Shown here: positions 1-38,630 of the stretch, in pieces | Layout: each line of letters opens with the position of its first letter | Position numbering within the stretch: the stretch's first letter is position 1 | Source of the DNA: Candidatus Doudnabacteria bacterium CG10_big_fil_rev_8_21_14_0_10_41_10 | Lineage (GTDB): Bacteria; Patescibacteriota; Doudnabacteria; UBA920; 2-01-FULL-50-11 | Direction of reading: 5' to 3' | DNA length: 38,630 nucleotides | NCBI GenBank assembly: GCA_002773695.1 | Contig: PFAJ01000064.1 | Coordinates: 2,017 to 40,646, forward strand | Notes under the pieces: generated by a model | What the model was told of the DNA's origin: nothing | Databases searched by the model: none | Seen by the model: only the letters and a program-made list of their open reading frames with translations | Position numbers and translations under genes: made by a program

Positions 1-1917
1 ATCGGAAGAAGTAGTTGAATTTTTTCCAACAGTGACGATGTATGATGACGGTGAAGGATAAACTATTAGATTATTTGTAGTCGTTGCCCAAAAGCCGCCG
101 CCAGCCCCGCCGGCCGGCCAATTGGTTCGGCAAACACCTCCAATACAAAATATCGGCGCGTTAAACGCCGTGGCGGAAGTAACATCGCCCGTAAAATATC
201 CCGATCCGACAACTGTCAAAGTTTCGCCGTAAGTTCCGCCCGGAGTAGAAGTCGCAACGCCAACACGCCGGTTGTTATTGTCTACAAACAAATTTACATT
301 ACTGTTAAAATCTTGAACTGTAAGATTTCCTGTAATAGTTGAGCTCGCGTTTGCAAGGGATCCTGATAAAACCAAATCTCCGCCGACTGTCAAATCATCG
401 GTTACATACAAACTTGAAGAAGTTGTCGCGTTTACCAAAGTTGTTCCGCCAGCAACGGTTAGATCTCCGGCAAGCGAGGCGCCCTGCAAAGAAGTTGCCC
501 CGGTAATCTGCAGGCTTTCCGAAACAAAAGTACTTGCCGAAAGATAAGTAAATGCCGCGGCGGTGCCAGCTTGGTTTTTAGAATCCTCCGCTACATAAAA
601 AACAGATGAGCTGTCCGAACTTCCGGAGGATCCTGTCGCGCCCATTGCTCCGGTTTCTCCCCTTTCACCATTTTCTCCTCTTGGCCCCGGAACTCCTTGC
701 GGCCCGGCGGGTCCCTGCGGTCCTCTGGCGCCGGCTGTCCCCGGAACATAAACCGTTTTTACACTGTCATCCTCGCGAACGCGGGGATCGGAGTCTGGAT
801 CCTCAATCAATTTGGTAATGACTTTTGTGCTATCCGAAATTTTTGTGTCGTTACCGTCGTAGTCTCTCGGCACATTTACCAAGACATCCGGCGGAAGCGG
901 TGTTGTTATGGAATTGTAAAAATGTTTTAATGACCCTATAATTTTTTGCCAAACGCCGGTCTCTTGTTCTGGCTCCACCGAGACTGAACCGGCAATCATT
1001 TTTCCCTCTCCCCAAGTCTGGGAAGAAACACTGTTTTGGGGCTCTGTTGCCGCTGGCAACATTCCATATTGAAATTCTTCTTGTTTGTCGGCTGGTTCTG
1101 GAACCAAACCGGAAATTGCTTTGTCACCGGCATATTCCAAAACCTTGATCGCCAGTACCGCGGAATTATTTATTTCGTGAACAACAGACAATGGAGAAGC
1201 AAGCGCCATTGCTAAAATTAAAACCACGGCCGCGGGGGCGGTGATCATCCGATCGCGGTACCATGGCGTGTTGGCGATATAGTTTGGTAATTTTTTATTT
1301 GGCAGTCGCGCCGGCGCGTCGCCGAGGCTGAAACCTAGTTTTGAAAGATCATGGCGCGGGTCGGAATGTTTTGTTTGCTTTCGAGAAAATATCGTCTTAT
1401 ATTTTTCTGCGAGGGTTTTTACACCGCGGGAAAACCCTCCCTTCTCCCCCTTATGAGGGCGAGATTTAGAGAGTGCTATAGAAGCCGTATTTTTCCCGAC
1501 TCTCTCAATACCTTTTTTGTCATCCCCGACTTGTTCGGGGATCCAGGCCTGGATTCCTCCGCCTGGGCGGACGGGGATTACATTTTCTTTTTGTTTTATT
1601 TCATCCTCGACGACTTGATCAATCTCTTCTCTTGATTCTGCCTTCAAAATTTCTTCAAGGTTATCAATCCCTGATTCGAAAATTTGATTGTTCAAAATCT
1701 CTTCTTGCGCTTCTAGTTTTACAGGCTTGCCGACAATCCCCAAAACTTTTTGATAATCCGCGATAGCGGAGTCGCAAGTCAACCAAATTCTCCCTTGTCT
1801 TTGAGACCACAAAAAACTTTCCCTGCAAAGATAGGCAAGGTGATCCGATGTGTACCCGAATTTCTTCCGGGCCTCGGTTAGTGTTATCAATTTTTCATTT
1901 TCGTATCGAGAAGGCAT
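1..1917 (-). CDS. Surface protein (C-terminus beyond window): N-terminal HTH-like segment, one TM helix, collagen-like Gly-X-Y stretch, repetitive extracellular part
   Basis: Manual translation from ATG (complement 1915-1917) is open to base 1. N-term MPSRYENEKLITLTEARKKFGYTSDHLAYLCRESFLWSQRQGRIWLTC; TM APAAVVLILAMALASPLSVV; collagen-like GTAGARGPQGPAGPQGVPGPRGENGERGETGAMGATGSSG. Absent from the ORF track, probably because its stop lies outside the window. Confidence 0.85.
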   Translation of the reverse strand, partial: MPSRYENEKLITLTEARKKFGYTSDHLAYLCRESFLWSQRQGRIWLTCDSAIADYQKVLGIVGKPVKLEAQEEILNNQIFESGIDNLEEILKAESREEIDQVVEDEIKQKENVIPVRPGGGIQAWIPEQVGDDKKGIERVGKNTASIALSKSRPHKGEKGGFSRGVKTLAEKYKTIFSRKQTKHSDPRHDLSKLGFSLGDAPARLPNKKLPNYIANTPWYRDRMITAPAAVVLILAMALASPLSVVHEINNSAVLAIKVLEYAGDKAISGLVPEPADKQEEFQYGMLPAATEPQNSVSSQTWGEGKMIAGSVSVEPEQETGVWQKIIGSLKHFYNSITTPLPPDVLVNVPRDYDGNDTKISDSTKVITKLIEDPDSDPRVREDDSVKTVYVPGTAGARGPQGPAGPQGVPGPRGENGERGETGAMGATGSSGSSDSSSVFYVAEDSKNQAGTAAAFTYLSASTFVSESLQITGATSLQGASLAGDLTVAGGTTLVNATTSSSLYVTDDLTVGGDLVLSGSLANASSTITGNLTVQDFNSNVNLFVDNNNRRVGVATSTPGGTYGETLTVVGSGYFTGDVTSATAFNAPIFCIGGVCRTNWPAGGAGGGFWATTTNNLIVYPSPSSYIVTVGKNSTTSSD

Positions 1918-1952
1918 ATTTGATTTTGTTTTTGTTTTTTACCCCGCACCTT

Positions 1953-2201
1953 TTAGACATTTGGAAAGTCTTTCAGACTTTCCTCGATCCTGCCTTTTAA
2001 CTGGCCATATGTTTTGCCAAAGTACTTGAGGTTGTGTTCTCTTCTTCTAGCGTCTGCTTCCGAGCGATAAGCCTAGTAGTAGATGAGATCGAGATCACCT
2101 TTTGACTTAGTGTGCTCGACCAACCTCCTGCGTAAGTCGTTAGTAGAGCCGAAATACAAGCCCTTGTCTCGTTTAAGCTTGATTATGTAGACATAAAACA
2201 T
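1953..2201 (-). pseudogene. GIY-YIG nuclease family protein interrupted by an in-frame TAG
   Basis: MFYVYIIKLKRDKGLYFGSTNDLRRRLVEHTKSKGDLDLIYY*AYRSEADARRREHNLKYFGKTYGQLKGRIEESLKDFPNV*; the frame continues past the TAG with typical GIY-YIG family C-terminal sequence. Confidence 0.75.
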
Positions 2202-2405
2202 ATGTCTGAAAGGCGCGGGGTGAATTTTTTTTCTTGCGGATCCTCTTGAGAGATTTTCGGCACCTCTATAGGAACATTTTTTCGAACCTCTATATGTAAC
2301 CTTGTGAAAACCCGTGAAACTCCTCTTATACCACATAAGGACAAAACTATAAAAAGTTTTGCCCTAAAATTGGAGTATTTTCAAACTTATGAAATTGTTA
2401 TTTTA

Positions 2406-2495
2406 TTTTGGCTAAATTTAGCCCTATCTCGGATGCTTTTTGTTTCTATCTCGGAGTTTCGAGATCAAATCTACTTATATTTTAGCACACTTTTT
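2406..2495. repeat. ~90-bp direct repeat, copy 1
   Basis: Near-identical to 2982-3071 (TTTTGGCTAAA..TATCTCGGATGCTTTTTGTTT.CATCTCGGAGTTTCGAGATCAAATCTA..). Confidence 0.85.
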
Positions 2496-2673
2496 GGCAT
2501 TTGTAAAGGAGGTATCTAAAGGGCTTTAAATTACGAAACTCCAATTTCCTGTCATTGCGAGGAACCCGCGACGTCATTAATATCCTTCGAGCTAGGCTCT
2601 AGCCGAGTCGAGAAATTACGATAAAGTCGTTCTCGACTTCGCTCGAACAATAATATTCTTCGAGCGAGGCGCT

Positions 2674-2796
2674 AGCCGAGTCGAGAAGTCGCAGATTTCG
2701 AGCCGAGTCGAGAAGTCGCAGATTTCGAGCCTAGTCGAGAAGTCGCAGATTTCGAGCCGAGTCGAGAAGTCGCAGATTTCGAGCCTAGTCGAGAAG
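2674..2796. repeat. 27-bp tandem repeat, ~4.5 copies
   Basis: AGCC(G/T)AGTCGAGAAGTCGCAGATTTCG repeated at 2674, 2701, 2728, 2755 and 2782 (partial). Confidence 0.92.
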
Positions 2797-2981
2797 ATCC
2801 GACAACGCAGTTTTTGACTACGCCTGCCTGCCAGCAGGCAAGCTCGAACGATAATATTCAGATTGCTTCGTCTTCGTCCGTCTAAGCGGATGGATCCTCG
2901 CAATGACATTAGAGAGGTTGACAGGGTTTCGTAAATCATGTCTGCTAAAAATAATAATAAAAGCATTCACTTTCATTTTTG

Positions 2982-3071
2982 TTTTGGCTAAAATTAGGTC
3001 TATCTCGGATGCTTTTTGTTTCCATCTCGGAGTTTCGAGATCAAATCTATTCATATTTTAGCACGCTTTTT
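2982..3071. repeat. ~90-bp direct repeat, copy 2
   Basis: See 2406-2495. Confidence 0.85.
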
Positions 3072-3078
3072 TGCCTCT

Positions 3079-3120
3079 GTTTACAAGGATTACCCTTGTA
3101 AAAGGGTAATCCTTGTAAAC
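3079..3120. repeat. Perfect 19-bp inverted repeat with 4-nt loop
   Basis: GTTTACAAGGATTACCCTT-gtaa-AAGGGTAATCCTTGTAAAC. Confidence 0.9.
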
Positions 3121-3145
3121 TTGTAAAGAATTACTTTGTTATGGC

Positions 3146-3190
3146 AAAAAAAAGACCCACTTCAGCTCACAATGTGAACTCTAGCGGGTC
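3146..3190 (-). terminator. Rho-independent terminator overlapping the HD gene stop codon
   Basis: Minus strand GACCCGCT...AGTGGGTC followed by TTTTTTTT; the stem includes the 3' end of the coding sequence. Confidence 0.75.
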
Positions 3191-3805
3191 AACGGGCTGC
3201 CAGGTTCTGACAGCATCGCAAGCAACCTGAAGCGCCCGAGAATCGGGCATGGCTCCGAGAAGACTTGCGGCTTCTTCAAAGCGCTCTGCGGTCTTGGGCC
3301 GCCCGGCTTTTTGAGCTTCGGTCCAACCAAAGCCGACGGCATCGGCGGCGGACAGGAGCATCCACTTCAGGAACGCTCCTTCACTACCGAGGTGTTGCGC
3401 GATAGTCTCGGGTCTTGCCTGATAAGCAAGCCCGTGCCATTTGATCGCGGCGACGTCATCGCCCGGAAGGCAAAGTACCTTCAAAGCATAACCAGCTGAG
3501 CGGTTCTCGTGGCCGACATAAAGACGATTGGTCCCCTGCCCAGCGTCGACGAGACGGCACGCCTCGGGAAATTGTTTGATCTTCCCGATGTCGTGAAGCG
3601 CCGAGAGGCGGACAAGGTCGAAGTCGAGCTCAAGTCTCTGCTCAATCCGCTTTGCCGCTTCGATGACGGCGTACATATGACCAAGAAGGCCATAGACGTG
3701 CCACTTGGGTGCGTGGTCGCGCGGATCGTCGGCAAGCAGCCTTTCGTGGGCGGCTCGCGACAGGGCGCCTGACGCGTATGCGACAACTTCTTCGATGCTT
3801 CGCAT
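3167..3805 (-). CDS. HD-domain phosphohydrolase-like protein
   Basis: MRSIEEVVAYASGAL.. preceded by AAAAAGGAGGAGCG; HD-type motifs GHMY..SALHDIGK..GHENRS..KWHG..SAADAVG. The ORF track start at 3916 is upstream of the probable start. Confidence 0.8.
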   Translation of the reverse strand: MRSIEEVVAYASGALSRAAHERLLADDPRDHAPKWHVYGLLGHMYAVIEAAKRIEQRLELDFDLVRLSALHDIGKIKQFPEACRLVDAGQGTNRLYVGHENRSAGYALKVLCLPGDDVAAIKWHGLAYQARPETIAQHLGSEGAFLKWMLLSAADAVGFGWTEAQKAGRPKTAERFEEAASLLGAMPDSRALQVACDAVRTWQPVDPLEFTL

Positions 3806-3890
3806 CGCTCCTCCTTTTTCAGTTTTATCTTTAGAAAATAGCACCCGGGGGAGAGCCGACAAAAGTGTCGACTCCCCTACCCGGGTAGGT

Positions 3891-5042
3891 CTAGCGTGAG
3901 CGAGCAATCCCGCCAAGCGTGGCCGCCGTGGCGCGGTTGTCGTGACGGCGGTCCTGCTGTTGCCCGCCGGAGCTGGTCCAGCGGGTGTTGGTGGTGAGGA
4001 TGGCCTGGATCTGGCCGTCAGATAGTCCCGTGGGTGTAACCCCTTGGAACTGCCAGGACCCGTTCATTAGCATCTGGCTCCGGCCGCCGTCAAACCGCGT
4101 CTCGTAGTACCACCGCGTCGGTTCGCGACGATCCAATTCGGCAAAGACGCCACTCAAATCCGAATCCTTGTGCCGAAACGACGGCTGGATGTGCGCGTGG
4201 CCGTTGGGGCCGCGCAGCACGCCGAGGGCGAACCTGCCGGAACCGAGGAATTGGTACGACACGGCTGCCGCCTCAAAGTAGTTCCCGACGGCAGCGACGA
4301 ACGCCGGCTTACCGCAGACTTGGAACTTCTGCAGCTCGTACCGCTTCTTCCGCGCCTCGGCGTGCAGATTTTGCACCTGCTTGCCCTTTTTCATCCACCA
4401 AGTCACCTTGGCGATGATGTCGGCCTCCGGCCGGCCGGACATAAACAGCCGGCGAAAGTACATGGGAACCGTGAAGGGCTGTACGTCCTTCTCTTGGACG
4501 TTGAAGCCCTCCCAGAGCCGGTGGAGTGTGACGAACTTCGGGTCGGAGAAAAGCGCGTTCCAATCGCGCCTGTTCTGCCGCCAGAAAAAGCTGTTCACCA
4601 CGTCCATCATCTTGTCCCAGAAGAACTCCTGGGACACGATGGGATTGGTCGCGGTGTGGTAGGCCTCCCGGATGAGCTTGGCGGTCGAGTACGGGAACTG
4701 CTTCAAAAATCCCGTTTCGTTGTTGCGGTTGGCGAGGCCAACCAGCTGATTCCAGACCGCTCCCCCTTCCACGGAGGAAGCGAGCCTCGCCATTTCGGCG
4801 GCGCTCTGGAAACCCTTGTGGTACTTGCCGTCGCCCACGTCGATGAGGACGGCGGTGCGGTCTTCCGAGCATATGGCGTCCCACTGCCGGTAGTGCTCCG
4901 GCGTCGGGATATTGACGTCGCAAAACGCCATCCGCACGCGAAAGAAAGGCCCGAGGTCCAGTGCCACGCGCTTGGCGGCGACGTACTTGTCCACCGGCGG
5001 CAGCGCCGGTACCACTACACAAATTACAGGTTTGCTTTCCAT
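3891..5042 (-). CDS. Uncharacterised protein, divergent DHH/Myg1-like homologue lacking the canonical DHH motif
   Basis: 383 aa with AGGAGG upstream. Same order of elements as ORF 5381-6430: PxxPPVDKYVAAKRV, AVLIDVGDGKYHK, GxLRGPNGHAHIQPSF, WYYETR..LMNGSWQFQGVTPTGLSDGQIQAI. Confidence 0.65.
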   Translation of the reverse strand: MESKPVICVVVPALPPVDKYVAAKRVALDLGPFFRVRMAFCDVNIPTPEHYRQWDAICSEDRTAVLIDVGDGKYHKGFQSAAEMARLASSVEGGAVWNQLVGLANRNNETGFLKQFPYSTAKLIREAYHTATNPIVSQEFFWDKMMDVVNSFFWRQNRRDWNALFSDPKFVTLHRLWEGFNVQEKDVQPFTVPMYFRRLFMSGRPEADIIAKVTWWMKKGKQVQNLHAEARKKRYELQKFQVCGKPAFVAAVGNYFEAAAVSYQFLGSGRFALGVLRGPNGHAHIQPSFRHKDSDLSGVFAELDRREPTRWYYETRFDGGRSQMLMNGSWQFQGVTPTGLSDGQIQAILTTNTRWTSSGGQQQDRRHDNRATAATLGGIARSR

Positions 5043-5152
5043 TTTTCTTCCTCCTAGGAAGTTGTCCCAGGCTTATCAGGCCTGGTACGGTTGTAAGCTA
5101 CGGTTTTCGGTCAGTCGCAAACTTCGCGCAAAGACCGATTGACTTGTGACTC

Positions 5153-5210
5153 AAACAGCCACAATGTTATCCTGAAAAATTTCAGAACAAGATGTGGCTG
5201 TTTTGTTTTT
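5153..5210 (+). terminator. Terminator-like hairpin on the plus strand
   Basis: AACAGCCACAATGTT...AAGATGTGGCTGTTTTGTTTTT; no plus-strand gene seen upstream. Confidence 0.45.
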
Positions 5211-5221
5211 GTCTTGGTTGT

Positions 5222-5351
5222 TGTTCTCGCGAAAGCGGGGGTCTAGGTTTATTGTTCGAGCGACCTGCCCGCCATTCGCCTTCGGCAATGCCGATGGCAG
5301 GCGGGAGTCGAGAACCTGGATTCCTCCGCCTAGGCGGATGGGAATGACAGA
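5222..5351. repeat. Composite dispersed repeat with a second palindromic repeat nested inside
   Basis: Outer TTCTCGCGAAAGCGGGGGTCTAGG...CCTGGATTCCTCCGCCTAGGCGGATGGGAATGACA; inner GTTCGAGCGACCTGCCCGCC...GGCGGGAGTCGAGAAC. Confidence 0.75.
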
Positions 5352-5380
5352 CCTAAAAGGTGCGGGGTGAATTTTTATTT

Positions 5381-6430
5381 TTATTCAATTATCGTCACGC
5401 CCTTGTCTCTCGTTACCTTATATCCACCGCCGTTTCCCCTCTCCCGAAAGTTCCCTCTCCGCGTCCTCTCGACATTCAGCCCCTGCTTGGTTACCTGCTC
5501 AATTTCTTCGTAAGTAAGTTTGGTTGCCGGAATTCCTTGCGGCTGTACTCCCCCGTTCTGCAGGGTATTGGCCCGCGCGTCATAAAACCAGTGCGGCAAC
5601 CCCTCAGTGCGTCCCGGGGCTTCCAAATCTCTCTCGGAATCTACCGGCAAAACAATATCATTTTTTTGCGCTTCCAAAAGCTTGATCAACCTTGCCAGCT
5701 TTCGTAAATCCAATCTGGCGGCTTGCCTGGTAATAAAATTAACATGTCCGCCTTTTGCTTTTTGGACAACAAGGTCGGCGCCAACCGCTTTGCTTCGAAT
5801 GTATCCCGCCAAGGCCGGGTTATCGGATTCAATATAAACAACTTTCAAATTCCTTCCAAGCTGAACCGCGTTGAACTTTTTCGCTCTTCCCGACTTTACC
5901 AGCTCCTCAAATTCTTTCGGCAGTATTTCGTGACGGCGATTTTCCTCGGCATAATGCCCTGCCAAAAGCGGTAAAACAATTTCTAAAATCTGTTTCGGGT
6001 CGTCTGGAATAGATCTGTTCAGATTGGTCAGCAATGCGGACAAACCAAACGCCCGATCGATCGGGTCGCTGGATAAAATCCCTTTACCTTCCAAATCGTC
6101 TCTTCGTGCAAAATCCAAAAGCTTCCGCAAATCCGGCCTGTCGTCCACTTCCAAAAATTTGGCGACCATATGGGCGGAAGAGATTGTCCGATTGTTTTGT
6201 CCTAGCCGATGATGGTCAAATTTGGAGCCTCCCAAATCCAGCAAAATATAGCCTTCCCGCTCAAGTTGATCGGCGGTTTTATCTTCAGGAACCTCGGCCC
6301 AAAATTCGACATTCGCCTGCCTGACCCCTGGGAACTTTTCATCACCAAAATATTTCAGCAAAAAATACGACACAGCGGTGTCTATTTGAATCTTTGGAAA
6401 CATTACAATTGTCCTGTTTTGTGCCACCAC
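5381..6430 (-). CDS. DHH/Myg1-like predicted phosphoesterase
   Basis: FPKIQIDTAVSYFLLKYFG and YILLDLGGSKFDHHRLG motifs typical of DHH/Myg1-type proteins; the real start may be the internal ATG (MFPKIQ). Confidence 0.65.
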   Translation of the reverse strand: MVAQNRTIVMFPKIQIDTAVSYFLLKYFGDEKFPGVRQANVEFWAEVPEDKTADQLEREGYILLDLGGSKFDHHRLGQNNRTISSAHMVAKFLEVDDRPDLRKLLDFARRDDLEGKGILSSDPIDRAFGLSALLTNLNRSIPDDPKQILEIVLPLLAGHYAEENRRHEILPKEFEELVKSGRAKKFNAVQLGRNLKVVYIESDNPALAGYIRSKAVGADLVVQKAKGGHVNFITRQAARLDLRKLARLIKLLEAQKNDIVLPVDSERDLEAPGRTEGLPHWFYDARANTLQNGGVQPQGIPATKLTYEEIEQVTKQGLNVERTRRGNFRERGNGGGYKVTRDKGVTIIE

Positions 6431-6450
6431 AGATTATTTAAATTGTCTCG

Positions 6451-6479
6451 ATTATAGCATAAACTATAAATCCTGTCAA
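6451..6479 (-). promoter_or_regulatory. Consensus sigma70 promoter for the DHH-like gene
   Basis: Minus strand TTGACA-N17-TATAAT, ~20 bp upstream of the start codon. Confidence 0.8.
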
Positions 6480-6509
6480 TAAAACCAACGAGGGTAACCC
6501 TCGTATGCC

Positions 6510-6545
6510 AAAAGAAGGACGCCTTCTCATGAGAAGACGTCCTTC
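6510..6545 (-). terminator. Terminator after rplL
   Basis: GAAGGACGTCTTCTCATGAGAAGGCGTCCTTCTTTT on the minus strand. Confidence 0.8.
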
Positions 6546-6560
6546 TAATTACTTACTTAT

Positions 6561-6977
6561 TTACTTCAAGTTCACGGTTGCACCGGCCTCTTCTAGTTTT
6601 TTCTTCAATTCTTCAGCTTCGGCTTTTGAAACATTTTCTTTGATAGTTTTCGGAGCGCCATCGACTAAGTCTTTGGCGTCTTTCAAGCCTTTACCGGTAA
6701 CTTCTTTGACGACTTTAATCACATTGATCTTTTTGTCGCCAGCGGCAACTAACTCTACAGTAAAAGAAGATTTTTCCTCAGCCGCTTCTGAACCAGCGGC
6801 ACCGCCTGCGACAGCGACTGCTACAGGAGCAGCGGCAGACACACCATAGTGCTCTTCTAAAGCTTTGACGAATTCAGAAAGCTCCAGCGCTGATAGTTTA
6901 TCGATTTGATCAACGATCGGCTTGAACTTTTCTGGAACTTCGACTTTCTTTGCTTCTTGTTTTGCTTCTTCGGTCAT
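6561..6977 (-). CDS. rplL: 50S ribosomal protein L7/L12
   Basis: [24 protein letters not shown] hinge and [57 protein letters not shown]-domain. Confidence 0.97.
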
Positions 6978-6981
6978 ATTT

Positions 6982-7086
6982 TTGTATGTTTAATTGTTTA
7001 ATTATTATAATTTTGTCATTCCGAGCGAAGTCGAGGAACCTCTCTCCCTCTAATTAAGGGATCCCTCCATTTCAGTCGGGATGACA
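6982..7086. repeat. 105-bp exact duplication, copy 1 (between rplL and rplJ)
   Basis: Identical by eye to 11984-12088. Confidence 0.93.
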
Positions 7087-7097
7087 GATAAACAGTG

Positions 7098-7607
7098 TTA
7101 TTTCTTAACTTGTGATAATACTCTTACCAGTCCTCTATGGTTACCAGAAAGCACTGTAACCAATCCCCGCGCGGGGCCGGCAAGTACCGACGCTAATTGC
7201 CCCAATAACTGTTGTTTGGTTGGAAGCGACGCCAGCTGGTTAACTTTGCCCGTGTCGATTTCTTCACCTTCTAAAAATCCTGCCAATGGTTTTAATTGCT
7301 CATGCTTTTTAGAAAATGTTTTCAAAACCCTGGCAGCGGTAGTTTCATCGTCTGCGAAACTTACAGCGACCTGCGTTTTGAAATCCAGCTTCCCATGTTT
7401 GATTCCAGCTCTTTGTAACGCGATTTTAACCAGTGATAATTTCGCTACTGTATGACCGGCTTTTTCTTCGCGCAACTGTTTTCGCAGTTCAGATGTGTCG
7501 GCGACATTCAACCCTTTAACTTCTGAAAAAACGATGGATTTAGCTTCTTTAAAAATCTTTGTCAGTTTTTCCACAATCTGCTTTTTTTGATCCTTTGTCT
7601 TTGGCAT
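7098..7607 (-). CDS. rplJ: 50S ribosomal protein L10
   Basis: MPKTKDQKKQIVEKLTKIFKEAKSIVFSEVKGLNVADTSELRKQLRE... Confidence 0.95.
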   Translation of the reverse strand: MPKTKDQKKQIVEKLTKIFKEAKSIVFSEVKGLNVADTSELRKQLREEKAGHTVAKLSLVKIALQRAGIKHGKLDFKTQVAVSFADDETTAARVLKTFSKKHEQLKPLAGFLEGEEIDTGKVNQLASLPTKQQLLGQLASVLAGPARGLVTVLSGNHRGLVRVLSQVKK

Positions 7608-7633
7608 AAAATTAGTGATTAGTGATTAGAAAC

Positions 7634-7656
7634 AAAAAACCCGGCTACTACCGGGG
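7634..7656 (-). promoter_or_regulatory. Terminator-like hairpin in the rplJ leader (candidate attenuator)
   Basis: Minus strand CCCGGTAGTAGCCGGGTTTTTT, ~27 nt upstream of the rplJ start. Confidence 0.6.
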
Positions 7657-8098
7657 ATTTACCTTTTTTGTCATTCTGAACTAAATTCAGAATCTTCGCT
7701 TTAAAGCTTAGATCCTGATTGCCATCAGGATGACTTGGATGCTTCCTCGGCAGGGCTTATCTCTCGACTCCACTCGAGACGAGATTTGCCTGCTTTCACA
7801 GGGATTATTCAAATGTATAGATATTATATCAGGAAAAAAAAATGTGTCAAATGTATAAAATTCCACAAGGGTCCCCTGTGGAATGTATGTTTTTGTTTCT
7901 GCCGAGGAAGGATGCTTTAAGCCCGCCAAAAACTGACTACTTCCGAGCTTTGAATTATTACAAATGTCAAATTTTACCCCTTCTCCCGAGTGAGAAAGGG
8001 TTGGGGGTGAGGTAACTGACATAATTTAAAACCACGCGTGTAACCTCATCTATCCGCCTGAAGCGGACCCTTTCTCACTGATGGAAAAAAATCTTGAA

Positions 8099-9196
8099 TT
8101 ATTCGAGGTATTTTGCCCGATTATCCTTGTGTCCCTCTAGCGTTTCTGCAAAATACATAGTTCCGTCAAGCGAGCTAAGAAAAAATAAATAGTTCGATTC
8201 TTTTGGATCAATAACCGCGTCGATCGAATCAAGCGAGGGACTGGAAATTGGCCCTGGAGGCAAGCCTCGATATTTATATGTGTTATATGGCGAATCGACC
8301 TCTAATTCGGCAAACGTTGCCCGACTATTACCACTTTGAGTAATATATGTCACGGTCGCGTCAGACTCAAGCGCCATGCCAATAGCCATTCGGTTTTCAA
8401 ACACTCCCGCCACCAATCGTCGTTCCTCCTGCAACTGCTTTTTATCCGCGTCACTCAAAGAAGTCCCTTTTTTGACATTTCTCCCTACTTCCTTTTCAAC
8501 AATCGAGGCCAATATTAAAACCTCATACAAACTCTTTCCTTTTCTCGCCAGGTCTTTTTGGAAATCACCGTCAAACTTACGGCCGAAGTTTTCAAGCATT
8601 TTTGAAATTACCGAGGTCGCCGCTTCGCCTTTTTTAAAGTTATAAGTATCTGGAAACAAATAACCTTCTAAACTGGCGGCGCCTGGGACTCCGTATAAAA
8701 AATCAAAATCGGAAAAATTTTGCGCTTTGGCAGTGGCGATAAATTCTGCCACGCTTACAACTCCGTTCTGTTCCAGTCGCTCGGCAATTTGTTGCAAGGT
8801 TACGCCTTCCGGAAAAGTTATGGCGATTTCGTCTGCCAATCCTCTCCCCCGAGTCAACTGTTCGGCAATTTCTTTTATGTTCATATTACTGTCCAATTTA
8901 AAAGAACCTGCTTGCACCTGATCGGAAAAAGATTTCCAAACAATATAGACCCGGAATACAAACGCCGAGCTGATAAGCCCTTCATCCTTCAGTTGCTCCC
9001 CGACCGATCGCACGCTTTTTCCTTTTTCAATGTTGAAAACTTGTTCCCGCGACTCAAACGTCAGCGGTTTATTTATTTTAAAATTGGCGTAAACCAAAAA
9101 CGCTGCCCCAAATAAAACCACGACTACCAACGCTAAAACAATAGTGCGGGTAATTAGATGGTTTGAATTGGTTCTTTTTACGCTAAAATCTCTCAT
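8099..9196 (-). CDS. mltG: Endolytic transglycosylase MltG (YceG-like)
   Basis: N-terminal TM; EGYLFPDTYNF, LASIVEKEVGR, RLVAGVFENRMAIGMALESDATVTY, YNTYKYRGLPPGPISSPSLDSIDAVIDP. Confidence 0.94.
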   Translation of the reverse strand: MRDFSVKRTNSNHLITRTIVLALVVVVLFGAAFLVYANFKINKPLTFESREQVFNIEKGKSVRSVGEQLKDEGLISSAFVFRVYIVWKSFSDQVQAGSFKLDSNMNIKEIAEQLTRGRGLADEIAITFPEGVTLQQIAERLEQNGVVSVAEFIATAKAQNFSDFDFLYGVPGAASLEGYLFPDTYNFKKGEAATSVISKMLENFGRKFDGDFQKDLARKGKSLYEVLILASIVEKEVGRNVKKGTSLSDADKKQLQEERRLVAGVFENRMAIGMALESDATVTYITQSGNSRATFAELEVDSPYNTYKYRGLPPGPISSPSLDSIDAVIDPKESNYLFFLSSLDGTMYFAETLEGHKDNRAKYLE

Positions 9197-9206
9197 AATT
9201 CAGAAT

Positions 9207-9345
9207 CTAGAATTTTGAATCCCAAATCAAAAATTTTGTTTTCTTAATCAACCCGTGGGTTAAATTACTTATTTCCACTGTCCGTGCTGCCAGGCCTTTA
9301 AATCGGTAAATGATTTTATTTTTGGTTTTGCTTCATATTCTAGAT
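9207..9345 (-). pseudogene. Remnant of a four-helix bundle (S23/IVP-like) protein gene with internal deletion
   Basis: Minus strand encodes EAKPKIKSFTDLKAWQHG (typical N-term) then, in another frame, SNLTHGLIKKTKFL (typical C-term). Confidence 0.6.
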
Positions 9346-9360
9346 TCTGGATTCTCTATT

Positions 9361-9975
9361 CTATCCAACAAGCGGCACAAACGAAAATCCGAAAAACATT
9401 CCTTTTTTAAATTTATCCTGTGAAGTCTTTTCAATCATTTCAATAGTGTGCTCGACAGGTATAACCAATCGCCCGCCGATCGCGAGCTGATCTTTCAGCG
9501 CTTTCGGTGCCTGCTCCGCGGCCGCCGAAACCAAAATCCGTTTAAACGGAGCGGATTCTGGTAACCCATCAAATCCGGATTGATTAAATAATTCTACATT
9601 CGAAAAACTATGCTTTTCAAGATTCCCTTTTCCAAACTTGAAAACTTCTTTATTAATCTCCAAAGCGAACACCTTCCCTTTGTCACCAACAATATTTGAT
9701 AACAAGGCAGTAGTCCAGCCGGACCCGAAACCAACATCCAAGACCTCGTCCCCTTTTTGAGCCTGTAATAATTCTAACATAAAAGCCACGGTATAGGGTT
9801 GTGATATGGTTTGCCCTTGCCCAATAGGCAAAGGCTCGTCAATATATGAATTCCGGGAAAATGCTTCCGGGACAAACCATCTCCGGTCAGCCTGCTGAAA
9901 CGCCTCAATTATTTCCAGAGTCTTTAAAACCCCTGATTTTTCTAGATGTAAAATTAACGCTTTTTGGTTTCCCAT
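9361..9975 (-). CDS. pcm: Protein-L-isoaspartate O-methyltransferase family protein
   Basis: RRWFVPEAF..YIDEPLPIGQGQTISQPYTVAFMLELLQ..VLDVGFGSGWTTALLS. Confidence 0.92.
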   Translation of the reverse strand: MGNQKALILHLEKSGVLKTLEIIEAFQQADRRWFVPEAFSRNSYIDEPLPIGQGQTISQPYTVAFMLELLQAQKGDEVLDVGFGSGWTTALLSNIVGDKGKVFALEINKEVFKFGKGNLEKHSFSNVELFNQSGFDGLPESAPFKRILVSAAAEQAPKALKDQLAIGGRLVIPVEHTIEMIEKTSQDKFKKGMFFGFSFVPLVG

Positions 9976-10108
9976 ATCATTATTTTAACAAAAAAAATCC
10001 CTTCGGGAAACTACCGCGCTTGTCATAGCTATCCGCAGCAGACGGAAAGACAATCCAAGGTACTTTGGAATCGCGGGAAGATTAGCGCCCTCGCGATGAC
10101 AAAAAACT

Positions 10109-10144
10109 AAAAACACCCAGGATACAAATCCGAGTGTTTTTTTA
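10109..10144 (-). terminator. Terminator after the MscS-like gene
   Basis: AACACTCGGATTTGTATCCTGGGTGTTTTT on the minus strand. Confidence 0.65.
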
Positions 10145-10169
10145 CAGGGATTAATCTCTATAAGATCGA

Positions 10170-10853
10170 TTATTCATGCAGATCTTTTGACCAACGGTCT
10201 AACGCGTGTTTCGCGTGCTCCCTACCACCCAAACCGAAAGCAATACCGCCAGCGATGGCAAGCATTGCGACAACCGCCCGGAATAAATCTTGCAAGAATG
10301 TCGTAGCAACTCCAAGTTGAGATAAAACTGCCAAGAATGTAAAAATCAAGACAGCCCAACGGGCGATTTCCGCGATACCATCGTGCCCACCAACTTTGGT
10401 AGCTTTCACCGAATGCAACACCACGTCATGCAAAAAGTTGGCGGCAACTACCCCAATAACCATGATGGCGGCGGCTACTACAACATCCGCGAAATAAGGT
10501 AAAACACTTTGGTACAAAAATTCACCTACCTGATTGAGGCCCAAGATGTCAGCGGCAGCCACAAAAACAGTTACGATAAAGAACCATTTAATCAACCAGT
10601 CTCCAAAACCGGACACAGACAACTTTTTACCCATTCTATCTCCCAAGCTCCCCATTCCCAGTTTACTTGCTAATTCATCCACTCGAAGAATATCCAGGAT
10701 CTTTCGAACTAACCTTCCAAGCAATATGGCAACTGCCCAACCAAAAATCAAAACCAGCAAAGCGACAACCAAGACTGGCAAGAAAGAAATAACCTGGTCG
10801 TACAAGTTGTTAAGTGATCCGGTTACCACTTGTCCCACACTTTCATTTTCCAC
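10170..10853 (-). CDS. Mechanosensitive channel-like membrane protein (MscS TM-helix repeat)
   Basis: Hydrophobic repeats FLPVLVVALLVLIFGWAVAILLGRLVRKIL and AMLAIAGGIAFGLGGREHAKHAL. Confidence 0.82.
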   Translation of the reverse strand: MENESVGQVVTGSLNNLYDQVISFLPVLVVALLVLIFGWAVAILLGRLVRKILDILRVDELASKLGMGSLGDRMGKKLSVSGFGDWLIKWFFIVTVFVAAADILGLNQVGEFLYQSVLPYFADVVVAAAIMVIGVVAANFLHDVVLHSVKATKVGGHDGIAEIARWAVLIFTFLAVLSQLGVATTFLQDLFRAVVAMLAIAGGIAFGLGGREHAKHALDRWSKDLHE

Positions 10854-10983
10854 TTAAATCCACCCCCTTTCATAATAAATTTAAGGTTTAAAAATCAAAA
10901 TATAAAATCTTTTAGTCAACAAATGTCACCTTCTTGACTAATTATAAATTTTTACATTTTAATTTTTACACTTTGCATTTAAT

Positions 10984-11466
10984 TTATTCCCCCATAACCG
11001 TTACTATAATATTTCTTTTTCTACCACCATCTGTTTCCACAAAAAAAATGCTTTGACGATATCCCAAAAGCATTTTTTTATCAGCCACCGGTACTGTTTC
11101 AGACGCGCCTAACAGAAAAGCCTTCACATGAGCGTGGCCGTTACTGCGCTCTCCCGACTGAATCTCTGTCCGAATTTCAAAAAAATCATGAGCATAGTTG
11201 CTTTCCAAAGGAGCCATACGATACATCACCTTCATCAGATCTTGCAAAAGCAACGGCTCGTAATGATTAATCCGAACCGCCGCGGTAGTGTGGGTACTAA
11301 AAACAGTCACCATTCCCTGGCTAATTTTAGAGCTTTTTAATACCTCCTCAACCTGCTTTGTGACATCAACGATTTCAAACTGTTTTGTGGTTTTCAGTTC
11401 TATTTTTTTTTGAAAAAGACCCATTTTTTTGTTTAATTTTTGCGTTTTTTTTGAGTTTCGAAGCAT
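10984..11466 (-). CDS. yjbQ: YjbQ family protein (UPF0047)
   Basis: QGMVTVFSTHTTAAVRINHYEPLLLQDL..SNGHAHVKAFLLGASETVPV..LGYRQSIFFVETDGGRKRNIIVTVMG. Confidence 0.92.
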   Translation of the reverse strand: MLRNSKKTQKLNKKMGLFQKKIELKTTKQFEIVDVTKQVEEVLKSSKISQGMVTVFSTHTTAAVRINHYEPLLLQDLMKVMYRMAPLESNYAHDFFEIRTEIQSGERSNGHAHVKAFLLGASETVPVADKKMLLGYRQSIFFVETDGGRKRNIIVTVMGE

Positions 11467-11539
11467 TTTTATTTACCTCGTAATTATATCATAGATATCC
11501 ACAGTCAACAAATTCATACAATTCGCTTTCCTGTCATTC

Positions 11540-11775
11540 CGGATTTTACGACCTTCAATTACTAAACTCTCTGAAAACTCCCTAGTGTCATTGCGAGGAT
11601 CTTTAGCGACGAAGCAATCTGAATATTATCGTTCGAGCGACTTGTCCGCCTAGGGAGGAAGTCGAGAACAACGTTGATTTATTTTCTCGACTCGGCTAGC
11701 GCCTCACTCGAAGGATATTAACGACGCCTCAAACTCCTCACAATGACATGAAATTGGAGTTTCGTAATTCTATAG
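11540..11775. repeat. Composite dispersed repeat block, inverse orientation of ~2525-2930
   Basis: GTGTCATTGCGAGGA..GCAATCTGAATATTATCGTTCGAGCGACTTGTCCGCCTAGGGAGGAAGTCGAGAAC..TTCTCGACTCGGCTAGCGCCTCACTCGAAGGATATTA..CAATGACATGAAATTGGAGTTTCGTAATT. Confidence 0.8.
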
Positions 11776-11983
11776 TACGAAGTCAGCTTGTGCGGACCTA
11801 AGGGAAATCTTAAATCTAGAACCTGAATCCCGAATTCAGTTTTGGATGACAAATAAAATTTTCAGTTCTCAATTTACAATTTCTAATGAATTTTCAATTA
11901 GTCAATTTTCAAACTAATTATAAATTGTATCATTAAAAATTTAATGAAAATTAAAAATTGGAAATTGAAAATTATTTCTCAAC

Positions 11984-12088
11984 TTGTATGTTTAATTGTT
12001 TAATTATTATAATTTTGTCATTCCGAGCGAAGTCGAGGAACCTCTCTCCCTCTAATTAAGGGATCCCTCCATTTCAGTCGGGATGACA
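11984..12088. repeat. 105-bp exact duplication, copy 2
   Basis: Identical by eye to 6982-7086. Confidence 0.93.
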
Positions 12089-12105
12089 AAATTGGAGGGG
12101 AAATT

Positions 12106-12684
12106 TTAAAATAGCAACTCCAAAATACTAATCCCAAACAATACCAGCAGTGATAGGCTAACCAACATCCCGATAGAATTTATCAATAAAAATTTTTTCC
12201 AAGGAATATCTGAAAGTCCAATAGTAATATTTAAATAATCATAAGGTAAAAAAGGTATAAAATAAGCGACCCAAAAAAATGTTTGCCTGCGTTTTACCAT
12301 TTCTTGAAATTCTTTAATTTTGGATGCCTTTATAAAAAGCAAAAAAAATCTTGACCCCCAAATTCGCGCGATCCAAAAAGTTACGTTAGCGCCAAAGACG
12401 TTTCCGATATAAACAATTAGAATCCCCCAAAATTTCCCGTACAAAAAACCGCCGACTGCCGCCGATACTCCGCCGGGAAAGGGGGCGATAAGTGTGTCAA
12501 AAAAAGAAACGATAGCTAAAACTACCGGCCCCCAAAACCCAAATTCGGAAACTTTTCGTTCCAGCGCCTCGCGGTTGAAAAATACTCCGAAACTATCCCC
12601 TATAAAATAAAACAACAAAGTCACGCCGGCTATTATTCCGAGTAAAATCAACTCATGGGAATATTTTTTTAGCAATGCGTTCAT
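12106..12684 (-). CDS. VTT-domain (DedA/TVP38-like) membrane protein
   Basis: FPGGVSAAVGGFLYGKFWGILIVYIGNVFGANVTFWIAR and FIPFLPYDYLNITIGLSDIPWKKFL. Confidence 0.87.
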   Translation of the reverse strand: MNALLKKYSHELILLGIIAGVTLLFYFIGDSFGVFFNREALERKVSEFGFWGPVVLAIVSFFDTLIAPFPGGVSAAVGGFLYGKFWGILIVYIGNVFGANVTFWIARIWGSRFFLLFIKASKIKEFQEMVKRRQTFFWVAYFIPFLPYDYLNITIGLSDIPWKKFLLINSIGMLVSLSLLVLFGISILELLF

Positions 12685-13112
12685 GCGATCTTACTTGCTA
12701 ATAAATTCAAACCTGTTTCCTCGTCTTTTTCCCTTTCAATTTTTTTATCAAGCTTTTGCAGATGAATCTCACATGTGCCGAAAACTACCATCCTAAAAAC
12801 ATGTCCACCGATTGTACTGTAGTCAGTACGACCAAAGGTTCCGTGCATATGAACTGCTGGTTCCTCCCCAAGCAAAGAAATATTACCGGTGAGATTGATA
12901 ATCTCTAAATCTTCGTTAAAGTCTTTTTTGATATATTCTTTTTTTTCTAAATCATAATACGACAACTGTACGCTTGAACACGCACCAAGACCGGTAAAAG
13001 TTGCCCCTGAAAGATTTTGCTTTTTTGTAAAATCAACAATCCCACCCATCACTTCTTCCCTCCGATCAAACCGTAGCAGGAAATTATTTTGTTCTTGAAT
13101 AATAATTTTCAT
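12681..13112 (-). CDS. PPC domain (DUF296) DNA-binding-like protein
   Basis: FLLRFDRREEVMGGIVDFTKKQNLSGATFTGLGACSSVQLSYYDLEKKEY..VHMHGTFGR..GGHVFRMVVFGTCEIHL. Confidence 0.88.
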   Translation of the reverse strand: MKIIIQEQNNFLLRFDRREEVMGGIVDFTKKQNLSGATFTGLGACSSVQLSYYDLEKKEYIKKDFNEDLEIINLTGNISLLGEEPAVHMHGTFGRTDYSTIGGHVFRMVVFGTCEIHLQKLDKKIEREKDEETGLNLLASKIA

Positions 13113-13343
13113 TTGAATTCTTCCCCTCCTTATGCTGAATATCCGCTTCTATCTCTCTTGTTATTCCCGTCCGCCAACCACGGCCGGCCGAAAAATCTAG
13201 GATCTGTATCCCCGATCGAGTCGGGGATGACAAAAGTAAATTCCCTATTCTTTCCTTTCATTCCCGCGAAAGCGAAAATCTAAAGGTTTCAATTTATTCC
13301 CCTCTCCCCTTGCGGAAGATGAAAATTTAATCCCCAAACTACA

Positions 13344-13736
13344 TTAGGCCATCGCTTTAAAAAACTCTTGTGGCTGCTTTCCGGCTGCCTCTTTATCCAT
13401 CGGGCAAATGTCGGTTTTTTCCTCATTTAAAATTTTTGACACAGTCTTTTTAAAACTATATTTAACTCCCGCTTTTTTCAAAATATCTTCCGCTTCTTTA
13501 CTCCCTACCAAACTGTTTACTTCGGAAACCCCCGCGTAAACAAAAAGCAGCGCCGCCGCCCGACCGACTAGTTTATCGTAAGCGACCGCGTCTTTCATCT
13601 GGTCTTTATGTTTTTTTATGCAATCAACAAGTGGGGCTAACTTTTCATCGTTTGACTGGTACAAAATTCGCCCATCTTTTATTACGCAAAGAGAACCTCC
13701 AGCCTCTAAAAAATCGATGCGGTTTTCCTTATTCAT
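13344..13736 (-). CDS. DUF1893 family protein
   Basis: SLCVIKDGRILYQSNDEKLAPLVDCIKKH..AVAYDKLVGRAAALLFVYAGV. Confidence 0.8.
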   Translation of the reverse strand: MNKENRIDFLEAGGSLCVIKDGRILYQSNDEKLAPLVDCIKKHKDQMKDAVAYDKLVGRAAALLFVYAGVSEVNSLVGSKEAEDILKKAGVKYSFKKTVSKILNEEKTDICPMDKEAAGKQPQEFFKAMA

Positions 13737-14286
13737 AAGTTTCTATATCATTTCGCAAATAATTCCTAGCAACTGAAACCAGCATAGGGACGACCGCCAG
13801 CTGTATCAATATTCCCGGCCAACCGAGTTTTACTACACGAATTATTTGATCGAAAAATCCTGAGCTCCCCAAAACCATTACAGTCGAGCCCAATACTACT
13901 CGACCCAAAACCATGGCGAGCACCAAAGCGAAAATTAGATTCAATTTTAACTTTTCACGCAGAAGTCCTGCGAAAAACCCATAAGCCGCGACCTCTAGCG
14001 TAATCTGTCCTAAAATCGGCAACACCGGCATCCCGGAAATACTGTAACTTATTAACGGCGTTAAGACTCCAACAACCAGTCCCATGCGCCACCCCATAAG
14101 CAAACCCGCAACCAGCACTATTAGATGCATTGGTAAAAATATATGTCCCGCCAAATTGAACTGGTGAGCAACAAGCGGTAACCCCACTGCGATAGCGGTA
14201 AAAGCAGTTGAAAAAATGATTAAACCAATATCGTTGACCTTTATAACCGGAAGCGTATTATTTTTTATTAAACTTGATATTTGCAT
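13729..14286 (-). CDS. ECF transporter S component-like membrane protein
   Basis: FNLAGHIFLPMHLIVLVAGLLMGWRMGLVVGVLTPLISYSISGMPVLPILGQITLEVAAYGFFAGLL. Confidence 0.78.
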   Translation of the reverse strand: MQISSLIKNNTLPVIKVNDIGLIIFSTAFTAIAVGLPLVAHQFNLAGHIFLPMHLIVLVAGLLMGWRMGLVVGVLTPLISYSISGMPVLPILGQITLEVAAYGFFAGLLREKLKLNLIFALVLAMVLGRVVLGSTVMVLGSSGFFDQIIRVVKLGWPGILIQLAVVPMLVSVARNYLRNDIETYE

Positions 14287-14413
14287 ATTTGCCTTCTGTC
14301 ATCCTGAACTCGATTCAGGATCTTCATGCACACCCGAGGATCGATATTCTTCTAGAATGACTCTAATTAAAGATAAAATTATTTCTTTTTAATTATACCT
14401 ATTTTTTGGAAAT

Positions 14414-14450
14414 AAAAAAAGCGCTGGTATTACTACCGAGCGCGAAAAAA
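14414..14450 (-). terminator. Terminator after the small zinc-ribbon-like gene
   Basis: GCGCTCGGTAGTAATACCAGCGCTTTTTTT on the minus strand. Confidence 0.8.
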
Positions 14451-14469
14451 CTAATCTCCCGACGGTTCC

Positions 14470-14688
14470 TCAAACCGTGTCACTCGTCCGGCTCCAAGGA
14501 CCGGCCGCGGAAACTTTTTCGAGAAAGCAGTTCATGCACTTTCTCCAGACGCCCCAGCTTCCAGGATCGATTTCTTCATTGCACTCGGGACAAAAAACCT
14601 GCCCCGAAAAATCGTTCGATTTAGACCAGGGAGCCGTTCCCACAAAAAATCCCGATCGGTTCCCGTTAAGCTCTGTAAGTTGCCTCAT
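14470..14688 (-). CDS. Small protein with CPEC..CMNC zinc-ribbon-like motif
   Basis: 72 aa, FCPECNEEIDPGSWGVWRKCMNC; preceded by AAAGGGAGGATAAT and followed by a terminator. Confidence 0.65.
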   Translation of the reverse strand: MRQLTELNGNRSGFFVGTAPWSKSNDFSGQVFCPECNEEIDPGSWGVWRKCMNCFLEKVSAAGPWSRTSDTV

Positions 14689-14771
14689 ATTATCCTCCCT
14701 TTACTCAGTTTTCCTAACCACCTACGATCTACGCGATCGTAAATGATACAAGAAAACCAAATAAAACAATT

Positions 14772-14803
14772 CCAGCCTCTCGCGAGAGGCTGGGTGGTTT
14801 TTA
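14772..14803. terminator. Hairpin / possible terminator
   Basis: CCAGCCTCTCGCGAGAGGCTGG followed by GTGGTTTTT. Confidence 0.5.
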
Positions 14804-15032
14804 CAGATTCGTTTTCGTTTAACCTAAACCAAGCCTTCGCGTGTGAGGCATTATCATTGACATCATTATTTGTCGGCTTGCTTTACTCATAATTTTTTAC
14901 TTATCCATATTATATATAAACTAAAACTCTTGTCAAATTTTGTACGATGTAAAGTTAACATTCAAGGATAACAAGTGTTAACTAAACATACTGTTGCAGT
15001 ATGCAAATTGCTATAGCCAACGAGCCTGTAAT

Positions 15033-15074
15033 ATTTTAATCATTTTATCACGATCGTGACAAAATGATTAAAAT
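15033..15074. repeat. 42-bp near-perfect palindrome
   Basis: ATTTTAATCATTTTATCACGATCGTGACAAAATGATTAAAAT, one mismatched pair. Confidence 0.92.
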
Positions 15075-15348
15075 TCAACTACTTCCGTCTGAAGACGAAA
15101 GATCGCGTTAAACGTTAAACACTGAAGCGTCCTTCTCGCCCTGTAATCCCGAGCCGTCCTTTGTCATCCCGAACGAAGCCGAGGGATCCCTTGTCCCACT
15201 AATTACTAAAGACAAGCGATTCCTCCGTTACCTCCTCGACTCCGCTCAGAGTCAGGTCGGAATGACAAGGAGAGGAAAGAATCACTCTTGAAAGGATGGT
15301 CTGAAGCCTGGGGTTTGCTCCCAAAAAGGGATATTAAAATTAAACTGA

Positions 15349-15392
15349 AAAATAACGATTCCCGCTTTTTAAAGGGAGAATCGTTATTTTTA
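15349..15392 (-). terminator. Terminator at the glutamine synthetase 3' end
   Basis: AATAACGATTCTCCCTTTAAAAAGCGGGAATCGTTATTTTT. Confidence 0.75.
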
Positions 15393-16511
15393 TTGCTTTA
15401 AATTTCCCCAGCCATATTTATCCGGATCAAAGCCTTGCCCGCATATTGTTTCAATTAGCGCGGTACAAACCTGATATGGATCAAGGTTAGCAGCCGGCCT
15501 GCGATCTTCCAGGTACCCTCGTCCGGCATTTTTAGCGCTTACCGGCACGCGAACGGAAGCCCCGCGGTCAGCCACTCCCCAGCGATATTCGTTTATACTA
15601 CAAGTTTCATGTTTGCCTGTTAATCGCTTGTCGTTGTCCGCGCCGTATATTTTTATATGTTGTTTATGATATTGTCCCAGTCTTTCGCAAGCCTGTTCAA
15701 TAATTTTTATTCCACCTTCCTCCCGCATGGCTTTAGTGGAAAAATTGGTGTGGCACCCAGCGCCGTTCCAGTCACCCGGCATCGGTTTGGGGTCGAGCTT
15801 GGCATAAACCTCATGCTCTTCGCCCAACCTATAAAGGATCCATCGCGCGAGCCACATTTGATCGCTTGCCTCTAAAGGCGACAACGGCCCCACTTGAAAC
15901 TCCCATTGCGCGGGCATAACTTCCGCGTTCACCCCGGAAATAGAAAGCCCGGCTTCCAAACATGCTTTTAAATGTTCCTCGACTATTGGACGTCCATACA
16001 CTTCATCGTACCCTACCCCGCAATAATATCGCCCTTGAGGGTGAGGAAACCCATTCCGTGGCCAACCCAAAGGCCAGTCCTTGCGATATAGCGTATATTC
16101 CTGTTCGTAGCCAAATATCGGCTCTTGCGCGCGATGCTCTTCAAAAACTTTTCTCAACACGGTCCGGGTGTTTGATTCGTGCGGTATCCCGTCAGGATTT
16201 AAAACCTCGCACATTACTAAAATATTTGGTTTTTTATTTATGGAATCAGTAATATAATAAACCGGTTTTAACAGACAATCGCTAAAATTACCTTCTGCCT
16301 GGTCGGTGCTAGACCCGTCGAAACTCCACTTCGGGATATCGTCAAGCTTTGTTATTGGCCCTTCTACAACTTTGGTTTTACTTCGTAATTTCGCGGTTGG
16401 TTTTTTCCCGTCTATCCAAATATATTCCGCGGTAATTTTTTGCTCCGGCATAATTTTGTTTAGCCAATTATTTAATAACCTAAAATGCATGGCATTTCCA
16501 GTATATCCCAC
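15390..16511 (-). CDS. Type II (eukaryotic-type) glutamine synthetase
   Basis: YIWIDGKKPTAKLRSKTKVV..WSFDGSSTDQAEGNFSDCLLKPV..FGYEQEYTLY..GWPRNGFPHPQGRYYCGVG..GDWNGAGCHTNFSTKAMREEGG..DRGASVRVP..GYLEDRRPAANLDPY. Start may be the internal MPEQKITAEY. Confidence 0.95.
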   Translation of the reverse strand: MGYTGNAMHFRLLNNWLNKIMPEQKITAEYIWIDGKKPTAKLRSKTKVVEGPITKLDDIPKWSFDGSSTDQAEGNFSDCLLKPVYYITDSINKKPNILVMCEVLNPDGIPHESNTRTVLRKVFEEHRAQEPIFGYEQEYTLYRKDWPLGWPRNGFPHPQGRYYCGVGYDEVYGRPIVEEHLKACLEAGLSISGVNAEVMPAQWEFQVGPLSPLEASDQMWLARWILYRLGEEHEVYAKLDPKPMPGDWNGAGCHTNFSTKAMREEGGIKIIEQACERLGQYHKQHIKIYGADNDKRLTGKHETCSINEYRWGVADRGASVRVPVSAKNAGRGYLEDRRPAANLDPYQVCTALIETICGQGFDPDKYGWGNLKQ

Positions 16512-16587
16512 CCAAGACGGTCATGCAAAACCAAAATTCCACAAGGCTCCCCTGTGGAATCGCAATGGGTATATTTATTTGCCAGAA

Positions 16588-16735
16588 TTAAATATCAAGT
16601 CCGCTTTTGACCAGTTTTAATAATTCGTTATAAAAACTCTCGTTTCCTCCAACAAAAATCCTGTCAGTTGGGTCTATGCTGACTTGCCCATTAATGTTTG
16701 TAAATTTTCCACCTGCTTCACGGATAATTAAAAAT
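16588..16735 (-). pseudogene. C-terminal remnant of an inositol monophosphatase family gene
   Basis: Minus strand encodes IREAGGKFTNINGQVSIDPTDRIFVGGNESFYNELLKLVKSGLDI*; an in-frame stop lies just upstream and the catalytic N-terminal part is missing. Confidence 0.7.
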
Positions 16736-16910
16736 CTAAGGTGACTCAATTTTTTCCGCTATTTTCTTAATTGCATCCTCATGACGACTGAAGAGGAAAA
16801 GCGGGCAGACCCTATTTACGCCTCAATTTTGTTTTCCCGCCAACGCCATACGGACTAAGGGAATCGTCCAGCCCAACGCTACGGGATGCGCGAAGACCAT
16901 TTTCTATAAA

Positions 16911-16930
16911 TGGCAGGGGGTGTAGGAATC
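16911..16930. repeat. 20-bp duplicate of the tRNA-Trp 3' end
   Basis: TGGCAGGGGGTGTAGGAATC identical to 17098-17117. Confidence 0.9.
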
Positions 16931-16998
16931 CTTTCTCCCCCGTCGCTCGCGCCCGACTTCGTCGGAGGCTCGCTCCTCCTGTTGAAAGCCGGGGTCAT

Positions 16999-17027
16999 AA
17001 AAAAAGTGAAGCGGTTCACTTTTTTTC
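16999..17027. terminator. Bidirectional terminator hairpin
   Basis: AAAAAAAGTGAAGCGGTTCACTTTTTTT. Confidence 0.75.
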
Positions 17028-17060
17028 TGCACCCTTCGATTCCTCTTCAAAACCAATACC

Positions 17061-17091
17061 AAAAAAAACGCCCCACCTAACGGTGAGACTT
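17061..17091 (-). terminator. Terminator after tRNA-Trp
   Basis: CTCACCGTTAGGTGGGGCGTTTTTTTT on the minus strand. Confidence 0.7.
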
Positions 17092-17097
17092 TTTCCT

Positions 17098-17171
17098 TGG
17101 CAGGGGGTGTAGGAATCGAACCCACGTATGCGGTTTTGGAGACCGCCGTATTGCCACTATACGAACCCCCC
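17098..17171 (-). tRNA. tRNA-Trp (CCA anticodon), CCA tail encoded
   Basis: GGGGGGTTCGTATAGTGGCAATACGGCGGTCTCCAAAACCGCATACGTGGGTTCGATTCCTACACCCCCTGCCA folds as a cloverleaf; loop CTCCAAA. Confidence 0.93.
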
Positions 17172-17441
17172 AGGTTCGTAACTGCTTCATTTTAGCATCT
17201 CAACTTAAATAATTCAATGAATATGAATTGCTTAATAAAAACCCCTAAAGCTTGATGCAGGGTATTTGTCCCGGAAATAATAAATCAGATTCTTTATTAA
17301 GGTGAAAAGTCCGCCAAAGGCGGATCAACCTCGGGCTGAAAATTGGCCAATCCCTAGCGGGGTTTTAGAAACTATAATTATCTGATTTTGACTGGGACCT
17401 CCCCTCCCCCTCCTCATGAGGAGGGGAAATCTGATCTTTTT

Positions 17442-17509
17442 AGGACTTACGGGTTTGCCGCCACGAGGTCGGGCAAAGCCTGGCCGGAGGCGGCAAACCC
17501 GTAAGTCCT
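17442..17509. repeat. Inverted repeat with 21-bp perfect arms
   Basis: AGGACTTACGGGTTTGCCGCC ... GGCGGCAAACCCGTAAGTCCT. Confidence 0.9.
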
Positions 17510-17512
17510 ATT

Positions 17513-17561
17513 AGTATCAAAAAACACCTCTCGGTAAACGCTCAAGGTGTTTTTTGATACT
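17513..17561. terminator. Strong bidirectional terminator-like hairpin, 17-bp perfect arms
   Basis: AGTATCAAAAAACACCT-ctcggtaaacgctca-AGGTGTTTTTTGATACT. Confidence 0.8.
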
Positions 17562-17673
17562 GAAAATTTTTGACCCCTCACCTACCCTTCAGGCCTCCTC
17601 TTCCCACTTTCGCGAGGAGGTGAGGAAAAATCATAACCGAATAAAAATAACGATCCGCGACAGCTCAAACCTG

Positions 17674-17841
17674 TTAGCTTGATTTCACTTTTGATTCTTT
17701 GTGGTCAGTTCTTTTTCTGCACTTTTTACAAAACTTCTTCAAAGCCAACTTTTCCTTCACCGATTTCGGATTCCGGTTAGAATAATAGTTGCTTCGTTTG
17801 CATTCCGTACAGACCAATTTTACAAGATGCTTCTGGGACAT
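17674..17841 (-). CDS. rpmG: 50S ribosomal protein L33
   Basis: Manual translation: MSQKHLVKLVCTECKRSNYYSNRNPKSVKEKLALKKFCKKCRKRTDHKESKVKSS*. Below the ORF-track length cutoff. Confidence 0.93.
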   Translation of the reverse strand: MSQKHLVKLVCTECKRSNYYSNRNPKSVKEKLALKKFCKKCRKRTDHKESKVKSS

Positions 17842-17964
17842 AATAAATAAATTTAAAATTAAAAATTAAAAATTCAAAATTAATATGTCTGTCTTCGGCA
17901 TATTATCTATCGGATCATCGAGAAGCGACACCTTAACTTTACACTTTTCACTTTAAACTTTTAT

Positions 17965-18435
17965 CTACTTAATCTCCGGTATCCACTGGTTCGAGTCGCC
18001 GTCGAAAACAAAATGAGATAAATTTTTTCCTTGATCTCTATCTTTTCCATATTGCAATTCCCAACCACCAAATTCAGTAGGAATAAAAGTGGCTAAAACC
18101 GTCGCCTTCAACTCGCCGTCCTGATTATAATACTCCAAAAGAAGCCGGAGGGCAATACGGGCGTCTGTGTATTCTATATATGCGCGACTGCCATCTTTTA
18201 TAAAAGAAATGCGTTGCGCCATCCACCCAAGCTCTCCCAAAGCCGGTGTGGGTGAAATATTGTTAATCATTTCAGATAATTCTACCGCCAAAGATGGATA
18301 ATCTGAAGCTCCCGTGACAATCTCCTCTCGGGTTGATTGTTTGGATTCTTCTGCGTTAAAAAGATAAGGCTGAAGACCTAACGCAAACAACACTAAACCA
18401 ACAAGAATCAAAGAAACTACCAACTCTTTCTTCAT
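17965..18435 (-). CDS. Hypothetical membrane-anchored/secreted protein
   Basis: MKKELVVSLILVGLVLFALGLQPYLF signal-anchor; internal start preferred to 18552. Confidence 0.65.
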   Translation of the reverse strand: MKKELVVSLILVGLVLFALGLQPYLFNAEESKQSTREEIVTGASDYPSLAVELSEMINNISPTPALGELGWMAQRISFIKDGSRAYIEYTDARIALRLLLEYYNQDGELKATVLATFIPTEFGGWELQYGKDRDQGKNLSHFVFDGDSNQWIPEIK

Positions 18436-18614
18436 AAGCCAACCTAAAAATATCAAATAGAGTGTCTTTACGACTTCACTCGAACCTATTTTACCAAAAA
18501 TTCGTGATGAACGAAAGCCCCGCCACCGCCTCGCTCCGCTCGGCAACTCCAAAGCGTGGGACGCGCGAAGCGCGTCCCATCAAAAAGTTGGTCTTTTGCC
18601 TGAAACTCGGATTC

Positions 18615-18887
18615 TGGAGCCGTTGGTCGGAGTTGAACCGACGACCTACTCCTTCACTTACACCTCTATTTCTCCGCCTGAAACGAATTATAAGAGGGTT
18701 AGACTGTATCTTCTCCTAAATCGGAGCCCTTGTCAGTCGTTCGGGCCGATAAAATATCGGCCACGGTCTTGACCATGTGCTTTGGTTTTTGACCGTTATT
18801 CGGGATTCACTAAGACGTTTCCGTCAAAGTGGGCAGGAGGCTTTGTGCCCCACCATGGAGTTGCTCTACCAGCTGAGCTACAACGGC
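18615..18887 (-). tRNA. tRNA-Thr (GGU anticodon) interrupted by an intron; exons 18852-18887 (5') and 18615-18654 (3')
   Basis: Joined exons GCCGTTGTAGCTCAGCTGGTAGAGCAACTCCATGGT|AAGGAGTAGGTCGTCGGTTCAACTCCGACCAACGGCTCCA give a complete 76-nt tRNA with loop ATGGTAA. Confidence 0.92.
18655..18851 (-). ncRNA. Group I-like self-splicing intron (~197 nt) in tRNA-Thr
   Basis: 5' exon ends in U and the intron ends in G; contains AAGATACAGTCTAA, like the group I S element/P7 3' strand, and a complementary GACTG. Confidence 0.82.
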
Positions 18888-18890
18888 ATT

Positions 18891-18927
18891 ACTTCGCTCC
18901 CGCTTTCGCGGGAGCTACGAAGTGCAA
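18891..18927. repeat. tRNA-adjacent palindromic repeat, copy 1
   Basis: ACTTCGCTCCCGCTTTCGCGGGAGCTACGAAGTGCA. Confidence 0.85.
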
Positions 18928-19080
18928 GCATACCGTTTTCACGATTGCTTATCCTTCCGGAGCTTTTAGTGTTAACGAAAGCGAAGGAAGAAATTACAAC
19001 GGCACTACACAAACAAAAAAGCTCGTGGAAATATTTTAACACACTCCCAAAGATTTTTCCAGTGTTATGGTTATTTTTAA

Positions 19081-19830
19081 CTATTTCGCTTTTATCGGTA
19101 GGCTAAAATAAAAACTGGTTCCTCTCCCCTCCTCTGATTCAAACCAAATCTTTCCCTTGTGCGCTTCGACAAAAGATTTAGCTATAAACAAGCCCAGTCC
19201 CGTCCCATCCGGTTGCACTTTCGCCGCATTACCGCCGCGATAAAATTTCTGAAAAATTCCATCTTGCTGATCTATGGGAATTCCCAACCCAGAGTCAGAT
19301 ATCGAGCATACGACTTCTTTTTGTGTTCTTTTAACAACTACGTCAATATGTCCGCCATTAGGGCTGTATTTTATAGCGTTCAAAAACAGATTTTGCATAA
19401 CCCTTTTTACTTTTGCTTTATCAACTTCCAACGCTGGCAACGGACCGTTCACGATTTCAAAATGGTAAGTCATTTTATTAGCAGAAAGCGTCAACTTGTT
19501 AGTGTTTATAACTTCTTCAAAAAGCTCTGCTATATCAAGCCTCACCAAGTCCAAATGCAACTTTCCTTTCTCTACGCGAGACACTTGTAATAGATCATTC
19601 ACCAAAGCGATTGCTCGCTCATTACTCCTATGCACTTCTTTTAAATAATCCAACTGCTTTCGATTAAGTTTTCCTCGCTTTTGAGAAATTAAAATTTCAG
19701 AAAACCATTTCACCGCGGAAAGTGGCGTTCTCAACTGGTGGGAGGACAATGTCACAAAATCGGTCTTTAATTGTTCTTCTAAAGATGCGACTTTTCTTTT
19801 TTTCTTTGGCGACAGTTCAGTTTGTATCAT
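19081..19830 (-). CDS. Sensor histidine kinase (no obvious sensor domain)
   Basis: FVTLSSHQLRTPLSAVKWFSEIL (H box); NLFLNAIKYSPNGG; DSGLGIP; GTGLGLFIAKSFVEAHKGKIWFESEEGRGTSFYFSLP. Confidence 0.93.
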   Translation of the reverse strand: MIQTELSPKKKRKVASLEEQLKTDFVTLSSHQLRTPLSAVKWFSEILISQKRGKLNRKQLDYLKEVHRSNERAIALVNDLLQVSRVEKGKLHLDLVRLDIAELFEEVINTNKLTLSANKMTYHFEIVNGPLPALEVDKAKVKRVMQNLFLNAIKYSPNGGHIDVVVKRTQKEVVCSISDSGLGIPIDQQDGIFQKFYRGGNAAKVQPDGTGLGLFIAKSFVEAHKGKIWFESEEGRGTSFYFSLPIKAK

Positions 19831-19856
19831 AAAGTTAAATCACTTCTACCCAAGCT

Positions 19857-20228
19857 TTACTTTTTTGGAAAATACTTTTTTATAATTTTTACCACCTCAT
19901 TCAAATCGTAATCAGCCTTAACAAGAAAATCTACGGCGCCTAGCTTCAGCCCCTGCCTAACCTCGTCTTCATCCCCAAGGTTAGAGAGGATAACTACCGG
20001 AATCGAAGAAGTACTCGGAGAATTTTTTATTTCTTTCAAAAACTCAAAACCGCTTTTCCCGGGTAAAATTAAATCTAGTAAAATCAGATCTGGTTTGTTA
20101 TTCGCGACTTTTTCCAATCCCCCATCTGCCTCAAAAGAAGTATAAACTTTATATCCTTCTGACAGCATAACTTCAGAGAGGGCTTTTTGTATCGTTGGAT
20201 CGTCCTCGATTATTAAAATTGAACGCAT
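19857..20228 (-). CDS. Response regulator, receiver domain only
   Basis: ILIIEDDPTIQKALSEVM..PDLILLDLILPGKSGFEFLKEI..IPVVILSNLGDE..GAVDFLVKADYDLNEVVKII. Confidence 0.94.
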   Translation of the reverse strand: MRSILIIEDDPTIQKALSEVMLSEGYKVYTSFEADGGLEKVANNKPDLILLDLILPGKSGFEFLKEIKNSPSTSSIPVVILSNLGDEDEVRQGLKLGAVDFLVKADYDLNEVVKIIKKYFPKK

Positions 20229-20232
20229 ATAA

Positions 20233-21987
20233 TTATTTGTTAATATTTATAGGAAGAGTGAAATAAAATGTCGTCCCCTCTCCTGCTTCAGAAAATACTC
20301 CAATAACTCCGTTGTGCGCCTCAACAACTCCTTTGGACACAACCAATCCCAATCCTGTCCCCTTCTTTCCAGACTTTGCGGTATTTTCCAACTGTACAAA
20401 TTTATTGAAAAGTTTATCAATCTTATCTGCCGGGATTCCTTCTCCTGTATCAGTAACCGCCACCACCAAATAGTTATCTTGGAAACTAATGCCTTGTTTA
20501 ATCCCCGGCCACACCAACTTTTGTTCCACTACGGTCCTGGCAAGGTCTATACCCCTAGGTAATAAAAAAGCGCAGATGGTAATTTTCCCTCCCGCGTTTG
20601 TAAATTTAATAGAATTGGAAAGAAAATTATTTAAAACCTGTGAAATTTTATGCTCGTCAAACTCCAAATTCTCTGGGACTTTTTCGTCGACATGAGAAAC
20701 CAACTCCAGACTTCCCTCGTCTGCCAAAGCTTTAAAGGAACCGATTCGGGTGTCTATAACACTTCTAATCGGCGTGGCTTTTTTTATGAGTTGAAATTTA
20801 CCCGATTCCAGCTTGGCAACATCCAATAAATCATTTACCAAACCCAACATGTCTTTGGTGTTAGTCACGATCAAGTTTACGAACTCTGAAAACTTTTTCT
20901 CATCTTGTTTAACCCTATCGCTTTCCAAAAGACTGGCAATCCCTTTTATTCCGGTAAGTGGCGAACGTAACTCGTGAACCATCATGTTTGTAAAATCTTC
21001 GCGCATCTTCTCCACTTCTTTTTCTTTGGTAATATCATGAAATAAAACCACAGACCCCAAAAAATTTTTATCTTTGTCTTTTACGGGAGAAATTAAAATC
21101 TGAAAAAAATGATTGTTCAGAGTAACGGCTGGGGAGATTACCAACCGGTCTTCTCTCATACTGTCTTGAAGTTTGTTACGTAAATCAAACGTGGTGGCCA
21201 AAGCGTCTAAAACCTCAAAAATTGTCACATTTTCTCCGGAAAAACCCAACATTAATTTTGCGGCCGTATTGATAACTGATAGCTGTTTTTGATTGTCAAT
21301 CATCAATACACCATCGGCCATACTTGCAACCATGGAGTTTAGCTTCCCTTTTTCGACATTTAAAACGTGTTGCAGTTTCGTCACGGCATCGGAAGCCTGG
21401 TTCATAATAGTATAAAGGATCTCGACTTCCTCTTTTTTATAACGATTTTTTTGGTTGGACGAAATATTTAAAAGCCCTACCGGGCTGTCTCCAATAACTA
21501 TTGGAACGTTAAAAAAAGAACCTACGGATTCAATGCTGGTAGGGTCGGTAATGGTTCCCGAAATGGTTTCTTCCAAATCATCGACTTGAAAATCTTTACC
21601 TAAAAGAATGTTTAAAGACTTCAACATCACCTTTTTATTATCATCAATAAATTTTTTATTAACGGGTTTTTCCAGATTGATGTTGTATTCGATCTTCCTT
21701 GTCCCGTCCGGTTTCGGCGTGACCAGTATATACGAGACGGTGGAATAATCTAAAAGTCGGCGCAAAGATCCCGCGATAATTTCGACTATTTGATCAATTT
21801 TTAAAGAATAACCTATTCGTTCACCCAATTCTCGTAAAATCGACAACTGATACATCCGCTGATTCATCTCTTTTTCTCTTTTCAAAAGATTTACCTGAAC
21901 CTTGCGAAATTCGAATAAAAAAACCGTGACGACAACCGCGGTAAAGATCCCGAGCAAAAGTAATAAATTTACTAAGTTAAAACTCAT
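20233..21987 (-). CDS. Membrane sensor histidine kinase with GAF- and PAS-like domains
   Basis: N-terminal TM; GAF-like segment; PAS-like MVASMADGVLMIDNQKQLSVINTAAKLMLG; MMVHELRSPLTGIKGIASLLES; NFLSNSIKFTNAGGKI; DTGEGIP; GTGLGLVVSKGVVEAHNG. Confidence 0.93.
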   Translation of the reverse strand: MSFNLVNLLLLLGIFTAVVVTVFLFEFRKVQVNLLKREKEMNQRMYQLSILRELGERIGYSLKIDQIVEIIAGSLRRLLDYSTVSYILVTPKPDGTRKIEYNINLEKPVNKKFIDDNKKVMLKSLNILLGKDFQVDDLEETISGTITDPTSIESVGSFFNVPIVIGDSPVGLLNISSNQKNRYKKEEVEILYTIMNQASDAVTKLQHVLNVEKGKLNSMVASMADGVLMIDNQKQLSVINTAAKLMLGFSGENVTIFEVLDALATTFDLRNKLQDSMREDRLVISPAVTLNNHFFQILISPVKDKDKNFLGSVVLFHDITKEKEVEKMREDFTNMMVHELRSPLTGIKGIASLLESDRVKQDEKKFSEFVNLIVTNTKDMLGLVNDLLDVAKLESGKFQLIKKATPIRSVIDTRIGSFKALADEGSLELVSHVDEKVPENLEFDEHKISQVLNNFLSNSIKFTNAGGKITICAFLLPRGIDLARTVVEQKLVWPGIKQGISFQDNYLVVAVTDTGEGIPADKIDKLFNKFVQLENTAKSGKKGTGLGLVVSKGVVEAHNGVIGVFSEAGEGTTFYFTLPININK

Positions 21988-22017
21988 TAAACTTCAACAA
22001 GATTCAAACAGCCTGTT

Positions 22018-22419
22018 CTACTTGGTTACTGAATGAAACTTAATAAACCCTAAAGCAACAAAAAATAAAGCGATAACCAACAACAAATCGTGAACAATCG
22101 GCTGATACTTTTCAGTTATAATACTTGCTATAACTCCCGCATTTCCCAAACTTTGAGCGGCTCGATCTAACGCTTCAACTGACAAAAATACCATTCCCGT
22201 TCCAACCAGACGTAACCCGTTTCCGACAATCCCTCCATATTTTCTGGTAGTTTTCCATAAATTTACAATCACCCCGATAACCACGACGACTAAAAGAAAA
22301 CCGGATGTAAATTGAGTGATCCCCACTCTGGTTGCGTCTGTGCTTTGAGCGAACGCCGTGACAGGAGCCAACAGAAAAATCGCGGCGAGCAATAAAATTC
22401 TACTTATCAAATTTTTCAT
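22018..22419 (-). CDS. Uncharacterised small membrane protein
   Basis: Signal peptide MKNLISRILLLAAIFLLAPVTAFAQ plus further TM segments. Confidence 0.75.
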   Translation of the reverse strand: MKNLISRILLLAAIFLLAPVTAFAQSTDATRVGITQFTSGFLLVVVVIGVIVNLWKTTRKYGGIVGNGLRLVGTGMVFLSVEALDRAAQSLGNAGVIASIITEKYQPIVHDLLLVIALFFVALGFIKFHSVTK

Positions 22420-22423
22420 ATTT

Positions 22424-22696
22424 TTATTTTATATCTATTTTTATAGAAGGATATTTCGCAAAAACCGGTTTTAAAACATTTTTTACTATTTGCCCGGAAA
22501 GTTCAATGTATTGATCGACCAGTTGTTGTAGAATATCCTGCTGTTCGCCGGACATGTTAACTACTCCACCCTCTTTATCCAATTTCAAACCGGAAATCGA
22601 CCCGGCTTTAAGCAGGGCCACATCCGGACCCAAAATTAATATTTGTTTTTTTACAATTTCTGATATTAAATCTTTATACTGCTGTTCATTGGGCAT
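22424..22696 (-). CDS. Uncharacterised 90-aa soluble protein
   Basis: MPNEQQYKDLISEIVKKQILILGPDVALLKAGSISGLKLDKEGGVVNMSGEQQDILQQLVDQYIELSG..; tightly packed with neighbours. Confidence 0.75.
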   Translation of the reverse strand: MPNEQQYKDLISEIVKKQILILGPDVALLKAGSISGLKLDKEGGVVNMSGEQQDILQQLVDQYIELSGQIVKNVLKPVFAKYPSIKIDIK

Positions 22697-22769
22697 TTCG
22701 GTATATCATTTTCAATAATCTTTCAGATTGTTTCTTTAGATCATCGATTTTAGTTGTTGGAAATTTTTG

Positions 22770-23168
22770 TTATTTTGTTTCTCCGCTTTGGTTCCGACTC
22801 AATACCGTTTTAACTTTATCGAGCAAATCAGCAAGTGAGTAATTGGCTTTCACTAAATAGTCTTTCGCTCCAAGCGACAGCGCTTCCGAAATCCGTTCGT
22901 AATCAGAGAGGTTTGTTAGAATTACGACCGGAACATTTTTGGTTTCAGAATCTTCTTTCATTTTCTTTAAAACTTGCATCCCATCCATTTTTGGCATAAC
23001 TAAATCCAAAAGAACCAAATCAGGTTTAAAACTTTTAATCTTTTCTAATCCTTCTGACCCATCAGCGGCTCCCTGTGTTTCGTAACCACCTTGGTTAAGT
23101 TCTTCTTCGAGGGCGGCCAATAAAATTTCTTCGTCCTCAACGACTAAAATTTTCGCTTTTTCTGACAT
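22770..23168 (-). CDS. Response regulator, receiver domain only
   Basis: MSEKAKILVVEDEEILLAALEEELNQGGYETQGAADGSEGL..PDLVLLDLVMPKMDGMQVLKKM..VPVVILTNL..GAKDYLVKANYSLADLLDKVKTVL. Confidence 0.94.
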   Translation of the reverse strand: MSEKAKILVVEDEEILLAALEEELNQGGYETQGAADGSEGLEKIKSFKPDLVLLDLVMPKMDGMQVLKKMKEDSETKNVPVVILTNLSDYERISEALSLGAKDYLVKANYSLADLLDKVKTVLSRNQSGETK

Positions 23169-23483
23169 ATTATTATTCTTTTGTTTCGACTCACACTTCC
23201 CTCCCGAAACCAAAAGGGAAGGTAAGGGAGGGATCGAATCTTAGCACTCGACCATCCCCTATTCTTGATGAAAACCCAAAAAGAACATGAGACTATGTTA
23301 ATATTTGTTGATAATATTGTACCATAGATCTACAAAAGCTACAAAAAATACAATTAATAAAATCAATCGCGTTTTTTATGGTGGTCAAGAAAGGGTTCCC
23401 AGCCCGAGGCCAGTCCGTCCCAGGGCGAAATTTTCCAGAAAAAAACCATCTGGGTTATCCAAAAGAACAACTTTGACTGCGTC

Positions 23484-23567
23484 TGGGCAGAGAGGGATTC
23501 GAACCCCCGTAGCCACAAGGGCGCCTGGTTTACAGCCAGGTGCATTTGACCGCTCTGCCATCTGCCC
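23484..23567 (-). tRNA. tRNA-Tyr (GUA anticodon), CCA not encoded
   Basis: GGGCAGATGGCAGAGCGGTCAAATGCACCTGGCTGTAAACCAGGCGCCCTTGTGGCTACGGGGGTTCGAATCCCTCTCTGCCCA; loop CTGTAAA, long variable arm. Confidence 0.92.
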
Positions 23568-23702
23568 AGACGCAAAAAAACTTGTTCAAATTATAATAAA
23601 AAATGTCAAAGTTATCTTACAAGGCTGCCGCCACAAGTCGGTAGTATGTCCTGACGGACAACTACGGTGCACGCCTTCGCTTTACCTACCTACCCGCGCC
23701 TA

Positions 23703-23775
23703 AGCCCACGGTCAGATTCGAACTGACGACCTACGGTTTACAAAACCGTTGCTCTACCAACTGAGCTACGTGGGC
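23703..23775 (-). tRNA. tRNA-Thr (UGU anticodon), CCA not encoded
   Basis: GCCCACGTAGCTCAGTTGGTAGAGCAACGGTTTTGTAAACCGTAGGTCGTCAGTTCGAATCTGACCGTGGGCT. Confidence 0.94.
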
Positions 23776-23778
23776 ACT

Positions 23779-23815
23779 ACTTCACTCCCGCTTTCGCAGG
23801 AGCTACGAAGTGCAG
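23779..23815. repeat. tRNA-adjacent palindromic repeat, copy 2
   Basis: ACTTCACTCCCGCTTTCGCAGGAGCTACGAAGTGCA; cf. 18891-18927. Confidence 0.85.
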
Positions 23816-23843
23816 GCATTCCACAAATTATACTTTTATTTCC

Positions 23844-24710
23844 TCAAAATTTTAACTGTCTTAGTTTGTCTCTGGCTGAATCATTTGTTGGTTCTAACTC
23901 TAAAACTTTCTCTAACAATTTCTTAGCCAATTCTTTTTTTCCGGAAGTTACCAAAAAGTCGGAAAGTAACAGCATATATTTAGGATTGTCCGGAGACAAA
24001 ATCAGCGCTTTTTCAACAGCCTCAACCGCTTTTTCCGTCTGCTTTTTTGCTTCATAACACAAACTTAGATTTATCAAACGATTTGGAGAATCCGGTTTTA
24101 AATCTATCGACTGTCGGTAAGCTTTAATCGATTCATCGTATTTACCAAGGTTAAAATAAATTAGTCCTAATCTGCTAAAAAATTTGTCAATGTCAGGATG
24201 TTTCTTGGTCAAATAAAGATAAACTTCCAATGCGTCAAAAAACTTCTTTTGATCAATATACAATTTTCCCAATCCTTCATAAGCATCTTTGTTTCCCGGA
24301 TCCTCCTTGATAATTTCCAGAAGCGATTGTTCTGCCGATTCCAGATTGCTGTTTTTTATGTGATCCGCGGCTTCACTTAAATGTTCAGAAACCTCTCCGG
24401 TAGGCTTTCTTAGTTGTGATTTCAAGCTTTTAAAATGTAACGCTCTTGAAAACCGCTCTAAATAATTCGAGCTATTGGTATGACTTTTTGCTTCCGCTAC
24501 AAAACTGGCCAGGCATTTATAAAAACTTACTAACCAATTTTTAATTTTTCCTACAAAAATAACTACCCGACGAGTACCTGCGGTTTCTGGAGACGCGCCG
24601 ACAGAACCACTCTCCTGCCTGATAATCACCTGTGGCAGTCTGCGCAAAATAATCAAAATAATCGTCGCAATCGAGATTATTACTATTAGTTGAGGAAGTA
24701 GCTTAAACAT
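23844..24710 (-). CDS. Membrane-anchored TPR-repeat protein
   Basis: N-terminal TM; repeats DAYEGLGKLYIDQKKFFDALEVYLYLTKKHPD / KFFSRLGLIYFNLGKYDESIKAYRQSIDLKPD / NRLINLSLCYEAKKQTEKAVEAVEKALILSPD. Confidence 0.88.
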   Translation of the reverse strand: MFKLLPQLIVIISIATIILIILRRLPQVIIRQESGSVGASPETAGTRRVVIFVGKIKNWLVSFYKCLASFVAEAKSHTNSSNYLERFSRALHFKSLKSQLRKPTGEVSEHLSEAADHIKNSNLESAEQSLLEIIKEDPGNKDAYEGLGKLYIDQKKFFDALEVYLYLTKKHPDIDKFFSRLGLIYFNLGKYDESIKAYRQSIDLKPDSPNRLINLSLCYEAKKQTEKAVEAVEKALILSPDNPKYMLLLSDFLVTSGKKELAKKLLEKVLELEPTNDSARDKLRQLKF

Positions 24711-24777
24711 TCAGATTTAATTTTAAATATATAAATTGTTTATAAAGAATATTCCTAATATCTAATTAATAATTTTT

Positions 24778-25371
24778 TTACTCTCCCAGTTGATAGCGGG
24801 TAAACCGGCTAACCACGACTTTCTCTCCCAATTTAGCGGTTAAATCGTCAAGTTGTTGTTTAACCTTTATCTTTGGATCTTTTATAGTCGGCTGGTCCAA
24901 AAGACAAACGTCTTGATAAAATTTTTCGAGTTTTCCTTCAATGATTTTATTTACTACCGCCTCCGGTTTTTTTCCATCTACTTGTTCTTTAAAAATTTCC
25001 TTTTCTTTTTCCAAAATATTAGCGTCTACCTGCTCACGAGAAACACATGTTGGATCGGCGGCGACAATCTGTAGCGCCAAATCGTGAACAAAATTTTTAA
25101 AGTCGTCAGTTTTAGCCACAAAATCTGTTTCGCAGTTTACTTCAACCAAAACTCCAACCTTACCACCATGAACATAGGCTTCAACCAATCCCTGGCCTGC
25201 CGTCCTACCGGATCTTTTAGCGGCTCTCACCTCGCCTTTTTTTCGTAAAAATTCTAAAGCTTTGTCTACGTCACCATCAGTTTCTAGTAGCGCTTTTTGA
25301 GCATCTTGCATGCCGGCGCCGGATACTTCACGTAATTTTTTTACATCTTCTAAAGATATTTTACCAGCCAT
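24778..25371 (-). CDS. tsf: Elongation factor Ts
   Basis: [66 protein letters not shown]. Confidence 0.97.
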
Positions 25372-25379
25372 AAATATTT

Positions 25380-26096
25380 TTATGATTTAATCTTATTAAT
25401 CTCTTTCTTTCCGTCTCCGGCCTTCCCTTTGTTAACTGCGTCAGCAATATACCCGGTTATCAAATCAATAGCTTTACTCGCGTCGTCATTTGCGGGAATT
25501 ATAAAATCGATCATAGAAGGATCGCCGCTTGTATCGGTTATGCCGATTACTTTTACTCCCGTGGTATGCGCCTCTCGCACCGCGATAACCTCATCACCGG
25601 TGTCAACGACAAAAACCGCTTCAGGTGGTTTTTTCATATCTCGGACACCTTCAAACAAAAGAATGCTTTTGTCCATTTCCCGTTTCATCATCAACTGCTC
25701 TTTTTTCGTATAATTTTTTATGCGATCACTTTTTAAAAGTTCTTCTATTGAAGACATTTTTTTTATAGACCGCTGAATGGTTCGAAAATTGGTCAACGTT
25801 CCTCCCAGCCATCGTTCGGTAACATAAGGCATACCGCATGCCTGCGCATGTTTTTTAACTAATGCCTTAGACTGTTTTTTTGTACCGACGAATAAAATCT
25901 TGCCGCCGGACCCTACCGTTTCGGTAATATAGTCTTGGGCTTGTTTTATTTTCTGATAGGTCTTTTCTAAATCGATGATGTGGAATTTATTACGAGTCGT
26001 AAAAATATACGACGCCATTTTTGGATTCCACCGTGAAGCTCGATGCCCAAAATGGGCACCCGCTTTGAGGAGTTCCTCAAGTGTTAGTTCGCTCAT
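25380..26096 (-). CDS. rpsB: 30S ribosomal protein S2
   Basis: [76 protein letters not shown]. Confidence 0.97.
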
Positions 26097-26276
26097 AAAT
26101 TTCCCTTTCTGCTTCGTCTGTCAGCCGTGGCTGACGGGCGGAGCCTACCCCTTTTCAATGATTCAGGACTGATAAAGAAGCCCACAGGCGTTATCAGCAG
26201 GGCTAAACCAAAGGTGAAAAGAGTGATTATTGATTACTGCAAGGATTATAACAAATCAGAAAGCATTGTGCAAACA

Positions 26277-26306
26277 AAAATAGTAGCTCAAATTCGCTCT
26301 TGTCAA
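26277..26306 (-). promoter_or_regulatory. Probable rpsB promoter
   Basis: Minus strand TTGACA-N18-TATTTT. Confidence 0.6.
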
Positions 26307-26328
26307 CGGCAGGTCTTTGTGCTACACT
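26300..26328 (+). promoter_or_regulatory. Probable rpmE promoter
   Basis: Plus strand TTGTCA-N17-TACACT. Confidence 0.65.
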
Positions 26329-26350
26329 AATCTGGTATTTAAAATAATAT

Positions 26351-26596
26351 ATGAAGACACAAATTCATCCAACATATTATAATGATGCCAAAATAACCTG
26401 CGCCTGCGGGAATTCTTTGGTTGCCGGATCAACTAAAAAAAAAATTCATACTGAAACTTGCTCCGCTTGCCATCCGTTTTTCACCGGCAAACAAAAACTG
26501 ATAGACACATCCGGAGTTTTGGATCGGTTCAAAAAACGCGCGCAAAAAACTGCTGTTTTAAAAACCAAGAAAACTACCAAAAAATCCAAAACTTAG
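26351..26596 (+). CDS. rpmE: 50S ribosomal protein L31
   Basis: MKTQIHPTYYNDAKITCACGNSLVAGSTKKKIHTETCSACHPFFTGKQKLIDTSGVLDRFKKR. Confidence 0.96.
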   Translation: MKTQIHPTYYNDAKITCACGNSLVAGSTKKKIHTETCSACHPFFTGKQKLIDTSGVLDRFKKRAQKTAVLKTKKTTKKSKT

Positions 26597-26778
26597 CATA
26601 ATCTATCCTACTGGCTATCTCAGCAATTGAGATAGTTTTTTGTTTTAAACTTCATCATTATTAACTACACGAAATTTAAAGTGCAAAAATTAAAATTCAA
26701 AATAATAATACAAAATTAAAAAATTTAGATTTTAATTTGTTATTTTACACTTTGCATTTTAAACTTTACATTTCTGGT

Positions 26779-27828
26779 ATGACGAAACAATTTGAAAAAA
26801 TTATAAAACAATACGAAGATCTTTCACAAAAACTTTCTTTCACAACCGATTCTCAAGAACTAAAAAGGCTTGGGAAAAAACAGGCTGGTTTAAGTATGGC
26901 TTATGAACAAATAATGGATCTAAAAAAACTGGAAAAGCAGGCGGAAGAAAACCAAAAATACTTAAAAGACAAAGATCCAGATGTCCGCCAACTTGCGGAA
27001 GAAGAAGATACCTCTTTAAAAACTAAAATTGGAGATTTAAAATTGAAAATTGAAGAAGCCTTACTGCCCAAAGATCCGCTTAACGAAAAAGATGCGATCG
27101 TCGAAATTCGCGCCGCTGCCGGTGGAGATGAGTCAAGTTTGTTTGCCGGCGAGCTTTTTCGGATGTATTCAAAATATGCCGAGACCAACAAATGGAAAAC
27201 TTCTCTCAATTCTCAAAGTCGAAATGAAATTGGCGGGTTCAAAGAAGTTATATTTTCTATTAAAGGAAAAAATGTTTACGGTGATATGAAATTTGAATCC
27301 GGAGTACACCGGGTACAACGCGTGCCGGAAACCGAAAAAACCGGTCGCGTGCACACCTCCACTGTCACAGTCGCGGTATTACCAAAGATTGAAGAGGCTG
27401 ATTTTAAAATCGAGCCAAAAGATTTAAAAATTGAAACTTCAACCTCACAAGGCGCTGGCGGGCAGTCGGTGAATACCACTTACTCGGCGATAAAAATAAC
27501 CCACTTGCCCTCCGGTATTACGGCCCAAAGTCAAGACGAGCGTTCACAAATTCAAAACCGTGCCAAAGCCATGGAGGTTATTGTTGCTCGAGTATTTAAC
27601 TACTACGAAGAAAAAAAACAAAAAGAACTCAAAGAACAAAGACTTTCGCAAATCGGTACCGGCGATAGAAGTGAAAAAATTCGCACTTACAACTTTCCCC
27701 AAGATCGCATTACCGACCACCGGATCAATCAAAACTGGAATCAGACCAACGAAATTCTCAATGGAAAACTTTGGCCAATTATCGATGCGTTGAAAGCAAA
27801 GGAAAAAAAGCAATTAAAAAATATCTAA
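26779..27828 (+). CDS. prfA: Peptide chain release factor 1
   Basis: AAGGDESSLFAGELFRMY..GVHRVQRVPETEKTGRVHTSTVTVAVLP..STSQGAGGQSVNTTYSAIKITHLPSGI; start MTKQFEKI internal to ORF-track start. Confidence 0.96.
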   Translation: MTKQFEKIIKQYEDLSQKLSFTTDSQELKRLGKKQAGLSMAYEQIMDLKKLEKQAEENQKYLKDKDPDVRQLAEEEDTSLKTKIGDLKLKIEEALLPKDPLNEKDAIVEIRAAAGGDESSLFAGELFRMYSKYAETNKWKTSLNSQSRNEIGGFKEVIFSIKGKNVYGDMKFESGVHRVQRVPETEKTGRVHTSTVTVAVLPKIEEADFKIEPKDLKIETSTSQGAGGQSVNTTYSAIKITHLPSGITAQSQDERSQIQNRAKAMEVIVARVFNYYEEKKQKELKEQRLSQIGTGDRSEKIRTYNFPQDRITDHRINQNWNQTNEILNGKLWPIIDALKAKEKKQLKNI

Positions 27829-28058
27829 TTATTGGTAAATAACGATCCCTAAAGCTTCCCGCAGGGTATTCCCTAAAGGGAATACTACGCCTGCTCGCAT
27901 TTTTGTATTTATGCTCGCAGACGTGTTTGATCGGGTTATTTCCTCCGTTTTAATCCCGTGGAACTTCGGACATGCAGAATACCCTAATGCAAGGCATAGG
28001 GGTATTCTGCCAGAAATAATAACCAACGCTCAATACAAAATTATTTATTTGAAAATTA

Positions 28059-29045
28059 ATGACTATTCAAAAAGTATTAACTTGGGCTACTGAAATACTA
28101 AAAAAAACCTCGACTTCCCCTTCTTTGGACGCGGAGGTTCTTTTGTATTATACGCTTAAAAAACCGAAGGAGTTTATCCTGACAAACCAGTCCAAAAAGC
28201 TAACGAGCAAACAACTTAACAAGTTTAAAAATCTGATTGAAAAACGATCAATTGGAATTCCGGTTGCCTATTTGACTGGCCACAAAGAATTTTACGGTCT
28301 CGATTTCATGGTAAATAAACAGGTCCTAATCCCCCGCCCGGAAACAGAAGAGCTCGTTCAGCTAACGCTGAACAGAATTATGAATTATGAATTAGGAATT
28401 AGGAATGTTGTCGATATTGGGACTGGCTCGGGAAATATAATTACCTCTATCGCTGTTTTTTTGGGACTCCCGAGGGGAGGCGAAATAATCCCAAACCCTA
28501 ATAAATTGCTTCCCGCCTCGACTCGTCGTCTTCGGCAAGGCGGGCGTCGCTACGCTCCTCGCAATGACATTTCTTTCTATGGAACCGACCTCTCAAAAAA
28601 AGCTTTACAAATTGCCCGTAAAAATGCTCGTAGACATGGGGTTAAAATTAAATTTCTTAAAGGCAATCTCCTGGATCCTCTCTTTAATCTCCCTTTCATA
28701 AGGGAGAAAAAGAGTGCGGATCATAGCTGGATTGTTCTCGCGAATTTGCCTTATATTGAGAAGGTTCCCTTCTCGCCGAGAAGGGAACCTTCTCCGGATC
28801 AAACCGGTCTGCGCTTCGAACCGAAACAAGCTTTATTTACAACTGAAAAAGGGCTCAAACAAATCCGCTTACTGCTTAAACAAATCGGAAAACTTAAACA
28901 CCTCCCAAAAATCATTTTGTTAGAGTTCGACCCTCGGCAAAAAACCAGCCTTAAAAAGCTGGTAAATTTAAATTTACCCACAGCCAAAATCACTTTTTTC
29001 AAGGACCTTTCCGGTAAATGGAGTTTTGTTGAAATTTCAATTTGA
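28059..29045 (+). CDS. prmC: Release factor glutamine methyltransferase, with in-frame repeat insertions
   Basis: PVAYLTGHKEFYGLDFMVNKQVLIPRPETEELVQ; VVDIGTGSGNI; WIVLANLPYIEK; RFEPKQALFTTEKGLKQI. Confidence 0.92.
   Translation: MTIQKVLTWATEILKKTSTSPSLDAEVLLYYTLKKPKEFILTNQSKKLTSKQLNKFKNLIEKRSIGIPVAYLTGHKEFYGLDFMVNKQVLIPRPETEELVQLTLNRIMNYELGIRNVVDIGTGSGNIITSIAVFLGLPRGGEIIPNPNKLLPASTRRLRQGGRRYAPRNDISFYGTDLSKKALQIARKNARRHGVKIKFLKGNLLDPLFNLPFIREKKSADHSWIVLANLPYIEKVPFSPRREPSPDQTGLRFEPKQALFTTEKGLKQIRLLLKQIGKLKHLPKIILLEFDPRQKTSLKKLVNLNLPTAKITFFKDLSGKWSFVEISI
28758..28794. repeat. 37-bp perfect palindrome within prmC
   Basis: GAGAAGGTTCCCTTCTC-gcc-GAGAAGGGAACCTTCTC. Confidence 0.95.
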
Positions 29046-29097
29046 CTTTATTTATCGCGACTGCGATAATTATCAAGTCATTTAATTAACAATCTCA

Positions 29098-29907
29098 ATG
29101 ATAAAAAATCAACAAAAAGAAAAATCCGAAGTTGTTTCGCACTCGCCAAATATTTCTCCATTAACACTAAAACCAATGCAACAAAACAACAACACCCCGA
29201 TAGCTATTTCGATAGTCATTGCCGGGGCTTTAATTGCCGGCGGGATATTTTTAAGTTCCATGTATGGACCAAATAAAAATTCAACATCTGTAGCGGGAAT
29301 CCAAGGTGGGCAACCGGCAGCTCCGGTTGACCCTTACGCGGCCAACACCGAATTAGCAAAAAATGTCTTACCTGTGAGCGAAGAAGATCATATTATTGGG
29401 AACCGTGACGCCAAAGTGGCGATTATTGAATACTCTGATCTTGACTGTCCTTTTTGCCAAAAAATTCACTCCACACTGCAACAAATTACAAAAGATTACG
29501 ATAAAAATGAAGTGGTTTGGGTTTATCGTCATCTCCCTCTCCCCCAGCTTCACCCTTATGCTCCGGCCAAAGCGGAAGCAAGCGAGTGCGCGGCTAAACT
29601 TGGTGGAAATTCCGGTTTTTGGAAGTTTGTTGATACTTATAATAAAAACCAAGATGCGAGTGGTGGAGAAGAACTTATTCTTGACACAGCTGTAAACGCC
29701 GGTTTTTCAAGAGATGAATTTAAAAATTGCCTTTACACCGAAGATTTTTCGGGAATAATAGAAAGCCACATCGCGAACGCTCAAAATTCCGGTGGAAACG
29801 GCACTCCTTTTAGTGTTATTGTTAGCGAGGATCAGTTCGTCCCAATATCCGGCGCTCTGCCCTACGATATCTTCAAAACTGAAATCGACAAGCTCTTGGA
29901 AAACTAA
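29098..29907 (+). CDS. DsbA-like thioredoxin-fold protein, membrane anchored
   Basis: N-terminal TM; VAIIEYSDLDCPFCQKIHSTLQQI (CPFC); WVYRHLPLPQLHPYAPAKAEASECAAKLG; GTPFSVIV. Confidence 0.92.
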   Translation: MIKNQQKEKSEVVSHSPNISPLTLKPMQQNNNTPIAISIVIAGALIAGGIFLSSMYGPNKNSTSVAGIQGGQPAAPVDPYAANTELAKNVLPVSEEDHIIGNRDAKVAIIEYSDLDCPFCQKIHSTLQQITKDYDKNEVVWVYRHLPLPQLHPYAPAKAEASECAAKLGGNSGFWKFVDTYNKNQDASGGEELILDTAVNAGFSRDEFKNCLYTEDFSGIIESHIANAQNSGGNGTPFSVIVSEDQFVPISGALPYDIFKTEIDKLLEN

Positions 29908-29930
29908 TCACTTGAATATTTAAACTCATA

Positions 29931-29957
29931 AAAACCCCGATTCTTTCGGGGTTTTTC
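29931..29957 (+). terminator. Terminator after the DsbA-like gene
   Basis: AAACCCCGATTCTTTCGGGGTTTTT. Confidence 0.85.
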
Positions 29958-30057
29958 GGTAAAATTAGAACTTACGCGTTGTATTTTTTCAAAAGCCTTG
30001 AATTACGAAGCTCCAATTTTATGTCATGGCTTAGGCCTCCGGCCACCCGCTTGAATG

Positions 30058-30253
30058 AATGTTATTGTTCGAGCGACTTGTCCGCCTAGGGAGGAAGTCA
30101 AAACCTACATTGTCGCATCTTCTCGGCTCGGCTAGCGCCTCGCTCGAAGGATATTAGAAAAGTAGCTTGGATAAATGTTATTGTTCGAGTGTAATCGAGA
30201 ACTACATTGTCGCATCTTCTCGGCTCGGCTAGCGCCTCGCTCAAAGAATATTA
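30058..30253. repeat. Two tandem copies of the REP-like palindromic element
   Basis: GTTCGAGCGACTTGTCCGCC..TCTTCTCGGCTCGGCTAGCGCCTCGCTCGAAGGATATTA and GTTCGAGTGTAATCGAGAACTACATTGTCGCATCTTCTCGGCTCGGCTAGCGCCTCGCTCAAAGAATATTA. Confidence 0.85.
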
Positions 30254-30316
30254 ATGACATCCCCCCTCCCCGGACTCTCCGCCTCCGCCGGATCGTCCGA
30301 GTTTTCCTGCAAGGAA

Positions 30317-30349
30317 ATAAAAAAACCCGCTTCGCAGTGGGTTTTTTAT
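30317..30349 (-). terminator. Terminator after the surface protein gene
   Basis: AAAAAACCCACTGCGAAGCGGGTTTTTT on the minus strand. Confidence 0.75.
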
Positions 30350-30365
30350 TGAAACTTTAACGACT

Positions 30366-32603
30366 CTATTCGGGAGGAACCTCGTGAAAATCAGGAACTT
30401 GGGAATTGTCTGTTGAAGCTAACAAAACCATCCTGGCAGAAAATGCCACCAGTCCCGGACTATACACCCCCGACGTATCAACCGTGGCCAACTCTCTTGC
30501 TTGAGAGGTTTGAGTGGAAACCACCGCCTCAAAAGTAATCCCAAAAGAATCGTTAGGAGTCAACACTCCTGTATAAGTAAAACCACTCAAAGATCCAGAA
30601 CACAATCCAGGGCAGGAAAAATTGGTTGGGTTTCTTAGATTGGAGGATAAAGTAATGCCCGCCGAAACTCGAGAAGCGTCACCAGGACCATTGTTTCCGT
30701 AAACTATATTAAACCTCAAAACATCTCCATTTTTAATTTTGGAAAGATTGAACGAACTAGATCCATTTACAGCCGAAATTGACACATCAACATCCGGTTT
30801 TGGAGCTGGTAAAAAATTTATTACGTAATTAATTCCAACGGTTTGATTCCCTGCGTTTGGTTCAGATAAAGTTACAGTTCCAGTATAAATAGATGGGGCA
30901 AAAGAGGTGTCTGTTATAGATACTGCGACGGCTTGATTGGCTCCTGGAACCAAAGAGAAAGACACCGGCGAAACCGAAATCCAAGAACGATTATCAGACG
31001 CGGTGAAATTCAAAATCTGATCGCCGGTGTTTGTAACAATCACTTGTTGAAGAGCCGGGTTCGCGTCGCCTTGAGTGGCTGAATAATTTAAAACTGAAGG
31101 GTCGTGTGTGAAGGTATAGAGTCCGGAAGAAGTTTTGCTCCAGTTGAGTTTTATTCTCGCATCCCCCGCGTGTTCTCTGAAAATTACGGTAACAGCGCGG
31201 GTTCCGGCTGAAATATCTACATTTGGTATTGTCAGCGGATTACAGGCAACGGCATAACAATGATTTAAGATATCGTTAGAGGCGTAAGGGGTAATTTCCC
31301 TGTTGCCAAAAACCGGGTCTTCAATAATAACTTTGGCTCCGTCGTCAACGCTTTGATTATCCGGAAAAGAAAAATCATATTTACCGCCTGTAAAATTAAA
31401 GTTGCCTCTCCATCTGACTATAAAAGAATCACTTTCCCCTGCCGGACCGTTCCAGAGCCATCTCCAGCCTGACGCGGCATCTGGCGGATAATCAATCGAA
31501 TAACTATCAGCCGGATTTTGAGAAACAGTAGTCGGGCCATCACCTTTTAATATATAACCAGGATCAACGCCATACAAACCGATAATATTGGCATCACCCC
31601 CCGGATAATCCCAGACGCAACTAACAAATTGATTCGTTCCGACCGCGGAATCATCGCAAGCTGGCGGCAGTACAGGGCCAGCATTAACAGATAGCTGGGA
31701 GCTGCCGGAGCCACTTTCTCCTCTCCCCGCGGCTCTTGCGGTGATTGTGTAATTACCGGGGCTAAGACCGCCAGTGGCGGAAACGGTAACATCAGCCGAA
31801 TCAGAATCGCCTCTGGAAAGATAGGTTCGGTTAGGTGAAATAACGCATGACGCGCTCAACGGGCATCCCGGAACTGACAAATCAACCCACCCGGCAAAGC
31901 CTCCTTGTGATGAAACCGTTGCCAAATATTGCGCGGTGCCCCCCGGATTGATTGGTTGCGGGGAAAAAGGAGTCAAAGTAACTCCAATGTCTATATTGCC
32001 TCTTGATTGTGGTGGAGGCGCGACTCTGCAAGATTCCGGCGGGGTAAAATCAGGATCATGTACGCAAGAACGAATAGTTACTTCTTCGCCACTACTACCA
32101 ACCACTACATAAGAATCACAAATATTTTGCTGACACTCCGGGTTGTTCGAGGCGCAATCCCTGTCGTTTCTACAACCGGAGCTTTTGGTATAGCACTGTT
32201 GGATGGTGTTGCAGGTTGTGTCTATTTTGTTTTTAGTAACACCACCGTTTAACGCACAACCGAAACTCGTAGTAACATCACACCAACATTCCTCGTAGGT
32301 ATCAAAACATTGGTCAATATCTCTGCAGTATTCACACTCCCAACCGATGACCCCTACCCCCACATCGTAACAACTTGTCTCCTGATAACTTGTTGCAGAA
32401 GATTGAACTAAATAAGAATGTCCGTTATATTCATCCGTACATTCTCCTGGGGATAGTTGAGCGAAAGCAGGGTTTATTTCATAAATAAAACTATTGCTAC
32501 TGTAAAGCGCTAAAATTATTAAAACTGTGGCTATTGCAACTGAAAAAAATAGAGGGGTAAAGCCTTTAAAAGTTAAGTTATCTTTTGAGAATATTTTTCT
32601 CAT
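30366..32603 (-). CDS. Surface protein with BACON-like, PA14-like and DUF11-like domains and a pilin-like N-terminus
   Basis: MRKIFSKDNLTFKGFTPLFFSVAIATVLIILALY..; BACON-like YTFTHDPSVLNYSATQGDANPALQQVIVTNTGDQILNFTASDNRSWISVSPVSFSLVPGANQAVAVSITDTSFAPSIYTGTVTLSEPNAGNQT; ends VPDFHEVPPE. Confidence 0.85.
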   Translation of the reverse strand: MRKIFSKDNLTFKGFTPLFFSVAIATVLIILALYSSNSFIYEINPAFAQLSPGECTDEYNGHSYLVQSSATSYQETSCYDVGVGVIGWECEYCRDIDQCFDTYEECWCDVTTSFGCALNGGVTKNKIDTTCNTIQQCYTKSSGCRNDRDCASNNPECQQNICDSYVVVGSSGEEVTIRSCVHDPDFTPPESCRVAPPPQSRGNIDIGVTLTPFSPQPINPGGTAQYLATVSSQGGFAGWVDLSVPGCPLSASCVISPNRTYLSRGDSDSADVTVSATGGLSPGNYTITARAAGRGESGSGSSQLSVNAGPVLPPACDDSAVGTNQFVSCVWDYPGGDANIIGLYGVDPGYILKGDGPTTVSQNPADSYSIDYPPDAASGWRWLWNGPAGESDSFIVRWRGNFNFTGGKYDFSFPDNQSVDDGAKVIIEDPVFGNREITPYASNDILNHCYAVACNPLTIPNVDISAGTRAVTVIFREHAGDARIKLNWSKTSSGLYTFTHDPSVLNYSATQGDANPALQQVIVTNTGDQILNFTASDNRSWISVSPVSFSLVPGANQAVAVSITDTSFAPSIYTGTVTLSEPNAGNQTVGINYVINFLPAPKPDVDVSISAVNGSSSFNLSKIKNGDVLRFNIVYGNNGPGDASRVSAGITLSSNLRNPTNFSCPGLCSGSLSGFTYTGVLTPNDSFGITFEAVVSTQTSQARELATVDTSGVYSPGLVAFSARMVLLASTDNSQVPDFHEVPPE

Positions 32604-32775
32604 ATTTGTCAATCTCTTTTTTTTAAGTATTTTTATTTCGATCGAAGTTATCAAAGCATTAAAATTATGACTTAAACTAAAAAATACGTCAACCTTGACA
32701 AAATAATCATTTAATGGAAGAATATAGAGGCTCTTTCAACTTGAACGATAGATTATATCGCTCGAGGAGGACAAA

Positions 32776-34920
32776 ATGAAAATAAATGCGATGAAAAAAC
32801 TATCCCATGCCGCTTGGGCGGTTTTTGTAGTGCTCTTCCTGCTTCTGCTACCAACAGCAGGGGTATACGCTCAAAGACTCGGCGGCTACTACGGGCCCGC
32901 CTACGTCGAAGATTGGACAGACCTTCTGCCTTCGGGAGTTTCACTTTCCGGGGCTCACTACCGTATTATCGCAAACGATCACGAACTTTTTCTGGTCGTA
33001 TACGACGGCGTCGCCACAACAATCTACAGGTCTATCGACGGCGAGCCGTTTCAGACCGTAATCCGCGACGACGATTTAAAGATGATCGGAAAGTTGGTCG
33101 TACCTGCAAGTACAGAAGGGTTCGTGTCTGTAGCCACTTTCACAACGGCTACACAAGGGTTGTTCTTCCGTACGATGTCTGGCGAAAAAAACTCAGTAAC
33201 TACTGCCTACTCAATCGTAGGCGGTATCACTACCAAAATAGTCGGTGCTGGTGACGTGATCCGCAACGCGGAAGTCATCAACGTAGACATCAACGGCAAG
33301 CCGGTTTCCACAAGAAAAATGGACCTGGATGTCCGCAGACTAAGCACTCCATTTCCTGCTTCCGACGGACGTCTGCTTGCCTATCTAGATGTCTTCGAGG
33401 ACGGCACCAAAAAAATCCGCTCTGGTGCGTACGAATGCGACTCCAAAGGAAACTGGAAACAGTTGTTCAGTACCGTTATCCATGGTACCAGCCTCGACAC
33501 CAGATTCGGGGTGCATGAGATAGGTGGAATAATCCACTTCATGGAGCAATACAATTCCTCTCGCTATCTCACCCGCCTCATCGATAGGCAAACCGGCGAA
33601 AAACAAGTCATTCAAAGATTCTCTATCTCGGGGACTGACTTTGGCGATCCTATCACCATCTCTGATGGCAGACAGCTACCGACTCAAAATATTCTCATGG
33701 CATCTCCGATCGACCAAAAAACGATCCGACTTGCTGTCAGGTACTTCGACTATGGGACGCAGACGCTCCGAGGATACATTGCCAGTCTTGAACCGGAAGG
33801 GTCTAGTCTTCAGGTGAAAGCTGAAATCCCATCTACCCTCAACGGCCGGCAAGTAGTTGTTTCTACTATCTACGCTGCAAGCGACAAGATAGGCTTGGCC
33901 GAAGTCCTGTTCGACTCCTTCGAGGGAGGAGAGCGAGGCATAGTGCTCTGCCAAAACAACGACTGCCAACTGGTTCTTAAGGAGTCAGACTCTTTACCAG
34001 GTGGCGGCAGTGCCTTCGGCATCGGTCTCATGACTGCTTCTGGCTGCAACGCTTGGGCGATAGTTGGCAGTTCGCTAATTCGGATTGCCGTCCCACCCTG
34101 CGCGGACATCAACACCACGCCACCGGCTGTTATCACCGGCATCACCTCCGCCACAGGGGATCCTAAGGCCGCGTATGCTCCCGGAGATTTCTTAACAGCG
34201 TACGGACAGTACCTGTGCGGCTATCTCTGGAACCCAGAATTGTTTCCGCTACCCCAAGCGGTGGTAAACAGCGCTCCTTTCAGCTACCAAATCGGAGGGT
34301 GTCATGTCCGTGTAAACGGACAACTTGCGCCGATGCACTTCGGGATTACCTGGGCGAACGACTTCTCATCCCAGTCCAATTTCCTGTTGCCCGAAGACAC
34401 CGCTCCCGGATCTGCCCAAGTCGTCTTCGAGCGTCTCCGCGATGACCTCACCATAGAGACTGTCTCCGATCCATCCACCATCATGGTCTCGAACCAGCCC
34501 TCCCCACGACCGTTCCGATTAGGTGATGACGGTTCTGTGATTATGCAGAACGTCAGCCAGGATCATACTGGCGGAACGTTAGTTTCCCCTACTACCCCGG
34601 CTCGCCCCGACGACTGGCTCATCACCTACTGGGCCGGGTGGGGATACACAGATCCTCCGGTCAAGCCCGGGCAGACTCCCGAACGCCTCGCCACAGTCGT
34701 GACCTGGTACGAAACGTACACCTTCGATGGAAGCACTGGAGGTTGGGCACGCGCCGAAAGTGTTGCGGCTCTCACCTGGCAGTTCCCGGGAGTTTACCAA
34801 CTCAACTTGAGAATTCCTGAAAACGTCGTCGTGGACTCCCAAGGACGCGCCTACGTCAGAGTCTTCTTTATAGATATCCAACACTACGTCGATTTCGTGA
34901 CGTACGTGTCGCGAGACTAA
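32776..34920 (+). CDS. Secreted protein with a C-terminal domain resembling the TIGR03437 (Acidobacteria-type) family
   Basis: Strong SD GAGGAGG; signal peptide MKKLSHAAWAVFVVLFLLLLPTAGVYAQ; C-terminal ITSATGDPKAAYAPGDFLTAYGQYLCGY..VRVNGQLAPMHFGITWANDFSSQSNFLLPEDTAPGSAQVVFE. Confidence 0.75.
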   Translation: MKINAMKKLSHAAWAVFVVLFLLLLPTAGVYAQRLGGYYGPAYVEDWTDLLPSGVSLSGAHYRIIANDHELFLVVYDGVATTIYRSIDGEPFQTVIRDDDLKMIGKLVVPASTEGFVSVATFTTATQGLFFRTMSGEKNSVTTAYSIVGGITTKIVGAGDVIRNAEVINVDINGKPVSTRKMDLDVRRLSTPFPASDGRLLAYLDVFEDGTKKIRSGAYECDSKGNWKQLFSTVIHGTSLDTRFGVHEIGGIIHFMEQYNSSRYLTRLIDRQTGEKQVIQRFSISGTDFGDPITISDGRQLPTQNILMASPIDQKTIRLAVRYFDYGTQTLRGYIASLEPEGSSLQVKAEIPSTLNGRQVVVSTIYAASDKIGLAEVLFDSFEGGERGIVLCQNNDCQLVLKESDSLPGGGSAFGIGLMTASGCNAWAIVGSSLIRIAVPPCADINTTPPAVITGITSATGDPKAAYAPGDFLTAYGQYLCGYLWNPELFPLPQAVVNSAPFSYQIGGCHVRVNGQLAPMHFGITWANDFSSQSNFLLPEDTAPGSAQVVFERLRDDLTIETVSDPSTIMVSNQPSPRPFRLGDDGSVIMQNVSQDHTGGTLVSPTTPARPDDWLITYWAGWGYTDPPVKPGQTPERLATVVTWYETYTFDGSTGGWARAESVAALTWQFPGVYQLNLRIPENVVVDSQGRAYVRVFFIDIQHYVDFVTYVSRD

Positions 34921-35008
34921 CAGGCGGCTCAACACGAAAGCCGTCCTACCCAAGACCAAATTTTTTCATCATTTCAGTTTCGCGCCTGCTTCGGCAGAGA
35001 CGCAAAAC

Positions 35009-35047
35009 AAAAAACCTCGATCAAGTTTAGATTGAGGTCTTTTTTTA
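35009..35047 (+). terminator. Terminator after 32776-34920
   Basis: ACCTCGATCAAGTTTAGATTGAGGTCTTTTTTT. Confidence 0.75.
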
Positions 35048-35258
35048 TCCTTTGCGTATTTTTAACTGCGATAAAACAATTTGTACAATTGACGACCGTC
35101 AATTGTACAAGTTAAAAAAAAGAGGGGATGATGGAGAGGTTGAGAGAAAAAAAAGAGAAAAGGAAAGCATGCGATGTCTTGCTATAAATTACGAAATCCT
35201 TTCAAACCGCTAGTGTCATTGCGACCCCGGACTGGATTCGATGGCAATCTGAACATTA

Positions 35259-35395
35259 TCCTTCGAGCGACTTGTCCGCCTAGGGAGAAAGTCAAAAACT
35301 ACGTTGTTTTATCTTCTCGACTCGGCTAACACCTCGCTCGAAGGATATTAAAAAGCTGCTCCAAGAACATTATTGTTCGAGCGTAGTCGAGAACT
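35259..35395. repeat. REP-like palindromic element, one full and one partial copy
   Basis: CTTCGAGCGACTTGTCCGCCTAGGGAGAAAGTC..TCTTCTCGACTCGGCTAACACCTCGCTCGAAGGATATTA then TTGTTCGAGCGTAGTCGAGAACTA. Confidence 0.8.
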
Positions 35396-35468
35396 ATAAA
35401 GCGAAAAAGGTCTGGTATTTAGGAGATACCATAGGCCAAAAAGCCCACGGATGTTCATTTTTTAAAGT

Positions 35469-35954
35469 CTAATCTATACCGTAAGTAGTCAACGCAATCT
35501 CAACAATCACGCCATTCGCATTTTTTTCATCTTTAAATATGTTTACCAAAAAAAGTTCCATCCCATCGTAACTGCCGGCGATCAGACTCGCGCCGCCGAT
35601 AGTGTTGGTAGTCTCACCCATCTGCCAGCCGGCTTCTTTTAGATAATCGGAATAACTATTTAAAACATCTTCCAAAGTTTTGTCTGACGTATAACTGAAA
35701 CTCTCTTGTACAAACCCTTGATCCAAGTATTCTTTTATAACATTTTCCATAACTACCGCTTTATGATCCAAAAGCAATTCCCGAGGCACCCAAACAGGAA
35801 TATCTTCATTATCAACCGGGATCACTTGCAATTGTCCTTGTGGAGTATTTACCACGGTGTTTTTAGACGTGACATTGCCACTCTGCCAAAGATATAAACT
35901 TACTACAATTATTATTGCAATAATAATGATAATTATATTTTTCTTTGCCTTCAT
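35469..35954 (-). CDS. Hypothetical membrane-anchored protein
   Basis: N-term MKAKKNIIIIIIAIIIVVSLYLWQSG; extracytoplasmic domain with no recognised family. Confidence 0.7.
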   Translation of the reverse strand: MKAKKNIIIIIIAIIIVVSLYLWQSGNVTSKNTVVNTPQGQLQVIPVDNEDIPVWVPRELLLDHKAVVMENVIKEYLDQGFVQESFSYTSDKTLEDVLNSYSDYLKEAGWQMGETTNTIGGASLIAGSYDGMELFLVNIFKDEKNANGVIVEIALTTYGID

Positions 35955-35984
35955 TGTTTATTTTTTAATTTTTTGTCATTACTA

Positions 35985-36063
35985 TGTTATCGTTCGAGCG
36001 TAGTCGAGAACTACATTGTCGCATCTTCTCAACTCGGCTAGCGCCTCGCTCGAAGGATATTAA
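35985..36063. repeat. REP-like palindromic element, minimal form
   Basis: GTTATCGTTCGAGCGTAGTCGAGAACTACATTGTCGCATCTTCTCAACTCGGCTAGCGCCTCGCTCGAAGGATATTA. Confidence 0.85.
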
Positions 36064-36173
36064 CAACGTCCTCCCCAGACTATGAATTACGCTTCAGTTT
36101 AAAATGAGGTTATTTCTTCTCCCTTATTATATACAAAACTTTCTAAAAACCCAACACTTCGCCATGTTAGTAA

Positions 36174-36204
36174 CAAAAAAACCCCACTTTACAGTGAGGT
36201 TTTA
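36174..36204 (-). terminator. Terminator after the right-edge surface protein
   Basis: AAAACCTCACTGTAAAGTGGGGTTTTTTT on the minus strand. Confidence 0.75.
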
Positions 36205-36214
36205 ATGCTTTCCG

Positions 36215-38630
36215 TTATTCGGGTGGGATCTCTATAAACTCCGGTGATTTTGATGTTTGGGTTTTTGCCAGTAAAATAATCCTGGCAGAAAACGGTATCG
36301 CTCCTGGATCGTAAGTACCGAACGTGTCGATAATAACCAACTCACGAGGCTGAGTAGTCAAGGTGGAAACTGTAGCATCAAACGTAACTGTAAAAAATTC
36401 ACCTGTAGATAAAATGCTTGGATAAGTAAAATTATTATAATTACCAAAGCACAAACCCGGACAGGAAAAATTGGTAATACTGGAAATGTTAGCAGACGCC
36501 GAGATCCCTGCTTTAACTTGAGTCGCGTCCCCCGGCCCGTCATTTCGATATGTGATACTGAAATTTAAGATGTCCCCGTCTTTGATGTCGGACAAACTGA
36601 ACGAACCTGATCCATTGACTGCCGAAATTGATACAGCGACGTTAGGAATCGGAACAGGTGGGGCATCTACGGTATAATCAACCGGAACAGTCTGGTTTGC
36701 GGCGTTTGGTTCGGAAATTGTCACGGCGCCGGTGTAGTTACCTGGCGCAAAGGAGGTGTCAGTGACAGAAACTGTGAATACCCGATTGGCGCCGGGAGCC
36801 ACAGAGAAAGTGGTTGGGGCAACAGAGATCCAAGAGCGATTGTCAGATATGGTAAAGTCTAAATTTTGATCGCCGGTGTTTTGTATGGTTACATTTTGAG
36901 AAGCCGGGTTAGGCCCATTTTGCTCTGCTGAAAAATTCAAAGAGGAAGGTGCTTTGTTAAAGGTGTAAATAGGGGCTCCCGCCAAAGGAGTCAATTGAGA
37001 CTGCGGGACTATGGCTTTGGGGGTTTGTGGCGAGCTCCAAAAAAGCTGGGCAACACCAAATACGGTATTTTCAAAATATTCCATACGAATCGGATACTTT
37101 TGGCCAGCGATTAAATTGATAGTCGCGGTGTGTTCAGTGGGTGGCTGGGCAAACCATTTATCTATCAGTAAAATACCATTCACCCATAATCTAACTCCAT
37201 CATCTGTGAGTATGTAAAATGTGTAAGTTTCTGTGCACCGGGCTTCAATCTCCCCTTCCCAACGAACAGAGAAAGTGTCTCCTCCACCGGCATAAGTAGT
37301 CCCAATAGGATCTGATGGGTTAAAATTGATTGTGGCATCGATATGCTGGTTGGTTTGAGAATTGAAATTTGTTCCATTAAAAACCGTTGCCGTTAAACCG
37401 GTTCCGATTCCGGCGGCGTTGCAACCAACCAGTGGAACGCCATTTACTGTGTAATCAACCGCGACCGTCTGGTTGCCAGCGTTTGGTTCGGAAATAGTGA
37501 CGGTGCCGGTATAGTTGGCCGGGGCAAGCGAGGTGTCGGTGACAGAGACTGACACTACTCGATTGGCGCCGGGGAGCACGGAGAAAACAGCTGGGACGAT
37601 GGAGATCCAAGAGCGATCATCAGAAAAAATAAAACTTAGATCTTGGTTGCCGGTGTTGGTTATAGTTACGTTTTGAGAAGCGGGATTTCCAGCACCTTGG
37701 TTAGCAGAATAGCTAAGAGATGCGGGGGCGCGGGTAAAGGTATAGTTTAGACCGGCACTCACAGTATAATTAACCGTGACCGTCTGGTTTGCCGCGTTTG
37801 GTTCGGAAATGGTTATGGTGCCGGTATAACCTGCTGGCGCAAGCGAGGTGTCGGTAACAGAAACTGACACTACTCGATTGGCGCCCGGGAGAACAGAGAA
37901 AACGGTTGGAGAAATGGACATCCAAGGACGGTCATCAGATAGAGTAAAGTTTAGAGTTTGGTTGCCAGTGTTTTGTATAGTTACATTTTGAGAAACTGGA
38001 TTTGGGTCATTTCGGACAGCGGAATAGTTAAGGGTTGCGGGGGCGCGAGTGTAGGTGTAGGTAGGCCCGACCGGTGATGGGGTCAATTGAGACTGCGGAA
38101 CTATGGCTTTGGGGGTTTGTGGCGAACTCCAGAAAAGCTGGGCGACGGAAGTCACGCCGCCTTCGAAAAAATCCATGCGAATAGGGTACTTTTGGCCGGC
38201 GATTAAATCGATTGTTCCGCTGTATTCAGTGGGTGGATGGCCAAACCATTTATCTACCAGTAAAACCCCATTTACCCACAGTCTGACTCCGTCATCTGTT
38301 CGGGCGTAAAAAGTGTAAGTTTCCGTGCACTGGGCTTCAATCTCTCCGTCCCATTTAACAGAAAAATTATCACCACTGCCCGTATAGGTAACCCCGATAG
38401 GATCTGCCGGATCAAAATTGATTGTGGGGTCGACATGTTGATTTACATGAGGAGGGAAAAATACTCCATTATAAACCGTCGCGGTCAAGCCGGTTCCGGA
38501 TCCGGTGGGATTACAACCGACTGGTGGAGGACCATTTAAAGTATAATTAACCGCGACCGTCTGGTTTGCCGCGTTTGGTTCGGAAATGGTTATGGTGCCG
38601 GTATAACCTGCTGGCGCAAGCGAGGTGTCG
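36215..38630 (-). CDS. Large surface protein (N-terminus beyond window) with alternating PA14-like and BACON-like repeats and a DUF11-like C-terminus
   Basis: PA14-like GLTATV(Y/F)NG..DGVRLWVNG(V/I)LL(V/I)DKWF.. twice; BACON-like blocks ~4 times; the frame stays open from 38488 to 38630 (DTSLAPAGYTGTITISEPNAANQTVAVNYTLNGPPPVGCNPTGSGTGLTATVYNG). Confidence 0.88.
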   Translation of the reverse strand, partial: DTSLAPAGYTGTITISEPNAANQTVAVNYTLNGPPPVGCNPTGSGTGLTATVYNGVFFPPHVNQHVDPTINFDPADPIGVTYTGSGDNFSVKWDGEIEAQCTETYTFYARTDDGVRLWVNGVLLVDKWFGHPPTEYSGTIDLIAGQKYPIRMDFFEGGVTSVAQLFWSSPQTPKAIVPQSQLTPSPVGPTYTYTRAPATLNYSAVRNDPNPVSQNVTIQNTGNQTLNFTLSDDRPWMSISPTVFSVLPGANRVVSVSVTDTSLAPAGYTGTITISEPNAANQTVTVNYTVSAGLNYTFTRAPASLSYSANQGAGNPASQNVTITNTGNQDLSFIFSDDRSWISIVPAVFSVLPGANRVVSVSVTDTSLAPANYTGTVTISEPNAGNQTVAVDYTVNGVPLVGCNAAGIGTGLTATVFNGTNFNSQTNQHIDATINFNPSDPIGTTYAGGGDTFSVRWEGEIEARCTETYTFYILTDDGVRLWVNGILLIDKWFAQPPTEHTATINLIAGQKYPIRMEYFENTVFGVAQLFWSSPQTPKAIVPQSQLTPLAGAPIYTFNKAPSSLNFSAEQNGPNPASQNVTIQNTGDQNLDFTISDNRSWISVAPTTFSVAPGANRVFTVSVTDTSFAPGNYTGAVTISEPNAANQTVPVDYTVDAPPVPIPNVAVSISAVNGSGSFSLSDIKDGDILNFSITYRNDGPGDATQVKAGISASANISSITNFSCPGLCFGNYNNFTYPSILSTGEFFTVTFDATVSTLTTQPRELVIIDTFGTYDPGAIPFSARIILLAKTQTSKSPEFIEIPPE

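Follow-up and report, generated by a model that had tools for sequence, protein, structure and literature searches.

TGTC-tagged palindromic repeats lie in frame within a collagen-like surface-protein gene of a Candidatus Doudnabacteria bacterium

Introduction

How does a surface-protein gene come to hold copies of a hairpin repeat that is mostly found between genes, and has the protein taken them into use? The question is raised by one end of the window analyzed here, the whole stretch of 38,630 nucleotides at C45:2017-40646 in the draft assembly of a 1.08-Mb genome, whose nearest named relatives are the Candidatus Doudnabacteria genomes MFEO01 and JACQJK01 of the same family. A sequence-only reading of this DNA had described two repeat-like segments inside the open reading frame and, together with prmC, took them as a sign that repeats are domesticated into proteins genome-wide.

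In-frame palindromes are classically known from Rickettsia (PMC10969869). In the part of that review that deals with Ogata et al. (2000), the Rickettsia palindromic elements are selfish DNA found in frame in many unrelated genes; the elements described are about 150 bp long. The same 2024 review treats such a route from palindrome to protein in other prokaryotes as conceivable only (PMC10969869). A second group is the super-family of CGTC-tagged REPs, which includes RPE-4 and RPE-6 of Rickettsia and dRS3 of Neisseria (Di Nocera et al. 2013; PMC3733652).

Results

Both segments carry the repeat; copy A spans exactly 765-804 and copy B 1518-1582 (Table 1), and copy B indeed matches the intergenic copies that had been named for comparison: identity is 74% over 77 nt with 13159-13235, the copy near 13200, and 89% over 35 nt with 5315-5349, in the copy at 5222-5349. 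Copy A is 81% identical over 37 nt to another intergenic copy (L070). The repeat unit consists of a TGTC tag, an 8-bp stem starting with AT, a loop of 4 to 6 nt, and a CCAG tail; units measure about 29 nt and paired units about 65 nt. A longer stem (TCCGCC..GGCGGA) or a 6-nt loop occurs in some units. Copy A and the first unit of copy B have the TGTC tag and the AT-starting 8-bp stem, with loops of 4 and 5 nt, respectively (6 nt in some relatives), and the second unit of copy B is a longer-stem variant with the tag TGTA. Both copy B units end in CCAG, whereas copy A has CGGA in place of CCA. Copy B is a pair of inverted units, a heterodimer with the tags out and the tails in, and copy A is one unit whose partner is truncated; judging by its sequence and by the comparable copy between genes in L070, the stretch 793-804 is probably what remains of that second, inverted unit.

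Table 1. Positions of the repeat copies and related features in the window
Feature	Position	Strand	Description
Host ORF	1..1917	-	Conserved N-terminal segment (shared with two related genomes); long repetitive C-terminal part
Copy A	765..792	+	One hairpin unit with TGTC tag; stem of 8 bp, loop of 4 nt, tail altered
Partner remnant next to copy A	793..804	-	Probable second, inverted unit, CTGGATCC..
Copy B, first unit	1518..1547	+	TGTCATCCCCGACTTGTTCGGGGATCCAGG; 40.9-bit covariance-model score; strict motif
Copy B, second unit	1548..1582	-	Inverted, longer-stem type, TGTAATCCCCGTCCGCCCAGGCGGAGGAATCCAGG
Surface-protein peptide across repeat			KENVIPVRPGGGIQAWIPEQVGDDKK
Local inverted repeat	1411..1438	.	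GAGGGTTTT..AAAACCCTC
Intergenic relative	5222..5349	.	Degenerate left unit, other repeat inserted, intact right unit 5316-5349
Intergenic dimer, family of copies A and B	13159..13232	.	Contains minus-strand unit 13204-13232
prmC	28059-29045	+	In-frame segments of repeat families other than the TGTC-tagged one

The family was defined by a strict motif, TGTCAT[CT]C with a perfect 8-bp stem starting at AT and a loop of 4 to 6 nt. In the 895 of 1,081 kb (about 83% of the genome) covered by our genome-wide counts, 26 units fit this motif, copy A and the first unit of copy B among them; ten second-order Markov shuffles gave 0, and permuted tags gave 0 or 1. The repeat thus occurs throughout the genome and is more than a likeness of short GC-rich words. 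Across the order, the pattern TGTCATYCC..GGRATCYAG was found in 24 of 49 genomes, and a reversed control pattern in none. A covariance model built from 56 units, all from other genomes of the order, recovered copy B with 40.9 bits (E ~1e-9). Copy A, with its altered CCAG tail, stayed below the threshold of this model, and its identification therefore rests on the strict motif and the 81% match. In the units of other genomes, 98.8% of the stem cells were paired and 69 two-sided changes were counted, compared to 21 expected from shuffles; as the search pattern fixed part of the stems, this covariation bears solely on alignment columns 7 and 10-12 and their partners.

A hairpin that had been noted near 1415-1445 is present as well, at 1411-1438. 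Its arms do not occur a second time as a pair in the sequence searched, and we therefore rejected it as a copy of a dispersed repeat.

The minus-strand frame of the host gene is uninterrupted through both copies, as had been stated, and reads copy A as DPDSDPRVREDDS (encoding ..DPRVREDDS) and copy B as NVIPVRPGGGIQAWIPEQVGDDKK. The open frame has 1,318 codons and extends past the ends of both the window and the contig; the protein comprises at least 1,311 residues. Its N-terminus, which shares 55 to 63% identity with proteins from two related genomes, is followed by a hydrophobic, putatively transmembrane segment and then by a collagen-like GXY stretch, and Pfam Collagen (PF01391) matches with an E value of 6.9e-7, above the Pfam cut-off. 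The codon-usage score of the ORF is positive. A first scan of the genome contigs with the query P0001 found no relative, and a scan with the conserved N-terminus added, within the lineage, no genome to the two whose match was known before.

A protein alignment had been suggested as a check, and it was informative for linker length. By the match coordinates, the linker between the conserved blocks has 88 residues here and 68 in genome G001; the excess of about 20 is close to the 24 residues encoded by copy B and is consistent with its insertion. The exact junction could not be placed, the closest orthologues (in G001 and G002) being too divergent in the linker. No orthologue aligns across copy A, and no target-site duplication was established. 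In a collagen-like protein of another genome (L097, G007), a repeat-like peptide, LPLTLPSPARGEGEE, lies directly before the GXY stretch, at a position similar to that of copy A.

Among the 54 REP units in the 895 kb, 42 are intergenic, 4 lie at gene edges, and 8 lie within called ORFs. Two of these eight fall in doubtful small ORFs and six in three secure genes: three in the surface-protein gene (copies A and B), a dimer in the gene of DinB, and one in that of ValRS. With 78% of the sequence coding, the depletion within genes has a binomial P of ~1e-22; the gene calls come from a home-made caller, which may misjudge small and edge genes. Eight intergenic dimers of TGTC-tagged units were listed. 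With only 8 of 54 units in ORFs, avoidance is the genome-wide rule and in-frame copies are rare, tolerated survivors; the idea that these repeats are frequent in genes throughout the genome was accordingly rejected. Frames are open through 49 of 84 single units (58%) and 13 of 48 intergenic dimers (27%), and the in-frame copies that have been retained fit such survivorship.

The same family is found in frame in two conserved enzymes, both encoded by real genes with orthologues that do without the insert. DinB contains a TGTC dimer: the sister genome G001 runs SIDEAFLDVTNLIGAGEYPW, and this genome has 25 more residues, dimer included (SIDEAFLDVTNLIGAGEYPWSTALLYALEIKQRI in G001 versus SIDEAFLDFGIKTKILKDTCHPGLDPGSTRARKDPDCNQDDSTIWSDAILVALEIKQRI here). 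Many DinB orthologues break the alignment at the position of the dimer. In ValRS, the linker that precedes the anticodon-binding domain holds one unit, read as FDSRLRGNN, which is missing from most orthologues. Across the ValRS loci of the order (L180-L203), this linker is an insertion hot spot that unrelated palindromes have hit time and again: G026 carries a TGTC dimer, G043 a pair tagged TGTC, G031 a pair tagged GTAG (CTGTAGGGACAGG..CCTACA), and G019 and G003 carry palindromes of other kinds.

Repeats of other families behave similarly. A screen of the genes against intergenic DNA, combined with Pfam naming, revealed in-frame repeat-matching segments in UvrD, Fpg, AsnB, RluD, TsaD, MiaA, and PurH. 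For UvrD, AsnB, MiaA, PurH, and PrmC the names come from Pfam alone, and the first four probably carry such repeats in frame. Orthologue comparison covered Fpg, TsaD, and RluD; here orthologues without the segments exist, and some relatives have different inserts at the same loops. With DinB and ValRS, the alignments show orthologues lacking the insert for five genes, and about ten genes besides the surface-protein gene have similar in-frame insertions. The parallel drawn with prmC stands insofar as the gene contains in-frame repeats, ASTRRLRQGGRRYAPRNDI (~28510-28572) and EKVPFSPRREPS (~28752-28803), but their families differ from that of copies A and B. The second PrmC palindrome, GAGAAGGTTCCCTTCTC, recurs within the DinB reading frame of the present genome, again in frame.

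The Fpg insert (L214; L045:2009-3055) comprises 44 residues, and its flanks are exactly contiguous in G001. It is common to this genome and to G003, which belongs to another genus, and has persisted since before the two genera split. Changes at codon positions 1, 2, and 3 number 9, 11, and 17 in the 44 codons of the insert, compared to 50, 28, and 108 in the flanks, which scarcely suggests that selection acts on the peptide. Unrelated palindromes have hit this loop, too, more than once within the order.

Discussion

Copies A and B are REP-type palindromes of the CGTC/TGTC-tagged kind that were, with high probability, inserted into linkers of the surface protein and tolerated in frame. In our model, the hairpin element would be copied or moved into the gene by some enzyme. 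Most insertions would break genes and be lost, some would land in frame, and those in loops could persist. Copies A and B would have persisted because the frame is kept, no stop lies in it, and the site tolerates extra residues. The inserts are found in variable loops and linkers and look tolerated rather than used, and the encoded peptides may be neutral.

The alternative that survives best, with a small probability, is the domestication proposed by the sequence-only reading, i.e., that the repeat-coded peptides are kept by selection for a role as spacer, in binding, or as a regulatory mRNA hairpin. A role would suit the Fpg insert, which belongs to another repeat type and is shared by two genera in frame and without indels, and it would suit the repeated strikes on the same loops. 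However, the third-position excess in the Fpg insert is just mild beside that of its flanks, inserts at one site differ between genomes, and most orthologues have none. There is no sign of a gained function, and we do not retain the term. What does hold of the genome-wide claim is recurrence, in DinB, ValRS, Fpg, TsaD, RluD, PrmC, and others, even though units are depleted from genes.

That the host ORF stays open through the repeats by luck, as a pseudogene or through faulty annotation, is very unlikely. The ORF is repetitive, has a collagen-like domain as its sole recognized domain, and runs past the contig end; yet the length of the open frame, the N-terminus conserved in two genomes, the Pfam match, and the codon usage all speak for a genuine gene. 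Chance likeness of short GC-rich words might be imagined for copy A, which is short, altered in its tail, and missed by the covariance model, but it is hardly credible given the strict-motif counts in shuffled genomes and with permuted tags, and for copy B it is already refuted by a model made without this genome.

Insertion of a palindrome, the reading we favor, has precedents. The CGTC-tagged REPs have TGTC tag variants, 8- to 9-bp stems starting with AT, 4- to 5-nt loops, and CCA tails, and form inverted dimers; they are mostly intergenic, but some are in frame, often in DNA repair or RNA-modification genes; the copies within genes encode 20 to 30 residues, and double insertions in one ORF have been described (PMC3733652). 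A dedicated transposase is not known (PMC3733652). Copy A and the first unit of copy B share the unpaired TGTC tag, the stem, and the loop size, and the copy B units, though not copy A, share the CCA tail; furthermore, inverted dimers are frequent, units are mainly intergenic, and no transposase is flanked by them. Differences are the patescibacterial host and the longer stem or 6-nt loop of some units. By sequence, the Doudnabacteria units have the anatomy of the TGTC variant, an assignment at the level of the super-family and not to CGTC-1 to -4. Like the Rickettsia elements, they are palindromic DNA retained in frame within unrelated genes, but the units are about 29 nt rather than about 150 bp long, and several unrelated families occur in the same genes.

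The phenomenon as such is known from Rickettsia and from REP repeats, and what is new is the lineage: in the open-access literature we found no earlier report and no relevant paper on REP or palindromic repeats in Patescibacteria/CPR, and a search by the letters of the repeat returned unrelated papers alone. With modest confidence, we propose that in Doudnabacteria unrelated palindrome families (TGTC-tagged, GTAG-tagged, and others) landed in frame, repeatedly and independently, in the same loops of housekeeping enzymes (ValRS, Fpg, RluD). Next to Rickettsia and REP-rich Proteobacteria, the lineage would then be another major bacterial setting where selfish hairpins regularly supply new protein segments. 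It offers a tractable data set: the genomes are small, the repeat families several, and essential enzymes occur with or without an insert at a given loop, one insert being shared across genera. For annotators it holds a warning: such peptides in patescibacterial proteins are repeat derived and not conserved domains.

A further comparison is with the GTAG-tagged REPs and their RAYT (Y1) transposases, since tagged hairpins and three Y1_Tnp genes are present in this genome. Unlike those REPs, the units of the copy A/B family are tagged TGTC and do not flank Y1 genes: none lies beside two of the three, and the third is about 470 bp from the dinB dimer and not flanked. The Y1/RAYT gene directly upstream of the dimer-bearing dinB (L123; G000:C61) has an in-frame TAA. 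Since the hairpin in front of it, tgtaATGGAGGCCTTTAGGCCTCCAT, is of another kind, this gene was set aside as the mover of the TGTC units.

Two other features lie near the host gene. At ~1950-2200 on the minus strand, a GIY-YIG-like frame, MFYVYIIKLKRDKGLYFGSTNDLRRRLVEHTKSKGDLDLIYY, has one in-frame TAG and then continues as AYRSEADARRREHNLKYFGKTYGQLKGRIEES. Inside another dispersed repeat, 27-bp units (AGCCGAGTCGAGAAGTCGCAGATTTCG) are arrayed in tandem at 2674-2808.

Follow-up and report, generated by a model that had tools for sequence, protein, structure and literature searches.

A paired DHH/DHHA1 locus in Candidatus Doudnabacteria hints at an undescribed two-part nuclease in some ultra-small Patescibacteria

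The window, i.e. the whole analysed stretch of 38,630 nucleotides, carries three consecutive minus-strand genes, as the sequence-only reading had described, transcribed in the order 349-aa DHH-like protein, 383-aa protein and HD protein (Table 1). For the HD gene, the most likely start is the ATG at 3805, which lies behind a AGGAGGAG ribosome-binding site and was preferred to a TTG at 3916. The promoter upstream of the DHH gene matches the consensus at 12/12 positions, with a TG ahead of the second hexamer (a consensus match only), and TTGACA-type promoters were also found upstream of the DHH genes of the relatives G001 and G019. A terminator-like hairpin sets the module apart from rplL. The hairpin in the DHH/pseudo-DHH gap reaches fold z-scores of -5.6 in the window, -5.8 in G001 and -5.9 in G019, with a two-part stem that is similar in all three while the sequence has diverged; the G001 gap corresponding to the pseudo-DHH/HD hairpin also folds strongly (z -5.8). 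As a whole, the intergenic hairpins are strong folds but poorly alignable by MAFFT. No cis-regulatory RNA of a known family was found, Rfam returning only three tRNAs for the window.

Table 1. Genes and predicted non-coding elements of the module (window positions)
Feature	Position	Strand	Basis or remark
DHH/DHHA1-superfamily ORF, 349 aa, putative catalytic subunit	5381-6430	-	GTG start
DHH paralogue, 383 aa, putative pseudo-catalytic subunit	3891-5042	-	ATG start
HD-domain hydrolase, 212 aa	3167-3805	-	PF01966 match, ligand pattern
Sigma-70-type promoter for the DHH gene	6451..6479	-	TTGACA-17-TATAAT, extended -10
Terminator-like hairpin	6488..6504	-	7-pair stem, T-rich tail; upstream of the DHH promoter
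Intercistronic RNA hairpin, DHH/pseudo-DHH gap	5150..5205	-	Fold z-score
GC-rich intercistronic hairpin, pseudo-DHH/HD gap	3842..3886	-	MFE -38.4 kcal/mol, z -4.6

Compared alone by BLASTP, the 349-aa and 383-aa proteins align only in the C-terminal WYY..NG..Q.QG stretch (E=0.002). At the family level, profile-profile comparison covers both from end to end (Prob 97.9, E 6e-13), and larger sets give Prob 99.4 and E 8e-22 over 278 columns (hhalign). The ordered motifs that the two proteins had been said to share are thus real, the aligned pairs (383-aa/349-aa) being DKYVA/IDTAV, IDVGDGKYHK/LDLGGSKFDHH and NRNNETG/RRDDLEG. Judged by these profiles, the two proteins are true paralogues. The nine 383-aa proteins that were aligned fall into a single clade (support 100/100), and the divergence of the partners is correlated pairwise (Mantel r 0.49, p 0.007), the pseudo partner evolving much faster, with a mean identity of 25% vs. 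46% for the DHH partner.

DHH-family enzymes cut short DNA, RNA or signal nucleotides. Neither protein is named in curated libraries, and the possibility that their folds are unrelated is not borne out, since both predicted models match the DHH/DHHA1 superfamily. The AF2 model of the 349-aa protein (pLDDT 85.8, pTM 0.75) was matched by Foldseek to 6mtz (E 8.7e-5), the family II PPase 1k23 (8.9e-4) and the pAp phosphatase 8a8k (1.1e-3); residues 169-322, its DHHA1 part, superpose at 3.4-3.9 A on Ppx1, NrN and the T. maritima PDE. Its domain orientation is uncertain, most whole-chain VIA matches having an rmsd of 12-20 A. The 383-aa model (pLDDT 83.2, pTM 0.80) matches DHH/DHHA1 structures over its full length, including 8a8k (E 1.7e-6, prob 1.00) and RecJ (4e-5) with Foldseek, and 5yh1 (Z 12.9, 270 residues, 4.0 A), PggH and RecJ-Cdc45 (Z 12.2) with VIA. 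A predicted DHH plus DHHA1 fold was hence obtained for both proteins. All that the models contain past this core is a C-terminal tail of low confidence.

The 349-aa protein keeps D17, D65, D72-H73-H74 and D112. When compared with the seven metal and active-site residues of NrnA (H20, D24, D26, D80, H103, H104 and D156), it retains five (D17, D65, H73, H74 and D112), D80 corresponding to D65 and D156 to D112. The two changed residues both belong to motif I (H20 to F11, D24 to Q15), so that the DHH partner, previously regarded as intact, has a degraded motif I lacking the His and first Asp of NrnA. Homologues were found in 13 of the 145 sampled relatives. D17, D72, H74 and D112 are invariant in all 16 aligned DHH members, which suggests that the metal site is still under selection; H73 is retained in the close subfamily, and full canonical sets exist within the wider DHH family (G493 and G496). 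In NrnA itself, the D80N/D156N variant can bind dinucleotides but no longer cleaves them (PMC9757072).

The reported loss of the DHH motif from the 383-aa protein holds for 9/9 aligned members, and so does the replacement of the motif IV aspartates by NN, an N standing at the position of NrnA D156 in each of them. By its motifs, it counts as a pseudo-member of this fold and not as one of the family's enzymes. A new motif, NNxTGxxK (N107-N108-x-T110-G111-x-x-K114), is invariant in all nine, together with S80, W311, N327 and G328, at a mean identity of 25%. It is very improbable that this NNxTGxxK/S80 site performs a new reaction or acts as a ligand sensor, as its invariance might suggest, since the conserved residues could merely maintain a binding surface, the argument comes from sequence alone, and we know of no catalytic precedent for such a site.

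The pair is conserved well beyond the window: the 383-aa protein adjoins its DHH partner in 10/10 genomes, every strong 383-aa match across 379 + 95 genomes lies beside a DHH gene, and the pair of G412 was found by the 383-aa profile alone, with the DHH gene adjoining. The HD gene is less constant. It neighbours the pair in G001 and L040 as well as in the window, i.e. in 3/10 genomes, and is present but unlinked in one more. The proposal of a catalytic/pseudo-catalytic pair working with an HD enzyme, together with a conserved HD-383-aa neighbourhood, therefore stands for the paralogue pair, in view of homology, folds, clade and adjacency, while the HD partner is optional. The HD type of the window is otherwise nearly missing from the phylum sample; this enrichment is partly circular, as three of the four HD-bearing genomes were within the profile and G393 is the sole independent find. 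The 212-aa protein matches PF01966 above the cut-off (E 1.6e-4), and its ligands H36, H43, H71-D72, H99, H124 and D155, of the H..HD..D pattern, are invariant across three homologues, which places it, by sequence criteria, among the HD superfamily hydrolases. Against the PDB, only a weak Cas3-HD similarity (E 0.0035) was seen.

Several known families were compared with the pair. The "Myg1-like" assignment made earlier could not be upheld: PF03690 (MYG1) is unmatched by either window protein at E up to 1, or by any A3/A8 member, and comparison by hhalign with two genuine MYG1 proteins gave 26%, covering only the N-terminal 128 columns. The DHH motif and, in some family members, a motif I of the His-x-Asp style do recall MYG1, whereas the C-terminal domain signature differs and true MYG1 genes are separate in related genomes, L045 having both. 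Distant members of the wider family match the ChrB C-terminal domain (PF09828) just under the cut-off (E 3e-5), but the window proteins do not, and no chromate-resistance context was seen. With the stand-alone phosphodiesterases NrnA, Pde2, PggH and NrN, the pair shares size and the two-domain DHH-DHHA1 architecture; it differs in forming a close subfamily unrecognised by Pfam DHH, with PQxD/PHxD replacing PDxD in motif I, its own C-terminal WYYD..NGG signature and an obligate pseudo-paralogue encoded alongside. RecJ, archaeal GAN and Cdc45 rank high among the structural matches of the 383-aa model (VIA Z 10-12) and likewise include inactivated DHH domains retained as structural subunits. An identity with RecJ itself (DHH-DHHA1-OB, about 550-750 aa) was rejected, the window proteins being about half the size (349 and 383 aa) and devoid of an OB-fold domain, and a canonical RecJ being encoded elsewhere in the genome. 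A further close parallel is the RecJ3/RecJ4/aRNase J system of Haloferax volcanii, which also combines an active DHH paralogue, one without active-site residues and a third, unrelated hydrolase, and forms a 3'-5' exonuclease complex on RNA and ssDNA that acts in DNA-damage survival (PMC10470531). RecJ3 and RecJ4 differ in having S1/OB domains and belonging to the archaeal arCOG00429, whereas the window proteins are short bacterial DHH-DHHA1 chains; the third member is here an HD protein instead of aRNase J, and the association of the two paralogues is one of co-occurrence and correlated divergence.

As for mobile or defence-related origins, relatives were absent from viral contigs and from phage records (queried with the window DHH protein), plasmid records held no relatives of a distant family member used as query, and no defence neighbours were recognised.

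An unbiased clustering of 222 neighbour ORFs from 63 DHH loci of the wider family ranked uvrC and uvrA as the top two neighbour families, each at nine loci, uvrC always divergent upstream and uvrA always codirectional downstream; in total, 15 loci are uvr-linked. The first uvr statistic was post hoc, and both the newly fetched loci and the unbiased clustering came after it. In the S5 set, collected once the uvr idea existed and inspected for uvr, a uvr neighbour was found at 9/16 loci. However, at least five of the eight genomes tested have uvrC and uvrA close together and divergent even where DHH is absent, which weakens the case for independent insertions: a single ancient insertion may explain the linkage, and the Poisson P values overstate independence. 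The window's own DHH locus has no uvr gene nearby, the uvrA of the same genome lying on another contig. In 5/15 uvr-linked loci, the family copy has lost DHH, so catalysis is dispensable there. RNA-linked neighbours and fusions are present in a few relatives. As regards the putative substrate, the gene neighbourhood (uvrC/uvrA) speaks for DNA repair rather than for tRNA and suggests that the nuclease is linked to nucleotide excision repair.

From homology, predicted folds, motif loss, co-occurrence and neighbourhood, we infer a complex, its catalysis, its substrate and a repair role. The explanation that we prefer, to which we give slightly less than an even chance, is a two-subunit DHH/DHHA1 phosphodiesterase or nuclease, with an optional HD protein, whose most likely substrate would be short single-stranded nucleic acid arising in DNA repair. 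The 349-aa protein would be the metal-dependent catalytic subunit, and the 383-aa protein, a fast-evolving paralogue without the DHH and motif IV ligands, its obligate non-catalytic partner, which may use the DHHA1 domain that it has kept, together with the invariant NNxTGxxK site predicted at the former active centre, to bind, gate or recruit the substrate. The HD protein would be an accessory phosphohydrolase. The repair substrate is proposed because the wider DHH family sits between uvrC and uvrA; possible roles are ssDNA end trimming or the destruction of the UvrABC-excised oligonucleotide. The Haloferax complex counts as a precedent in favour. Against the preferred explanation count the absence of two of the seven NrnA metal ligands, the lack of a nearby uvr gene at the window locus, and the canonical RecJ and NrnA-like proteins already encoded in the genome, the only ones recovered by a Pfam DHH search.

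The 2H-like fusions of some relatives (L046 and G086) and truD (G129) suggest RNA instead. That the pair and the HD protein degrade nanoRNA, 2',3'-cyclic or cyclic-dinucleotide species, without a role in DNA repair, is rather unlikely, yet a serious alternative, with NrnA, GdpP, PgpH and NrN as models. The nearest solved folds include the pAp phosphatase, the pGpG-specific PggH, the T. maritima PDE, NrN with SAM-AMP and GdpP; the DHH proteins of L046 and G086 are fused to 2H/CPD-like domains, a gene near the G152 locus is a 2H/HVSL-like and uridine-kinase-like fusion, truD follows both pseudo-DHH copies of G129, and the ligands of the HD protein fit a two-metal pattern. However, each RNA-linked context occurs in one or two genomes (truD in G129 only) vs. 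15 loci for uvrC/uvrA, and the NrnA-like protein already present also weighs against RNA turnover.

It is improbable that the whole pair is non-catalytic, both proteins serving as nucleic-acid-binding or scaffold subunits, as in the case of Cdc45 and of those RecJ homologues of archaea that have been inactivated. The missing motif I His and Asp, the repeated loss of DHH in the family with the uvr location retained, the Cdc45 and RecJ-Cdc45 matches of the 383-aa model, and the archaeal RecJs, inactivated several times with their genomic context conserved (PMC3307487), would fit such a role; the invariant D17, D72, H74 and D112 (16/16), the H73 kept in the close subfamily and the full canonical sets of the wider family argue against it.

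Returning to the nuclease linked to repair, a broader evolutionary scenario is possible, though we hold it with less confidence than the nuclease itself: the DHH protein would be a standing, unrecognised member of a Patescibacteria nucleotide-excision-repair cluster (uvrC, DHH, uvrA). In some lineages, its duplication would have given rise to an obligate catalytic/pseudo-catalytic heteromer, while elsewhere the active site would have been lost several times independently, as a bacterial parallel to RecJ/Cdc45.

To our knowledge, the repair biochemistry of the Candidate Phyla Radiation is almost unexplored. The present data hint at an undescribed two-part nuclease in some ultra-small Patescibacteria. 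If true, bacteria would possess an obligate active/inactive DHH pair, in parallel with RecJ3/RecJ4 of archaea and with RecJ/Cdc45, and a small soluble system would allow testing why DHH nucleases retain inactive sisters. The uvrC-DHH-uvrA arrangement offers a concrete and testable candidate for a post-incision step that is missing from the nucleotide excision repair of this radiation.

The three consecutive minus-strand genes described in the sequence-only reading were all found, the window corresponding to contig C45 of a 1.08-Mb genome. The first, coding for the DHH-like protein, is preceded by a perfect extended sigma-70-type promoter, with a terminator-like hairpin between it and rplL. The HD protein matched PF01966 in Pfam, and no naming family was found for the 349-aa and 383-aa paralogues in Pfam, NCBIfam or PHROG. 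In three genomes, the gaps between the module genes fold into strong RNA hairpins (z -4.6 to -5.9) that lack clear U-tracts and are possibly processing or regulatory elements; that of the DHH/pseudo-DHH gap retains a similar two-part stem despite sequence divergence. At 5220-5370, inside this 338-bp gap, lies a dispersed repeat-like sequence (GTCATTCCC...GGAATCCAGG, translated as VIPDLFGDPG), and a similar one seems present near 1.4-1.6 kb (1351-1635) and in a relative's locus (L036). Elsewhere in the window, the minus-strand ORF 2616-2966, made up of near-perfect repeats in tandem with FSTRLEICD encoded several times over, is probably a repeat array and not a gene, and a large open-ended ORF (36215-38629) with a PA14-like stretch (FYARTDDGVRLWVN) probably codes for a surface protein.

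Features of the module and of related loci (G, sampled genomes; L, loci from relatives' contigs; other positions refer to the window)
Feature	Position	Strand	Basis or remark
DHH-like gene, 349 aa	5381-6430	minus	ORF
383-aa gene	3891-5042	minus	ORF
HD gene, 212 aa	3167-3805	minus	most likely start: the ATG behind AGGAGGAG
Intercistronic RNA hairpins	5150-5205 and 3842-3886	minus	fold z-scores
Intercistronic RNA hairpins, relatives	L034:1583-1660; L035:1205-1275		fold z-scores
2H-phosphoesterase-like domain	L046:7443-8957		N-terminal fusion to DHH protein
2H-phosphoesterase-like domain (G086)	L030:8193-9623		C-terminal fusion to DHH protein
2H/HVSL-like plus uridine-kinase-like fusion (G152)	L044:9695-10990		near pair
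DHH-lost protein and truD-like gene (G129)	L033:9173-11963; L089:213-2700		paralogous loci

As single sequences, the 349-aa and 383-aa proteins are similar only in a C-terminal stretch (E 0.002). With relatives included, hhalign aligned the two families across their full length (Prob 97.9, E 6e-13), and in a family comparison over 278 columns reached Prob 99.4 (E 8e-22). AlphaFold2 models, resting on home-made alignments, were good for both the 383-aa (pLDDT 83.2, pTM 0.80) and the 349-aa protein (pLDDT 85.8, pTM 0.75). Matches of the former, to pAp phosphatase, RecJ, family II PPase and Cdc45, ran the length of the model; the latter gave weaker matches in the same superfamily, the best in the DHHA1 part. 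Unrelated folds, named in the sequence-only reading as a refuting outcome, are thus not what the models show: both predicted folds are of the DHH superfamily, and the proposed shared ancestry holds. MYG1 membership was unsupported.

The NrnA reference residues are H20, D24, D26, D80, H103, H104 and D156 (PMC9757072). Mapped onto them by motif order, the 349-aa protein retains D17, D65, H73, H74 and D112, with F11 and Q15 replacing NrnA residues in motif I; D17, D72, H74 and D112 are invariant across 16 aligned DHH members. As for the 383-aa family, placed against the 349-aa protein by hhalign, the DHH motif is lost, as had been claimed, and motif IV reads NN in 9/9 aligned members, among which N107, N108, T110, G111, K114, S80, W311, N327 and G328 are invariant. 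Since NrnA carrying both D80N and D156N binds dinucleotides without cutting them (PMC9757072), the asparagine at motif IV would be compatible with a binding subunit.

Whole-genome searches and one GTDB contig scan placed the pseudo-protein in 10 genomes (G000, the window's own, G001, G019, G152/L044, L036, L037, L038, L040, L043 and G412, the last retrieved with the pseudo-protein profile alone), with its DHH partner adjacent or one gene away in all ten. Gene order varies, DHH coming first in Doudnabacteria relatives and the pseudo-gene in most others. The pseudo-proteins group together in a single clade (100/100) and evolve much faster than their partners, the pairwise divergences of the two being correlated (Mantel r 0.49, p 0.007). 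Further active-site losses occurred within the family (G129 twice, G462/G422 and G503/G456/G501/G506). Sequence, model and conservation make the catalytic/pseudo-catalytic reading well supported, the pair's activity and substrate being putative.

The HD gene, also claimed as a partner, is optional: it sits beside the pair in the window, in G001 and in L040, and in G393 it is unlinked to the pair and adjoins uvrB. Three of the four HD-bearing genomes sit in the search profile, so only G393 is an independent find; strong matches among 379 sampled genomes were limited to G000 and G001. The ligand pattern (H-H-HD-H-H-D) resembles that of two-metal HD enzymes, and the best PDB sequence matches were Cas3 HD domains, albeit weak (E 0.0035). 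In L083:2259-5335 the G393 homologue and uvrB are divergent neighbours, and in the same genome the pseudo-DHH/DHH pair and uvrC are likewise divergent neighbours (L036).

For the wider family of DHH genes, an initial post hoc count placed uvr genes within 6 kb of 5/32 loci (1.3 expected). After new loci were fetched, uvrC and/or uvrA, recognised through sequence similarity and through visual inspection for well-known conserved stretches instead of a family model, lay within 1.6 kb of 15 of the 63 loci (about 1 expected), including 9/16 of the last-collected set. uvrC was always divergent upstream (9/9) and uvrA codirectional downstream (9/9). When the 222 neighbouring ORFs were all clustered without bias, uvrC ranked first and uvrA second, the next family occurring in four genomes. 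P values assuming independent loci overstate the case, because at least 5/8 other genomes have uvrC and uvrA as closely spaced divergent genes in the absence of DHH; the DHH gene may have entered one ancestral uvrC-uvrA gap. No uvr genes lie near the window's own pair, the uvrA of this genome being on contig C19. A literature search covering few subscription papers or preprints turned up no account of a uvrC-DHH-uvrA gene order for these bacteria.

The pair may have a role with RNA or cyclic nucleotides, given two relatives fused to 2H or tRNA-ligase-CPD-like domains (L046, G086), the 2H-plus-kinase gene near the pair in G152 and a truD-like (tRNA pseudouridine synthase) gene, overlapping and downstream of both DHH-less G129 copies; the L046 domain and truD were assigned by eye and between-locus similarity instead of a family model. 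Distant members (L061, L062 and L063, from G187, G391 and G204) matched Pfam DHH and ChrB_C, both near threshold, and the ChrB C-terminal domain may therefore have a DHH-like fold.

Most likely, the pair would form a DHH heteromer of one active and one inactive subunit that acts on short single-stranded nucleic acid, the HD protein being an optional second hydrolase. The best precedent is in Haloferax, where RecJ4, without active-site residues, is the 1:1 partner of RecJ3, and the RecJ3/RecJ4/aRNase J complex degrades RNA and ssDNA and has a role in DNA-damage survival (PMC10470531); among archaeal RecJ homologues, activity was lost on several occasions while the context stayed conserved (PMC3307487). 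Gene location suggests a DNA-repair link. Since this genome already encodes a canonical RecJ and an NrnA-like protein, the window's pair is an extra DHH system.

Follow-up and report, generated by a model that had tools for sequence, protein, structure and literature searches.

A small group I intron shared with other Patescibacteria splits a Doudnabacteria tRNA-Thr(GGU) gene just 3' of the anticodon

The window, by which we mean the whole 38,630-nucleotide stretch of a Doudnabacteria genome analyzed here, contains on its minus strand an interrupted tRNA-Thr(GGU) gene (18615-18887). The 5' exon of this gene (18852-18887, minus strand, 36 nt) runs from the acceptor stem to the anticodon bases G34, G35 and U36, and the 3' exon (18615-18654, minus strand, 40 nt) runs from A37 to the encoded CCA; both were delimited by the fold of the spliced tRNA and by intronless relatives, in which the 5' exon has exactly the same end. 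Between U36 and A37 lies a group I intron of 197 nt (18655-18851, minus strand), extending from P1 to P9 with its omega-G at 18655, which was delimited by the structure of 58 homologues and by a held-out covariance model.

When run without its intron option, ARAGORN did not detect a tRNA in the unspliced sequence 18615-18887, but it predicted a perfect 76-nt tRNA-Thr(GGT) with the loop ATGGTAA after 18655-18851 had been removed. With introns allowed, the junction was displaced and the gene was called tRNA-His(gtg); annotation tools therefore misname the interrupted tRNA-Thr(GGU), which accounts for this tRNA being missed or misnamed in a share of Patescibacteria. We then performed a DNA search of 61 genomes. 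A homologous insert is present in six of these, and in more than 20 intronless genomes of the same order the matches to query positions 14-49 and 247-289 abut, which corresponds exactly to the junction 18852|18654. These empty sites independently confirm the intron boundaries, and an earlier note, made from the sequence alone and silent on the strand, was thus correct in proposing that excision of these 197 nt restores the tRNA. Moreover, the tRNA exons of carriers and non-carriers are identical within two genera (G023 with G015 and G019; G012 with G007), so that the presence or absence of the intron there reflects a clean intron change. A strong hairpin (18886-18925) adjoins the 5' end of the tRNA, and a 14-nt near-copy of this 5' end is located 116 nt upstream of the gene (18879-18892 and 18995-19008).

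The intron contains a full group I core, P1 to P9, in which the features that characterize group I introns are all present: helices P3 to P8 including P7, the P3/P7 pseudoknot, a U-G pair in P1 at the 5' splice site, and a terminal omega-G with P9.0. P7, the guanosine-binding helix, consists of GACTG (18736-18740, minus strand) and CAGTC (18702-18706, minus strand). The earlier note had pointed to the motif AAGATACAGTC and a complementary GACTG; both are present and together form P7, the five pairs of which are kept in 58 of 58 homologues. P1 is formed by the guide GCC (18832-18834, minus strand), which pairs with the anticodon GGU by three pairs only, with a U36-G wobble at the 5' splice site; the GGU and GCC(C) sequences are invariant in all 58. 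The same holds for U36, the guide G and the terminal G (58/58 each), in line with the U and G that had been noted at the ends of the 5' exon and the intron. In P5, three pairs are capped by a short loop, and 56 of the 58 homologues have a GNRA tetraloop at L2.

Forty-five pairs in ten helices, including the P3/P7 pseudoknot and P9.0, were counted in 58 distinct homologues. The fraction of paired cells was 96.6%, compared with 29-44% when the partners were slid as a control, and 28 of the 45 pairs change on both sides; as the slid control warns, the helices counted were partly derived from the same sequences, a limit that does not touch the both-sided changes. The covariation score was 0.447, versus 0.06-0.085 after sliding and 0.144 after shuffling. 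By helix, the paired fraction was 100% for P3, P4 and P7, 99% for P5, 98% for P6 and 95% for P8. P9.0 is A-U in 50 homologues and G-C in the other eight, without exceptions, and in all eight the change is compensatory, the base after P7 having changed from A to G and that before the terminal G from U to C. The neighboring pair is U-A in 37 homologues and C-G in 19. P1, P4 and P7 are invariant and hence conserved without covariation; support for P1, in which both guide and anticodon never vary, and for P7 consists of conservation.

Covariation that includes P3, P8, P9 and the compensated P9.0 upholds the group I reading of the earlier note, as does the held-out model described below. It also bears on the possibility that this is a protein-spliced tRNA intron of the archaeal or eukaryotic type, near whose canonical position the site just 3' of the anticodon lies. 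A complete, covarying group I fold already contradicts this, and the lengths of the homologues (175-226 nt) and the bacterial host speak against it as well; we rejected this explanation on the fold and give it next to no chance of being right.

The held-out covariance model was trained on 19 introns from outside the class of the window, with the window intron and its class-mates left out. It scored 150.7 bits at 18655-18845, and the next-best match in the window reached 4.6 bits. The Rfam model RF00028 gave no match in the window, neither at its gathering threshold nor at E 10; a Sphinx_1 match obtained with Rfam at E 10 was dismissed as chance. The earlier note had named the lack of an above-threshold Rfam core as grounds for abandoning the group I reading, and formally this is what was found, although such a score does not define the class. 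The miss is a limit of an insensitive model and uninformative on the identity of the intron, because RF00028 gives only 21.6-21.9 bits on two clear sister introns and because, in a search of archaea, it had no significant match where subtype models detected 39 introns (PMC6125680). The 58-member alignment could serve directly as the basis of a model that detects such introns where Rfam does not. Elsewhere in the same genome RF00028 matches only a 23S rRNA group I intron, located on contig C38 (L001:996-1734), which contains a LAGLIDADG endonuclease gene (PF00961, E 5e-10).

All homologues examined, in about 60 relatives, are located at the same site of tRNA-Thr(GGU). An exact core pattern, which was the only search applied outside Patescibacteria, yielded 48 matching stretches in 85,488 species genomes. 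Judged by their junction sequences, all 48 are in tRNA-Thr(GGU); contig L077 ends within the intron and the junction in L033 was read by eye. To judge by the record titles, those with a named group come from Yanofskybacteria, Taylorbacteria, Azambacteria, Moraniibacteriota, Doudnabacteria, Komeilibacteria and other Patescibacteria groups, with a single archaeal record, a contig of Ca. Methanoperedens nitroreducens. Within the window's class, covariance model R1 detected the intron in 7 of 50 genomes. Among 384 sampled Patescibacteria there were 18 matches, 17 of them strong and all in tRNA-Thr(GGU); the weak remaining one is a 16S rRNA intron. Searches of phage and plasmid collections gave matches to the tRNA exons only, or none.

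Besides the interrupted gene, only threonine tRNAs with the anticodons UGU and CGU were detected in this genome, which is about 94% complete, and a second tRNA-Thr(GGU) was not found in it. Given this completeness, a second gene may possibly lie in an assembly gap. As the interrupted gene is the only one for Thr(GGU) detected, splicing is probably essential, and this genome probably requires a working intron. In a reduced genome, a single-copy and probably essential tRNA thus seems to depend on a ribozyme. These observations bear on the idea that the insert is a degenerate group I intron, no longer spliced, in a dead tRNA gene. The window copy does have two U-U mismatches in P2, but its core helices and splice-site bases are all intact, neither tRNA exon shows a defect and a search for a further Thr(GGU) gene in this genome gave none; we rejected this idea on these grounds and regard it as highly improbable. 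A tRNA-like gene of 117 nt in this genome (C34:4235-4351, L172) has well-formed acceptor, D and T arms, whereas its anticodon arm is longer by about 40 bases; it is not conserved in 50 related genomes.

With high confidence, we interpret the insert as a small tRNA-type (IC3-like) group I intron that splits the only tRNA-Thr(GGU) detected in this Doudnabacteria genome, and the loop of which would be restored by guanosine-initiated splicing. In the precursor, the guide GCC would pair with G34, G35 and U36, so forming P1, and the U-G wobble would mark the 5' splice site. A guanosine bound in P7 would attack the bond at this site, the omega-G would be positioned by P9.0, and the freed U36 would attack the 3' splice site; U36 would thereby be ligated to A37, and the anticodon loop would be re-formed. 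To judge from its sequence and fold, the 197-nt RNA almost certainly removes itself from the precursor. Through its invariant guide, the intron would read the anticodon of its host, which would explain its single-tRNA habit; a guide on the anticodon itself would make the specificity of the intron dependent on the identity of the tRNA.

Small group I introns in tRNAs, such as that of Azoarcus, are self-splicing. This, together with the compact core and the GNRA loop L2 in 56 of 58 homologues, argues against an intron that depends for splicing in the cell on a protein, e.g., a tRNA synthetase or an RNA chaperone. The shortness of P1 would fit such dependence, and protein-dependent group I introns are known, for instance those relying on CYT-18 (PMC3984707); we consider it unlikely here.

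The compact build, the lack of P5abc, the GNRA loop L2 and the tRNA host are those of subgroup IC3, to which the intron likely belongs, judged by anatomy alone. The group I (IC3) intron in the anticodon loop of Azoarcus BH72 pre-tRNA-Ile is likewise about 200 nt long, with a short P1, GNRA loops and no endonuclease, a likeness in general features only; the present intron has tRNA-Thr(GGU) as its host and follows U36. Proteobacterial tRNA-Arg(CCU) also carries a small group I intron in its anticodon loop, and other bacterial tRNA introns are known to be inserted directly 3' of the anticodon. Hence, of the suggestion in the earlier note that the site is a less usual one, the part concerning the threonine host stands and that concerning the position does not. 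Small group I introns are also present in the anticodon loops of tRNA-Leu(UAA) and tRNA-fMet in cyanobacteria and plastids (PMC4033280, PMC8450103); from these, and from the tRNA-Arg(CCU) introns, the window intron differs in host tRNA and phylum. Within its own phylum, group I introns occur in rRNA genes and, according to PMC8172020, also in some tRNAs of CPR bacteria, for which the passages concerned name no host tRNA. Unlike the window intron, the rRNA introns of Patescibacteria often hold LAGLIDADG genes, and two of them (L001 and L103) score weakly with the present model (19-33 bits). A report of a group I intron in a bacterial or CPR tRNA-Thr was not found in searches of largely open literature, and this absence is weak evidence. 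Group I introns in bacterial tRNAs are already known; this is a normally built one in an apparently undescribed host, tRNA-Thr(GGU), and adds to them a tRNA host and an insertion-site lineage that are apparently new.

As the earlier note had observed, the intron has no homing endonuclease gene: the longest open frame is 38 codons in the window intron and at most 74 in any homologue. Without an endonuclease, the intron may have persisted by inheritance with losses, by transfer of the intron, or by transfer of the whole tRNA gene. The intron tree splits the introns of Doudnabacteria, the window's class; we rejected horizontal transfer as a conclusion from this split, since an AU test did not reject a single Doudnabacteria clade (p 0.202) and the split thus does not demonstrate transfer. 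Genome G026 contains, about 135 nt upstream of its interrupted tRNA-Thr(GGU), a decayed 5' half of the same tRNA gene without an intron (L004:750-785); this arrangement would fit the acquisition of a complete gene together with its intron. In the archaeal record, contig 6 of Ca. Methanoperedens nitroreducens, the same intron is present in a tRNA-Thr(GGU) with two tyrosine integrase genes directly downstream (L063:1503-1728 and L190:9477-11637). A coupling protein of the conjugation type is encoded at a distance of about 5 kb, with more tRNA genes and a DUF1464 protein beyond. Near the start of this contig there is a second tRNA-Thr(GGU), with a predicted 24-nt intron. In a published archaeal survey, two IC3 matches in archaeal records, possibly including this one, were set aside as possibly contaminating (PMC6125680). 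We tentatively suggest, while considering it somewhat less probable than its opposite, that a phylum-scale, anticodon-reading intron family of tRNA-Thr(GGU), lacking its own endonuclease, spreads in part by whole-gene transfer and has reached this archaeon, upstream of integrases and on one contig with the archaeon's own tRNA-Thr(GGU).

RF00028 matched in 185 of the 384 Patescibacteria, so the phylum is rich in group I introns. Several of its top matches in the phylum (L202, L208, L209, L211, L217, L220, L222, L227, L228 and L230) are in apparent tRNA-Phe(GAA) and tRNA-Asn(GUU) genes. A second, weaker-scoring Patescibacteria set was found in tRNA-Tyr(GUA) and apparently tRNA-Asn(GUU) (L003:2537-2745, minus strand; L088; L094:804-1115; L090). 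Insertion there is after CUGU, with which a GCAG guide could pair, and this fits the idea of anticodon reading. Finally, an IMG/VR viral contig (L080:2922-3110, minus strand) contains an intron-like core (75.8 bits with model R2) that shares its P7 motifs with the present intron; this core is located outside any tRNA, apparently inside or next to a protein gene.
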